Under the pieces are notes generated by a model. That model did no database searches. It saw only the letters and a list, made by a program, of their open reading frames with translations, and was not told where the DNA came from. Positions 1 to 61,985 of a stretch of DNA of 61,985 nt are shown piece after piece (position 1 is the first letter of the stretch; each line of letters begins with the position of its first letter). The stretch covers positions 1 to 61,985 of the forward strand of contig JAGXBK010000002.1 of the NCBI GenBank assembly GCA_018971195.1. The letters run 5' to 3'. This DNA comes from Betaproteobacteria bacterium (GTDB lineage Bacteria > Pseudomonadota > Gammaproteobacteria > Burkholderiales > Casimicrobiaceae). A program made the position numbers and the translations under genes.

Positions 1-174
1 GTGACGGGGAGTTGCGTGCTGCCGGCGGGGACGGAGATGGTGATGCCGGGGGACAACGTGGCGATGGAGGTGACGTTGATTGCGCCGATCGCGATGGAGG
101 AGGGGTTGCGGTTCGCGATCCGCGAGGGCGGGCGCACGGTGGGTGCCGGCGTCGTTTCCAAGGTCATCGAGTAG
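1..174 (+). CDS. tuf: Elongation factor Tu, C-terminal end (truncated by window start)
   Basis: Frame 1 reads [57 protein letters not shown], the typical EF-Tu C-terminus, just upstream of rpsJ. Confidence 0.96.
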
Positions 175-229
175 TCAGGAAGGCAACGCACAAGCAGGCG
201 CGTGAGCGCCGGGCCGTGCACGAGGTGAC

Positions 230-544
230 GTGATGCAAAACCAGAGAATTCGGATCCGATTGAAGGCGTTCGATTACAAGCTGATCGACCAGTCGGCGCA
301 GGAGATCGTCGACACCGCGAAGCGTTCGGGAGCGGTCGTCAAGGGCCCGGTCCCGCTGCCGACGAAGATCGAGCGCTACGACGTCCTGCGCTCGCCGCAC
401 GTCAACAAGACGTCGCGCGACCAGTTCGAGATCCGCACGCACCTGCGGCTGATGGACATCATCGACCCGACCGACAAGACGGTCGACCAGTTGATGAAGC
501 TCGATCTGCCTGCCGGCGTGGACGTGGAGATCAAGCTGCAGTGA
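230..544 (+). CDS. rpsJ: 30S ribosomal protein S10
   Basis: [31 protein letters not shown]...; GTG at 230 or ATG at 233. Confidence 0.98.
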
Positions 545-613
545 CGGGTGTGAACAGTCCGGCCAATTGCAGCCGGCACCGGAGCGATCCGGGAACCTAG
601 AAGAGAGATGATC

Positions 614-1282
614 ATGAGTCTTGGATTGGTAGGTCGCAAGGTCGGAATGACCCGCGTCTTCACCGACGAAGGCGCCGCGGTTCCGGTGACGGTGCTCGAC
701 GTCGCGAACAACCGCGTCACTCAGGTGAAGACGCCGGACGCCGACGGCTATGCCGCCGTGCAGATCACCTGGGGCAAGCGGCGCGCATCGCGCGTCGTCA
801 AGCCGCAGGCGGGGCACCTGGCGAAGGCCGGCGTCGAGGCGGGGCAGGTGCTGAAGGAATTTCGCGTCGGCGCGGACGAGCTTTCGAAGTTCAAGCCGGG
901 CGATGTCGTCGGCGTCGATTCCTTCGAGGTCGGCCAGCTGGTCGACATCACCGGCACGACCAAGGGCCGCGGCTTCACCGGCGTGATCCGCCGCCACAAC
1001 TTCAGCTCCAATCGCGCGTCGCACGGCAACTCGCGCTCGCACAACACGCCGGGCTCGATCTCGATGGCGCAGGACCCGGGCCGCGTGTTCCCCGGCAAGC
1101 GCATGGCGGGCCAGTATGGCAACGTGACGCGCACCGTCCAGACGCTGCCGGTGGTTCGCGTCGACAAGGAGCGCGGCCTGCTGCTGGTCAAGGGCTCGGT
1201 GCCCGGCGCCGACGGCGGCCACATCGTCGTCCGCCCGTCGGTCAAGGCTGGAAAGAGCGCGTCGTCGAAGAAGGGGGCGTGA
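614..1282 (+). CDS. rplC: 50S ribosomal protein L3
   Basis: [20 protein letters not shown]...; upstream ATG at 608 also possible. Confidence 0.98.
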
Positions 1283-1284
1283 CC

Positions 1285-1908
1285 ATGGACCTCGATCTGA
1301 TCGACGACCAGGGGCACAAGGCCTCGACGGTTGCGGCGTCCGACGCGCTGTTCGGGCACGCCTACAACGAGGCGCTGATCCACCAGGTCGTGACTGCCTA
1401 CCAGGCGAACGCGCGCCAGGGGACGCGCGCGCAGAAAGGCCGCGGCGAGGTCAACAAGTCGCACCGCAAGCCATGGGCGCAGAAAGGCACCGGCCGCGCG
1501 CGCGCGGGCCAGGCGAACAGCCCGCTGTGGCGCGGCGGCGGCAAGATCTTCCCGAGCTCGCCCGACGAGAACTTCTCGCACAAGGTCAACCGCAAGATGT
1601 ACCGCGCCGGGATCGCGTCGATCCTGTCGCAGCTCGTCCGCGAGAGCCGCCTGTCGGTGATCGAGGCGCTGGCGATGGAGTCGCCGAAGACCAAGCTGTT
1701 CGCGCAGAAGATCAAGGGCTACGGCCTCGAGGGCACCGTGCTGGTGGTGACCGAGAAGCTCGACGACAACGTGTTCCTGTCGTCCCGCAACCTGCCGAAC
1801 GTGCTCGTGCTCGAGACGCGCGAAGTCGACCCCGTGAGCCTCGTCCGGTTCAACCACGTGCTGCTGACGAAGGGCGCGGTCTCGCAATTCGAGGAGATGC
1901 TGGGATGA
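1285..1908 (+). CDS. rplD: 50S ribosomal protein L4
   Basis: [31 protein letters not shown]... L4 motif. Confidence 0.97.
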
Positions 1909-2219
1909 ACGCGCCCGTCAAATACAACTCCGAGCGCCTGATGACGGTGCTGCTCGCGCCGGTCGTTTCGGAGAAGGCCACCTTCCTGGCGGACAAGCAT
2001 GAGCAGGTGGTCTTCCGCGTGACGCAGAACGCGACCAAGCCGGAGGTGAAGGCAGCCGTCGAGTTGATGTTCAAGGTCGAGGTCGAGTCGGTGCAGATCT
2101 CCAATGTCAAGGGCAAGGAGAAGCGCTTCGGCCGCTTCATGGGCCGGCGCCGGAACTGGAAGAAGGCCTATGTGTGCCTGAAGGCGGGCCAGCAGATCAA
2201 CTTCGCGGCGGAGGCCTGA
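1905..2219 (+). CDS. rplW: 50S ribosomal protein L23
   Basis: [26 protein letters not shown]...; ATGA overlap with rplD. Confidence 0.97.
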
Positions 2220-2220
2220 C

Positions 2221-3045
2221 ATGGCACTGGTCAAAGTCAAACCGACCTCGAACGGGCGCCGTTCGCTGGTCAAGGTCGTCAACCCCTCCCTGCACAAGGG
2301 GCCTCCGGTCGCTTCCCTGGTCGAGAGCCAGAAGCGCGGCTCGGGGCGCAACAACCACGGTCACATCACGACGCGCCACAAGGGTGGCGGTCACAAGCAG
2401 CACTACCGGATCGTCGACTTCAAGCGCAACAAGGACGGCATTCCGGCAAAGGTCGAGCGCTTGGAGTACGACCCCAACCGCAGCGCCAATCTCGCCCTGC
2501 TGCTGTACACCGACGGCGAGCGCCGCTACATCATCGCGCCGCGGGGGGTCGCCGTGGGCGTGCAGCTGATGTCGGGCAGCGAGGCGGCGATCAAGCCGGG
2601 CAACACGCTTCCGCTGCGCAACATCCCGGTGGGTACGACGATCCACTGCATCGAGATGCAGCCGGGCAAGGGTGCGCAGATCGCGCGCTCGGCCGGCGCG
2701 GGCGTGCAGCTCCTGGCGCGCGAGGGAATCTACGCGCAGCTGCGGCTGCGCTCGGGCGAGATCCGCAAGGTGCATGTCGACTGCCGCGCGACGATCGGCG
2801 AAGTCGGCAACGAGGAGCACAGCCTGCGGTCGATCGGCAAGGCGGGTGCGCAGCGCTGGCGCGGCATCCGCCCGACGGTGCGTGGCATCGCGATGAACCC
2901 GGTCGACCATCCGCACGGGGGCCGCACCAACGGCGGGATGCATCCGGTGTCGCCGTGGGGCACGCCGACCAAGGGCTACAAGACGCGCCGCAACAAGCGC
3001 ACCGACGTGATGATCGTGCGCCGCCGCAACGCGACCAAGGGATAA
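2221..3045 (+). CDS. rplB: 50S ribosomal protein L2
   Basis: [19 protein letters not shown]...[12 protein letters not shown]... Confidence 0.99.
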
Positions 3046-3051
3046 CGGAAC

Positions 3052-3348
3052 ATGGCACGCTCAATCAAGAAGGGCCCGTTCGTCGACGATCATCTGGTGA
3101 AGAAGGTCGACGCCGCGCGCGCCGTCAACGACAAGAAGCCGATCAAGACCTGGTCGCGCCGCTCGACGATCACCCCGGAGTTCGTCGGCCTCACGATCGC
3201 CGTGCACAACGGCAAGCAGCACATTCCGGTCTATGTGTCCGAGAACATGGTCGGGCACAAGCTCGGCGAGTTCGCGCTGACCCGCACGTTCAAGGGCCAT
3301 TCATCGGACAAGAAGGTCTCGGCGCCGGCCGCGCCCAAGCGGAAGTGA
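3052..3348 (+). CDS. rpsS: 30S ribosomal protein S19
   Basis: [19 protein letters not shown]... Confidence 0.98.
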
Positions 3349-3352
3349 GGAC

Positions 3353-3691
3353 ATGATGCAAACCACTGCCACGCTTCGCGGCGTACGCCTGTCGGCCCAG
3401 AAGGGCCGGCTGATCGCCGACCAGATCCGCGGCCTGCCGGTCGACCGGGCGCTCGACATCCTGGCGTTCAGTCCCAAGAAAGGCGCGCGGATCCTGAAGA
3501 AGGTGCTCGAGTCGGCGATCGCCAACGCCGAGCACAACGAGGGCGCCGACATCGACGAGCTCAAGGTGACGACTGTCTACGTCGACAAGGCCGATACGCT
3601 GCGCCGCTTCACCGCGCGTGCCAAGGGCCGCGGGAACGTGATCGGCAAGCAGAGCTGCCACATCCACCTCGTCGTCGGCGACGGGAAATAG
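3353..3691 (+). CDS. rplV: 50S ribosomal protein L22
   Basis: [32 protein letters not shown]... Confidence 0.98.
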
Positions 3692-3700
3692 GGAACCGCC

Positions 3701-4417
3701 ATGGGACAGAAGATTCATCCGACCGGGTTCCGCCTCGCGGTCACCCGCAACTGGTCGTCGCGATGGTTTGCGAATACCAAGCACTTCGGCGCGACGTTGG
3801 CCGAGGACCTCAAGGTCCGCGAGTACCTGAAGAAGAAGCTCGCGCACGCGTCGGTTGCCAAGGTGACGATCGAGCGGCCGGCGAAGAACGCGCGCATCAC
3901 CATCCACAGCGCGCGCCCGGGCGTGGTCATCGGTAAGAAGGGCGAGGACATCGAGACCCTGCGCGCCGACCTGCGCAAGATGATGGGCGGCGACGTCGGC
4001 CTCAACATCGAGGAGATCCGCAAGCCGGAGATCGATGCGCAGCTCGTCGCCGATTCGATCGCCCAGCAGCTCGAGAAGCGGATCATGTTCCGCCGTGCGA
4101 TGAAGCGCGCGATGCAGAACGCGATGCGGTTGGGCGCCCAGGGCATCAAGGTGATGAGCTCGGGCCGGCTGAATGGCGTCGAGATCGCGCGGCGCGAGTG
4201 GTACCGCGAGGGCCGCGTGCCCCTGCATACGCTGCGTGCGGACATCGACTACGGTTTCGCCGAGGCGCGCACCACCTACGGCGTCATCGGGATCAAGGTG
4301 TGGGTCTTCAAGGGTGAGGTGATGGCGCACAACGCGGAGCCGGCAGCGGCACCGGCGCCGGCACCCGCGCGCCCGCGTCGGGCAGGACCAGGAGCGAAGA
4401 ATGCTGCAGCCAGCTAG
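3701..4417 (+). CDS. rpsC: 30S ribosomal protein S3
   Basis: [22 protein letters not shown]...; Ala/Pro-rich C-terminal tail. Confidence 0.98.
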
Positions 4418-4814
4418 AAGGAAATACCGGAAGGAGCAGAAGGGCCGCAACAAGGGCGTCGCGACCGTCGGCAACAAGGTCAGCTTCGGCGAGTACGGCC
4501 TCAAGGCGACCGCGCGTGGCCGCCTGACGTCGCGCCAGATCGAGGCGGCGCGGCGCGCGATGACGCGTCACATCAAGCGCGGCGGTCGGATCTGGATCCG
4601 CATCTTCCCGGACAAGCCGGTGTCCAAGAAGCCGGCGGAAGTCCGCATGGGCAACGGCAAGGGCAATCCGGAGTACTACGTGGCGGAGATCCAGCCGGGC
4701 AAGGTGCTCTACGAGATGGACGGCGTCGAGGAAGCCCTGGCCCGCGAGGCTTTCGCGCTCGCGGCGGCCAAGCTGCCGCTCAAGACGACATTCGTTCACC
4801 GCCTCGTTGGCTGA
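4401..4814 (+). CDS. rplP: 50S ribosomal protein L16
   Basis: [19 protein letters not shown]...; overlaps rpsC end. Confidence 0.98.
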
Positions 4815-4825
4815 CGGAGACGGAC

Positions 4826-5068
4826 ATGAAACGCACCGAAGCGAAGAAGGCGCTGGCGGGGAAATCCTCCGGCGAGCTGCAGGCGGAACTGGAAGCGCTG
4901 CTGAAGGAGCAATTCGGCCTGCGGATGCAGGTCGCCACCCAGCAGATCACGAACACGGCCAAGCTGAAGGACGTGCGCCGCGGCATCGCGCGCGTCCGTA
5001 CCCTGCTGGGCCGGGAAGCGAGTGCCCAGGCGCCAGCGGCCCGGGGCAAACAAGGAGCCCGCGCATGA
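4826..5068 (+). CDS. rpmC: 50S ribosomal protein L29
   Basis: [35 protein letters not shown]... Confidence 0.95.
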
Positions 5069-5373
5069 GCGCAGAGACCCAGGGCGCCGCGGCGCCGGTG
5101 CAGGACGGCGCGGCGCGCAGGACGCTGGTCCAGACGGTGACCGGCCGCGTCGTCAGCGACAAGATGAACAAGACCATCACCGTGCTGGTCGAGCGCCGCG
5201 TGAAGCACGCGCTCTACGGCAAGGTCGTCACCAAGTCGAACAAGTACCACGCGCACGACGAGAACAACGAGTGCAAGGCGGGAGACCTGGTCGAGATCCA
5301 GGCGACGCGCAAGCTTTCGAAGACGAAGGCGTGGCGCGTGCTGCGCGTCGTCGAGAAGGCGAAGCCGGTCTGA
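5065..5373 (+). CDS. rpsQ: 30S ribosomal protein S17
   Basis: ...[35 protein letters not shown]...; ATGA overlap with rpmC. Confidence 0.97.
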
Positions 5374-5407
5374 CGCGGGCTCCGCCCCCGCTATCCGGGA
5401 CGGGGTA

Positions 5408-5436
5408 TTGCCTGGAAGCGAAGAAGCTGTCATACT
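5408..5436 (+). promoter_or_regulatory. Candidate sigma70-type promoter at the S10/spc operon boundary (TTGCCT-N17-CATACT)
   Basis: TTGCCT 5408-5413, 17-nt spacer, CATACT 5431-5436, inside the 249-nt rpsQ-rplN gap. Confidence 0.45.
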
Positions 5437-5622
5437 TTTCGTTTTTCCGCCGCGGACGTCTGGGCGTTTTGTGAAAGCGCGGGCTCCGCGGCCTGTCCCA
5501 CCCGGGTGCGGTGCTGGATCGCCCCCGCACGGGTTCCAAAACTGGCCGCCGCCTGGATCAGGCGGGTCCGCGGGCCCGAAAGGGCCTGCGCCGAAGGCGG
5601 ATCAAGTTGGAGAGAAGTTGTC

Positions 5623-5991
5623 ATGATTCAAATGCAGACGGTACTCGACGTCGCCGACAACACGGGCGCGCGCGCAGTCATGTGCATCAAGGTGCTGGGC
5701 GGCAGCAAGCGGCGCTATGCCCATATCGGCGACGTCATCAAGGTGACGGTCAAGGACGCCGCGCCGCGCGGGCGCGTCAAGAAGGGCGAGATCTACAACG
5801 CGGTCGTGGTGCGCACCCGCCAGGGCGTGCGGCGTGACGACGGCGCGCGGGTCCGTTTCGACACCAATGCCGCCGTGCTGCTCAACGCCAAGCTCGAGCC
5901 GATCGGCACTCGGATTTTCGGACCGGTCACGCGGGAGCTCCGCACCGAGCGGTTCATGAAGATCGTGTCGCTGGCGCCGGAAGTGCTCTGA
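5623..5991 (+). CDS. rplN: 50S ribosomal protein L14
   Basis: [33 protein letters not shown]... Confidence 0.99.
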
Positions 5992-6025
5992 CCTTCGGGC
6001 CCAGCCGCATTCGCAGAGACCAAAC

Positions 6026-6343
6026 ATGCGCAAGATCAAGAAGGGCGACAACATCGTCGTCATCGCGGGCCGGGACAAGGGCAAGCGTGGCGATGTCTCG
6101 ATCGTCGTCGACGACACGCACGTCGTCGTGAACGGGGTGAACCAGGTGCGCAAGCACACCAAGCCCAATCCAATGAAGAACCAGCCGGGCGGCATCGTCA
6201 CGGTCGAGCTGCCGATCCACGTCTCGAACGTCGCGATCTGGAACCCGGTCACGCGCAAGGCCGACCGGATCGGATTCCGCGTCCTCGACGACGGCCGGAA
6301 GGTCCGCTTCTACAAGTCCAACGGCGAGCAGATCAATGGCTGA
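6026..6343 (+). CDS. rplX: 50S ribosomal protein L24
   Basis: [24 protein letters not shown]... Confidence 0.98.
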
Positions 6344-6989
6344 AGACAAGCGCCCGGGAGCGAAGACCCCGAAGGCCGAAAAGAAGGCCGCCAAGGCGGA
6401 GAAGGCTGCACAGCCGGCGGCCGCGCACGTCGCCGACCAGCCGCACCAGCCGGCGCGCCTGAAAGGCGTCTATCGCGACCAGATCGCGCCCGCGCTGGCT
6501 AAGCAGTTCGGCTACAAATCGCGGATGCAGGTGCCGCGCATCTCGAAGATCGTGCTGAACATGGGCGTCGGCGAGGCGACCAGCGACAAGAAGATCCTCG
6601 AGAACGCCGTCGGCGACATGACCAAGATCGCCGGCCAGAAGCCGGTGGTCACCAAGGCGCGCAAGGCCATTGCGGGCTTCAAGATCCGCGAAGGCTACCC
6701 GATCGGATGCATGGTGACGCTGCGCGACGAACGGATGTACGAGTTCCTCGACCGCCTGGTGTCGGTGGCGCTGCCCCGCGTTCGCGACTTCCGCGGCGTG
6801 TCGGGCCGCGGCTTCGACGGTCGCGGCAACTACAACATGGGCGTCAAGGAACAGATCATCTTCCCGGAGATCGAGTACGACAAGATCGACGCCATCCGGG
6901 GCATGAACATCACGATCACGACGACCGCGAAGACCGACGCCGAAGCGAAGGCGCTGCTCGCCGCGTTCAAGTTTCCGTTCAGGAACTGA
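6336..6989 (+). CDS. rplE: 50S ribosomal protein L5, with N-terminal extension
   Basis: [40 protein letters not shown]... preceded by about 40 Lys/Ala-rich residues. Confidence 0.97.
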
Positions 6990-6999
6990 GGATTCCGCC

Positions 7000-7305
7000 A
7001 TGTCGAAGCTGGCACTGATCAACCGCCAATACAAGCGCGAGAAGCTCGTCGCCAAGTACGCGAAGAAGCGCGCGGCCCTCGTCGCGATCATCGAGGACAT
7101 GCGGCTCTCGGACGAGGACCGCTACGCGGCGCGGCTCAAGCTGCAGGCGCTGCCACGCAACGCGAATCCGACGCGTTTGCGCAACCGCTGCCTGATCACC
7201 GGACGGCCGCGCGGCGTGTTCAGCAAGTTCGGTCTCGGGCGCAACAAGCTGCGCGAGTACGCGATGCGCGGGGAGATCCCCGGCATCGTCAAGGCCAGCT
7301 GGTAA
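7000..7305 (+). CDS. rpsN: 30S ribosomal protein S14
   Basis: [24 protein letters not shown]... Confidence 0.98.
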
Positions 7306-7320
7306 AGGCGAGGTGACGAG

Positions 7321-7719
7321 ATGAGCATGACTGATCCCATCGCCGACATGCTGACCCGCATCCGCAATGCGCAGATGAGGGAGCGGACGGTCGTCGCGAT
7401 GCCCTCGTCGAAGGTCAAGATCGCGATCGCCCGCGTCCTCAAGGACGAGGGTTACATCGAAGGATTCAAGATCTCCGGCGACGAAGCGGCGAAGCCGCAG
7501 CTCGAGATCGCGCTGCGCTACTACGCGGGCCGGCCGGTGATCGAGAAGATCGAGCGGGTGTCGAAGCCCGGGCTTCGCATCTACAAGGGCAAGGACGACA
7601 TCCCGCGCGTCATGAACGGACTGGGGATCGCCATCGTTTCGACGTCGCATGGCGTAATGACGGACCGCAAGGCGCGCGCGACCGGTGTCGGTGGCGAAGT
7701 GCTCTGCATCGTGGCCTGA
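7321..7719 (+). CDS. rpsH: 30S ribosomal protein S8
   Basis: [21 protein letters not shown]... Confidence 0.98.
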
Positions 7720-7732
7720 CGGGAGAGACAGG

Positions 7733-8260
7733 ATGTCGCGCATCGGCAACAACCCGATCAAGCTTCCGGAGAAGATCGAAGTGACGCTCGCCGCCGGCGA
7801 GATCTCGGTCAAGGGCCCGCTCGGCACGCTGTCGCGGAAGTTCGGTCCGCAGGTCACGATCGAGAAGAGCGGCCAGGACCTCGTCTTCAAGGCCGCGAAC
7901 GACGAGGCTCGCGCGTTGCAGGGAACCCTGCGGGCGCTGGTCGCCAACATGGTCAAGGGCGTGTCGCAGGGCTACGAGAAGAAGCTGACGCTCGTCGGCG
8001 TCGGCTACCGCGCCCAGGCCGCCGGGGACAAGCTCAACCTGTCGCTCGGCTTCTCGCACCCGGTCGTGCATTCGATGCCCAAGGGCGTCAAGGTCGAAAC
8101 CCCGCAGCAGACGGAAATTCTCGTCAAGGGCATCGACAAGCAGCAGGTCGGCCAGGTCGCCGCGGAGATCCGTGCGTACCGCCCGCCCGAGCCGTACAAG
8201 GGCAAGGGTGTGCGCTATGTCGACGAGCGGGTGATCATCAAGGAAACGAAGAAGAAGTAG
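7733..8260 (+). CDS. rplF: 50S ribosomal protein L6
   Basis: [19 protein letters not shown]... Confidence 0.98.
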
Positions 8261-8283
8261 GCCTTCTTCGACGAGGAGTTCAG

Positions 8284-8637
8284 ATGAACAAGAAGGAAGC
8301 TCGAGTCCGCCGCGCCCGCAAAACCCGGGTGCGCATCGCCGAGCAGCGTGCAACCCGCCTGGTCGTCGGACGGTCGAACTGCCACATCTACGCGCAGATC
8401 ATCGCGCCGTCGGGCGACAAGGTGCTGGCGAGCGCGTCGACCCTCGAGGCTGAGGTGCGCAAGGACGTAAAGAACGGCGGCAACACGGCTGCCGCAGCGG
8501 CGATCGGCAAGCGCATCGCCCTGCGCGCGAAAGCGCTCGGGATCGAATCGGTCGCATTCGACCGTGCGGGATTCCGATTCCATGGCCGCGTGAAGGCGCT
8601 GGCCGACGCGGCCCGCGAGGGCGGCCTGAAGTTCTGA
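8284..8637 (+). CDS. rplR: 50S ribosomal protein L18
   Basis: [28 protein letters not shown]... Confidence 0.97.
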
Positions 8638-8650
8638 GCAGGGGTTCCAG

Positions 8651-9184
8651 ATGGCACAGCAACGATCCAACCCGCGCCAGCCGCAGCAGCAGGATGACCG
8701 CGGAGACGGCCTGCGCGAGAAGATGATCTCGATCAACCGGGTCACCAAAGTGGTGAAGGGCGGTCGCATCCTCGGCTTCGCCGCGCTGACGGTCGTCGGC
8801 GACGGCGACGGACGTGTCGGCATGGGCAAGGGCAAGGCGAAGGAAGTGCCGGTCGCCGTGCAGAAGGCGATGGAGCAGGCCCGGCGCAACATGGTCAAGG
8901 TGCGCCTGAAGAAGGGTACCCTGCATCACGCAGTCGAGGGCCGCCACGGCTCGACGCGCGTCCACATGCAGCCGGCATCCGACGGGACCGGCGTCATCGC
9001 CGGCGGCGCGATGCGCGCGGTGTTCGACGTCGTCGGCGTGACGAACATCCTCGCCAAGTGCCACGGCTCGACCAACCCGTACAACGTGGTTCGCGCGACG
9101 CTGAACGGCCTCGAAGCGATCAACGCCCCGGCGGACATCGCCGCGAAGCGCGGCAAGACCGTCGAAGAGATCCTGGAGGCCTGA
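8651..9184 (+). CDS. rpsE: 30S ribosomal protein S5
   Basis: [47 protein letters not shown]... Confidence 0.99.
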
Positions 9185-9186
9185 CG

Positions 9187-9375
9187 ATGTCCGGCGACAA
9201 CAAGATCAAGGTGACGCTGGTCAAGGGCATCGCCCGCTGCCGCGAGGACCATCGCGCGACGGTGCGCGGGCTGGGGCTCAAGCGGATCCGGCATACCGTC
9301 GAGCTCGCGGACACCAAGGCGATCCGCGGCATGATCAACAAGGTCAGCTACCTCGTGTCGGTGGCGGGCGAGTGA
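9187..9375 (+). CDS. rpmD: 50S ribosomal protein L30
   Basis: [34 protein letters not shown]... Confidence 0.96.
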
Positions 9376-9391
9376 AATCCTGGAGCACGCG

Positions 9392-9823
9392 ATGCGTCTG
9401 AATACGATGAAGCCCGCCGCGGGCAGCAAGAAGGCGAGGCGCCGCGTCGGCCGCGGCATCGGCTCGGGCCTGGGCAAGACGGCCGGCCGCGGGCACAAGG
9501 GCCAGAAGTCGCGTTCAGGCGGCTTTCACAAGGTCGGGTTCGAAGGCGGCCAGATGCCGCTGCAGCGGCGCCTGCCGAAGCGCGGTTTCGTCTCGCGCAG
9601 CCGCGACGACACCGCCCAGGTCCGGCTGGCCGACCTTGCCAGGATCCCGGTCGCCGACATCGACCTCCTCGCGCTGAAGGCTGCGGGGCTCGTCCCGTCG
9701 CTCGCCAAGACGGCCAAGGTGATCAAGACGGGCAAGCTCGACAAGGCAGTCCGGCTGACGGGCGTGGCGGCGACGCAGGGCGCCAAGGCGGCGATCGAGG
9801 CCGCTGGCGGCAGCGTGGCTTGA
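9392..9823 (+). CDS. rplO: 50S ribosomal protein L15
   Basis: [44 protein letters not shown]... Confidence 0.98.
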
Positions 9824-9857
9824 ATCGGCGCACGGACAACGCAATCTGGGACACTCT

Positions 9858-11180
9858 GTGGCAACGGCAAATCCGGCCCTGAAAGGCGGCGACAAGTACA
9901 GCGACCTCAAGCGCCGGCTGTGGTTCCTGCTGGGCGCGCTCGTCGTCTACCGGATCGGGACGCACATTCCGGTCCCGGGAATCAACGCCCAGGTCCTGGA
10001 CGAGCTGTTCCGCGGGCAGCAGGGCGGCCTGCTCGGCCTGCTCAACGTGTTCTCGGGCGGCGCGCTCGCCCGCTTTTCGATCTTCGCCCTGGGCATCATG
10101 CCGTACATCTCGGCGTCGATCATCATGCAGCTGTGCACGGTGATCGTCCCGTCGCTCGAGGCGCTGAAGAAGGAGGGGCAGGCGGGACAGCGCAGGATCA
10201 CCCAGTACACGCGCTATGCGACCGTCGGACTGTCGTTCTTCCAGGCGTTCGCGATCTCGGCCGCACTCGAAGCGCAGGCAGGGCTGGTGCTCCAGCCGGG
10301 GCTGTCCTTCCGGATCGTTTCGTCGGTGACGCTGGTGACCGGCACGATGTTCCTGATGTGGCTCGGCGAGCAGATCACGGAGCGTGGCCTGGGCAACGGG
10401 ATCTCGCTGATCATCTTCAGCGGCATCGCCGCGGGCCTGCCGCGCGCGGTCGGCCAGACGCTCGAGCAGGGGCGAACGGGCGCGTACTCGTGGCTGCTGA
10501 TCATCGGCATCGCGGGACTGGTCGTCGTGGTGACCGGCTTCGTCGTATTCATGGAGCGCGCGCTGCGCAAGATCCTGGTCAACTACGCGAAGCGCCAGGT
10601 CGGCAACAAGGTCTACCAGGGCCAGAGCTCGCACCTGCCGCTGAAGATCAACATGGCAGGCGTGATCCCGCCGATCTTCGCGTCGTCGATCATCCTGTTC
10701 CCGGCGACGCTCGCGCAATGGGGCGGCACGGGCGAGAACACGGTCTGGCTGCGCGACCTCGCGGCGACCCTGTCGCCGGGACAGCCCATCCACGAAATCC
10801 TGTATGCGGCGGCGATCATCTTCTTCTGCTTCTTCTACACGGCGCTGCAGTACAACCCGAAGGAGACGGCGGACAACCTGAAGAAGAGCGGCGCGTTCAT
10901 TCCCGGGTACCGGCCGGGCGAGCAGACGGCGAAGTACCTGGAGAAGATCACGCTGCGCCTGACGCTGATCGGCTCGCTCTACCTGGTCGTGGTGTGCTTC
11001 GTGCCGAACTTCCTGATCGCGTGGAAGAACGTGCCGTTCTATTTCGGCGGAACTTCGCTCCTGATCATCGTGGTCGTGACGATGGATTTCATGACCCAGG
11101 TGCAGGCGTACATGATGTCGCAGCAGTACGAGAGCCTGCTGCGGAAGGCGAATTTCAAGGGTGGGGTCCCGACGCGATGA
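9858..11180 (+). CDS. secY: Preprotein translocase subunit SecY
   Basis: [27 protein letters not shown]...; multi-TM. Confidence 0.99.
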
Positions 11181-11193
11181 ACCTCGTCGTCTG

Positions 11194-11412
11194 ATGGCGA
11201 AGGAAGAAACGATAGCGATGCAGGGCGAGGTGGCTGAGATGCTGCCCAACGCGACGTTTCGCGTGAAGCTCGAGAACGGACACGTGGTGCTCGCGCATAT
11301 CTCGGGAAAGATGCGGATGCACTACATCAAGATCCTCCCGGGCGACAAGGTCACGGTGGAGCTGACGCCTTACGACCTGTCGCGCGCGCGGATCACGTTC
11401 CGCGCCAAGTGA
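11194..11412 (+). CDS. infA: Translation initiation factor IF-1
   Basis: [41 protein letters not shown]... Confidence 0.98.
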
Positions 11413-11426
11413 TACTGGAGAACGAG

Positions 11427-11540
11427 ATGAAGGTACTGGCATCGGTCAAGAAGCTCTGCCGCAACTGCAAGATCGTCCGCCGCAGCGGCGTCGTGCGCGT
11501 GATCTGCACCGAGCCGCGGCACAAGCAGCGGCAAGGCTGA
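11427..11540 (+). CDS. rpmJ: 50S ribosomal protein L36
   Basis: Read directly: [37 protein letters not shown]; Cys/His zinc-ribbon form. Not in the ORF track because it is short. Confidence 0.96.
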
Positions 11541-11586
11541 CGGCGCGCGCGGTCGCGCGAACTTGGAAACGACAGACAGGTAAATC

Positions 11587-11967
11587 ATGGCCCGTATTGC
11601 AGGCGTCAACATTCCCAACCATCAGCACGCGGAGATCGCGCTGACGGCGATCTATGGCATCGGCCGGCCGCGCGCCAAGGCGATCTGCGCCGCGGCGGGT
11701 GTCGCCCCCACGGCGAAGGTCAAGGACCTGACCGACTCGCAGATGGACAAGCTGCGCGAGCACATCGGCAAGTTCACCGTCGAGGGAGACCTGCGGCGCG
11801 AAGTGACGATGAGCATCAAGCGCCTGATGGACCTCGGCTGCTATCGCGGCGTCCGGCACCGCAAGGGCCTGCCGGTGCGAGGGCAGCGGACGCGGACCAA
11901 CGCCCGCACGCGCAAGGGCCCGAAGAAGGGCCGCACGGTAGCGCTGTCCAAGGGCGTGACCAAGTAG
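11587..11967 (+). CDS. rpsM: 30S ribosomal protein S13
   Basis: [27 protein letters not shown]... Confidence 0.98.
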
Positions 11968-12008
11968 GCACCCGCGCGCAACGAACGAGACACGAGCAAG
12001 GATCATCG

Positions 12009-12416
12009 ATGGCACAGCAACCCTCGCAGAAGGCCGGAACGGCACGCACGCGCAAGAAGGTGAAGAAGAGCGTTTCGGAAGGCATCGCGCACATCCACGC
12101 GTCCTTCAACAACACGATCATCACCATCACCGACCGGCAGGGCAACGCGCTTTCGTGGGCGACCTCGGGTGGTGCGGGCTTCAAGGGCTCGCGCAAGTCG
12201 ACGCCGTTCGCGGCGCAGGTCGCCGCGGAGGCGGCGGGGCGCGCCGCGCAGGAATGCGGCGTGAAGAACATCGAAGTCCGGATCAAGGGTCCCGGTCCAG
12301 GCCGTGAATCGGCCGTGCGCGCGCTGAACGCGCTGGGTCTCAAGATCAGCAGCATCTCGGACGTGACGCCGGTTCCGCACAACGGCTGCCGTCCGCCGAA
12401 GCGGCGCCGGATTTAA
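12009..12416 (+). CDS. rpsK: 30S ribosomal protein S11
   Basis: ...[46 protein letters not shown]... Confidence 0.99.
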
Positions 12417-12436
12417 CCGACACACTGGACAGCGCA

Positions 12437-13060
12437 ATGGCTCGATATACCGGACCCAAATGCAAGCTCGCGCGGCGGGAAGGCACCGACCTTTTCCTGA
12501 AGAGTGCGCGTCGCTCGCTCGATTCCAAGTGCAAGCTCGACACCAAGCCCGGCCAGCACGGCGTGAAGTCGGGGGCACGGACGTCGGACTACGGCCACCA
12601 GCTGCGCGAGAAGCAGAAGCTGCGCCGGATCTACGGCGTGCTCGAGCGGCAGTTCCGCCGCTATTTCGCCGAGGCGACGAAAGGCAAGAGCTCGACCGGG
12701 ACGAACCTGCTGCAACTCCTCGAGTCCCGGCTCGACAACGTCGTCTACCGCATGGGACTGGGCTCGACCCGCGCCGAGGCGCGGCAGCTCGTGTCGCACC
12801 GGGCGATCACCGTCAACGGCAAGGTCCTCAACGTCCCGTCGGCGCTGCTCAAGGCCGGCGACGTGGTTGCCGCGAGCGAGAGGGCGAAGCTGCAGCTGCG
12901 CATCCAGGATGCGCTGCAGCTCGCCGAAAAGGTCGGCTTCCCGTCGTGGGTCTCGGTCGACCCGAAGAAGATGACCGGTACGTTCAAGGGCGCGCCCGAC
13001 CGCTCGGAGTTCGGGCAGGACATCAACGAAAGCCTCGTCGTCGAGTTGTATTCGAAGTGA
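12437..13060 (+). CDS. rpsD: 30S ribosomal protein S4
   Basis: [23 protein letters not shown]... Confidence 0.99.
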
Positions 13061-13116
13061 TCTTCGGCATGCCGCAGGCCCCTCGTCATCCGTCCCGACT
13101 CGAATAAAGGTACCGC

Positions 13117-14094
13117 ATGCAGAGCAATGTTCTGTTGAAACCGCGCATCATCGACGTGCAGAGCATGTCGCCGTTCCACGCCAAGGTCGTGATGGAGCCG
13201 TTCGAGCGGGGGTACGGGCACACGCTGGGCAATGCGCTGCGGCGCGTCCTGCTGTCGTCGATGCCGGGCTACGCTCCCACCGAGGTGAAGATCACCGGGG
13301 TGCTCCACGAATACTCGGCGCTCGACGGCGTGCAGGAAGATGTCGTCGACGTCCTGCTCAACCTGAAAGGCGTCGTCCTGAAGCTGCACAACCGCGACCA
13401 CGTGATGCTCAAGCTTTCCAAGAGCGGCGAGGGCCCGGTCACCGCGGCGGAGATCGAGCCGAACCACGACGTCGAGATCATCAATCCCGAGCACGTGATC
13501 GCGCACCTGACCGCCGGCGGCAAGATCGAGATGGAAATCAAGGTCGAGAAGGGCCGCGGCTACCAGCCGGCCACGGCGCGCAGCAAGCCGGAAGGCGGCC
13601 GCACGATCGGCAGCATCCTGCTCGATGCCTCGTTCTCGCCGGTGCGGCGCGTCAGCTACGCCGTGGAATCGGCTCGCGTCGAGCAGCGCACCGACCTCGA
13701 CAAGCTGGTTCTCGACATCGAGACCAACGGCGTCGTCGAGCCTGAACAGGCGGTTCGCTACGCGGCGAGCGTCCTGGTCGAGCAGCTCTCGGTCTTCGCC
13801 GACCTCAAGGGCACCGATCAGCCGTCGGCCGAGCGCACGTCGCCGCAGGTCGACCCGATCCTGCTGCGGCCGGTCGACGACCTCGAGCTCACCGTCAGGT
13901 CGGCGAACTGTCTCAAGGCCGAGAACATCTACTACATCGGCGACCTGATCCAGCGCTCGGAGACCGAGTTGCTTAAGACGCCGAACCTGGGCCGCAAGTC
14001 GCTGAACGAGATCAAGGAAGTGCTCGCCTCGCGCGGCCTGTCGCTGGGGATGAAGCTCGAGAACTGGCCGCCCGCGGGGCTGGACCGGCCGTAA
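13117..14094 (+). CDS. rpoA: DNA-directed RNA polymerase subunit alpha
   Basis: ...[34 protein letters not shown]... Confidence 0.99.
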
Positions 14095-14110
14095 CGCCAA
14101 GGAAGACAAC

Positions 14111-14503
14111 ATGCGTCACCGTCACGGACTGCGGAAGCTGAACCGCACGAGCGCCCATCGCCTCGCGATGCTGCGCAACATGACCAACTCGCTGTTCACG
14201 CACGAGGCCATCCGCACCACCTTGCCGAAGGCGAAGGAGCTGCGCAGGGTCGCCGAGCCGCTGATCACCCTCGGCAAGACGCCCACGGTCGCCAATCGCA
14301 GGCTCGCATTTGCCCGCCTGCGCGACCGGGACGTCGTCACCAAGCTCTTCAACGATCTGGGGCCGCGTTTCGCGGCGCGTCCGGGCGGCTACCTGCGCAT
14401 CCTGAAGTTCGGGTTCCGGCAGGGTGATGCGGCGCCGATGGCGCTGGTCGAGCTGGTCGACCGGCCCGACGCTGCGAAGGACGAGGCCGCGCAGGCAGCC
14501 TGA
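14111..14503 (+). CDS. rplQ: 50S ribosomal protein L17
   Basis: [28 protein letters not shown]... Confidence 0.98.
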
Positions 14504-14528
14504 CGGTTCCGTTGGTTGTCGTTCATCG

Positions 14529-14554
14529 AGCCGGGCGGCGACGCCCGGCTTTTT
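14529..14554 (+). terminator. Intrinsic terminator after the alpha operon
   Basis: Perfect 9-bp stem AGCCGGGCG / CGCCCGGCT, GCGA tetraloop, then TTTT; 25 nt past the rplQ stop. Confidence 0.9.
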
Positions 14555-14630
14555 GCTCCCGATCGTTCGGCGACGCAGTCCGCGATGACGTGGAACCGCG
14601 CGGCGCACGAAGCGTGTAGCATCGCAAGCC

Positions 14631-15644
14631 ATGACTGAACGCGTTTTGGTCACCGGGGGGGCCGGCTTTGTCGGCGCGCACGTGGTCGTCGAGCTCGCCC
14701 GCAACGGGTACAAGCCGGTCGTGCTGGACGATTTCTCGAACAGCACACCGGCGATCCGTTCGCGCCTGGAGGCGGTCGCCGGAATGCCGATCCCCGTCAT
14801 CAGCTCGGACATCCGGGACGTCACTGCGCTGCGCACGGCGTTCCACGACTATCCGATCGCCTCGGTCATCCACTGCGCCGGCCTGAAGAAAGTCGCCGAG
14901 TCCCAGTCGCGGCCCCTCGGGTACTACGACATCAACGTCGGCGGTGCGCTGGCGCTGGCGCAGGTGATGGGCGAGGCGGGCGTGGCGACGCTGGTGTTCA
15001 GCTCCGCGGCAAGCGTCTATGGCGCGTCCGGAATGACGAGCGTCGACGAGGACGCGCCGGCGCAGCCGGTCAGCGTCCACGGGCGCACCAAGCTCGTCGT
15101 CGAGAATTTCCTCCGCGACCTGGCCCAGGCCAACGTGAACTGGCGCATCGCCATCGTGCGCGGGTTCAATCCGTCGGGAGCGCATTCGTCGGGAATGATG
15201 GGCGAGGCGCCGCGCGGGCCGGCGACCCACCTGCTGCCCCAGCTCGCCCGCGTCGCCGCCGGCGAGGCGAACGAGCTGGTCGTGTGCGGCGACGACTGGG
15301 ACACGCCGGACGGGACCTGCGTCCGCGATTACGTGCACGTGCAGGACGTGGCCGACGCTTTCGTGCGCGCCCTGCGCCATATCGCGAAACGACAGGATGG
15401 CACCCTGACGGTGAATGTCGGCAGCGGCCGCGGACATTCGGTGCTCGAAGTCATCGCAGCTTTCGAGCGGGCTTGCGGACGGGCGATTCCGCGCGTCATC
15501 GGCCCGCGACGGTCCGGCGACGTCGCGCGAAGCTGCGCGAATCCGGCGCGAGCGGCCGCGGTGCTCGAGTGGCGCGCGTCCCGCGATCTCGACGCGATCT
15601 GCGCCGATGCGTGGCGGTGGCAGAAGAACGGCGGTCGCTACTGA
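14631..15644 (+). CDS. galE: UDP-glucose 4-epimerase-like extended SDR (GalE family)
   Basis: VLVTGGAGFVGAH Rossmann motif, FSSAASVYG, NPSGAHSSG, GDDWDTPDGTCVRDYVHVQD; the YxxxK Tyr position is His. Confidence 0.85.
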   Translation: MTERVLVTGGAGFVGAHVVVELARNGYKPVVLDDFSNSTPAIRSRLEAVAGMPIPVISSDIRDVTALRTAFHDYPIASVIHCAGLKKVAESQSRPLGYYDINVGGALALAQVMGEAGVATLVFSSAASVYGASGMTSVDEDAPAQPVSVHGRTKLVVENFLRDLAQANVNWRIAIVRGFNPSGAHSSGMMGEAPRGPATHLLPQLARVAAGEANELVVCGDDWDTPDGTCVRDYVHVQDVADAFVRALRHIAKRQDGTLTVNVGSGRGHSVLEVIAAFERACGRAIPRVIGPRRSGDVARSCANPARAAAVLEWRASRDLDAICADAWRWQKNGGRY

Positions 15645-15717
15645 CGGTGCGCCGCGCTGCTGGAGCGGCTGCTCGAGCGGCTCGTCGTCGCACCGTCCGA
15701 ACGGCGCCCCTTAAGCG

Positions 15718-16026
15718 ATGATCCGCGTCTACGTCGCACGCCAGCGTTTCGATGCCTACCTCGTCGCCGACCGGCTGAACCAGGCGGGCATCCGCGCGCA
15801 TGTCTTCAACCAGCACATGTCGAGCATCGTCGGCGACGTCCCGCCCGATGTCGCCCAGCCACAGGTGTGGATCGCCGACGACCGTGACGAAGCCCGCGCA
15901 CATGCGCTGCTACGCGAGATGGAGCGCGACGCGGCGCGCACGACGCCGCGCCATTGCCGCGCCTGTGGCGAGCAGTCGCCTGGGAGCTTCGACCTGTGCT
16001 GGAAGTGCGGTACGGCGCTGACCTGA
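15718..16026 (+). CDS. DUF2007-type putative signal-transducing protein with C-terminal zinc ribbon
   Basis: MIRVYVARQRFDAYLVADRLNQAGIRAHVFNQ... plus CRACGEQSPGSFDLCWKCG. Confidence 0.75.
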   Translation: MIRVYVARQRFDAYLVADRLNQAGIRAHVFNQHMSSIVGDVPPDVAQPQVWIADDRDEARAHALLREMERDAARTTPRHCRACGEQSPGSFDLCWKCGTALT

Positions 16027-16047
16027 CGTTGGTCGCGCCGCCGGGGA

Positions 16048-16506
16048 TCAGCCGTCGAGCAGCGCGCGCGCCCGGGTCACCGCGCCATCCTCGCCCGCCG
16101 GGGGCGGCCCTGGAGCCGCATCGCGCCGGCGCCTGCGCATGATGCCCCACCACACGGCGACGCCGCCGGCGAACATCACGAACGGCCCGAACCAGAGCAG
16201 CCAGGTCTCGGGCTTGACCGGCGGCTTGAAGAGGACGAAGTCGCCGTAGCGGGCGACCAGGTACTGCTTGATCTGGTCGTCGGTCTTGCCGGACACCGCG
16301 AGCTCGCGAACTTCCTTGCGCAGGTCGGCGGCGAGGTCGGCGTTGCTGTCGGCCAGGGTCTCGTTCTGGCACACCAGGCAGCGCAGCTCGGTTTCCAGCT
16401 TCTTCAGCCGGGTGTCGAGCGCAAGATCGGCACGCGCCAGGCCGTGGACGATGAACAGCGCGGCGAACAGCATCGCGCCGAGGGTGCGCATCGGGATGGG
16501 CGTCAT
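16048..16506 (-). CDS. ccmH: Cytochrome c maturation protein CcmH
   Basis: LRCLVCQNETLADSNADLAADLRKEVRE... CcmH motif. Confidence 0.93.
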   Translation of the reverse strand: MTPIPMRTLGAMLFAALFIVHGLARADLALDTRLKKLETELRCLVCQNETLADSNADLAADLRKEVRELAVSGKTDDQIKQYLVARYGDFVLFKPPVKPETWLLWFGPFVMFAGGVAVWWGIMRRRRRDAAPGPPPAGEDGAVTRARALLDG

Positions 16507-17036
16507 GACTTCTGCAGCTCGCGGACCAGTGGCAGGATCTTCCGGTTCAGCGCGTCCCCGGTCAGCGGGCCGATCTGCTTGTAGCGGATGATGCCCGCCT
16601 TGTCGATGACGAAGGTCTCGGGCACGCCATAGACGCCCCAGTTGATTCCGACGCGCCCGTCGAGATCGACGACGGACTCGGTGTACGGATCGCCGTTGCC
16701 GCCGAGCCAGGCAAGCCCGTCCTCCGGCTTGTCCTTGTAGTCGAGCCCGATGATCGGCACGATGCCGGCCTTCGACAGCGCGACCAGCAGCGGGTGCTCC
16801 TCGCGACATGACACGCACCACGACGCCCAGACGTTCAGGAGCCAGACCTGGCCGCGCATGTCGGCGGTCGCGAGCGTCCGGTCGGGATGGTGAAGCTCCG
16901 CGAGCGAGAACGCCGGCGCCGGCTTGCCGATCAGCGGCGAAGGAACCTCGTGCGGATCGCGAAAGAGCCCGACGTACAGGAACCCTGCGACGACGATGAA
17001 GATCGCGAGGGGCAGCGACCAGCGCAGAAGCTTCAT
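16503..17036 (-). CDS. ccmG: Thiol:disulfide interchange protein CcmG/DsbE
   Basis: LLNVWASWCVSCREEHPLL thioredoxin-like motif; ATGA overlap with ccmH. Confidence 0.93.
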   Translation of the reverse strand: MKLLRWSLPLAIFIVVAGFLYVGLFRDPHEVPSPLIGKPAPAFSLAELHHPDRTLATADMRGQVWLLNVWASWCVSCREEHPLLVALSKAGIVPIIGLDYKDKPEDGLAWLGGNGDPYTESVVDLDGRVGINWGVYGVPETFVIDKAGIIRYKQIGPLTGDALNRKILPLVRELQKS

Positions 17037-17043
17037 TGCGATG

Positions 17044-19038
17044 TCACGTGGCGCCGCGCGCCGCCGCGCCGAGGACGCTCGCGAGCCTGTGCCTGAGCGC
17101 GAGACGGTAACGGCGGTCGGCGATCGCGGTGAATCCGCCCAGCGCCATCAGCAGGCAGCCGAACCAGATCCAGTCGACGAAGGGCTTGACGTAGATTCGT
17201 ACGGCCCACGCGCCCGACGTGCCCTGCGCCGTGACGGGCTCGCCCAGCGACACGTAATGGTCGCCCAGGATTCCGCTCTGGATCGACGCCTCGGTCATTA
17301 CCTCGCCCGAGGCGCGGTAGGTCCGCTTCTGGGGTCTCAGGGTCGCGACGTGCCGGTCTCCGCGCGTGACCTCGACGGTGCCGACCAGCGCGTCGTAGTT
17401 CGGCCCCGCCTGCGGCACGATGCCCCGGAAAGTGTAGGTGTCACCGCCGACCTCGACGCCCTGGCCGACGTCGAGCCGCACGTCACGCTCGACCTCGTAG
17501 CCCTTGACCAGCGTCACGCCGGCGATGAAGGCCGCGACGCCGAGGTGGGCCAGCAGCATGCCGTACCATGCCGGCGAATTCGCGCGCAGCTTGGCGACGA
17601 TGCCGCGCTGCGGCGCGGCCCGCAGCCGCTGGAGCAGCGCGCTCGCAGTCGCGCCGGCGACCCACGCCGCGAGCAGCAGTCCCAGCGCGACCAGGGGCTT
17701 CCACCGGCCCATCGCGAACGGGGCGAGCACCCCCGTCGCAGCCGCCACGTATGCCGCCCATCTCAGGCGCGTCCACAGGTCGGGGATGCGCGCCTTGCGC
17801 CACGACGCGATCGGCCCCACGCCCATCAGGAAGATCATCGGCGCCATCAGCGGATAGAACACCGAGTCGAAGTAGGGGGGGCCGACCGAGATCTTGCCCA
17901 GATTCAGCGCGTCGATGAACAGCGGATAGAGCGTGCCGAGCAGCACGCTGGCGAGCGCGATGATCAGCAGGATGTTGTTGCCGAGCAGCATCGATTCGCG
18001 CGAGACCGGCGCGAATTCCCCGCCGGCGCCGACTGCGCCGGCGCGAAACGCGTAGAGGGTCAGCGATCCGCCGATGACGATCGCGAGGAAGCCGAGGATG
18101 AAGGTGCCGCGCGCGGGATCGGTCGCGAATGCGTGCACCGAGGTCAGCACGCCGGAGCGGACCAGGAACGTGCCGATCAGCGACAGCGAGAACGCCAGGA
18201 TCGCAAGCAGGACCGTCCAGCTGCGGAATGCGCCGCGCTTCTCGGTCACCGCCAGCGAGTGGATCAGTGCGGTGCCGGCGAGCCACGGCATGAAAGACGC
18301 GTTCTCGACCGGGTCCCAGAACCACCAGCCGCCCCAGCCGAGCGTGTAGTAGGACCAGATGCTGCCCAGCGCAATGCCGATGGTCAGGAACGACCACGCG
18401 ACCGTCGTCCACGGCCGCGACCAGCGTGCCCACGACGCGTCGAGCTTGCCGCCGATCAGCGCGGCGATCGCGAACGCGAACGCAACCGAGAAGCCGACAT
18501 AGCCCATGTACAGCATCGGCGGATGCACGACCATGCCGGGATCCTGCAGCAGCGCGTTGAGGTCGCGCCCTTCGGGGGGCACCGGCACCAGCCGCAGGAA
18601 GGGGTCCGAGGCCGCGAGCATGAACAGCAGGAAGCCGATCGCGACCAGGCCCATGACCGCGAGCACGCGCGCGCGCAGCACCTGTGGCAGGTTGCGCGAG
18701 AACACGCTGACCGCGAATCCCCAGCCGCCCAGCATCAGCGCCCACAGCAGCAGCGAGCCTTCGTGCGACCCCCAGGTCGCCGCGAAGCGGTATCGAAGCG
18801 GCAGGTGCGAGTTCGAGTTCACCGCGACGTTCTGGACCGAGAAGTCGCTGGTGACGAAGCTCCAGGCGAGACAGCCGAAAGCCAGGGCGACCAGTGCGAA
18901 CTGTGCGCGGGCCGCAGGCACCGCGACCGCCATCAGTGCGCTGTCGCGACGCGCAGCGCCGATCATCGGGAGCACGCCCTGCACGATCGCGACCAGCAGG
19001 GCGACGATCAGCGCGAAATGACCGAGTTCGGGGATCAT
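17044..19038 (-). CDS. ccmF: Heme lyase CcmF
   Basis: MIPELGHFALIVALLVAIVQGVLP... with WGGWWFWDPVENASFMPWL tryptophan-rich motif. Confidence 0.96.
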   Translation of the reverse strand: MIPELGHFALIVALLVAIVQGVLPMIGAARRDSALMAVAVPAARAQFALVALAFGCLAWSFVTSDFSVQNVAVNSNSHLPLRYRFAATWGSHEGSLLLWALMLGGWGFAVSVFSRNLPQVLRARVLAVMGLVAIGFLLFMLAASDPFLRLVPVPPEGRDLNALLQDPGMVVHPPMLYMGYVGFSVAFAFAIAALIGGKLDASWARWSRPWTTVAWSFLTIGIALGSIWSYYTLGWGGWWFWDPVENASFMPWLAGTALIHSLAVTEKRGAFRSWTVLLAILAFSLSLIGTFLVRSGVLTSVHAFATDPARGTFILGFLAIVIGGSLTLYAFRAGAVGAGGEFAPVSRESMLLGNNILLIIALASVLLGTLYPLFIDALNLGKISVGPPYFDSVFYPLMAPMIFLMGVGPIASWRKARIPDLWTRLRWAAYVAAATGVLAPFAMGRWKPLVALGLLLAAWVAGATASALLQRLRAAPQRGIVAKLRANSPAWYGMLLAHLGVAAFIAGVTLVKGYEVERDVRLDVGQGVEVGGDTYTFRGIVPQAGPNYDALVGTVEVTRGDRHVATLRPQKRTYRASGEVMTEASIQSGILGDHYVSLGEPVTAQGTSGAWAVRIYVKPFVDWIWFGCLLMALGGFTAIADRRYRLALRHRLASVLGAAARGAT

Positions 19039-19042
19039 CGCG

Positions 19043-19510
19043 TCACCTCGCCCGGGCCTCGTGGAGACTCGGCATCGATTCCGGACCGCGCTGCGCCTGC
19101 TCGATCGCAGACTTGGCCTCGGGCGGCATGTAGTTCTCGTCGTGCTTGGCAAGCACCTCGGTCGCGTGGAACGCGCCATCGGCTCCCATCCGGCCCTGCG
19201 CGACGACGCCCTTGCCTTCCTTGAACAGGTCGGGCAGCAGCCCGGTGTAGGTGACGGGGACCGTCTTGGCGGTGTCGGTCACCAGGAAGTGAACGGTCAG
19301 CGAGCCCGGGTCGCGCCGCAGGCTGCCCGCCTCGACGAGGCCGCCGACCCGGAAAGGCCGCGACTGCGGGACCTCATGGGCGACGACCTGCGACGGCGTG
19401 AAGAAGAACACGAGGTTCGACCTGAACGCCGAGAGCACCAGGGCGACGGCGATGCCGACCGCGGCGAGTCCGAGGCCGATCCATGCGAACCGGCGATAGC
19501 GAGCTTTCAT
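19043..19510 (-). CDS. ccmE: Heme chaperone CcmE
   Basis: [42 protein letters not shown]... with [16 protein letters not shown] heme-binding motif. Confidence 0.96.
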
Positions 19511-19707
19511 CCGTTGCTCCGCAGGTCGGCCAGCGGGCGCGTCGCGGGGCCCGCGGCATCGGCATCCTGCGCCATCCGCGCGGTGTCGAAGGCATGCCGC
19601 CGGCGCAGGCGCAGCGCAAGGATTTCGACGATGACGGCGACGGCGGCCGCGCCGTAGGACATCCAGACATACCACGCATAGCCGCCCATCGCGAAGAATC
19701 CGCTCAT
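19507..19707 (-). CDS. ccmD: Heme exporter protein CcmD
   Basis: [37 protein letters not shown]...; position between ccmE and ccmC. Confidence 0.88.
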
Positions 19708-20450
19708 CGCGCCCCCTGCCGTGCGATCAGCGACGCGACCCAGCCCGAGCCGCGCTCGCGCTCGACGATGATCGATCGCACGCGGGCCAGCGTGACCGCG
19801 ATGCAGTACGACCAGACGCCGGCGGTCATCACCAGCAGGCCTTCGACCATCGTCATCGCCATCTTCGGTGCCGAGGTGAAGCTGATCGACGATCCCTGGT
19901 GCAGCGTATTCCACCATTGCACCGAGAAATAGATGATCGGCACGTTGACCGCGCCGACCAGCGACAGCAGCGCGCAGGCGCGATCGGCGCGCCGCGGATC
20001 GTCGATGGCGCTGCGCAGCGCGATGACGCCGAGGTAGAGGAACAGCAGGATCAGCGTCGAGGTCATCCGCGCGTCCCAGGCCCAGTAGGTGCCCCAGGTC
20101 GGTCGGCCCCAGAACGCGCCGGACCACAGCGCGAGCGCCGCCATCAGCGCCCCGGTCGGGGCGAGCGCCTGCGCCATCATCGCCGAGAGCCGCGTGTTGA
20201 AGCCCAGCGCGAGCGCGCTCCAGAAGGCCATGGCGAGATAGATGAGCATCGCCATCCATGCCGTCGGGACGTGCAGGAAGATGATCCGGTAGGCGTCGCC
20301 CTGCGTCGCGTCGGTGGGCGCGACGACGAGGCCGATGTAGAGACCGGCGATCGTGAAGCCTGCGGCGAGCACGCCGAACGCCCGCGACAGGCGGCCCGCC
20401 AGCGGGTAGAACGAAACCGGCGACGAGTAGCGGAACCAGTTGACGATCAT
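19704..20450 (-). CDS. ccmC: Heme exporter permease CcmC
   Basis: ...[21 protein letters not shown]...[26 protein letters not shown]. Confidence 0.96.
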
Positions 20451-20453
20451 CGA

Positions 20454-21167
20454 TCAATCGAGCGCGATGCGCACCGCCGTCGCGACGGCAAACGGCGCTG
20501 CGACCAGCGCCAGCAGCAACCCGGCGGCCAGCAGCGAAAGCTGCGGACCCGCCGACATGCCCGCGCGCAGGGCATCGACGGCGCCGGCGCCGAAGATCAG
20601 CACCGGGGCGTAGAGCGGCAGGACCAGGAGCGCAAGCAGGCTGCCGCCCCCGCGAGCGCCCAGCGTCAGCGCCGCCCCAATCGCGCCCAGCAACGACAGG
20701 ATCGGCGTGCCCAGGAGCAGCGCCGCCGCCAGGATTCCAAGCTCCGTTCCGTCCATCGCGTACTGGCCGCCCAGAACCGGGGCCAGCACGGCGACGGGGA
20801 GGCCAGTGGTAAGCCAGTGAGCCGCCATTTTACCGGACACCAGGGCCGGCAGCGGCCGCGGCGACAATGCGATCTGCTCCAGCGTCCCGTCGCTGAAATC
20901 GGCGGAAAACAGCCGCGGCAGCGACAGCAGCGAAGCCAGCAGCGCGGCGGTCCACAGCACGCCGGGCCCCAGCGTCGCCAACACCTCGCGCGAGGGCGAG
21001 GTCGCCAGCGGGAACAGCGACACGACGATCACATAGAACATCAGCTGGACGCCGAGTTCCGCCTTGGAACGCAGGGCGATCCGCAGGTCGCGGGCGAGCG
21101 CCCAGCCGAATGCCGCCGACACCGAGGCGGCGTCCGGTGCGGCGGCGGTCGTCGTAGCTTCGCTCAT
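20454..21167 (-). CDS. ccmB: Heme exporter permease CcmB
   Basis: ...ARDLRIALRSKAELGVQLMFYVIVVSLFPLATSP...FSDGTLEQIALSP. Confidence 0.94.
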   Translation of the reverse strand: MSEATTTAAAPDAASVSAAFGWALARDLRIALRSKAELGVQLMFYVIVVSLFPLATSPSREVLATLGPGVLWTAALLASLLSLPRLFSADFSDGTLEQIALSPRPLPALVSGKMAAHWLTTGLPVAVLAPVLGGQYAMDGTELGILAAALLLGTPILSLLGAIGAALTLGARGGGSLLALLVLPLYAPVLIFGAGAVDALRAGMSAGPQLSLLAAGLLLALVAAPFAVATAVRIALD

Positions 21168-21811
21168 CGGTGATGCGCGAGCGCGAGGTCGAGCCGGTGC
21201 AGTCGCTCCGCCGCGACGGGGAGCGCCTGGTGCGAGGCGGCGACGACGATCCCGCCGCCATCGAGCTGCGCGGCCAGCAGCGCCTCGAGCACGTCGACGC
21301 CGTCGCCGTCGAGCGCGGTCAGCGGCTCGTCGAGAATCCACAGCCGCCGCGGTGACAGCGCGAGCCGGGCCAGTCCGATGCGCCGGCGCTGGCCCTGGGA
21401 AAGCGCGCGGGCAGGGATGCGCGAGCGCTTCCCGAGCGCGACCCTGTCCAGCGCGCGGTCGATCCCCTGCAGGTCGGCGCGCTCGTTCTCCAGCGTGGTC
21501 CATGCCGCCAGATTCTCGATCGCCGTGAGCTCGTCCTTCAGCGCAGGCAGGTGTCCGTTGAAGGCGACGGCGTCGCGCAGACGTGGGTCGAACGGATGCA
21601 CGCGTGTGCCGCCCAGGAGAATCTCACCCTCGGCCGGGGCGGCAAGTCCGGCGAGCATTCTCAGCAGCGTCGTCTTGCCGCAGCCGTTCGGGCCGGAGAC
21701 GGCCAGGACCCCGCCCGCAACGAGCGCGAAGCTCACTCCCTGGAAAAGCGTCGCGTAGCCGCGTCTTGCTGCAAGCGATCGGGCTTCGAGCAGGGGCGAG
21801 GACAGGGGCAT
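21164..21811 (-). CDS. ccmA: Heme exporter ATP-binding protein CcmA
   Basis: SGPNGCGKTTLLRMLAGL Walker A, LSQGQRRRIGLARL signature, LWILDEPLTALD Walker B. Confidence 0.95.
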   Translation of the reverse strand: MPLSSPLLEARSLAARRGYATLFQGVSFALVAGGVLAVSGPNGCGKTTLLRMLAGLAAPAEGEILLGGTRVHPFDPRLRDAVAFNGHLPALKDELTAIENLAAWTTLENERADLQGIDRALDRVALGKRSRIPARALSQGQRRRIGLARLALSPRRLWILDEPLTALDGDGVDVLEALLAAQLDGGGIVVAASHQALPVAAERLHRLDLALAHHR

Positions 21812-21841
21812 CGATGAGGCGGGTGATCGAGTCGATCGCCG

Positions 21842-23116
21842 CTAACGCACGACCTCGTCGATGACGATGTCGACGCCTTGCGCTCCCGGCTCGACCGGGG
21901 CGCTCGCGCCGCGCAGGTCGCCCGGCGAAGGCGTCGTCGCGCCCGATTTCGAGATCCGCGCCTCGACGATCACCTTGCCCGCCGTGGACAGGCGCGCGGC
22001 TGGCGACATCGCCATCGAGTCGTCGAGGGTGAAGCTCTTCGGCAGCGAGCCGGCGTGCTCCTTCAGCACGGCGAGGGGCATCCGCGGTCCATTGACGGCA
22101 CGCGCGAATATGTACAGTGTTTCGGCGGGCGCGACGCGATCCTTCAGCGCAGGACCGAGACTCACGCGGCCGCTGATGGTGCTGGCGGCGATGTCCGCCG
22201 GGGTGGGTGCCGACGCGGAGGGCGTCGCGCCAGGGGGCGCCGGCGCGCCCCCGGCTTGCGCAGCCTCGGCCTCTGCGATCATCTGGTCGACTTCCTTTTC
22301 CGGACCGCTGCCCGGCTGGAGTTGCGATCTGAGCTTGCGCCAGTCGGCGATGGCCGCGGCGTAATCCCGCCGCTCGGCGGCGGCGGACCCGGCCAGCGCG
22401 AGCGCCTTCGGGTTGTTCGGGTCGATCGCGAGGGCGCGATCGATCAGGCGCGAAGGCTCGCCCTTCAACGTCTGCCCATTCGCCATCGCCAGCGAATCGG
22501 CCCACTCGGCGAGGATCGCGGCGTCCGCGGGCGCGAGCGCCGCGGCCCGGCGATACGCGTCGGCCGATTCGCGGAATCGCCCGAGCACCGCGTACGAGCG
22601 TCCGAGCAAGGTCCAGCCTTTCGGATCGTCCGGTTGGGATTTCATTCGCGCGGCGAGCTGCTCGACCATTGCCTCGATCTGCGGACCGGATGCCGGCGTC
22701 TGCGCCGCGGGCGGATTCGCCGCGACCTGCATCGCGGCGGGGCTTCCGAACATTGCGTACAGCGCGATCGACGCCACCGGGACGGCGAACACCAGGATCA
22801 GCGCCCATCCGTAGCGCGCACGGGAGGTTGCAGCGGCCCCGGGTTTGATTGCGGGCGTCGGCGCCTGATCGATCTCGGCCGAGAGCCGCGTCGCGAGCTC
22901 GTCGACCGCCGCGTCGCGCTCCTCGACGCTGATCGCGCCGGCCGCGCATTCATCGTCGAGCTGGCGCTTCTGGTCGCGGTAGACCGACGTCGCCGCGTCC
23001 GCTTCGCCACCGCCCTGGTCGTCGGCTCCGCCTCGAAGCAGCGGCCACACGATCGCCGCCAGCACCGCGGCGACGAGCAACAGGGCGACGATCCAGAACA
23101 GCGGGACGATGGACAT
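21842..23116 (-). CDS. ccmI: Cytochrome c maturation TPR protein CcmI
   Basis: Two N-terminal TMs, VYRDQKRQLDDECAAGAISVEERDAAVDELATRL, TPR region; next to ccm genes. Confidence 0.88.
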   Translation of the reverse strand: MSIVPLFWIVALLLVAAVLAAIVWPLLRGGADDQGGGEADAATSVYRDQKRQLDDECAAGAISVEERDAAVDELATRLSAEIDQAPTPAIKPGAAATSRARYGWALILVFAVPVASIALYAMFGSPAAMQVAANPPAAQTPASGPQIEAMVEQLAARMKSQPDDPKGWTLLGRSYAVLGRFRESADAYRRAAALAPADAAILAEWADSLAMANGQTLKGEPSRLIDRALAIDPNNPKALALAGSAAAERRDYAAAIADWRKLRSQLQPGSGPEKEVDQMIAEAEAAQAGGAPAPPGATPSASAPTPADIAASTISGRVSLGPALKDRVAPAETLYIFARAVNGPRMPLAVLKEHAGSLPKSFTLDDSMAMSPAARLSTAGKVIVEARISKSGATTPSPGDLRGASAPVEPGAQGVDIVIDEVVR

Positions 23117-23284
23117 GGAGAGGGGTTCCCGGGCGTACCGGTTGCGGCCCGCGCATTATAGCGGCGAGCGCCGCGCGTCCCGCCGTGGCGGTCGCAGCGG
23201 GGGCCGGTTCCGGCGGCCGATCGCGCGGCGGCGTTATGATTCGCCCTCGCCCTCGCACCGCCAATCGATACCGGAGCGCCTGTC

Positions 23285-25576
23285 ATGGCCGACCAGGAAA
23301 CCAACATCCGCGAAGACTCGCTCGCCTATCATCGCCGCGCTCCGGCGGGCAAGATCGCGCTGCTGCCGACCAAGCAGCTGACCAACCAGCGCGACCTCGC
23401 GCTCGCCTATTCTCCGGGCGTGGCCGCCGCCTGCGAGGAGATCGTCCGCGACCCGCGCGAAGTCTCGACGCTGACCGCCCGCGGCAACCTCGTCGGCGTC
23501 GTCACCAACGGCACGGCCGTGCTCGGCCTCGGCTCGATCGGGCCGCTGGCTGCCAAGCCGGTGATGGAAGGCAAGGCGGTGCTGTTCAAGAAGTTCGCAG
23601 GGCTCGATTGCTTCGACATCGAGCTCGCGGAGCGCGATCCCGACAAGCTGGTCGACATGATCTGCGCGCTCGAGCCGACCTTCGGCGGCATCAACCTCGA
23701 GGACATCAAGTCGCCGGAGTGCTTCTACATCGAGCGCAAGTGCCGCGAGCGGATGAAGATTCCCGTTTTCCACGACGACCAGCACGGCACCGCCATTATC
23801 GTCGGCGCCGCGGTGCTGAACGGACTGCGCGTCGTCGGCAAGGACTTCGCGAAAGTCAAGCTGGTCTGCTCGGGTGCCGGTGCGGCGGCATTGGCCTGCC
23901 TCGACCTGCTGGTCGACATGGGACTGCGCCGCGAGAACATCTTCGTGTCCGACATCAAGGGCGTCGTCTGGCAGGGACGCACCGAGGAGATGGACGACAA
24001 CAAGGCGCGCTACGCCCAGCCGACCGCGGCGCGTACTCTCGCCGAGATCCTTCCCGGCGCGGACATCTTCCTCGGCCTGTCGGCCGGGCGCGTGCTCAAA
24101 CCGGAATGGCTGCCCGGGATGGCCGACAAGCCGCTGATCCTCGCGCTCGCCAATCCCGAGCCCGAGATCATGCCGGACATCGCGAAAGCTGCGCGGCCCG
24201 ACGCGATCATCGCGACCGGCCGCTCGGACTTTCCGAACCAGGTCAACAATGTCCTGTGCTTCCCCTTCATTTTCCGCGGGGCGCTGGACGTCGGCGCGAC
24301 GACGATCAACGAGGCGATGAAGCTCGCGGCGGTGCGGGCGCTCGCGGACCTGGCGACCGTCGAGCAATCGGACGTCGTCACGACCGCCTACAACCTGCAC
24401 GAGAACCTGCGCTTCGGTCCCGATTACCTGATCCCCCGGCCCTTCGATCCGCGCTTGATCGTGATGATCGCGCCTGCCGTGGCAAGGGCTGCGATGGACT
24501 CGGGGGTCGCGACGCGCCCGATCGAGGATTTCGACGCCTATCGGACGAGGCTCACGAGCTTCGTCTACCACTCGGGCCTGCTGATGAAGCCGATCTTCAG
24601 CCTGGCGAAGCAGGCCCCGAAGCGTATCGTCTATGCCGAAGGCGAGGACGAGCGCGTACTGCGCGCCGTGCAGGTCGTCGTCGACGAGGGCCTCGCGCAG
24701 CCGATCCTGGTCGGCAGGCCCGCGGTGCTCGCCCAGCGCATCGAGCGTTTCGGGCTGCGCCTCAAGCCCGACGTCGATTTCCAGACGATCAACCCGGACT
24801 CGGACCCGCGCTTCCGCAGCTACTGGACCGAGTATTTCCGGCTGACCCAGCGCAAGGGCGTGTCGCAGCAGTACGCGCAGATCGAGATGCGCCGGCGCCT
24901 GACGCTGATCGGCGCGATGATGATCCACCATGGCGACGCCGACGGCATGCTGTGTGGCACCTTCGGCACCCACGCGCTGCACCGCCATTACGTCGACCAG
25001 GTGATCGGCCTGCGCAAGGGCGTGAAGACCTACGCGGCCATGAATGCGGTCCTGATGCCTGGCAGGACCGTGTTCATCGCCGACACCTACGTCAACCCCG
25101 ATCCCACCGCCGTGCAGCTCGCCGAGATCGCGGTCCTCTGCGCCGCGGAGATCCGCCGTTTCGGCATCACGCCCAAGGCCGCCCTGCTGTCGCACTCGTC
25201 GTTCGGAACCAGCGACCACCCGTCGGCGCAGAAGATGCGCGACGCCCTGGCCCTGATCAACGAGCAGGCGCCCGACCTCGAGATCGACGGCGAGATGCAC
25301 GGCGACGCTGCGCTGAACGAATCCGTCCGCCAGGCGGTGTTTCCCAACTCCCGCCTGGTCGGCGATGCGAACCTGCTGATCATGCCCACGCTCGATGCCG
25401 CGAACATCGCGTTCAACCTGCTGAAAGTGGCCTCCGGTGCCGGCGTGACGCTGGGGCCGATACTGCTGGGGGTGGCCAAGCCGGTGCATATCCTGACCCC
25501 TTCGGCAACGGTGCGGCGGATCGTCAACATGACGGCGCTGACGGTCGTCGACTGCACGATCGACCGGCAGGTGTAA
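23285..25576 (+). CDS. maeB: NADP-dependent malic enzyme (malic enzyme-phosphotransacetylase fusion)
   Basis: ...[21 protein letters not shown]..., [12 protein letters not shown]-terminal PTA-like half; 763 aa. Confidence 0.95.
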
Positions 25577-25693
25577 CGCCGCCGCAATCCTCCGGTTTTC
25601 CGTCCGCAACCGGGCCCGCCGCTGCTATACTCCGGCGCCCCCGGAGCGAGAAAGGTCCGACGCCGGCCCGCCGATCGATCATGGGGCTCTCCC

Positions 25694-26956
25694 ATGATCC
25701 AGCGCGCCCATCGCTTCTTCGAGCGTCTCGGCCCCGGGCTCATCACCGGGGCTGCCGACGACGATCCCAGCGGCATTGCGACCTATTCGCAGGCCGGGGC
25801 CCAGTTCGGCCTCGGGATGCTGTGGAGCGTCCTGCTCACGACGCCGCTGATGATCGGCATCCAGGTCGTGAGCGCGCGCATCGGTCGCGTCACCGGCCAT
25901 GGCATCGCGCGAAACATCCGCGACCACTACTCGCGAACGCTGCTGGTGTTCATCGTGTCGCTGCTGCTGGTCGCAAACACGCTGAACATCGCCGCCGACC
26001 TCGGGGCGATGGGCGAGGCGCTGCAACTGGTAACGGGCGGTCCTTCGCACGGCTATGCGCTGGCGTTCGGCGTGTTCGTCGTATTGCTGCAGCTCTTCAT
26101 TCCGTACCGGCGCCTCGCACCGTTGCTCAAGTGGCTGACGCTGTTCCTGTTCGCCTACGTCGCTGTGCTGTTCACCGTGCGCATCCCCTGGGGACAGCTG
26201 ATTGCCGCGACGATCCTGCCGCCGGTCAAGCTGACGCGCGAATACCTGATGCTGCTGGTGGGCGTGCTCGGAACGACGATCAGCCCCTACCTGTTCTTCT
26301 GGCAGGCGTCGCAGGAGGTCGAGGAGCAACGGATGGTCGCCGGCGAGATGCCGCTGCGCGAGGCTACCGAGGGCGCGCGGCGCCACCTTCGCCGGATCAA
26401 GTTCGATACCTGGCTCGGCATGGTGTTCTCGAATGCGATCGCGTTCGCGATCATGCTGACGACCGCGGTGACGCTGCACGACGCCGGAATCACGAACATC
26501 GAGACCTCCGCACAGGCGGCGCAGGCGCTGCGCCCGCTTGCCGGCGACCTCGCCTTCACGCTGTTTGCCGCGGGGATCATCGGCACCGGCCTCCTCGCGG
26601 TTCCCGTCCTCGCCGGATCGGCCGCGTATGCGGTGGCGGAGGCGATGGAATGGCCGATCGGCCATGGACTGCAGCCAATGGAGGCCAAGGGCTTCTACGG
26701 CATCATCATCCTCGCGACGCTGCTCGGCGCCGGCATCGACTTCACCTCGGTCGATCCGATCAAGGCGTTGATCTGGTCGGCGGTGCTGAACGGGATTGTC
26801 GCGGTGCCGATCATGGTCGTGATGATGCGCATGGCGGTGCGAACCGAGATCATGGGTGCGTTCGTCATCAAGCGGCGTCTGAAGCGCCTCGGCTGGATAG
26901 CGACCGCACTGATGGCGATCACGGTCGTCGCGATGGTCGGGTCGTTCGTCCTGTAG
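25694..26956 (+). CDS. Nramp-family transporter with non-canonical metal-site motifs
   Basis: LGPGLITGAADDDPSGIATYSQAGAQFG...; multi-TM. Confidence 0.85.
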   Translation: MIQRAHRFFERLGPGLITGAADDDPSGIATYSQAGAQFGLGMLWSVLLTTPLMIGIQVVSARIGRVTGHGIARNIRDHYSRTLLVFIVSLLLVANTLNIAADLGAMGEALQLVTGGPSHGYALAFGVFVVLLQLFIPYRRLAPLLKWLTLFLFAYVAVLFTVRIPWGQLIAATILPPVKLTREYLMLLVGVLGTTISPYLFFWQASQEVEEQRMVAGEMPLREATEGARRHLRRIKFDTWLGMVFSNAIAFAIMLTTAVTLHDAGITNIETSAQAAQALRPLAGDLAFTLFAAGIIGTGLLAVPVLAGSAAYAVAEAMEWPIGHGLQPMEAKGFYGIIILATLLGAGIDFTSVDPIKALIWSAVLNGIVAVPIMVVMMRMAVRTEIMGAFVIKRRLKRLGWIATALMAITVVAMVGSFVL

Positions 26957-27017
26957 GGGAGGCGGGGTGAGGGCGCAGGCATTCGAGTTAAAATCCGCTC
27001 GCAGGCGCGAAGTTGCT

Positions 27018-27111
27018 CGGATTGACGTGCAAGGCCACCGGAGAGGTGGATGAGCGGTTTAAGTCGCACGCCTGGAAAGCGTGTTTAGGGTAATCCCCTA
27101 ACGCGGGTTCG
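27018..27111 (+). pseudogene. Truncated tandem copy of tRNA-Ser (5' part to the T-loop only) with flank
   Basis: From GGAGAGG at 27040 to GGGTTCG at 27111 it matches 27251-27322 exactly; then diverges, with no 3' T-arm, acceptor strand or CCA. Confidence 0.9.
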
Positions 27112-27250
27112 GACGATGCGGCGGCCACAGGCCGACGCATCGGGCGTCCGCTAACGTGAGCGCAGCGAACGTTAAGCGAGCGAAGGCGAGCGGCGGATGC
27201 TCATCCCGCCCGCGGTCGCAGAGGCAATCGGATTCATGTGCAAGGCCACC

Positions 27251-27341
27251 GGAGAGGTGGATGAGCGGTTTAAGTCGCACGCCTGGAAAGCGTGTTTAGG
27301 GTAATCCCCTAACGCGGGTTCGAATCCCGCCCTCTCCGCCA
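27251..27341 (+). tRNA. tRNA-Ser, anticodon GGA
   Basis: Acceptor GGAGAGG/CCTCTCC, anticodon arm CACGC-CTGGAAA-GCGTG, long variable arm, T-arm CGGGTTCGAATCCCG, encoded GCCA end. Confidence 0.96.
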
Positions 27342-27560
27342 TTTATCATTATAGATCAACAACATACGTTTAGTGCTCCACTTCGTGTTTCAGCAAGCAT
27401 CGCGCTTGTATTCAAACGTACTCTCGACTGTTAGCCGAATTGTTCTGGTCGGTTCTCGATCAGCGAGTTGCCTAGAAATCAGGCAGCCTTCGCGCTGGTA
27501 GCCCGCCACGTCTCGCCGCCCCCGGTGGCCACCGCAATCCCCTGTTGTCGATAATAACAA

Positions 27561-27589
27561 TTGACGGTACTAATGTGTTGCATTAGTAT
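27561..27589 (+). promoter_or_regulatory. higBA promoter with overlapping palindromic operator
   Basis: TTGACG (27561-27566)-N17-TAGTAT (27584-27589); perfect inverted repeat TACTAATG-TGTTG-CATTAGTA at 27568-27588. Confidence 0.75.
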
Positions 27590-27595
27590 CAGCGG

Positions 27596-27877
27596 GTGAT
27601 CCGCTCATTCGCCGACAAGCTCACTGCGGCGGTATTCGATGGCCACAGGGTAAAGTCCTTCGGCCCGCAGGCGCAGGACGTGGCCCGGCGCAAGCTCAAG
27701 GCGATCGACGCAGCGAAGTTAATCGATGATTTGCGCGTTCCGCCGGGGAACCGACTGGAAAAGCTGTCGGGAGACCGCAAAGGGCAGTGGAGCATCCGGA
27801 TCAACGACCAATGGCGCGCATGTTTTCGGTGGGAGAACGGCGACGCACATGATGTGGAAATCACGGACTATCACTGA
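27596..27877 (+). CDS. higB: HigB/RelE-superfamily toxin
   Basis: VIRSFADKLTAAVFDGHRVKSF...RLEKLSGDRKGQWSIRINDQWRACFRWENGDAHDVEITDYH; paired with HigA. Confidence 0.93.
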   Translation: MIRSFADKLTAAVFDGHRVKSFGPQAQDVARRKLKAIDAAKLIDDLRVPPGNRLEKLSGDRKGQWSIRINDQWRACFRWENGDAHDVEITDYH

Positions 27878-27888
27878 ACGAGGTAACC

Positions 27889-28236
27889 ATGGCTATTCGG
27901 CGCGACGACCTCAGGAAGACCGAATTCTCGGATGTCTCGAGCGGCAAGCGGCTCGCCCCGGTGCATCCCGGCGACGTCTTGCTCAAAGACTTTATTGAGC
28001 CGCTGGGGATTTCCCGCTATCGCGTCGCCAAGAATATCAATGTTCCGCAGCGGCGTATCGACTTGATATGTCGCGGGGAGGCGGCCGTGTCGGCGGATAT
28101 GGCTCTGCGCCTCGGGCGCCTGTTCGGCACGACGCCGGAATTCTGGATCAACCTGCAAGCGCAGTACGATCTGGAAGTGGCTGAGCGCGCGGCCGGAAAA
28201 GCGATTGCCAAGGCTGTTGTCCCACTGGCGGCGTGA
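27889..28236 (+). CDS. higA: HigA antitoxin (XRE family)
   Basis: ...PVHPGDVLLKDFIEPLGISRYRVAKNINVPQRRIDLICRGEAAVSADMALRLGRLFGTTPEFWINLQAQYDLEVA. Confidence 0.95.
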   Translation: MAIRRDDLRKTEFSDVSSGKRLAPVHPGDVLLKDFIEPLGISRYRVAKNINVPQRRIDLICRGEAAVSADMALRLGRLFGTTPEFWINLQAQYDLEVAERAAGKAIAKAVVPLAA

Positions 28237-28330
28237 CGTACCGAAGGAGCGCCTGGTCAGATCCCGGTCGCCATGGTCGCTGGCAGAGTGGCTTCCGGTG
28301 CATTGGGATTTCAACTCCGCATAGGTCCGC

Positions 28331-29149
28331 GTGTCGTATGGTCTCATCGACGTTCCTACCCTCCAGGCGATTCAGGCGTTGGCCGACGCGCGGACGTTCG
28401 CGCGCGGCATGGCCTGTTTTCACGGCGGCCCGGTTGGACTGCTGGACGCCGATGAGTACGAGGCTCGCGCCAGCGTGCGCGGCACGCAGCGATATCGCGT
28501 TCGGCTGGGCGCCGCACCGGATGGCGAGCTGGATTACGAGCGCGATTGCCCGGTGGAGGACGACGGAACCTTCTGCAAGCACGCGGTCGCCGTCGCGTTG
28601 TCCTGGCTCGAGAAAACTGGAGAGCAAGCCTTCTAGCCAAGTGAGAAGGAACCCGCAAAGTCGCGGAAGAAGTGCAAGACTCATGGGAAGCAGATTCGGG
28701 ATTACCTGGAAACGTTCGCCAGGCCACGAAGCTCTCCGGCTTCGTCGATTGGCGAGTCGTGGGCAACTATGCCAATCGTCTTGGTGAATCGGCGCAGATC
28801 CTTGACGAACGCACCGGCGACGGCAATCCGAAATTGGTTGAGCCAACCGAGGATGCCATCGCACAGGCCGAGGATTCCTTGGGAACGATCGACGACAAGC
28901 CCGCTGTGGGACAAAGTCGTGGCCGTTCGCGGCGGAACGCACCCGGAAGGGGCCATCGCGCTCTACAAGAAATTGCTGCCCCACGCCGTGAATGCCGGGA
29001 CGCGAGGGGCGCAGTACGGCGCGGCATTCGAAATCGTCAAAGCGATACAGCGGCTACGCGCCATCCAAAGGCAGGACGCCGTCTTCAAGCAGGAGCTCGC
29101 CGAACGAAGATGTGCTTCCTGCGGTCAGTTTTTGGTCAGGAAAACGTAA
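28331..29149 (+). pseudogene. Degraded SWIM zinc-finger family gene
   Basis: Frame 2 (28331-28636) carries CPVEDDGTFCKHAVAVALSW (SWIM CxC..CxH-like); continues in frame 1 (28672 on: ATKLSGFVDWRVVGNYANRL...EDSLGTIDDKPAV), then frame 2 again (GGTHPEGAIALYKKLLPHAV...RRCASCGQF). Confidence 0.65.
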
Positions 29150-29181
29150 AGACCTGAGCCCAGCCTCGCAATACGACGGTC

Positions 29182-29202
29182 TCGAATCCCGCCCTCCCGC
29201 CA
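29182..29202 (+). repeat. att-like imperfect direct repeat of the tRNA-Ser 3' end
   Basis: TCGAATCCCGCCCTC-CCGCCA versus tRNA 27320-27341 TCGAATCCCGCCCTCTCCGCCA (single 1-nt gap). Confidence 0.8.
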
Positions 29203-29410
29203 GTCTCGCTTCCAGCGGCATCCGGCAACGACAGCCGAACTCAAACAGGTGCTCCCGGTCGCTACCCCCGGCGCGATTCTCTTCTGCCGCGTGGGTGGTG
29301 CTTGGCATCCAACCTGCGCAGCCGCGGTTGCTCCCGTCTCTTGCCTTTGATTGCGCTCGATCGCTTAACGCACGGCAGACTGGCCCATACTTGAACAGCC
29401 GAGCCAGGCG

Positions 29411-31120
29411 ATGGAGGGCGGGATCATGGTCGACAGAATCTGGCTGAAGCACTATCCCCCCGGCATACCCGCGGAGATCGATCCGGACAGCTTCCGCTCC
29501 ATCCCGGACCTGTTCGGCAAAACCACCGCCCGGTTTTCCGGAAGGCCGGCTTGTCACAACCTCGGCTACACCTTGAGCTATGCCGCCCTGGAGCGGCTGT
29601 CGCGCGATTTCGCGGCCTTTCTGCAGGGACTGCCGGGCATGGGGAAGGGCGAGCGGGTGGCCATCATGTCGCCGAACCTGCTGCAATATCCGGTGGCGCT
29701 GCTCGGGATCCTGCGCGCCGGCATGACAGTGGTCAACGTCAATCCCCTTTACACGCCGCGCGAGCTCGAACATCAACTGAAAGACTCGGGCGCCAGGGCC
29801 ATCGTCATCCTCGAGAACTTCGCGCGCACCCTGCAGGAGGTGCTCCCGGACACGCCGGTCGAGCATGTGATCACGACCCAGGTCGGCGACCTGCTGCCGC
29901 TATGGAGGCGCTGGCTCCTGAACTTCATCGTCAAACGCGCAAAGCGGATGGTTCCGGCGTGGCGCATCGAAGGCTCCTTCAAGCTCCGCGCTGCGCTGGC
30001 GCGGGGCGCGAGGGCCCCTTTCACGGCGGCCGATGTCGCGCCCGACGACGTCGCGTTCCTGCAGTACACCGGCGGCACCACCGGCGTGGCGAAAGGCGCG
30101 ATGCTGACCCACCGAAACATTCTTGCCAACATCGAGCAGACCGGGACGTGGGTGTCGGTCAGCTTCAAGGAAGGTTCCGAAATCGTCGTCACGCCCTTGC
30201 CGCTTTACCACATCTTCTCTCTCACGGCGACGTTGTCGTTCATGAGATGGGGCAGCCTGATCGTGCTGATCACGAACCCACGCGATATTCGCGCCTTCGT
30301 CAGGGAACTGGGAAAGTGGAAGTGGAGCGTCATCACCGGCGTCAATACGCTGTTCAATGGCTTGTTGAATGCGCGCGGATTCGACCGACTCGATTTCTCC
30401 GCGGTGAAAGTGGCCGTCGGCGGCGGTGCCGCCATACAGAAAGCGGTGGCCGATCGCTGGAAGCGGGTGACAGGTCATCCGATCACCGAGGCTTACGGCC
30501 TGACCGAAAGCTCGCCTGGCGTCTGCGCGAATCCGCTCGACGCCCCGTGGCGTGGCTCGATCGGCCTGCCGTTTCCCTCTACCGAGGTTTCGATTCGTGA
30601 CGACAGCTTCAACGAGTTGCCGGCATGGAACGGCGACGGTGACCTTGAAAAGCACACCGGCGTGCTGTGCGTGCGGGGGCCGCAGGTGATGAAGGGTTAC
30701 TGGAACGATCCGGTCGAAACAGCCAAGGTGATGCATGACGGCTGGTTGAAGACGGGCGACGTGGGCCACATGGACGCCGATGGCTATTTCACGATCACCG
30801 ACCGCAAGAAGGACATCATCGTGGTTTCCGGATTCAAGGTCTACCCAAACGAGGTGGAAGACGTCGTGGCAGGCCATCCGGGCGTGCTGGAGTGCGGCGT
30901 CGTGGGCGTGCCCCATCCCAAGACCGGCGAGGCGGTGAAAGTGGTGGTCGTGAAGAAGGATCCGAACCTCACCGAGCAAGCCGTGCTCGAGCACTGCAGG
31001 ATGCAGCTCACCAGCTACAAGCTGCCGCACCGTGTGGAGTTTCGCAGCGCCTTGCCGAAGTCGCCCATCGGGAAAGTCCTGCGGCGCGAGCTGCGCGATG
31101 CGCCCAGGGAGGGAACATGA
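29411..31120 (+). CDS. fadD: Long-chain fatty-acid--CoA ligase
   Basis: LQYTGGTTGVAKGAMLTHRNI AMP-binding motif; GWLKTGDVGHMDADGYFTITDRKKDIIVVSGFKVYPNEVE. Confidence 0.93.
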   Translation: MEGGIMVDRIWLKHYPPGIPAEIDPDSFRSIPDLFGKTTARFSGRPACHNLGYTLSYAALERLSRDFAAFLQGLPGMGKGERVAIMSPNLLQYPVALLGILRAGMTVVNVNPLYTPRELEHQLKDSGARAIVILENFARTLQEVLPDTPVEHVITTQVGDLLPLWRRWLLNFIVKRAKRMVPAWRIEGSFKLRAALARGARAPFTAADVAPDDVAFLQYTGGTTGVAKGAMLTHRNILANIEQTGTWVSVSFKEGSEIVVTPLPLYHIFSLTATLSFMRWGSLIVLITNPRDIRAFVRELGKWKWSVITGVNTLFNGLLNARGFDRLDFSAVKVAVGGGAAIQKAVADRWKRVTGHPITEAYGLTESSPGVCANPLDAPWRGSIGLPFPSTEVSIRDDSFNELPAWNGDGDLEKHTGVLCVRGPQVMKGYWNDPVETAKVMHDGWLKTGDVGHMDADGYFTITDRKKDIIVVSGFKVYPNEVEDVVAGHPGVLECGVVGVPHPKTGEAVKVVVVKKDPNLTEQAVLEHCRMQLTSYKLPHRVEFRSALPKSPIGKVLRRELRDAPREGT

Positions 31121-31235
31121 TGATCAGCGCTCGAATCCGGTCCCGCGTTCGTTAGCCGTGGCGGCACAGTGACTGCACGGTACGGCCCGTTGATCCCAGG
31201 CGGAAGACAACGTCGCACCGTTCAACCGGGACGTG

Positions 31236-31517
31236 TCATCGTCGACGCGGGAGGCGTCCTTCCCAAGGACATTCGAAGGTCACGCAGCGGTAGCGCCAGA
31301 CGGGTCGAAACACGCTGAGCATTCGATCCAGGGGGCGCCGCTTGATTCGTTTCAGCGGTCCTCCGCAACGCGGGCATACTCGCGGTGAGACGGCCGAGCC
31401 GGTCTCCTGGTAATGGACCCTGGATAAGGCGTCGGGAACGTGCATGTCCATTGCGGGTACGGTGCTCTCTGGTTTGCGAATCCTTGACAATCTGCCGCGG
31501 AGCGCGACCTCGTCCAT
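31236..31517 (-). CDS. Small zinc-ribbon hypothetical protein
   Basis: CPRCGGPLKRIKRRPLDRMLSVFRPVWRYRCVTFECPWEG. Confidence 0.5.
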   Translation of the reverse strand: MDEVALRGRLSRIRKPESTVPAMDMHVPDALSRVHYQETGSAVSPRVCPRCGGPLKRIKRRPLDRMLSVFRPVWRYRCVTFECPWEGRLPRRR

Positions 31518-31566
31518 CGGATCGCAACTGATCGAGTTGTAGGACAGCGCCTACGGCACACGGGAC

Positions 31567-31773
31567 GTGACTTTCCGGCACGGAGGAATTGCCGTGAAAC
31601 GATGCCCGGTCTGCGGGAGTACCGACGTACAGCGCTCGCATCTTCATCATTCGGAAGGGGGATCCCATCGCTTTCGGTCGCCCTATCGCTGCCAGAGCTG
31701 CGGCACGCGCTTCTGGATCGTGGTGCCCGCGCCTGCACCGGGTGCGGCAACGCAGCACTTGACATTGTCATAG
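31567..31773 (+). CDS. Small zinc-ribbon hypothetical protein
   Basis: CPVCGSTDVQRSHLHHSEGGSHRFRSPYRCQSCGTRFWIV; start may be 31594. Confidence 0.55.
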   Translation: MTFRHGGIAVKRCPVCGSTDVQRSHLHHSEGGSHRFRSPYRCQSCGTRFWIVVPAPAPGAATQHLTLS

Positions 31774-31848
31774 CTTGGTATGACACTGGCATACAGTACC
31801 GTTGTCAGGTGCTGTCCCATGTGCCCAACCTCCCGATAGGCCAACGCT

Positions 31849-32385
31849 ATGTCGATCTGGAAAGAAAATACGGTCACGCGGCCGCCTCCGGCGCCCGCCT
31901 CCGAGATGAAGGACCCACCGCGCTACGACGCGCCGCAAAGGACCGAGATGCCTGCCAGTCCTGTCGCTGCTCCGGCAGCGCGCGCCGATGCCGGCGCGTA
32001 CCGCAAGGAATCGCTGATCGCCGCCGACATCACCATCGAAGGCAAGATCGAAGGCGGGGGCAGCGTACGCATCGCCGGAAAATTCAAGGGCGACGTCAAC
32101 GTCCAGGGTGACCTGACCATCGAGGCGGGCGCCAAGCTGACCGGCAGCGTGCGCGCCGACCGGGTCACGATTGCGGGCGAACTCGAGGGCAATGTCGAGC
32201 AGGCGTCCCTCGTCGACTTGCTCCAGACCGGCGTGGTGGTCGGCGACCTGAAGGCCGGTTCGCTGACGGTCGCGGCCGGCGCACGCGTGCGCGGTCAGGC
32301 CGAGTTCGGCTGGGATGACGGCAAGGTCCCGAAAGCGGGCAAGCTGACCAAGATCCACGACGCGGAGATCGGCACCAGCGCATGA
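31849..32385 (+). CDS. Bactofilin (polymer-forming cytoskeletal protein, DUF583)
   Basis: SLIAADITIEGKIEGGGSVRIAGKFKGDVNVQGDLTIEAGAKLTGSVRADRVTIAGELEGNV... beta-helix repeats. Confidence 0.92.
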   Translation: MSIWKENTVTRPPPAPASEMKDPPRYDAPQRTEMPASPVAAPAARADAGAYRKESLIAADITIEGKIEGGGSVRIAGKFKGDVNVQGDLTIEAGAKLTGSVRADRVTIAGELEGNVEQASLVDLLQTGVVVGDLKAGSLTVAAGARVRGQAEFGWDDGKVPKAGKLTKIHDAEIGTSA

Positions 32386-32753
32386 GCAGCGTGCGCCCGG
32401 GCACCCCGGGGGCAACCCGCCAGTGTCCGCACTGTCGGGAGACCATCCTCGAAAGCGCAGCCATGTGTCCGGCGTGCCGGCATTACCTGCGCTTCGTTGC
32501 CGGCGCCGATGCGTCGCCGGTGCCCGCGCTCACGCCGCTGCGCATCGAAGGCAGCATCCGGCATCCCGTCGATGGCGACCCCTGGGAATACACGGTGGTC
32601 GTGTCGATCCGCAACGATCGCGGTGAGGAAATCGCCCACAAGCTCATCGGCGTGGGTGCGGTGAACGCAAACGAGCAGCGCAGCTTCGCGCTGTCGGTCG
32701 AGGCTGTTCCAGCCAGAGCGAAAGACGCCGGGAAGAGCAGCGCGCGACACTGA
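32382..32753 (+). CDS. Zinc-ribbon plus beta-sandwich-like hypothetical protein coupled to the bactofilin
   Basis: ATGA overlap with bactofilin; CPHCRETILESAAMCPAC then LRIEGSIRHPVDGDPWEYTVVVSIRNDRGEEIAHKL... Confidence 0.7.
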   Translation: MSSVRPGTPGATRQCPHCRETILESAAMCPACRHYLRFVAGADASPVPALTPLRIEGSIRHPVDGDPWEYTVVVSIRNDRGEEIAHKLIGVGAVNANEQRSFALSVEAVPARAKDAGKSSARH

Positions 32754-32812
32754 GCGTCGGGTGTTCGGCGGTCGAAGCCGGCATCGACAGTCGACATCGG
32801 CCACGGATGGTT

Positions 32813-32895
32813 TCGGTGAAGTGCGCGGTGACCTCGCTCGCCGGCGACAGTAGCGCCAGGACGCCGTCCGGATGTGACAGCGTCACTGCGAGCGG
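32813..32895 (-). pseudogene. Relic fragment of a substrate-binding-protein gene related to 42087-43094
   Basis: Minus-strand TLSHPDGVLALLSPASEVTAHFTE versus SLSHPDGMAALLSPASEITAHFTA; nucleotide similarity to 42500-42580. Confidence 0.75.
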
Positions 32896-33167
32896 GCTTG
32901 CCGGCGCCGCGGGTGCATTCCGCGAGCCGCCGCGGTACAGTGCTCCCGGGTGCCGAATGGGGCGGTAGATAGCGCGGGCAGACTTGCTCGAGCACGCGCC
33001 CCGATGACGCACGTTCATTCCGTTGTGCTGCAGGCGATGCATGAGGAGGCGCTGGTGGCGAACCCGTTGTCCGACCTGTGCCGCCACGCGCTCGACGTCA
33101 ATTGAAGGCGGCAGCCGCACTCGCAGCGATGCTTGCGGTGTCGACCGCAGCATCAGGAGAGTGGTCG

Positions 33168-33644
33168 ATGAGCTTCAAGATCGAATCCCGTGCGTTCGCT
33201 CCCGGCGGCGCGATTCCATCGCGCTACACCTGCGAAGGCGAGGACGTCTCGCCGCCGCTCGAATGGAGCGGGGCGCCTGCGGCGACGAAGAGCTACGCGC
33301 TGATCGTCGACGATCCGGATGCGCCCGATCCCGCGGCCCCGAGGATGACCTGGGTGCATTGGGTACTCTACGACATCCCGGTCTCGGCGCGAGCATTCGC
33401 GGAGGCGATCGCGCCGGTCGCGCTGCCGCCCGGGACGCACCAGGGGCTCAACGACTGGAAGCGCAGCGGCTACGGAGGACCTTGTCCGCCGATCGGGCGG
33501 CATCGCTATTTCTTCAAGCTCTATGCGCTCGACACCGTGCTGCCGAAGCTTGCGCATCCGGACAAGGCGGCACTCGAGAAAGCGCTGACCGGACACGTCC
33601 TCGCCGAAGCCACGCTGATCGGAACGTACCGGAAAGTCCGCTAG
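33168..33644 (+). CDS. YbhB/YbcL-family Raf kinase inhibitor-like (PEBP) protein
   Basis: MSFKIESRAFAPGGAIPSRYTCEGEDVSPPLEWSGAP...DDPDAPDP...GLNDWKRSGYGGPCPPIGRHRYFFKLYALD; SD AGGAGA; longer start with a signal-like N-terminus possible. Confidence 0.92.
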   Translation: MSFKIESRAFAPGGAIPSRYTCEGEDVSPPLEWSGAPAATKSYALIVDDPDAPDPAAPRMTWVHWVLYDIPVSARAFAEAIAPVALPPGTHQGLNDWKRSGYGGPCPPIGRHRYFFKLYALDTVLPKLAHPDKAALEKALTGHVLAEATLIGTYRKVR

Positions 33645-33752
33645 GTTCCGCTACCCGAGTCCAGCCACCGCGCAAGCTGATGCGCCGGCCCGGCGATTCC
33701 GGTGGCACCCAGCATGCCGCCGCGCAGCGCTCGGGCTCGATCCCGGCCGAAA

Positions 33753-34535
33753 TCATCGTTCGGGCTCGAATTCGTCGTGGATCAAGTCGCGGATGCGCTG
33801 CTTGAGCGCGACGAAATCAGGATCGGTCTCGCGCCGCGGTCGCGGCAGCTCGACGCGGATCTGCGCTTTCACGCGACCTGGACGGCGCGTGAGCACGACC
33901 ACGTGGTCGGACAGCAGGATCGCCTCCTCGATGCTGTGGGTCACCAGCACCATCGTCTTGCGCACCCGCGGATCGTTGCTTGCCAGGATGCGCCCCATTT
34001 CTTCCTGCATGCGCGAGCGGTTCTGCGCGTCGAGCGCGGCGAACGGCTCGTCCATCAGCAGCACTTCGGGATCCACCGCCAGCGCGCGCGCGATCGACAC
34101 GCGCTGCTTCATGCCACCGGAGAGCTGGTGCGGGTAGCGGTGCTCGAAGCCCTGCAGTCCGACCAACTCGACGTTGTGAGCCACGATCCCGCGCTGTGCC
34201 TCACGCGGGATGCGCTTCATCTCGAGGCCGAAAGCGATGTTCTTCTCGACCGTCATCCAGGGAAACAGCGCGTACTCCTGGAACACGACCGAGCGGCGCC
34301 AGGTCGGGCGGCCCACGGGCCGGCCGTCGACCAGGATCCGGCCGCCGCTCGGTGCCTCGAAGCCGGCCATCATCATCAGCAACGTCGTCTTGCCACAACC
34401 GCTGTGGCCGAGGATCGAGCAGAATTCGCAGTCGGCGACGCCGAAGCTGACCTCGTCCAGCGCGAGCACCGCCTCATCGTGGGGGCCGTGCCCGGGGTAG
34501 AGCTTGCGCAAGCTTTCGACCGTCACGATGCTCAA
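33753..34535 (-). CDS. Nitrate/sulfonate/taurine-type ABC transporter ATP-binding protein
   Basis: LGHSGCGKTTLLMMMAGF, LSGGMKQRVSIARAL, VLLMDEPFAALD. Confidence 0.93.
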   Translation of the reverse strand: MSIVTVESLRKLYPGHGPHDEAVLALDEVSFGVADCEFCSILGHSGCGKTTLLMMMAGFEAPSGGRILVDGRPVGRPTWRRSVVFQEYALFPWMTVEKNIAFGLEMKRIPREAQRGIVAHNVELVGLQGFEHRYPHQLSGGMKQRVSIARALAVDPEVLLMDEPFAALDAQNRSRMQEEMGRILASNDPRVRKTMVLVTHSIEEAILLSDHVVVLTRRPGRVKAQIRVELPRPRRETDPDFVALKQRIRDLIHDEFEPER

Positions 34536-34545
34536 GAGACGGCCC

Positions 34546-35316
34546 TCACTTGTTGAGCGCCTGCGACCACGGCATCAGACGGCGGACGGCCTCGCGGATG
34601 ATGCGGTCGAGTGCGAAGCCGACGACGCCGATCGTTGCCATGCCGACGATCACGTAGTCGGTGCGCAGGATCGTGCGCGAGTCGTTGATCAGGAAGCCGA
34701 GGCCCGAATTCGCGCCCACCAACTCGGCGGCTACCAGCGCCATCCAGCCGACGCCGAGGCCGACGCGCACGCCGGTGACGATCTGCGGCAGCGCGGCGCG
34801 CAACACGATGCGCCACAGGATCTGCCACACGCCGGCACCGAGGCAGCGGGCGGCGCGCACCAGATTCGGCTCGACGCCTTTCACGCCTGCGACGGTGTTG
34901 ATCAGGATCGGAAAGAAGCAACCCAGGAAAATGATGAACTCGTTCTGCGTGTTGCCGATTCCGAACCACAGGATCGACAGCGGAATCCAGGCGAGGGGCG
35001 GCACTGGGCGCAACATCTCGACGACCGGATCGACCTGCTCCTCGACGGCCTTCCACCAGCCCATCGCGATCCCGACCGGGATCGACAGGCATGCCCAGGA
35101 GAACGCGACCAGCTCGCGCATGAGGCTGTCGTGCAGCTGCCGCCAAAGCTCGCCGGAGCGCATCAGCTCCCACGCCGCGCGCACGACCACCTGCGGTGGC
35201 GGCAGCAGCGTGCGGGTGCTGCGATCGAGCACGTGCTCGCTCACGTACCACCATGCGGCGAGCAGCACCATCAGCAGCGCGAGGCGGCGCGCGCGGCGCA
35301 GGACGGCGCTCAGCAC
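34546..35316 (-). CDS. Nitrate/sulfonate/taurine-type ABC transporter permease
   Basis: ...RPVPPLAWIPLSILWFGIGNTQNEFIIFLGCFFPILINTVAGVKGVEPNLVRAARCLGA EAA-like loop; start (GTG 35316) estimated. Confidence 0.9.
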   Translation of the reverse strand: MLSAVLRRARRLALLMVLLAAWWYVSEHVLDRSTRTLLPPPQVVVRAAWELMRSGELWRQLHDSLMRELVAFSWACLSIPVGIAMGWWKAVEEQVDPVVEMLRPVPPLAWIPLSILWFGIGNTQNEFIIFLGCFFPILINTVAGVKGVEPNLVRAARCLGAGVWQILWRIVLRAALPQIVTGVRVGLGVGWMALVAAELVGANSGLGFLINDSRTILRTDYVIVGMATIGVVGFALDRIIREAVRRLMPWSQALNK

Positions 35317-35344
35317 GCGACGCGACCGCGAGGTACGCCGGGCA

Positions 35345-36625
35345 TCACGGCATGTAGGTCTTGCCTGCAAATGACCACGGCTTGACCAGGTCTCCCGGTC
35401 CCGGGAAGGGTTGCGGCGTCTTGTCGTCGACCGGGTTGATGTACGGCGGGTAGGGCGGCTTGGCCGGATCACCCTTCCATCCGGGCGGAATGAATGGCGG
35501 CTCCTTCGGTACCGCCCAACCGAGCTTGGCGAAGCTGCGCGCCATGTAACGCGCATCGACCGCATCCTCGAAATCCTTCGCGGTGAGCGGTCGCGTGATG
35601 CGCTTTTGGTCGTAGAGCCACTTGAAGATGGTCTGGTTGACGGCGCCCCAGAACGCAGCCTGTGGGTAGATGTAGGTCGGCTTGTACAGGTTGTTGTAGG
35701 CCCGGATCTGCTGCAACAGAATCGCCTTCGAGAAGTGCTTCAGGCTCGGATCTTCGCCGGTCAGCTCGGCCGCCTTCTCCGGATGGCGCCGGATCCACAG
35801 CGTCGCCTCGGCATACGCGTCGGAGAAGGCCTGCACGACGTCGGGGGCGTTTTGCGCGATCTCCGAGCGCACGTAGAACTGCCCTTCGTACATGTTGTAC
35901 GGAAAGATCGAGTCGATGATGTGTCCGTCCTTCAGCTCGTCGACCATCATCGTCGGCGTCGGATCCCAGGGCACGACGCCGTCGATGCCCTTGGGCAGCG
36001 CCATCTGTTCGCCGGGCGGCATGTTCTTGAGGATCACGTCCTTGTCCGGGCGAATGCCGTTCATCGCCATCGCCATCTGGAAATAGAACTCGGCCGATGA
36101 CCCCGTCACGAGGCCGATGGTGGCGGGCGTCGTGCGGTCCTTGAGGTCCTTGATGCTTTTCAGCGGCGAGTCCTTCGGAACCACCAGCGCGTGCAACAGG
36201 TTCGGACTGAGGATCGCGATCGCGGTGACCGGGATGTGCTTATCGAGCAACGAGGTGAACGGGAAGTTGCCGCCGTTGCCGACCTGGAAGCGTCCCGATA
36301 CGATGGTTTCGTTGATCGCCGGCCCCGACGGGAACGCCTGCCACTTCGCTTCGATGCCGCGCCGCGTCATCAACCCTTCGCGGTCCATCACGATGTTGAT
36401 GGTGTTCTGGCCCGACCACGGCGCCTGGAAGGCGACCTGCACCGGCCACCAGCCCTTGGACTTCAGCCACTCGACCGATTTGGCCGACACCTGCTCGTAG
36501 GGTAACGGCCAGCCCCAGTCGGTGAATTTCTGCTGGGCCATCGCGGGCGTTGCCGCGAGCAGCACCGAAATACCGGCCACAGCGGCCCGCCAGCCCTTGC
36601 CCCGTCCTCGCGTCAGCATGCTCAT
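35345..36625 (-). CDS. ABC transporter substrate-binding protein (NMT1/SsuA-like)
   Basis: Signal peptide; SGQNTINIVMDREGLMTRRGIEAKWQAFPSGPAINETIVSGRFQVGNGGNFPFTSLL... Confidence 0.88.
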   Translation of the reverse strand: MSMLTRGRGKGWRAAVAGISVLLAATPAMAQQKFTDWGWPLPYEQVSAKSVEWLKSKGWWPVQVAFQAPWSGQNTINIVMDREGLMTRRGIEAKWQAFPSGPAINETIVSGRFQVGNGGNFPFTSLLDKHIPVTAIAILSPNLLHALVVPKDSPLKSIKDLKDRTTPATIGLVTGSSAEFYFQMAMAMNGIRPDKDVILKNMPPGEQMALPKGIDGVVPWDPTPTMMVDELKDGHIIDSIFPYNMYEGQFYVRSEIAQNAPDVVQAFSDAYAEATLWIRRHPEKAAELTGEDPSLKHFSKAILLQQIRAYNNLYKPTYIYPQAAFWGAVNQTIFKWLYDQKRITRPLTAKDFEDAVDARYMARSFAKLGWAVPKEPPFIPPGWKGDPAKPPYPPYINPVDDKTPQPFPGPGDLVKPWSFAGKTYMP

Positions 36626-36659
36626 CGTCTCCTCCTCGTCCCCTTTCGGGATGGGTCGT

Positions 36660-38132
36660 TCACGCCGAGAGCGTCATCTCGGTTCCGGCAAATCGGACCT
36701 GCAGGTATTCGATGTCGCGCTGTGCGCCGACATAACGAATCAGTTCGCACAATGGCGTGGTGCGGAAGCTGCATTCCGGCGCAGGATTGCGCAGCGGCTC
36801 GAGCAGCTTCCGATCGTAGTAGGCGGCGAGCAGCAGATCCTCGTCGCTGGCGGCGGCACCAAGCTCCTTGCGCAGCCGCGGCAGCCACGGCGCGATGTGC
36901 TCGGCGGGGCTCTCACCGACGAATTCATCCGGTCGGATTCGCGCACGCTCGAGGAACTCGTCCGAGGGTTTCGCGGCGAGCCGCCCATAGTAGCCCATCG
37001 CGTACTTGCGCACCTCATCGGGAATGGTTTTGTAGCGCTCGCCCTGGACCACGTTGAGCGTCGCCTGTGTGACGATGTATTGTGCGAACGGGCTGACGAC
37101 GATCGGGTAGCCAAGATCGTGCCGCACGCGCGTCGCCTCGTCGAGGATCTCGGGCAGGCGATGCTCGAGCTTCATGGTCTGAAGCTGATAGCGCAGGTTG
37201 GAAATCATGCCCCCTGGGATCTGGTGCTCATACAGCGCCGGGTCATAGGCAGCGACCCGGCCGCGCGGCTTGCCTTCGCGTTCGCAAAGCCAGGTGAAAT
37301 ACCCGGCCACTTCGCGAAGCGCCTGCGCATCGAGTCCGGTGGCGAAACCCGTGCGCCGCGCGCGCGCCTCGATCTCCTCGGTCGCGGGCAGTGACGCGCC
37401 GTTCGCCAGCGGCTCGGTCGCCGTATGGCCGAAGCGAAAGCCGCTCTGCATCGCGATCTCGTAGACCTCGGGCGCCAGGCCCGACTGGCAATGCGAATGC
37501 AGTTGCACCGGGATCCTGGCCGCGGCGCCCACGACCGCCGGGAACAGCGTCCTGCCGCGCTCCGGCGTGAGCAGCCCGGTCGGGTCCTTGATGGAGATAA
37601 AGTCGGCCTTCAGTTTCACGAGCTCGCGGGTGCGCTCGACGTAGTAGTCGTCGGTGTGCACGGGGCTCAGCGTGTACGTCATCATCGTGTTCACGCGCAT
37701 CCCCGCCGCGTGGCCCGACTTCACCGACGACGCGATGTTGCGGTTGTCGTTGAGGGCGTCGTAGACGGTAAGCACCGAAACGCCACGCTCGGCGAGCGCC
37801 TGCGAGTTGAGGGTGACAACGTCGTCGGGGAACAACTCGAACGTGTACAGGCTCTGGCCGCGGGTCAGCGCGTCGCAGGGCGTGGCGAGTCGCCGGCACA
37901 GCACGCCGACGCGCTCCCACGGATTCTCCTGCAGGTAGCGCACGCACACGTCGAAAACCGCCCCGCCCAGGATGTTGACGTACGCGTAGCCGACCCGGTC
38001 GATCGCCCCGAGGATCGGCGTCATCATCGCGGTGGTCATCCGCGTCGACCACAGGCACTGGTGGGCGTCGCGCAGCGTCACGTCGATGAAGTCGAAGCGC
38101 CGCGGCGCGCGCGGTTGGGTCGTTTTCCTCAT
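36660..38132 (-). CDS. Biotin-dependent carboxyltransferase (pyruvate carboxylase subunit B / oxaloacetate decarboxylase alpha-like)
   Basis: FIDVTLRDAHQCLWSTRMTTAMM...FISIKDPTGLLTPERGRTLFPAV...QLHSHCQSGLAPEVYEIAMQSG. Confidence 0.9.
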   Translation of the reverse strand: MRKTTQPRAPRRFDFIDVTLRDAHQCLWSTRMTTAMMTPILGAIDRVGYAYVNILGGAVFDVCVRYLQENPWERVGVLCRRLATPCDALTRGQSLYTFELFPDDVVTLNSQALAERGVSVLTVYDALNDNRNIASSVKSGHAAGMRVNTMMTYTLSPVHTDDYYVERTRELVKLKADFISIKDPTGLLTPERGRTLFPAVVGAAARIPVQLHSHCQSGLAPEVYEIAMQSGFRFGHTATEPLANGASLPATEEIEARARRTGFATGLDAQALREVAGYFTWLCEREGKPRGRVAAYDPALYEHQIPGGMISNLRYQLQTMKLEHRLPEILDEATRVRHDLGYPIVVSPFAQYIVTQATLNVVQGERYKTIPDEVRKYAMGYYGRLAAKPSDEFLERARIRPDEFVGESPAEHIAPWLPRLRKELGAAASDEDLLLAAYYDRKLLEPLRNPAPECSFRTTPLCELIRYVGAQRDIEYLQVRFAGTEMTLSA

Positions 38133-38290
38133 ACCTCCTCCATGACGATGTCCCTGCCTCTTCGGCCATGCGCCGTCCCATCGCCGTGTCGCCGATCGTG
38201 CGGATGGCTTGCGCCGGCGGGTCGACGCATTCGGTGCGGATCGCAATCAGCACCCCGCGGATCGTTCGCGGCCTCATGCACCGAGGGACC

Positions 38291-38839
38291 TCATTGCGGC
38301 CGCAGCGCGATGAGCGGCTGGCCGTACTCCACCGGGGAGCCGTCCTCGACCAGGATGTGCGTTACCACGCCGCTCGCACCCGCGGGAATCGAATTCATCA
38401 GCTTCATCACCTCGATGATGCAGACCGTGGTGTCGGGGGAAACGGTCAGTCCGACCTGCACGAAGGGGGCGGCCCCGGGCTCGGGCGCGCGATAGAACGT
38501 ACCGACCATCGGCGAATGCACCAGCACCGAGCCCTCCGGCCAGGTTTGCGCGGGCGCGGCCGAGCGTTTGGGCGCGGGCGCCGCAGGCTCGACGATCAGT
38601 TCGCCTCCCCCGACGTGGCGACTGCGCTGCGATGAGGTCCGCGGCGCTTCCGCGGCCGGCTGCGGAGCGGCCCGCGCTTCGGCGGACGGCTCACCTGCGA
38701 TCGGCAACCCGGCGCGGCGCCGCACGTCGACTTCGACGTCGCCGACTTTGAGATGGAATTCGGAGAACTGGCCGGAGGACTTGATCAGCGCGACGATCTC
38801 GAGCAGGTCCTCGTAGGTGAGTGGGTCGCGTTTCGGCAC
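38291..38839 (-). CDS. accB: Biotin carboxyl carrier protein
   Basis: VHSPMVGTFYRAPEPGAAPFVQVG...IIEVMKLMNSIPAGASGVV (biotinylated Lys motif EVMKLMN). Confidence 0.92.
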   Translation of the reverse strand: MPKRDPLTYEDLLEIVALIKSSGQFSEFHLKVGDVEVDVRRRAGLPIAGEPSAEARAAPQPAAEAPRTSSQRSRHVGGGELIVEPAAPAPKRSAAPAQTWPEGSVLVHSPMVGTFYRAPEPGAAPFVQVGLTVSPDTTVCIIEVMKLMNSIPAGASGVVTHILVEDGSPVEYGQPLIALRPQ

Positions 38840-38942
38840 GGCGCGGTCCTCGTTCCTTGGCTGGTCGGTTGCCGGGGCGCATTTGCCGCACGCAGCGATA
38901 CGCGGGGGCCCGCCCGATGCGGCGCCTGACCGCTTTTCGCCC

Positions 38943-38978
38943 CATCATTGCATGCGCGGGAAAAAGCTTGCAATAATG
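38943..38978 (+). promoter_or_regulatory. Candidate IclR-type operator/promoter
   Basis: Inverted repeat CATCATTGCA-N16-TGCAATAATG; AATAAT (38972-38977) -10-like element; IclR ATG at 38983. Confidence 0.5.
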
Positions 38979-38982
38979 GAAC

Positions 38983-39864
38983 ATGCGATTTCGCTCAACG
39001 AAATCCACAAACGGATCCGAGGAGATCGCGGGGCCGGAGTCCTCGACGCTGCGCGCGTTCGCGCTCCTCGAGCTGATCGCCAGTGCCGAGACGCCGCCAT
39101 CGCTCGACGATCTGACGCGCGCGAGCGGTCTGCCCAAGCCCACCGTCTATCGCATCCTGGGATTGCTTTCGCGCGGTGCCCTGGTGCAGCGCGAGCCGTT
39201 CGAGAAGCGTTACGTCGTCGGCTCGCGCGTGTCCGCGCTTTCGCTCACGGTGCAGGTCCGTTCGCCGATGCGTGGCGCACGCCACGCGATCCTGGCGCGC
39301 CTGGTCGAGGAAATCGGGGAGACCTGCAACTTTACGGTGCTCGACGGGAGCGAAGTGCTGTACGTGGATCGCGTCGAGACCTCGGCCAACGTTCGGCTGC
39401 ACATGAAGGCCGGATCACGCGTGCCGCTGCATTGCACTGCGAGCGGGAAGCTGTTCCTTGCGTTCCTTCCGCCGGCGCAGGTGCGCACGCTGCTCGGCCC
39501 GCGGTCCCTCAAACGCTACACCGAGCGCACGATCACCGACTTCGCAGCGCTAGGGCGCGAGCTGCGCAAGGTCCGCGCCAGCGGCATCGGCACCGACGTC
39601 GGCGAGTACCTCGACGGCTCGGTGTGCCTCGCGGTCCCCGTCAGCGATCCGCAGGGGCGCATCTGCGCGGCCGTCGCCGTACACGGGCCTGCGCCCCGCA
39701 TGACGCTCAAGAAGGGCATCGAATTTCTGCCCGCGCTCAAGCGCGCCGCGGCGTCAATCTCGTCGACAATCACGCATCGCGTCAACGCAGAAGGATCGGA
39801 CGATAGAACCTGCATTCGAACAGGCGCGTCATTTAACCCAATCTTAAGGAGGAGACATGGATAA
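38983..39864 (+). CDS. IclR-family transcriptional regulator
   Basis: STLRAFALLELIASAETPPSLDDLTRASGLPKPTVYRILGLLSRGALVQRE...GTDVGEYLDGSVCLAVPV. Confidence 0.93.
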   Translation: MRFRSTKSTNGSEEIAGPESSTLRAFALLELIASAETPPSLDDLTRASGLPKPTVYRILGLLSRGALVQREPFEKRYVVGSRVSALSLTVQVRSPMRGARHAILARLVEEIGETCNFTVLDGSEVLYVDRVETSANVRLHMKAGSRVPLHCTASGKLFLAFLPPAQVRTLLGPRSLKRYTERTITDFAALGRELRKVRASGIGTDVGEYLDGSVCLAVPVSDPQGRICAAVAVHGPAPRMTLKKGIEFLPALKRAAASISSTITHRVNAEGSDDRTCIRTGASFNPILRRRHG

Positions 39865-41203
39865 CGTCGAGGATCGCAATCCCCTGGATGAGGCCGAGAT
39901 ACGCAAGGTGGCGTTTGCCAGCGCCATCGGCTGCACGATCGAGTGGTACGACTTCTTCCTCTACAACACGTTTGCTGCGCTGATTTTCAACAAACTGTTC
40001 TTCCCCTCGTTCGATCCGCTGATCGGCACGATGCTGGCCTACACGACCGCTCTCGTCGGCTTCATCGCGAGGCCGGTCGCCGGCGTCATCTTCGGTCATT
40101 TCGGTGACCGCGTCGGCCGCAAGAAGATGCTGATCCTCACGCTGCTGATCATGGGGCTCGGCACCTTCCTGATCGGCCTCTTGCCGACCTACCAGACGAT
40201 CGGCGTCTGGGCCCCGATCCTGCTGCTGCTGCTGCGCATCGCCCAGGGCCTCGGTATCGGCGGCGAGTGGGGCGGCGCGGTGCTGATGGCGATCGAGCAC
40301 TCGCCCAAGGGCAGGCGCGGCTTCTATGGCAGTTGGCCGCAGATGGGGGTGCCCGCGGGGCTGGCGCTCGCCACCGGCATGGTCGCGCTGCTGACCGCGC
40401 TGCCGGGCGATGCGTTCCTGGCAGGCGCCTGGCGCATCGCTTTCCTGGTGAGCGCGATCCTGGTGGCGATCGGCGTCTACATCCGACTCAAGATCATGGA
40501 GACACCGGCATTCCTGCGCGTGCAGCAGACGCAGACGGTCGCACGCGTGCCGTTCATGGACCTGCTGCGCAACCAGACGCGCGAGGTGGTGCTCGGCATG
40601 GGCTGTCGCTACATCGAGGGCGTCGTGTTCAACATCTACGGCGTATTCGTCATCACCTATCTCGTCGTCGCACTGAAGGTGCCCAAGGCCACTGCGCTGC
40701 TCGGCGTGACCCTCGCGGCGCTGGTGATGCTGTTCTTCATCCCGACATTCGGCAAGCTGTCCGACCGCCTCGGCCGGCGCAAGGTATTCGCGTGGGGTGC
40801 GTTGCTGAGTGGCCTCGCCGGCTTTCCTGCGTTCTGGCTGATGAGCACCGGCGCGCCAAACCCGGTGCTGATCGCGATCGCGATAGTCATCCCGTTCGGC
40901 TTCATCTACGCGGCGGTCTACGGCCCGGAGGCGGCGCTGTTCTCCGAATTGTTCGACACGCGAGTGCGCTACAGCGGCATCTCGTTCGTCTACCAGTTCT
41001 CGGGGATCTTCGCCAGCGGCCTCACCCCGATCATCGCGACCGCGCTGCTGCGCCAGGGCAACGGACAGCCGTGGCTGGTCGCCGGCTACATGCTGATCGT
41101 CGGGGTGATCAGTACGGTCTCGGTGATGCTGCTCAAGGAATCGCTGCACTCCGACCTGATCGCGCCGATGGGGGGGTTCGCGGCAAGGAAGCCCAGCGCT
41201 TGA
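39857..41203 (+). CDS. MFS transporter, metabolite:H+ symporter (MHS) family
   Basis: FASAIGCTIEWYDFFLYNTFAALIFNKLFFPSFDP...GHFGDRVGRKKML; 12-TM pattern; SD AAGGAGG. Confidence 0.93.
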   Translation: MDNVEDRNPLDEAEIRKVAFASAIGCTIEWYDFFLYNTFAALIFNKLFFPSFDPLIGTMLAYTTALVGFIARPVAGVIFGHFGDRVGRKKMLILTLLIMGLGTFLIGLLPTYQTIGVWAPILLLLLRIAQGLGIGGEWGGAVLMAIEHSPKGRRGFYGSWPQMGVPAGLALATGMVALLTALPGDAFLAGAWRIAFLVSAILVAIGVYIRLKIMETPAFLRVQQTQTVARVPFMDLLRNQTREVVLGMGCRYIEGVVFNIYGVFVITYLVVALKVPKATALLGVTLAALVMLFFIPTFGKLSDRLGRRKVFAWGALLSGLAGFPAFWLMSTGAPNPVLIAIAIVIPFGFIYAAVYGPEAALFSELFDTRVRYSGISFVYQFSGIFASGLTPIIATALLRQGNGQPWLVAGYMLIVGVISTVSVMLLKESLHSDLIAPMGGFAARKPSA

Positions 41204-41275
41204 TGCCACGCGTCCGGAGCCCCGTCGCGACGGCGGGCCTCGCAGCGCCGTCGTGACCGGTCTGCCTGCGTTGCA

Positions 41276-42025
41276 GTGGATCTGAACCTGCAAGGCAAGG
41301 TCGCGCTGGTCACCGGCGCCGGCGGCGGCATCGGTGCTGCGATCGCCGCCGCGCTCGTCGCCGAGGGCGGCATCGTTTACCTCGGCGACTCGAACGCGAA
41401 CAGCGCGGTGCGCGCCGCGGCGGCGCTCGGCAGCGCGGCACGGCCCGTCGTGATGGATGTCGGCGATGCGCAGGCGGTGCTGCGGGTGGTCAGGGGCATC
41501 GTCGACGATCAGGGGCGCATCGACATCCTGGTGAACAACGCGGGGATCCTGAAGAGCGGACCGGTCGTCGACGCCAGCATCGACGACTGGGACCAGGTCT
41601 GCCGGATCAACCTCTCCGGTGTCTACTACTGCTCGAAGGCGGTATTGGCACCGATGCTCGAGCGGCGCTCGGGGAAGATCATCAACATCGCCTCGGTATC
41701 GGCCACGAAGGGCGGTGGTGCGATCGGGAACGTGCTGTACGGCGCGACCAAGGCCGGCGTGGTTGCGCTGACCCGGGGATTCGCGCGAGAACTCGCGCCT
41801 TTCGGCATCAACGTCAACGCGATCGCGCCGGCGGTCGTCGACACCGGGATGACGAGTTCACTGCTGACGCCGGAGAGCCGGCGCGCCGTGATCGCCGCCA
41901 TCCCGCTCGGCCGGTTGGCGCTTCCCGCGGAGATCGCGCAGATGGCGTTGATCCTCGCCTCGGACGTGGCCGCCTATGTCACCGGCGAGACGATCGCCGT
42001 CGACGGCGGCTACCTGACGAAATGA
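41276..42025 (+). CDS. SDR-family oxidoreductase (GTG start)
   Basis: LQGKVALVTGAGGGIGAAIAAAL...LVNNAGIL...YGATKAGVVALTRGFARELAPFGINVNAIAPAVVDTGM. Confidence 0.93.
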   Translation: MDLNLQGKVALVTGAGGGIGAAIAAALVAEGGIVYLGDSNANSAVRAAAALGSAARPVVMDVGDAQAVLRVVRGIVDDQGRIDILVNNAGILKSGPVVDASIDDWDQVCRINLSGVYYCSKAVLAPMLERRSGKIINIASVSATKGGGAIGNVLYGATKAGVVALTRGFARELAPFGINVNAIAPAVVDTGMTSSLLTPESRRAVIAAIPLGRLALPAEIAQMALILASDVAAYVTGETIAVDGGYLTK

Positions 42026-42086
42026 GGACGCGGACAGCACGCCGGTGCCTCGCGCCTGCGCGCCGCCGAATCGCGCCCGCTGTGCC

Positions 42087-43094
42087 TCAGCTTCCGTGCA
42101 GTGCGTGCACTTCCGGGAAGAACATGTCCTTCCACGACTTCGGCTTGATCTTGATCGAACCGATCCGGTACATGAAATCGGCATAGGTCGTGATCCTGTG
42201 CGGCGTGGTCGTGAACTTCACCAGCGGATCATCGAGGATCTTGAGCGGAAGGTCCGCCGGCCCCTTGTAATTGGCCCAGGCGATGTAATTCCGCGCCGCA
42301 GCGGGCTTGTCGTGGTTGATCTGTGCGATCGCTTCTTCGAAAGCGGCGAGGAAAGCGCGGTAGATCTTCGGATTGTCCTTGCGGAACGCGGCGGTGGCCC
42401 AGACGACGGTGAAGGTGTGGGGGCCGCCGACGATCTTGTAGGAGTCGAGCACCGTGTGGATCCCGGAGTGCTCGAGCTCCTGATACTGGAACGGCGGCGC
42501 GGTGAAGTGCGCGGTGATCTCGCTCGCCGGCGACAGCAGCGCCGCCATGCCGTCGGGATGCGACAGCGAGACGGTGAGCTTGTCGAGCTTGTCGTACTGC
42601 TTGGTGCCGAACGCCTTGGCTGCGGCCATCTGCAGGTTGACCGCCTGGAACGAGACCTTGACGGCGGGCAGGGCGATCCTGTCCCGGTCGGTGAAGTCCT
42701 TGATGCTCTTCACCTTCGGGTCGCGCGTGTTGAGGTAGAGCGGCATCGTGTTCATCGCGCACACGCCTCTCACGTCGAGGTTGCCGCGCGTCTTCGCCCA
42801 CAGCGTGATCAGCGGGCCGAGTCCGCCGGAGGCGAAATCCAGGCTGTTCGAGAGCAATGCATCGTTCATCACGTTGCCGCCGGCGAATTTCGTCCAGGTC
42901 ACCTTGACGTCACCGAGGCCTTCCTGTTTCGCGTGCTTCTCGAGAAGCTTCTCGTGCTCCATGTACATCAGCGGCAGGTAGGTGATCCCGAACTGCTGGG
43001 CGATTCGGACCTGCGTCACTTCCGCGCGCGTCGGCAGCGCGGCCGAGGCAGCGAAGGCCGCCAGGGCGCAGAGCATCGTCACCTTTCTGGGCAT
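42087..43094 (-). CDS. Orphan ABC transporter substrate-binding protein (NMT1/SsuA-like)
   Basis: Signal peptide; VTQVRIAQQFGITYLPLMYMEHEKLLEKHAKQEGLGDVKVTWTKFAGGNVMNDALLSNSLDFASGG. Confidence 0.9.
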   Translation of the reverse strand: MPRKVTMLCALAAFAASAALPTRAEVTQVRIAQQFGITYLPLMYMEHEKLLEKHAKQEGLGDVKVTWTKFAGGNVMNDALLSNSLDFASGGLGPLITLWAKTRGNLDVRGVCAMNTMPLYLNTRDPKVKSIKDFTDRDRIALPAVKVSFQAVNLQMAAAKAFGTKQYDKLDKLTVSLSHPDGMAALLSPASEITAHFTAPPFQYQELEHSGIHTVLDSYKIVGGPHTFTVVWATAAFRKDNPKIYRAFLAAFEEAIAQINHDKPAAARNYIAWANYKGPADLPLKILDDPLVKFTTTPHRITTYADFMYRIGSIKIKPKSWKDMFFPEVHALHGS

Positions 43095-43409
43095 GTAGGA
43101 ATCCTCCTCCTGAACGTGATGCGTGCCCGTCCATCGAAACGGGGGTCGGTTCCGTGCGCAGCGAAGGCGTACTTTGCCGCAGTTGCATGGCGCGGGCAAC
43201 CGCCAGCGGGGAGACTTCGATGGCGATGAAGATCGGCTCGAGGCCTTGGGCGTGTCGAACATGCATGCGCTGTCGCCATTTCGTTTCTCGCTGAGGTGCC
43301 GACGGAGGGGGGGCGGGGTGATCACCCAGTTGCAGGCGGCGTGCACCGGTGCATCGTGGGATCGGTGGCAGGAGGGGGCGGATTTCATGTTCCTGCAGGG
43401 GCGCATCGG

Positions 43410-44357
43410 ATGAGCGGGTCGGCACTGGAGATTCGCCTGCTGCGCTACTTCCTGGCGGTAGCCGAGGCGCGCAGCTTCACGGGAGCCGCCCATGCGCTGG
43501 GCATCTCGCAACCGACGCTCTCGCACCAGATCAAGAAGCTCGAGACGTATCTGGGGACGGTGCTGTTCGAGCGTGCCGCCCGGAACGTGACGCTCAGCTC
43601 GGCAGGCACGACCTTCAAGCCGTTCTGCGATCGCGTGCTGAAGGAGCTCGATTCCGGTGTGCTCGCGATCTCCGAGCTCACAGGCCTGATGCGGGGAACG
43701 CTGCGGATGGCGGTGTTCCACTCGTTCGCCAATTCCGGCCTCGGACCGGTGTTCGCGCAGTTCGCGCGACTGCATCCTGGCGTGCGCATCGAGGCGCGGC
43801 TCCTGCCACGCATGGAGATGGAGCGTGAGCTGATCGCCGGGACACTGGACCTGGCGATCGCTTACGTCTCCGAGGATACGGAGCACATTGATGCGGAAAA
43901 GCTCACCCAGGAGGAGCTGGTGCTGGTCGTGGGCTCGCAAAGCCGTCTCGCTGCCGGAGCCCGCCTGCAGATGCGGCGGATCGTCGATCTGCCGCTCGTG
44001 CTTTTGACGCAGGAATTCGCCGCGCGGCAGTACCTCGATCGCTTTTTCGAAAGTCGCCGCCTGCAGCCGAAGGTGGCGATCGAAATGAACGCCGTCGATC
44101 CGATCCTCGCCGTCGTGAGGAACTCGGAGCTCGCCACGGTGATTTCCGAGGGCGCAGTGGGGAAGGCAGATGGTGCGCGCATCGTCCGCCTGGTCGACCC
44201 CGCGCCCAGGCGGTCGCTGGCGATCCTCTGGCGGCGGGGCGCACACCGATCGGCCGCGGCGTTGCGCATGGCCGAGATGATCCGATCGGCATACGGTGCC
44301 GCATCGGCGAGGACGTCGAGAGCGTCGCCTTCGCGAATCGCGAAGCGGGGCAGATGA
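43410..44357 (+). CDS. LysR-family transcriptional regulator (CynR-like)
   Basis: LEIRLLRYFLAVAEARSFTGAAHALGISQPTLSHQIKKLETYLGTVLFERAARNVTLSSAG. Confidence 0.94.
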   Translation: MSGSALEIRLLRYFLAVAEARSFTGAAHALGISQPTLSHQIKKLETYLGTVLFERAARNVTLSSAGTTFKPFCDRVLKELDSGVLAISELTGLMRGTLRMAVFHSFANSGLGPVFAQFARLHPGVRIEARLLPRMEMERELIAGTLDLAIAYVSEDTEHIDAEKLTQEELVLVVGSQSRLAAGARLQMRRIVDLPLVLLTQEFAARQYLDRFFESRRLQPKVAIEMNAVDPILAVVRNSELATVISEGAVGKADGARIVRLVDPAPRRSLAILWRRGAHRSAAALRMAEMIRSAYGAASARTSRASPSRIAKRGR

Positions 44358-44390
44358 CGATTGGATCAACGAGACAAAGGAAACGGAGTG

Positions 44391-44440
44391 CAATAGATCA
44401 TATCGATGGTAACGATACATACGCTGTATTTGATCTATTG
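44391..44440 (+). promoter_or_regulatory. Nested inverted repeats with LysR-type ATAC-N7-GTAT site
   Basis: CAATAGATCA (44391-44400) / TGATCTATTG (44431-44440); inner ATACA-TACGC-TGTAT (44415-44429). Confidence 0.6.
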
Positions 44441-44505
44441 ATCGCGGCGCGCTAGGCTTTATCCGAAGCTCTCGGCACAGGGGAGCAGGCATCGGAGGAA
44501 TTCTC

Positions 44506-45618
44506 ATGGTCGCGGCCGACGGTTCGCCCGGCGAACCGCGTGTTCCCGTCATCCTGGTCACCGGGTTTCTCGGCAGCGGCAAGACGACGCTGGTCAACCG
44601 GCTGCTCAAGGCGCCGGCCTTTGCGCGCGCTGCGGTCGTCATCAACGAGTTCGGCACCGTGAGCATCGATCATCTGTACGTCTCGGCGCCCGTCGAGCGC
44701 GCCCGGGTGATCGACAGCGGCTGTCTCTGCGGTCACGTGCACGAGCAGGTGGCTTCCAGCCTCCTCGACCTGCACGCCGGGCGCCGGCGCCTCGCCACGG
44801 CAGCGTTCGATTGCGTGCTGATCGAGACCTCGGGTCTCGCCGATCCGGTGCCGATCATCCAGATCATCACGACGGACGCGAGCGTGTCCGCGCGCTTCGT
44901 ACTGCGTACGGTCGTCACCGTCGTCGACGGCGTGCACGGCAGGCAGCAGCTGACCGCGCACGACGAGTCGCGGAAACAGGCGGCGATCGCCGACACGCTG
45001 GTGATCAGCAAGGTCGATATCGCCAGCGCCGGCGAGCAGGACGCGCTCGCGGGCGTCCTGCGGGCCGCCAATCCCGGCGCTCGCCAGATCCGGGCGGCCC
45101 AGGGGGCGATCGATGCGCAGGAGCTGCTCGACGGCGGGGTTTTTTCCGCGGCGGATCGACCGGAGGCGGCCCGGGCGTGGCTCGGCGATCCGTCGTATGC
45201 CGATGCGAATCCTCCGGCGGCGGCCGATTCGTCCATCCGCAGCTTCGCCTTGCGCCACGAAGGGGAGATCACGGTTCCCGGTCTCGTGCTGTGGATGAAT
45301 CTCCTCGCGGGAATGCGGGGCAAGGGGCTGCTGCGGGTCAAGGGGATCGCCAACGTCGAGGGGCGACCCTACGCGATTCAGGCGGTGCAGACGGTGGTCA
45401 GTGAACCGCAGCCGCTCGACGGGTGGCCGGATGACGACCGCGGTACCCGGCTGGTGTTCATCACGCGCGGCATGGACCCCGCCGAAATCGAGCGCACGTT
45501 CGCGACCTTCGATTTCGATGCGGGCCGTGCCGCACGCAGCGCTCGCATCGACCCGACGGCCTACCGGCGCTTCGCGGAAACGATGGAGCTGTTCCGTGCC
45601 GGCACCATCCAGAACTGA
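44506..45618 (+). CDS. CobW/COG0523 (G3E) GTPase, putative metallochaperone
   Basis: VPVILVTGFLGSGKTTLVNRLL, VVINEFG, IDSGCLCGHVHEQ, IETSGLADPVPI, VISKVD. Confidence 0.93.
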   Translation: MVAADGSPGEPRVPVILVTGFLGSGKTTLVNRLLKAPAFARAAVVINEFGTVSIDHLYVSAPVERARVIDSGCLCGHVHEQVASSLLDLHAGRRRLATAAFDCVLIETSGLADPVPIIQIITTDASVSARFVLRTVVTVVDGVHGRQQLTAHDESRKQAAIADTLVISKVDIASAGEQDALAGVLRAANPGARQIRAAQGAIDAQELLDGGVFSAADRPEAARAWLGDPSYADANPPAAADSSIRSFALRHEGEITVPGLVLWMNLLAGMRGKGLLRVKGIANVEGRPYAIQAVQTVVSEPQPLDGWPDDDRGTRLVFITRGMDPAEIERTFATFDFDAGRAARSARIDPTAYRRFAETMELFRAGTIQN

Positions 45619-45637
45619 TCGAACGGAGCCATCGAGG

Positions 45638-46987
45638 ATGACCGCAACGTCGCCAGTCAACGAGAAAGAGCCACTGCGCTACATCACTGCCGCACGCATG
45701 ATCGATTGCACGGGCGCGGCACCCGTCGCCGACCCGGTCGTGGTTCTCCGTGGCAAGCGGATCGAGAAGATCGGGACCCGCGAGACCGTGCCGGTGCCGC
45801 CGGGCGCGGAGGTGGTCGACTGCAGGGCGTGCACGCTCATGCCGGGCATGCTCGATGTGCACATCCACACGATGATGTTCAACTGCCTGACCTTCCACAA
45901 CTACCGCGTCGCGCAGTGGGAGATCACGCCGGAGCTGCAGCAGATGTATGGCCTGTTTCACGCGCAGCTGTGCTTCGACATGGGCTTTACGACGCTGCGC
46001 GACATGGGACTTGCGGCGTCCCGGGGACTGCTCGTCTCCGAGGCCTGCGCGATACGCGATGCGATCGACGCCGGGATCGTCGAAGGCCCACGGATGCTGG
46101 TAGCCGCCTTCACGACAATCACCGGCTCGCACCTCGACCTGATCCAGCCACGCGCCGCGTTGCGCGTCGGCTTCCAGACGGCCGACGGCCCCTGGGAGCT
46201 GCGCAAGCTCGCGCGCACGAATCTGCTCGCCGGCTGCGATGTCATCAAGACCTGCGCCTCCGGCGGCGGCGGCACCGACAAGGAAGAACCGGATATCCGG
46301 AACATGACGCAGGTGGAGCTCGACGCCCTGGTCGACGAGGCGCACGCCTTTCACAAGACCTGTGCGGTCCACTGTTTCACGCCGTCGGCGCAGCGCATGG
46401 CGCTCGAGGCTGGTGCCGACACGATCGAGCACATGGTCTTCTCGGACGACGAGACGATCGGCATGATCAAGGACAAGGGGGTCTACGTGACGCCTACGCT
46501 GTCGCACCGCACCGACCATGCGATCCGCCTGCGCAAGGAGCAGGGCACCTCGCAGTTCGTCCTGAACAAGATGAAAGGCCTGCAGGAATACTGCTACGGC
46601 ACGTTCCAGAAGATGTACAAGGCCGGCGTGAACATCGCAATGGGCACCGACATGGGCTTCGATCCCGAGATGGGCACCAACGCCACCGAGCTGGAGATCT
46701 ACGTCAAGCTCGGCATGACCCCGATGCACGCGCTGCAGACGGCGACGATCAATGCGGCGCGCGCGATCAAGGTCGACGGCCAGCTCGGGACGCTCGAGGC
46801 CGGCAAGCTCGCCGACGTCATCGCCGTCGACGGGAATCCGCTGGAAAACATCGCCTGCTTGAAGGACAAGCGCAACATCCAGATGGTGATGAAGGAAGGG
46901 CGGATCCACGCCGATCGCCGTCCCGGGCGGTCGAAAAACGTGGTTTCGGCCGAGCCCGGAAGCTGGAAGATAATCGACTACCTGTGA
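45638..46987 (+). CDS. Amidohydrolase-family protein (imidazolonepropionase/prolidase-like, COG1228)
   Basis: LMPGMLDVHIHTM (HxH), DVIKTCASGGGGT, CAVHCFT, DTIEHMVF, MGTDMG. Confidence 0.92.
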   Translation: MTATSPVNEKEPLRYITAARMIDCTGAAPVADPVVVLRGKRIEKIGTRETVPVPPGAEVVDCRACTLMPGMLDVHIHTMMFNCLTFHNYRVAQWEITPELQQMYGLFHAQLCFDMGFTTLRDMGLAASRGLLVSEACAIRDAIDAGIVEGPRMLVAAFTTITGSHLDLIQPRAALRVGFQTADGPWELRKLARTNLLAGCDVIKTCASGGGGTDKEEPDIRNMTQVELDALVDEAHAFHKTCAVHCFTPSAQRMALEAGADTIEHMVFSDDETIGMIKDKGVYVTPTLSHRTDHAIRLRKEQGTSQFVLNKMKGLQEYCYGTFQKMYKAGVNIAMGTDMGFDPEMGTNATELEIYVKLGMTPMHALQTATINAARAIKVDGQLGTLEAGKLADVIAVDGNPLENIACLKDKRNIQMVMKEGRIHADRRPGRSKNVVSAEPGSWKIIDYL

Positions 46988-47036
46988 GCATGACGGCCTT
47001 CACGCAAGCGGGCTCGCGGGCCCTCGCCGATCCCGT

Positions 47037-47777
47037 GTGAGCATGCAGGAGGCCCCCGAAGCCGCGGTGGTGACCGGCGCGAGCGCCGGCATCGGGCAGG
47101 CGATCGCGCAGACGCTGCTGGCCAGGGGCATGACCGTCGTCACGCTCCAGCGCTCCGCACCGAAACTTTCGCATCCGAACCTGCGCTGGCGGGCGGTGGA
47201 CCTGACGGACCTGGCCGCGACCCGCGCCGTCGCCGACGAGATCGCGAAAGAACTGCCGGTGCGCTACCTGGTCAACAACGCGGGAGCGAATTGTCCGAAT
47301 CCGCTGGACCGCGCGACCGTCGAGGAACTGCACTACGTGACCACGATCACCCTGGGCGCCGCGATGGTTCTAACGCAGATCTTCGTCCCGCAGATGCGCG
47401 CGGCGCGCTACGGTCGCATCGTCAACATCTCCTCGCGCGCCGCACTGGGCAAATACGGCCGGACCGTCTATTCGAGTGCCAAGGCGGGTCTGATCGGCAT
47501 GACACGGACCATCGCGATCGAAGTCGGTGGCGACGGCATTACGGTCAATGCCGTGGTTCCCGGTCCGGTGGCGACCGACCACTTCAACCGCGGACACCCG
47601 CCCGGCAGCGCGCAGCGCCAGACGGTCGTCGACGGCATCCTGGTGGGACGCGTCGGCACGCCCGACGACGTTGCCCATGCCGTGGGGTTCCTGCTCGAGC
47701 GCGCAAGCGGCTACATCACGGGGCAGGCGATATTCGTGTGCGGGGGCACCAGCGTGACCGGAACGGGAGGACAGTAG
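47037..47777 (+). CDS. SDR-family oxidoreductase
   Basis: AAVVTGASAGIGQAIAQTLLARG...LVNNAG...YSSAKAGLIGMTRTIAIE. Confidence 0.93.
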   Translation: MSMQEAPEAAVVTGASAGIGQAIAQTLLARGMTVVTLQRSAPKLSHPNLRWRAVDLTDLAATRAVADEIAKELPVRYLVNNAGANCPNPLDRATVEELHYVTTITLGAAMVLTQIFVPQMRAARYGRIVNISSRAALGKYGRTVYSSAKAGLIGMTRTIAIEVGGDGITVNAVVPGPVATDHFNRGHPPGSAQRQTVVDGILVGRVGTPDDVAHAVGFLLERASGYITGQAIFVCGGTSVTGTGGQ

Positions 47778-47779
47778 CG

Positions 47780-48913
47780 ATGGCCCGTGACGCGGTGCGT
47801 GCGGCGCTGCTCGGGATCGGGGCCTGGGGCCGCGTGCTCGCGACCGCCGCGGCCGGGTCGACGGCGATCCGAATCACGCACTGCCTGAGCCGCGACGCCG
47901 GGAAGCGCGATGCCTTCGCGCGCGAGTTCGGATTCATCGCCGGCGACGACTACGATGCGATCCTGCGCGACCCGGACATCGACGTCGTCGTGATCGCGTT
48001 GCCCAACGAGCTCCACTACTCGTTCGCGCGCCGCGCGGCCGAAGCCCGCAAGCACGTCTATCTCGAGAAGCCGATCGCCAGCACGCTGGTGGACGGCCTG
48101 CGCATCGCGGATCTGGAGCGCCGCTACGGCGTGCGCATCAGCGTCGGGCACTGCGCGCGGTTGCTCGGAGGCAACCGGGTCATCGCGAAGGCGATCGCGG
48201 ACGGCGAGATCGGCCAGCTCAATCGCATCGACGCCGTCTACAGCAACGGTCGCGGACTGCGGCTCTCGCCCAGGGACTGGCGCTGGTACCAGGCGAGCTC
48301 CCCGGGCGGGCCGCTCAGCCAGATCGCCATCCACCAGTTCGACGTCCTGCGCTACCTGGGCGGCGACGTCGCGAGCGTCAGCGCGACAGCGGCACGTCGC
48401 TCGCCGGTGGGCGCCGAGGTCGAGGACGAATGGCTGGTGACGCTGCGTTTCGCCAGCGGAGCGCTTGGCAGTGTCGCGGCGAGCTGGACCAGCACCGGTG
48501 CCTATCGCGTGCAGGTGTCGGGCGATCGCGGCGTCATCGCCTACGAAATCGACCAGAGTCTCTGGAACGTCGCCGACGACCTGCACCTCGGCGCAACGCT
48601 CTATCGGCAGGCGCTGGGCAAGCCGCCTCGCGAGCGCGTGCAACTCGAGGTGCCGCGCGGGAACATGTTCCGCGAGGAACTGGAGCTCTTCGCGCGGGCG
48701 GTCATCGGGGGAGGCGACTGCGAGCTCTCGGCGGACAATGGCTGCCAGGCGCTCGCCATCGTCGATGCAGCGATCGAATCGGCAGCCTCGGACGGGAGAC
48801 ATGTCGCGCCCGCCGACCTGCTCGCCCGGGCGCGACGCGAGGCGGATGTGCGCGAACCGCGGGCGCCCGAACCGGCCGTTGGCGACCGTGCTGCAGGTTC
48901 CGGAGCGGATTAG
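47780..48913 (+). CDS. Gfo/Idh/MocA-family oxidoreductase
   Basis: VRAALLGIGAWGRVLATAAAG...DPDIDVVVIALPNELHYSFARRAAEARKHVYLEKPIAST. Confidence 0.93.
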   Translation: MARDAVRAALLGIGAWGRVLATAAAGSTAIRITHCLSRDAGKRDAFAREFGFIAGDDYDAILRDPDIDVVVIALPNELHYSFARRAAEARKHVYLEKPIASTLVDGLRIADLERRYGVRISVGHCARLLGGNRVIAKAIADGEIGQLNRIDAVYSNGRGLRLSPRDWRWYQASSPGGPLSQIAIHQFDVLRYLGGDVASVSATAARRSPVGAEVEDEWLVTLRFASGALGSVAASWTSTGAYRVQVSGDRGVIAYEIDQSLWNVADDLHLGATLYRQALGKPPRERVQLEVPRGNMFREELELFARAVIGGGDCELSADNGCQALAIVDAAIESAASDGRHVAPADLLARARREADVREPRAPEPAVGDRAAGSGAD

Positions 48914-48956
48914 CGCCATGGCTTGCCGGACGTTCCCAATCTAGCCGAGCGCGTGC

Positions 48957-49808
48957 ATGGCAGAGCGCATCGAAGTCGAGCACGTGTCATACGAGTACAT
49001 GACCGACCAGCGGAGCGTGCTTGCGGTGCGCGACGTGAGCTTTACCGTCGAGCCGTCCGAATTCCTCTGCGTCCTCGGGCCGAGCGGATGCGGCAAGACG
49101 ACGATCATGAACATGCTCGCTGGCTTCATGGACCCCACCGAGGGCGAGATCCGCATCGGCGGACACAGGCAGGACGGACGGTCGATCGGACGCGGCGTGG
49201 TGTTCCAGGATTTCGCCCAGCTGTTTCCGTGGCGCAGCGCGCGGCGCAACGTCGAGTTCGGGCTGGAGGTGCGCGGCGTCTCCAAGGCCGAGCGGCACGA
49301 CTTGGCGATGCGTTTCCTCAAGCTCGTCCGCCTCGAGGATTTCGCCGAGTCGTATCCGCACCAGCTCTCGGGGGGCATGCAGCAGCGCGTCGCCATCGCC
49401 CGTGCGCTGGCCTACAACCCGGGCGTGCTGCTGATGGACGAGCCGTTTGCAGCGCTCGACGCGATGACCCGCGACGAGATGCAGCGGCAGCTGGCCGACA
49501 TCTGGCAGCAGACGCGCAAGACCATCGTCTACATCACCCACAATGTCGCCGAGGCGGTCTACCTGGCAGACAAGGTGCTGGTAATGGCCGCACATCCGGG
49601 TAGCGTGCGCGCCGAGATCCGGCTCGACATTCAGCGGCCGCGCGATCCGCTCTCCGACGCGTTCGTCGAGGCGCAGCGGGAGATACTCTCCCACCTGAAT
49701 CACCGGCCGAGCGAGCCCGAACCCGGACGCGCGCCGCCGCCGATCGCAACAACGCGGAGGTCGACCGCCTCCGTGACTCAATCCAATCCAGAAGGAGGCA
49801 TTCCATGA
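48957..49808 (+). CDS. ABC transporter ATP-binding protein (nitrate/sulfonate/taurine type)
   Basis: LGPSGCGKTTIMNMLAGF, LSGGMQQRVAIARAL, VLLMDEPFAALD. Confidence 0.94.
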   Translation: MAERIEVEHVSYEYMTDQRSVLAVRDVSFTVEPSEFLCVLGPSGCGKTTIMNMLAGFMDPTEGEIRIGGHRQDGRSIGRGVVFQDFAQLFPWRSARRNVEFGLEVRGVSKAERHDLAMRFLKLVRLEDFAESYPHQLSGGMQQRVAIARALAYNPGVLLMDEPFAALDAMTRDEMQRQLADIWQQTRKTIVYITHNVAEAVYLADKVLVMAAHPGSVRAEIRLDIQRPRDPLSDAFVEAQREILSHLNHRPSEPEPGRAPPPIATTRRSTASVTQSNPEGGIP

Positions 49809-50794
49809 CTGCAAGAACGCTGGGTCGTCGCGAGGTGCTCGGGATTCTCGGCGCCACCGCATTGGCGGGGTTCGTCCCCAGGGCGCGTGCGCAGGGCGCG
49901 TCGGCGCCCCTGACCCTGGGCATCCAGAACACGTCCTGGGGGGTCGTCGGGATGGTCGCAGAGGGCGAACAGACCTTCAAGAAGCACGGCGCGAACGTCA
50001 AGGTCCTGTTGTTCGACACCGGGAAGACCACGCGCGACGCCATGATCGCAGGACGCGTCGACATCGGGGTGCTCGGCGCGACGCCGTTCATCATCGGCGC
50101 GGCCAAAGGCGAGATGCTGGGCATCGGAATGTCGATGTATGCGGGACGCACCAATGCGCTGGTCGTCGCGAAGGGAAGCGGGATCAAGACCGTCGCCGAC
50201 CTCAAGGGGCGCAAGGTGGCCTCGCAACTCGGGTCCGCGACCGACTACGTCTTCGAGAACAAGATCATGCCGAAATTCGGCCTGAAGAAGGGCGACGTGC
50301 AGATCATCAATACCCAGTTCCAGAACCAGGTGTCGGCATTGGTCAGCAAGTCGGTGGATGCCTTCGCGGGTGTCGAGCCGTTCCCGTCGGTGGCCGAGGT
50401 CGATGGCATCGGAACCGTGCTGCTCGACTACTCGCAATTCGACATGGTTCCGGTGATCCTGGCTGCCAACCGTCCGGTGCTCGAGCACAAGCACGAGGCA
50501 GCCGTGGCGTTCTTCCGCGGCTGGCTCGACGCCGTCGGCATCATGAAGAGGGATCCGGCGCATGCGGCCAAGATCGTCTGGAATCATTTCAAGAGTCAGG
50601 GCTACGAGGTCAAGGAGGCGGTGATCGAGCGCATGATCGCCAAGCTCGAGATTGATCCCAACTACTCGCCCAAGCTCATCGCGTACCTGGCCGAGCAGTC
50701 GCAGATCCTGGTGAAGCAGCACAAGATCGCGGCGGTCCCCGACTGGAGCAAGCTGCTCGACACGACCGTGATGAAGGCCGCCGAAAAGGCATGA
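49805..50794 (+). CDS. ABC transporter substrate-binding protein
   Basis: Tat-like signal MTARTLGRREVLGILGATALAGFVPRARAQ; SsuA-like body; ATGA overlaps on both sides. Confidence 0.91.
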   Translation: MTARTLGRREVLGILGATALAGFVPRARAQGASAPLTLGIQNTSWGVVGMVAEGEQTFKKHGANVKVLLFDTGKTTRDAMIAGRVDIGVLGATPFIIGAAKGEMLGIGMSMYAGRTNALVVAKGSGIKTVADLKGRKVASQLGSATDYVFENKIMPKFGLKKGDVQIINTQFQNQVSALVSKSVDAFAGVEPFPSVAEVDGIGTVLLDYSQFDMVPVILAANRPVLEHKHEAAVAFFRGWLDAVGIMKRDPAHAAKIVWNHFKSQGYEVKEAVIERMIAKLEIDPNYSPKLIAYLAEQSQILVKQHKIAAVPDWSKLLDTTVMKAAEKA

Positions 50795-51585
50795 TGCGCC
50801 GGGCCTTGCGCATGCGCGATCGGGCGGTGGGCGTGGTCGCGCCGGCCGTCCTGATCGTTGCTTGCGCGCTCGCCTGGGAGGCCGTCGCGCGCTACGGCAA
50901 TTTTCCTCCCAAGCTGGTGCCCGACCTGCCGACGATCGCGGGCGCGTTCCTGCGCCTGCTTGAAAGCGGGACGCTGGCCGCAGCGACCGGCGCGACACTG
51001 GCTCGCCTCGGGGCCGGGTTTGCGCTCGCCGCGGCGTTCGGCGTGAGCGTCGGCGTCCTGATGGGACGCTATCCGTTCGTCGAGGACACGCTGCTGCCGA
51101 TCGTGTCCTTTCTCTACCCCATTCCAGGCATCGCCTACGCGCCGCTGTTCGTCATGTGGTTCGGCCTGGGTGACCTGCCGTCGATACTCCTGGTCGGGGT
51201 CTCGGCGAGCTTCACGATCATCATCAACGCCTGGAAAGGCGTGCGTGCCGTCCGGCCGATCTGGCTGCGCTCCGCCCATATGATGGGTGCGAACGAGCGC
51301 ACGATATTCACGAAGGTCATCCTTCCTGCAGCACTTCCTTATGTACTCACGGGATTGCGGCTCGGCCTGGCGTCGGCATGGCGGATCCTGGTCGCGGTGG
51401 AAATGCTGATGTCCGTCCAGCAAGGCCTGGGGTGGTTGATCTTCGGCTCGCAGCAGTTCCTCAATACCGACGTCATGCTGGCGACGATCGCCGTGATCGG
51501 GGCGATCGGCATGCTGCTCGAGAAGCAGCTATTCGAGCGCATCGAGCGTTACACGCTCGTCCGCTGGGGCATGATGACCGCATGA
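50791..51585 (+). CDS. ABC transporter permease 1
   Basis: YPIPGIAYAPLFVMWFGLGDLPSILLVGVSASFTIIINAWKGVRAVRPIWLRSAHMMGA. Confidence 0.92.
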   Translation: MMRRALRMRDRAVGVVAPAVLIVACALAWEAVARYGNFPPKLVPDLPTIAGAFLRLLESGTLAAATGATLARLGAGFALAAAFGVSVGVLMGRYPFVEDTLLPIVSFLYPIPGIAYAPLFVMWFGLGDLPSILLVGVSASFTIIINAWKGVRAVRPIWLRSAHMMGANERTIFTKVILPAALPYVLTGLRLGLASAWRILVAVEMLMSVQQGLGWLIFGSQQFLNTDVMLATIAVIGAIGMLLEKQLFERIERYTLVRWGMMTA

Positions 51586-52412
51586 CCGCCAGCGTGCTTT
51601 GCGAACGAGACGGGGCGGCGGTTCGGACGACTCCCAATCGCCGGCGCCGGGCCGTGCGCGGAACACTCGGGATCGTGGCGTTTCTCGCCATCTACGAGGC
51701 CTTTGCGCGCAGCGGAATGTTCTCGACCGCGATCACGCCGCCGCTCGAGACCATCGCTGCGGCATTCGTGTCCTCGCTCGCGGGCGGCTACATCTTCCTG
51801 CAGGCCGGGGCGACGCTGCTGCGCGTGGCGATCGGCATGACGTTCGCGCTGATCATCGCGGTGCCGCTAGGCATGCTGATGGGCCGGCACCGGCTGGCCG
51901 AGCGTGCGCTGGCGCCATTGGTCAGCATCCTGATGCCGATTCCGTCGCTCGCCTGGGTGCCGTTGATCGTCCTGTGGTTCGGCATCGGGAACACGGCGAC
52001 GATCCTCGTCGTCGTCTATGCCGCCGCGTTCCCGCTGCTGTTCAACGTGTGGACCGGTGTGCGGACCGTCAACCAGGTATGGGTCCGCGCCGCGGTGGTC
52101 ATGGGGGCATCGCGTGCCTGCGTGTTCAGGCAGGTCATCCTCCCGGCGGCATTGCCCTACGTGATCACCGGCGTCCGGCTCGCGTTCGGTCGGGCATGGA
52201 TCGCCGTCATCGGCGGCGAGCTGCTCGCGAGTCCCGAAACCGGCCTCGGGAAGGTGATCTTCGACGCGAACGAATACCTCAACGCCGACGTGATGCTGAG
52301 CGCCTTGGTGGTCATCGGCATGATCGGTCTTTTCTTCGAGCGCATGGTGTTCAACCGGCTCGAGCGCGTGACGGTCGAGCGCTGGGGCATGACGGCGAAG
52401 AGCGGGCGATGA
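51582..52412 (+). CDS. ABC transporter permease 2
   Basis: MPIPSLAWVPLIVLWFGIGNTATILVVVYAAAFPLLFNVWTGVRTVNQVWVRAAVVMGA. Confidence 0.92.
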   Translation: MTASVLCERDGAAVRTTPNRRRRAVRGTLGIVAFLAIYEAFARSGMFSTAITPPLETIAAAFVSSLAGGYIFLQAGATLLRVAIGMTFALIIAVPLGMLMGRHRLAERALAPLVSILMPIPSLAWVPLIVLWFGIGNTATILVVVYAAAFPLLFNVWTGVRTVNQVWVRAAVVMGASRACVFRQVILPAALPYVITGVRLAFGRAWIAVIGGELLASPETGLGKVIFDANEYLNADVMLSALVVIGMIGLFFERMVFNRLERVTVERWGMTAKSGR

Positions 52413-53305
52413 GCCTGCGCCGGATCGGCTTCGTCGGCGTGGGTCGCATGGGAGACGCGATGGCCGCGCGGCTCCTGCGGCGCGGATTCGACGTGGTCGC
52501 CTACGACCGGGATCCCCTCCGCCTCGCAGGCTTCGTCGCGCAGCACGGCGGCAGCGCGGCGCGCTCGCTCGCGGAAGCGGCGGCGGGCGCTGATGCCCTG
52601 ATTACGATGCTCCCGCACGGCGGCGTCGTGCGGGAGGCCCTGCTCGGGCCCGGTGGCGCCGCAGGTGTGCTCGCCGCGGACAGCATCGTCATCGACATGA
52701 GCAGCACCGATCCTGAGTCCACCAAGGCGACCGGTGCGGAACTGGCGCAACGCGGAATCCGGATGGTCGATGCCCCGGTCATGGGCGGCGTGGTGTTCGC
52801 GCGCAACGCATCGCTGGATATCCTCGCCGGAGGCGACCCTGGCGACATCGATCGCTGCGAGGAATTGCTGTCGTCGCTGGGCCGCAGGATCTATCGCTGC
52901 GGTCCGCTGGGTTCGGGCCATACCCTCAAGGCGATCGCGAACTACATCAACGCGGCGACGTTTTCCGCCGTGCTCGAAGGCATGACCGTCGGTCGAAAGG
53001 CGGGGCTCGACACGGCATTGATGGCCGAGGCGCTGACCGCGCTTTGTGCGGGTCGCCAGCATCCGCTGGAGAAGAAGGTGATACCGCAGGTGCTCACGCG
53101 CAGCTATGCGACCGGAATGACGCTCGACCTGATCGCCAAGGACCTGCGGATCGCGGTGGGTCTCGCGGCGGCGCATCGGGCGGCGGCACCGATCGCGGCC
53201 TGCGTCGCGTCGATCTGGGACGACGCGAGCGAGCACTTCGGCGCCGACGTGGACCAAGCCGAGATCGTCAGGTACTGGGAAGAGCGCGGCAATGTCCGGC
53301 TCTAG
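52409..53305 (+). CDS. NAD(P)-dependent beta-hydroxyacid dehydrogenase (3-hydroxyisobutyrate dehydrogenase family)
   Basis: RIGFVGVGRMGDAMAARLLRRGFDVVAYDR...MVDAPVMGGV...KAIANYINA. Confidence 0.92.
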   Translation: MSLRRIGFVGVGRMGDAMAARLLRRGFDVVAYDRDPLRLAGFVAQHGGSAARSLAEAAAGADALITMLPHGGVVREALLGPGGAAGVLAADSIVIDMSSTDPESTKATGAELAQRGIRMVDAPVMGGVVFARNASLDILAGGDPGDIDRCEELLSSLGRRIYRCGPLGSGHTLKAIANYINAATFSAVLEGMTVGRKAGLDTALMAEALTALCAGRQHPLEKKVIPQVLTRSYATGMTLDLIAKDLRIAVGLAAAHRAAAPIAACVASIWDDASEHFGADVDQAEIVRYWEERGNVRL

Positions 53306-53328
53306 CGATCGCAGGCGCAGGGCGCGTC

Positions 53329-54738
53329 GTGGCTGACGATCCGCACCTGCGCAGGCGGTTGCGGGATATCGTCGGCGAGCGCGGCATCGTGGCCGACGAG
53401 GCCGAGGCCGCGGCCTACCTGACGGACTGGCGTCGCGCCTTCCGCGGACGCGCCGCGGCGATCGTCCGGCCCGCGTCCACCGAGGAAGTGGCGGCGGTCG
53501 TGAAGCTCTGCGCGGGGGCGGGCATCCCCATCGTGCCGCAGGGAGGCAATACCGGCATGTGCGGGGGCGCGATCGCCGACGACAGCGGCCGCAGCGTCGT
53601 CATCGCGATGGGACGTATGAACCGCATCGTCGATGTCGATGCGCGCAACGATGCGGCGACTGTCGAGGCAGGCTGCGTGCTCGCCGACCTGCAGGCGGCT
53701 GCGGCGCGGGAGGGCCGGCTGTTTCCGCTCAGCCTCGCTGCAGAGGGAAGCTGCCAGATCGGCGGCAACGTCGCGACCAATGCAGGCGGGATCAGCGTGC
53801 TGCGCTATGGCAACACACGCGAGCTGACGCTCGGGCTCGAAGCGGTACTGCCGGACGGCAGGGTATGGAACGGGCTGCGCAGCCTGCGCAAGGACAACGC
53901 CGGCTACGACCTGAAGCAGCTGTTCATCGGTGGCGAGGGAACGCTTGGGATCGTGACGCAGGCGGTCGTCAAGCTGCATCCTGCGATCCTCGAGCGGAGC
54001 ACGGTGCTGGCCGCGGTCGCGACGGTCGACGCCGCCGTCGCGCTGCTCGGCCGGCTGCGCGAGCACTGCGGCGATACGATCAGCGCCTTCGAGCTCGTCT
54101 CACGCCGGTGCCTGGATCTGGTGTTGCAGCACACGCCGGCGACCCGCGATCCGTTCGCGCACGCGAGCGCGTGGTACGTGCTGGCGGAAGTCGGCGATAC
54201 CCGTGCCGGAGGCGACCTGCGCGACCGGCTCGAGGCTGGATTGCTCGGGGCAGGCGAGAACGGGATCGTCACCGACGCGGTCATCGCGGAAAGCATCGCG
54301 CAGCGCGAGGCGCTCTGGCGCCTGCGCGAAACGCTACCCGAGGCCATCCGCGCCGAAGGCCTGGCGTTCCGGTCGGACATCGCCGTGGCCGTGGGGCGCG
54401 TGCCCGCGTTCGTCGAGGCGGCGGAAGGTGATCTGCTGCGTGAGTTTCCCGGGATCCGCATCGTGTGCTTCGGTCACCTGGGCGACGGCAACCTCCACTT
54501 CAATGCCTTGCCGAACCGCGATGCCCCGCTGTCCTCCGACTGGGGGCGGGACGTGGGCCGGGTCCTCTACGATGCGGTTCGCGGCTACGACGGGAGCATC
54601 AGCGCCGAGCACGGCATCGGCCAGGCGAAGCGGGCCGCGCTGCTGCGTTGCAAGAGCGAGATCGAGATTGAGCTGATGCGCAAGGTCAAGCAGATGCTGG
54701 ATCCTGATGGCCTCATGAATCCCGGTAAGCTGCTTTAG
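53329..54738 (+). CDS. FAD-linked oxidase (GlcD/D-lactate dehydrogenase-like; GTG start)
   Basis: IVRPASTEEVAAVVKLCAGAGIPIVPQGGNTGMCGG...VCFGHLGDGNLHFN...SISAEHGIGQAKR. Confidence 0.92.
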   Translation: MADDPHLRRRLRDIVGERGIVADEAEAAAYLTDWRRAFRGRAAAIVRPASTEEVAAVVKLCAGAGIPIVPQGGNTGMCGGAIADDSGRSVVIAMGRMNRIVDVDARNDAATVEAGCVLADLQAAAAREGRLFPLSLAAEGSCQIGGNVATNAGGISVLRYGNTRELTLGLEAVLPDGRVWNGLRSLRKDNAGYDLKQLFIGGEGTLGIVTQAVVKLHPAILERSTVLAAVATVDAAVALLGRLREHCGDTISAFELVSRRCLDLVLQHTPATRDPFAHASAWYVLAEVGDTRAGGDLRDRLEAGLLGAGENGIVTDAVIAESIAQREALWRLRETLPEAIRAEGLAFRSDIAVAVGRVPAFVEAAEGDLLREFPGIRIVCFGHLGDGNLHFNALPNRDAPLSSDWGRDVGRVLYDAVRGYDGSISAEHGIGQAKRAALLRCKSEIEIELMRKVKQMLDPDGLMNPGKLL

Positions 54739-54832
54739 CCGAGTCCGGCGCGGCGCGGTGTTGCCGCCACGCGAACCATGCGATGTCCACCGCATCGACC
54801 CTGTCGCATCCTCAACGCTGCCTGGAGATGAC

Positions 54833-55264
54833 ATGAATGACATGACCCTTGCCCTGGCCTCCGAACTTGCCGACGGCACGCTCGCCGCAGGGCGCGCGGA
54901 CGGCTGCGCGCCGCTTGCCGTCGTGGTGCTCGACGCCGGCGGCCACGATGTCGTCGTCAAGCGCGAGGACCGTTGCGGCATCCTGCGCACCGACATCGCG
55001 CGCGGCAAGGCCTGGGGCGCGCTCGGCATGGGCCTCGGCTCGCGCGATCTTGCGAAGCGCGCCGAGGGCAATCCGCGTTTCTTCGCGGCGCTCGCCGCGC
55101 TGTCCGGCGGCCGCGTGATTCCCAATCCCGGCGGCGTACTGGTGCGAAATGCCGACGGCGACGTCATAGGCGCCGTCGGCGCGAGTGGAGATACCTCGGA
55201 CCGGGACGAGGCCTGCGCAGTGGCGTCGATCGAGCGGGCGGGAATGACGGCCGACGCCGGGTGA
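54833..55264 (+). CDS. GlcG/HbpS-like heme-binding-domain protein
   Basis: LAVVVLDAGGHDVVVKREDRCGILRTDIARGKAWGAL...FFAALAALSGGRVIPNPGGVLVRNADGDVIGAVGASGDTSDRDEACA. Confidence 0.9.
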   Translation: MNDMTLALASELADGTLAAGRADGCAPLAVVVLDAGGHDVVVKREDRCGILRTDIARGKAWGALGMGLGSRDLAKRAEGNPRFFAALAALSGGRVIPNPGGVLVRNADGDVIGAVGASGDTSDRDEACAVASIERAGMTADAG

Positions 55265-55307
55265 GTGCCTGGTCGACGGGGCGCGGATTGCGTCGCGCGC
55301 GCGGCGA

Positions 55308-56012
55308 TCAGACCAGCCCGGTGACAGGCAACGCCGCGCCATGAACGGCGCGAGCGTCGTCGGAGGCGAGGAACGCGATCACGTTCGCGAGATCCTGCGG
55401 TGCGACCCATTTCGCCGGATCGGCGCGAGGCATTGCGGCGCGATTGTCCGGCGTGTCGATGATCGTCGGCAGCACGCAGTTCACATTGATACGATGCTCA
55501 CGCAGCTCGGCGTCCATCGCCTCGGTCAGGCGCACCACTGAGCTCTTGGCGGCGCTGTAGGCGCCCATCAATGCTGCGCCTTTGCGGGCGGCGAACGCGG
55601 CGACGTTGACGATGCGTCCGCCATTGCCGGCGCGCATCACGGGCACCACTGCGTGCGCGGCGTTGACGAGCGTGCGCACGTTGGCGTCGAACAGGAAGTC
55701 GAGAGTCGCATCCGGGAGCTCGTGGACCGGCTCGCCCATGCGGAAGGCGCCGGTGATGTTGCACAGGACATCGATGCCGCCGAATCGCTCGACCGTCGTC
55801 GCGACGGCGCGGGCGAAATCGTCGCGCTTCAGGAGGTCGGCGACGAGCAGCAGCGTGGTCGGCCCGTCGGTCCCGAATGTCTCGGCGAGCTGTTCTTTAC
55901 GGCGGGCGATCAGCGCGAGATTCGCGCCCCGCTCGGCGAATGCCGCCGCCACGGCGCGGCCGAGATGCCCGGCTGCGCCGGTCACGACGACGGTGCGGTT
56001 GGCGAAGTCCAT
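55308..56012 (-). CDS. SDR-family oxidoreductase
   Basis: MDFANRTVVVTGAAGHLGRAVAAAFAERGANLALIARR...YSAAKSSVVRLTEAMDAEL. Confidence 0.92.
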   Translation of the reverse strand: MDFANRTVVVTGAAGHLGRAVAAAFAERGANLALIARRKEQLAETFGTDGPTTLLLVADLLKRDDFARAVATTVERFGGIDVLCNITGAFRMGEPVHELPDATLDFLFDANVRTLVNAAHAVVPVMRAGNGGRIVNVAAFAARKGAALMGAYSAAKSSVVRLTEAMDAELREHRINVNCVLPTIIDTPDNRAAMPRADPAKWVAPQDLANVIAFLASDDARAVHGAALPVTGLV

Positions 56013-56144
56013 GCCTTTGGATCCTCGGATTCGACAGCCTGGTCGGGGGTCGATCGGCGCAGCACTCCAATTAGCGGAACTGCAGCGCCTGCTGGAACCG
56101 CTCGCGGAATGTCGCTGGATCGTGGTGCATGGTCCGCGCGCCCC

Positions 56145-56540
56145 TCACAGCGACGGCGTCCCCTCGTGCGCGTAGGTCTTCTCGCGCTGCCGCTGGCAGG
56201 GTTGGCAGCGCTTCGCCGTCGGATAGGCACGCAGGCGCTCGACGCCGATGTGCTCGCCGCAGTCGATGCAGACTCCGTAGGTGCCGGCCTTGATCCGAAG
56301 CTTCGCGGCATCGATGTCGCGCAGTTCCTGGACGTGCCGATCGATGATTGCGAGGTTGAGGTCGGCCAGCGCATCGCCGACTGATTGGTCGCCGATGTCG
56401 GGAGGGACGCGCCCGATGAGCTCGATGTATTGCTGGTTCTCGCTGTGCTCGAGTGCGTCGCGAACTTCCTCGAGCAGCGCATCGCGGCGCCGGTCGAGTC
56501 GACCGGCGAGTTCTGCCAGCCGGGCTTTGGAAAGTGCCAT
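56145..56540 (-). CDS. DksA/TraR-type C4 zinc-finger protein
   Basis: YGVCIDCGEHIGVERLRAYPTAKRCQPCQRQREK. Confidence 0.92.
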   Translation of the reverse strand: MALSKARLAELAGRLDRRRDALLEEVRDALEHSENQQYIELIGRVPPDIGDQSVGDALADLNLAIIDRHVQELRDIDAAKLRIKAGTYGVCIDCGEHIGVERLRAYPTAKRCQPCQRQREKTYAHEGTPSL

Positions 56541-56671
56541 TGCTGTCGTTCTCCGCACGTCGTTTCGCGACAATGCCTCGGATTGTAGGCCTGGCGACGA
56601 TGCGGCGTTTGACCTGGCGCAACGGCGAAGCGTTCCAGCTGCGGGGACCCGGGCGCTGCCGGGAGCGCGGC

Positions 56672-58261
56672 TCAGCCCATCGCCGGCAAGCGCATCGCGG
56701 CCAGCAGGTCCTGCGCCAGGTACTGCTGGCGATAGGTCTCGAACGGCAGGCGATCCGACGCCTCGATTTCCCGCTGCGCGGCCACCGATTCGTCGGCCAT
56801 GCGCCTGAAGCGCGATTCCTGGGCAGCGGAAAACGGCAGCGCGAGCAGGTCCTCGCGTTTCTGCAGCGACCGGGCATGCGTGAACTCGAAGTACGACTTG
56901 CCGTAATCCTGCTCGATTTCGCGCAGCACGCGTGCCGATGGCGTCGTCGCCGGGTCGGCCAGTGCCGTGCGGGCCGCAGCGAGCACATCGCGATGCGCAT
57001 GGCCGCCGCGGGCGGCGTCGAGTGCGGCGGCGAACGGCTCGCAGTCGTCGATGATCTCGGCTCCCCAGTCGGCCAGGGCGCGCTCGCGGCCGCGCTGCAG
57101 CAGGCGCAGGCCCGCCTCGCGACCCCGCTCGGCGACACGGTACTGGTTGGCTGCGATCTCGGCGATCTCGTCCGGCGTGTCCGGCGAGCTGTCGGAAAGC
57201 AGGCAGTGCAGCAGGAACGCGTCGAGAAAGTGCATCGTCGGTGCATCGACGCCGACCGGCGCGTACGGATCGACGTCGAGGCTGCGGACTTCGACGTACT
57301 CCACGCCGCGCTCGGTCAGCGCGTGCAGCGGCCGCTCGCCGCGCCGGATGCGGCGCTTCGGACGGATCGTCCCATAGAACTCGTTCTCGATCTGCAGCAG
57401 CGTCGTCGCGAGCTGCAGGTAGCGGTCGCCATTGCGCAGGCCGATCGCCTCGTAAGGCGGATAGGGTTCGGTCATCGCCCGCTGCAGCGAGCGGGCGTAG
57501 CTCGCGAGGCTGTTGAAGCTGACCTCGAGCGCGGCCTGCGCGTCGCTCTGGTATCCGAGCGGGCCCATGCGCAGCGATGTCGCGTTTGGCAGGTATACCG
57601 TGCGCGAGCCGAGGCTCTGCAGCGCGTGTCGACGGCCCTCGACGAAACACTGGCAGGCGGCCGGCGACGTGCCGAACAGGTACAGCGGGAGCCACGATTT
57701 GCGCCGGAAATTGCGGATGAGCGCGAAATACGCATCGGTGCGGTAATCCCGTGGATCTCCGACGTGCGCGTCGGCCTGCTGCAAAGCCGCCCAGGCCGCA
57801 TCGGGGAGCGAGAAGTTGTAATGCACGCCGGAGATCGTCTGCATCCTGCGCCCGTAGCGGTGCGCGAGTCCGGTCCGGTAGACGGTCTTGATCCTCCCCA
57901 GGTTGGAGCTGCCGTAATGCCCGATCGGAATGTGGTCATCGTCGGGCAGGAGGCAGGGCATGCTGCCCGACCACATCGCCTCATGGCCGATCTGGCGGTA
58001 GACGAACTGGTGGATCTCGGTCAGCTCGCCGATGCAGGCGTCGGCGCTCGCGTGCACGCCGGTGATGAGCTCGAGCTGGGATTCGCTGAAATCGGTCGTG
58101 ATGTGGGGGTGCGTGAGCGCAGATCCCAGCGCTTCGGGATGCCGGGTCGCCGCCAGCGTGCCGTCCGGGGAGATGCGCAGGCTCTCCTTCTCGACGCCGC
58201 GCAGGAGGCCCGTCAGCATCGGCGGCGAAAGCGCGCTCAGGCGTTGTTGCGCATCGGGCAA
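56672..58261 (-). CDS. gshA: Glutamate--cysteine ligase, class I (probable TTG start)
   Basis: LRGVEKESLRISPDGTLAATRHPEALGSALTHPHITTDFSESQLELIT...ISGVHYNFSLP; SD AAGGAGG then TTG at 58261. Confidence 0.93.
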   Translation of the reverse strand: MPDAQQRLSALSPPMLTGLLRGVEKESLRISPDGTLAATRHPEALGSALTHPHITTDFSESQLELITGVHASADACIGELTEIHQFVYRQIGHEAMWSGSMPCLLPDDDHIPIGHYGSSNLGRIKTVYRTGLAHRYGRRMQTISGVHYNFSLPDAAWAALQQADAHVGDPRDYRTDAYFALIRNFRRKSWLPLYLFGTSPAACQCFVEGRRHALQSLGSRTVYLPNATSLRMGPLGYQSDAQAALEVSFNSLASYARSLQRAMTEPYPPYEAIGLRNGDRYLQLATTLLQIENEFYGTIRPKRRIRRGERPLHALTERGVEYVEVRSLDVDPYAPVGVDAPTMHFLDAFLLHCLLSDSSPDTPDEIAEIAANQYRVAERGREAGLRLLQRGRERALADWGAEIIDDCEPFAAALDAARGGHAHRDVLAAARTALADPATTPSARVLREIEQDYGKSYFEFTHARSLQKREDLLALPFSAAQESRFRRMADESVAAQREIEASDRLPFETYRQQYLAQDLLAAMRLPAMG

Positions 58262-58537
58262 GGGGACCTCCTTCGAGTCGTGCGGATGGATCGGGACCGA
58301 CCTGCCTGCAGGCGTGTGCGCATCGCGGGCCGCGAACGTCACGGTCAACCGGGCGGGAACGGCGAAGGCGGCGCTGCCTTTCCCGGCATTATGCCTGCCG
58401 TCGCGGACGCGCCTTGGCCGCGAGGCGCGTATCGCTGCCCGAAATTCCCTCCGCGATCTGCGGATCATCGGGATCGGGCGAGCCCGCGAGCGCTGCGCAG
58501 CCGCGGTGGCTTCTCGGGGCCGGCGGCCTCACGCCGG

Positions 58538-58579
58538 TTGATGTACGTCAAAACGATCCCGACGTCATGGGGCCAGAAT
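58538..58579 (+). promoter_or_regulatory. Candidate FNR/ANR-type box and class II promoter upstream of hsp20
   Basis: TTGATGTACGTCAA (58538-58551); CAGAAT at 58574-58579 sits at -10 if the box is centred at -41.5. Confidence 0.5.
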
Positions 58580-58714
58580 TGGTTCGAACCACGGAGCCGC
58601 AACCCCGCGGCAGGCACGGAGCAGCTACGGAGCAGCCAGGGCGCGGCAACGCTGCGGCAACGCGGCGGCCACGCCGGGTTCGCGGCAGGTGACCTGACCA
58701 CACTGGAGATTTCC

Positions 58715-59161
58715 ATGGCAAACATCACCCGATTCGATCCATTCGGCGAAATCGCGACGTTCTCGCCCTTCCGCGACATCGAGGATTTCCTGCGCGTGCC
58801 GCGCCTGCGCAGCTGGGGCCGCGATTTCCCGGCCGCGCCGGAGATCAAGATCGATGTGACCGAGGACGACAAGACCTACCACGTCAAGGCCGAGGTTCCC
58901 GGCGTGAAGAAGGAAGACATCCACGTCGCGGTCGAGGGCAACCAGGTGTCGATCAGCGCCGAGGTCCGGAAGGACGAGGAGGAAAAGAAAGGGAAGACGG
59001 TCCTGCGCAGTGAACGCTACTTCGGCAAGCAGGAGCGCAGCTTCACGCTGATGCACGACATCGACGAGAGCAAGGCCGAGGCGAAGTACCAGGACGGCGT
59101 CCTGGACCTCGTCCTGCCCAAGAAGAACGGCGCGGTATCGAAACAGTTGGCGGTGAAGTAG
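58715..59161 (+). CDS. Hsp20/alpha-crystallin-family small heat-shock protein
   Basis: PEIKIDVTEDDKTYHVKAEVPGVKKEDIHVAVEGNQVSISAEV...QDGVLDLVLPKK. Confidence 0.95.
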   Translation: MANITRFDPFGEIATFSPFRDIEDFLRVPRLRSWGRDFPAAPEIKIDVTEDDKTYHVKAEVPGVKKEDIHVAVEGNQVSISAEVRKDEEEKKGKTVLRSERYFGKQERSFTLMHDIDESKAEAKYQDGVLDLVLPKKNGAVSKQLAVK

Positions 59162-59256
59162 AGCGCTGCGGCGTCGAAGCAAACGCGGTCCGGAACAGTC
59201 GTCGGTTCCGCGAGTCCCCGGTTGCAGGATCGCCGGTAACCGACGATGGAATCCAC

Positions 59257-59775
59257 ATGACAAGTTCAAGGGCTTCCTCCAAGGCCGGTGCGCCGCCGGC
59301 GGCCGGCATGCGTTCGGGCCAACGCGTCTTCGACGCCCGGCAACATGACCCGTACCAGGCCGCCGGCAAGCACCCGGAGCCCACGGTCTGCCCGGATTGC
59401 CACGCGATCTTCCATGCCGGACACTGGCAGTGGGGCAGTGCGCCCGACGGGGCGCATCAGACGCGGTGCCCCGCATGTCGGCGCATCCGCGACAAGCTGC
59501 CTGCGGGCTGGCTGACACTCGGCGGTGCGCATTTCAACGCGCACCGCGCGGATGTACTCGCACACGTGCACAAGGTGGCGGCGCGCGAGCGCGAGGAGCA
59601 TCCGCTCAATCGCGTCATGGCGATCGAGGAAGGACCCGACGAGGTCGTCGTCACCACGACCGACGTCCATACGCCGCAGCGCATCGCCGAGGCGCTCGAG
59701 CGCCAGCACCACGGCGAATTCGAAGTCCAATACGGCCACGACGAATACTCGGTGCGCGTGCACTGGCGCGCCTGA
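59257..59775 (+). CDS. BCAM0308-family / NMD3-like zinc-binding protein
   Basis: TVCPDCHAIFHAGHWQWG...TRCPACRRIRDKLPAGWLTLGGAHFNAHRADVLAHVHKVAAREREEHPLNR. Confidence 0.75.
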   Translation: MTSSRASSKAGAPPAAGMRSGQRVFDARQHDPYQAAGKHPEPTVCPDCHAIFHAGHWQWGSAPDGAHQTRCPACRRIRDKLPAGWLTLGGAHFNAHRADVLAHVHKVAAREREEHPLNRVMAIEEGPDEVVVTTTDVHTPQRIAEALERQHHGEFEVQYGHDEYSVRVHWRA

Positions 59776-59909
59776 TCTGGCGTACTTGGGTACGCGGACC
59801 TGGCGGGGACGGCGGACTTTGACCGTCGGTGCGGGCGTCAAGCGTAGCGGCGCGCCGACGCGGTCTCTGCTGCATACTCGCCGCGGTGCGAATCCCCCGG
59901 TGCAGCAGC

Positions 59910-61169
59910 ATGAAGGTGACAGTCCTCGGCAGCGGCGTGATCGGCGTGTCGACCGCCTACCACCTGGCGAAGGCCGGGCACCGGGTGACGGTCGTCGACC
60001 GGCAGCCGGGCGCTGCGCTGGAAACGAGCTTCGGCAATGCCGGCGAGGTCTCGGCCGGACTCGCGGCGCCCTGGGCCGGCCCGGGCATTCCACTGAAGGC
60101 CCTCAAGTGGGCGTTCATGCGGCACCGCCCGCTGGTGATCTGGCCCTTGCCGGATCCCGCCATGTGGCGCTGGGCGCTGCAGATGCTTGGCAACTGCACG
60201 GCAGCGCGCTACGAGCGCAACAAGACGCGGATGCTGCGGCTCGCCCAGTACAGCCGCGACCGCCTGCGCGTGTTGCGCGCCGAGACCGGCATCCGTTACA
60301 GCGAGCGCAGCCTCGGAACGCTACAGCTCTTTCGCACGCAGAAGGATTTCGACGCCACCGGCCGGGATACCGAGGTGCTCGATCGCCACGGCGTGCCGTA
60401 CCAGCTGCTCGACCGGGAAGGCTGCATCGGCGTCGAACCGGCGCTCGCGCGCGTCAGGGAGAAGTTCGTCGGGGGCTTGCGGCTCACCGACGACGAGACC
60501 GGCGATTGCCACCAGTTCACGACAAGGCTCGCGGCCCTCGCGCAGGACCTGGGTGTCGAGTTCCGGTTCGGCGTCGACATCCGGCGCATCGTCCCGAACG
60601 GCGGGCGAATCAGCGGCGTCGCGACCGACCAGGGCGAGTTGCGCGCGGATGCCTACGTCGTCGCGCTGGGCAGCTATTCGCCGCTGCTCCTGAAGCCGTT
60701 GCGGATCGACCTTCCCGTGTATCCGGTAAAGGGGTATTCGATCACGATCCCGATCGGGGACCCGTCGGGTGCGCCCGAATCGACGGTGATGGACGAGACC
60801 TTCAAGGTCGCGGTGACGCGCCTCGACGACCGCATCCGGGTCGGGGGCACCGCCGAGCTCGCCGGCTATTCACGCACGCTGCGCCCGAGCCGACGCGCGA
60901 CGCTCGAGCATGTCGTCACCGACCTGTTCCCCGCAGGCGGCGATGTCGCCAAAGCGACCTTCTGGACCGGACTGCGGCCGATGACCCCGGATGGCACGCC
61001 GGTCATCGGGCCGAGCCCGTATGCGAACCTGTTCCTCGCGACCGGCCACGGAACCCTCGGCTGGACCATGTCGGCCGGCACGGGGCAGGTCCTCGCCGAC
61101 GTCGTGTCGGGACGTAAGCCCGAGATCGATCTCACCGGGCTCACCTACGCACGCTACGCCGGGGCATAG
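59910..61169 (+). CDS. dadA: D-amino-acid dehydrogenase, small subunit-like
   Basis: [50 protein letters not shown]...[35 protein letters not shown]. Confidence 0.93.
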
Positions 61170-61273
61170 CGAGCCGCTCCAGGCACCCGGCCGCGTCCCG
61201 CACTGTCGCCGCTAGGCAACAGTCGACATCCTGTGCAACAATGATCGCAATTATTTGCATCAGGGTGACCGCG

Positions 61274-61837
61274 ATGCTGGACCGTGACGGCTATCGCCCG
61301 AACGTCGCCATCGTCATCGCCAACGGCAGAAACCTGGTTTTCTGGGGCAAGAGGATCCGCGAGCATTCCTGGCAGTTTCCGCAAGGCGGCATCAATCCCG
61401 GTGAGGCGCCCGAGCAGGCGATGTACCGGGAACTGCGTGAGGAAGTGGGACTCCAGCCGCAGCATGTCAGGATCCTCGGCCGTACGCGGGAATGGCTGCG
61501 TTACGAGGTACCGCAACACTGGATCAAACGCGAATTCCGCGGCAGCTACCGTGGGCAGAAGCAGATCTGGTACCTGCTGCGGCTCACCGGCCGCGACACC
61601 GACGTCAGCCTGCGCGCGACCGACCATCCGGAATTCGACGCCTGGCGCTGGCACGACTACTGGATTCCGCTCGAATCCGTGATCGACTTCAAGCGCGATG
61701 TCTATCGGCGAGCGCTGCGCGAGCTCGAACGCTACCTGCACGCGCGCCCTCAGACGCGTCGCGACCGGCTCTATGGCTGGGGGCGGCCCGAGATCCCCGC
61801 GTCCTACGTCGACCCCCAGGCGCAGCCTGAAAGCTGA
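61274..61837 (+). CDS. rppH: RNA pyrophosphohydrolase (Nudix)
   Basis: [60 protein letters not shown] (Nudix box). Confidence 0.96.
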
Positions 61838-61863
61838 CCCGCGCCGCGGAAAGCGCGAAAAAT

Positions 61864-61985
61864 GGGGTCAGAGCTGTAATTAGCGCGGGCGTTGGGGTCA
61901 GAGCGGCGGAATTGGGGTCAGAGCTGTAATAAACGCCAAACTGGAGGAGACGCTCCTTCCAAAGGCTTATTACAGCTCTGACCCC
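61864..61985. repeat. Cluster of GGGGTCAGAGC repeats with a perfect 19-bp terminal inverted pair
   Basis: GGGGTCAGAGC at 61864, 61894 and 61914; GGGGTCAGAGCTGTAATAA (61914-61932) is the exact reverse complement of 61967-61985. Confidence 0.9.

Follow-up and report, generated by a model that had tools for sequence, protein, structure and literature searches.

The 1.9-kb stretch of DNA that follows a tRNA-Ser(GGA) gene and ends in a copy of the 3' end of that gene raises the question whether it is a mobile element, what is left of one, or an ordinary part of the chromosome. The window, i.e. the whole stretch of DNA that was analysed (61,985 nucleotides), is the entire contig C191 of the draft genome G000 (3.17 Mb, 288 contigs). 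The draft is 97.9% complete, and a gene absent from it may be a missed gene. A sequence-only reading of the locus had proposed either a remnant or minimal tRNA-integrating element kept by its toxin-antitoxin (TA) pair or a non-autonomous element mobilised in trans. According to our analysis, the stretch is most probably a mobile island that has shrunk to a remnant.

The intact tRNA-Ser(GGA) gene was identified by ARAGORN at 27251-27341 on the forward strand and matched Rfam RF00005 with 55.7 bits. Its 3' end, TCGAATCCCGCCCTCTCCGCCA (27320-27341, forward strand), is the proposed core of attL, and the proposed core of attR at 29182-29202, in the same orientation, is a copy of it. This recurrence had been reported in the sequence-only reading and was found again, with one base missing from the right copy. 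When the 15-base core TCGAATCCCGCCCTC was searched with at most one mismatch, these two repeats were the only sites found in the whole 3.17-Mb draft, and the reversed control gave no match in it. Commonness of the repeat elsewhere in the genome had been named as an observation that would speak against an island, and it was not observed, as neither the window nor the genome contains an additional copy of the core. A search of Rfam at E values up to 1 revealed no tRNA at the right repeat.

The left end of the interval (27342-27560, from the tRNA gene to the higB promoter, no strand assigned) is richer in A+T, the GC profile being 0.52-0.54 at 27150-27600 against ~0.65 around it and back to normal past 29202. 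No vestige of an integrase was detected in 27342-27560 by blastn and tblastx against the loci of the relatives. A promoter-like site (27561-27589, forward strand) lies over a perfect 8-5-8 palindrome (27568-27588), which is probably the HigA operator, and precedes two intact genes in the same orientation. The upstream gene, higB (27596-27877), codes for a HigB-like toxin of RelE fold of 93 amino acids (PF05015, E=3e-21; best PDB match 6f8s_B, 3.1e-23), and the downstream gene, higA (27889-28236), for a HigA antitoxin of 115 amino acids (TIGR02607, 101.9 bits for a cut-off of 47.7; HTH_3). They are followed by a SWIM zinc-finger gene (28331-29120, forward strand) whose longest frame, 28331-28636, is partial and has an E value of 0.012, under the Pfam cut-off; a relative of this gene with 75-78% DNA identity is present in the genome G019. 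The differences between G000 and its closest relative, G016, show no third-position bias in this frame, a pattern that fits a pseudogene. No integration or transfer gene was found in 27342-29181, and no recombinase or replication gene inside the unit. The low GC content of the left end, the HigBA pair, the decayed SWIM gene and the lack of an integrase had all been proposed from the sequence alone, and all were confirmed, neither an integrase nor a vestige of one being detected.

The right end of the unit contains a direct repeat, GGTCAGTTTTTGGTCAG (29123-29139, forward strand), proposed as an integrase arm-type site. The motif, GGTCA-N4-TTGGTCA, reads GGTCAGTTTTTGGTCAG in G000 and GGTCACTTCTTGGTCAC in the relative G013, and its spacing to the core is equal in the two genomes. 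The strongest evidence for an attachment site comes from bases that do not derive from the tRNA. In the 62-base stretch preceding the right repeat, G000 and G013, aligned in the same register, are identical at 39 positions, for a null mean of 17, and only 4 of 200,000 random pairs reached this score. G013 and G019 agree at 37 of the 62 positions (a score reached by 1 of 200,000 random pairs), and G000 and G019, compared directly, show a weak similarity (26/62). The 5' part of the tRNA matches the same stretch at 20-21 of 62 positions only, near the null mean, and the right repeat is therefore not a tRNA relic, the similarity to the tRNA not being continued upstream of the T-arm. The signature TTGGTCA-N(22-52)-TCGANTCCCGCC was then scanned for, together with control patterns, in 64 genomes of the family. 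It was found in three of them (G000, G016 and G013), each time just behind tRNA-Ser, and the controls gave no match. A stricter scan of the whole collection returned three records, namely the contigs of G013 and G016, both recognised by their content, and a Lysobacterales contig in which the arm motif precedes another tRNA-like 3' end with a T-arm-like core. An arm motif before a T-arm-like core is also seen in one viral contig, and in G011 an integrase gene located behind tRNA-Ser has the motif at the end that faces the tRNA. A loose signature based on TTCGA had no match in 399 genomes of the order, but this pattern misses G000 itself, which has CTCGA. From where the arm motif occurs, and from what is generally known about phage att sites, we infer that the motif may be an integrase arm site. 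Three results count as support for a putative attR at 29182-29202, namely the bases before it that are shared with G013, the restriction of the signature to three genomes of the family and the use of tRNA-Ser(GGA) by integrases in the genus. The unique core repeat and the conserved arm define candidate attL and attR sites at the sequence level.

The order nramp-tRNA-Ser is kept in several congeners, and the DNA behind the tRNA gene varies. The suggestion that relatives be searched for integrases at tRNA-Ser(GGA) proved fruitful, as a P4-type integrase in which all three domains are present (G007) and another tyrosine recombinase (G014) lie directly behind this gene, and integrase fragments lie behind it in three more genomes (G011, G008 and G010). 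The tRNA-Ser(GGA) gene is thus an integration hotspot in the genus. G013 carries a mini-island of 1.0 kb at tRNA-Ser, with a HigB toxin (PF09907, 2.5e-30) of a family unlike that of G000, and an antitoxin-sized gene downstream of it that has no family match at E 0.01. The arm is present as well, and 19 bases of the tRNA T-arm are repeated exactly. At their left ends, the units of G000 and G013 are unlike each other. In G019, a defence cluster with type I restriction HsdM and HsdS, GmrSD and AbiEi/AbiEii is located directly behind tRNA-Ser(GGA) (L146, 1527-12056). The SWIM relative of the same genome is followed by a T-arm-like core, TTCGAGTCCCGCCCTCCCGCCA, away from any tRNA (L031, 4744-5504), and its neighbours, as judged by eye, are a VapC-like gene pair and a nitric-oxide-reductase-like gene. 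The latter could not be used for comparison, since norB is itself patchy. A full-size island of 40 kb in G019, from tRNA-Ser to the core at the SWIM end on one contig, was considered and rejected, the interval reading by eye as housekeeping genes. The tblastx comparison of the relatives' downstream DNA with the window gave chained weak matches and was uninformative.

The closest relative, G016, has the same unit content at ~95% identity, and its flanks are the same too. Shared content without polymorphism had been mentioned beforehand as evidence against an island, and this is half borne out, since G016 is alike but the more distant congeners differ behind nramp-tRNA-Ser. The alignment to relatives that had been proposed to reveal an empty site, i.e. 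tRNA-Ser joined to the right flank, demonstrated none among the genomes compared, nor did any element with these ends and an integrase turn up as a parent. The other relatives show no synteny in the right flank, and the right boundary is therefore provisional. Beyond it, a paralog of a fadD-like AMP-binding enzyme (29411-31120) is accessory and patchy in the genus, in surroundings that differ between genomes; G019, G010 and G005 were considered as empty sites for fadD and discarded, the surroundings being unrelated. When G000 and G016 are compared, none of the 64 synonymous sites of higB and 5 of the 88 of higA differ, the stretch from SWIM to the repeat is ~4% different, and the genes to the left of the island have synonymous rates of ~0.10-0.20. 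This low divergence could reflect a later exchange of the unit between the two genomes. However, the block of low divergence extends from ~27475 to 29310 and is not bounded by the repeats, so that ordinary recombination explains it equally well.

Upstream of the intact gene lies a second tRNA-Ser copy, which the sequence-only reading had overlooked. A tandem partial duplication of tRNA-Ser(GGA) spans 26995-27322. In order, the locus shows a copy of the first 72 of the 91 bases, identical and broken in the T-loop (27040-27111, forward strand), a hairpin-rich repeat of ~90 bases that interrupts this copy and replaces the rest of its T-arm (27112-27202, forward strand), a diverged leader and the intact tRNA-Ser. 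G016 has a single copy, without the duplication. By eye, a TAAAAT box conserved in the relatives stands before the broken copy, and its position suggests that the intact tRNA-Ser may depend on read-through. Part of the hairpin-rich repeat, with the core GCTAACGTGAGCG-AGCGAACGTTAAGCGAG (27143-27203 of the window), is dispersed: it occurs once more in G000 (L002 1501-1542), just after a gene reading as pyruvate kinase, and in many places in the relatives, and G056 has three copies in tandem in 75-base steps. The repeat at 27112-27202 was considered as an integron attC and rejected by eye, as its end motifs do not fit. The recombinases of G000 comprise two Xer-like ones, assigned by score and size, one integron integrase and two partial frames. 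The integron integrase (L105 on C69) is complete (TIGR02249, 487 bits). No intact helper integrase of phage or P4 type was found in the draft.

On balance, 27320-29202 is probably the decayed remnant of a tyrosine-recombinase island in the 3' end of tRNA-Ser(GGA), held by its TA pair. The arm shared with G013, the integrases of the relatives and the intact higBA genes next to a decayed one strengthen this part of the earlier reading, and mobilisation in trans, its other part, received no direct support. Against a remnant speak the lack of an empty site and of an integrase-bearing parent, the identical occupancy in G016, the missing synteny of the right flank in other relatives, and the SWIM and core copy of G019 that lies away from any tRNA. 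The unit might instead be a non-autonomous mini-element, an att-TA-att cassette moved by an integrase acting in trans, in which the TA pair is a stability module. The mini-island of G013, with an unrelated HigB family and a matching right end, would fit such a cassette, as would a G000-G016 divergence of ~4% in the unit compared to 10-20% synonymous divergence to its left and the use of tRNA-Ser(GGA) by integrases of the genus. We nevertheless regard this as rather unlikely, given the lack of an intact phage- or P4-type integrase in G000, the low-divergence block that overruns the repeats, the unlike left ends in G000 and G013 and the lack of an empty site in the genomes compared. Somewhat more doubtful still is a whole family of integrase-less att-TA-att units at tRNA-Ser(GGA), which would share a common arm-core end, swap TA families and spread via the integrases of larger islands.

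The right repeat may also not be the outer boundary. The patchy presence of fadD in the genus and its varying surroundings are compatible with a larger accessory region that extends past 29202 and includes this gene, 29182-29202 then being an internal att site resulting from accretion, but no further core copy is present in the window or genome and the GC content is normal again past 29202, which makes this improbable. If the right repeat were no att site at all, it would be a relic of tRNA duplication or a chance match, and higBA an ordinary chromosomal TA operon. The partial tRNA-Ser duplication at 26995-27322 provides a precedent and relatives of HigB are widespread; yet the sequence preceding the right repeat resembles that of G013 and not a tRNA (20/62), Rfam finds no tRNA there, and the core is confined to the two repeats within the genome. 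We hold this explanation to be very unlikely.

If the unit is the remnant of an island, a tyrosine recombinase would have inserted the island into the 3' end of tRNA-Ser(GGA), and integration would have restored a complete tRNA on the left side (attL), while a second 3' end would have come to lie on the right side (attR), where the arm-type sites of the element still adjoin it. The integrase and most of the cargo would have been deleted later, and the HigBA operon would keep the shortest version of the island in place, having stayed, as we propose, because the toxin would be set free if the operon were lost. Next to attR, the SWIM gene would be decaying passively. TA pairs are often said to prevent the loss of mobile islands, and in the present case the islands of two related bacteria seem to be reduced to little more than attachment ends and a TA pair, with toxins from different families. 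Retention driven by addiction, or TA mini-islands mobilised in trans, thereby become testable at one tRNA gene. If the unit is mobile, its circular junction would consist of the arm and TCGAATCCCGCCC joined to TCTCCGCCA-TTTATCATTAT.

Elements that lack integration and transfer genes but have kept attL and attR are known as CIMEs (cis-mobilizable elements; PMC5704250). The 27320-29202 unit, likewise flanked by attL- and attR-like sites and without integration or transfer genes, fits this definition at the level of sequence, although it is very small; an origin in an ICE or IME, like mobilisation in cis, would be hypothetical. Autonomous tRNA islands have a site-specific recombinase of their own, and none was found inside the unit. 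The P4-type tRNA islands, as in G007, use the same tRNA 3' end and have arm-like repeats near the core, but the unit differs from them in being without an integrase and almost without cargo. Operons of the PF05015 and TIGR02607 type (PDB 6f8s) also go by the name GraTA. In gene order, families, sizes and the palindromic operator-like site, the unit resembles the type II HigBA/GraTA operons, from which it differs only in its location between tRNA-derived repeats.
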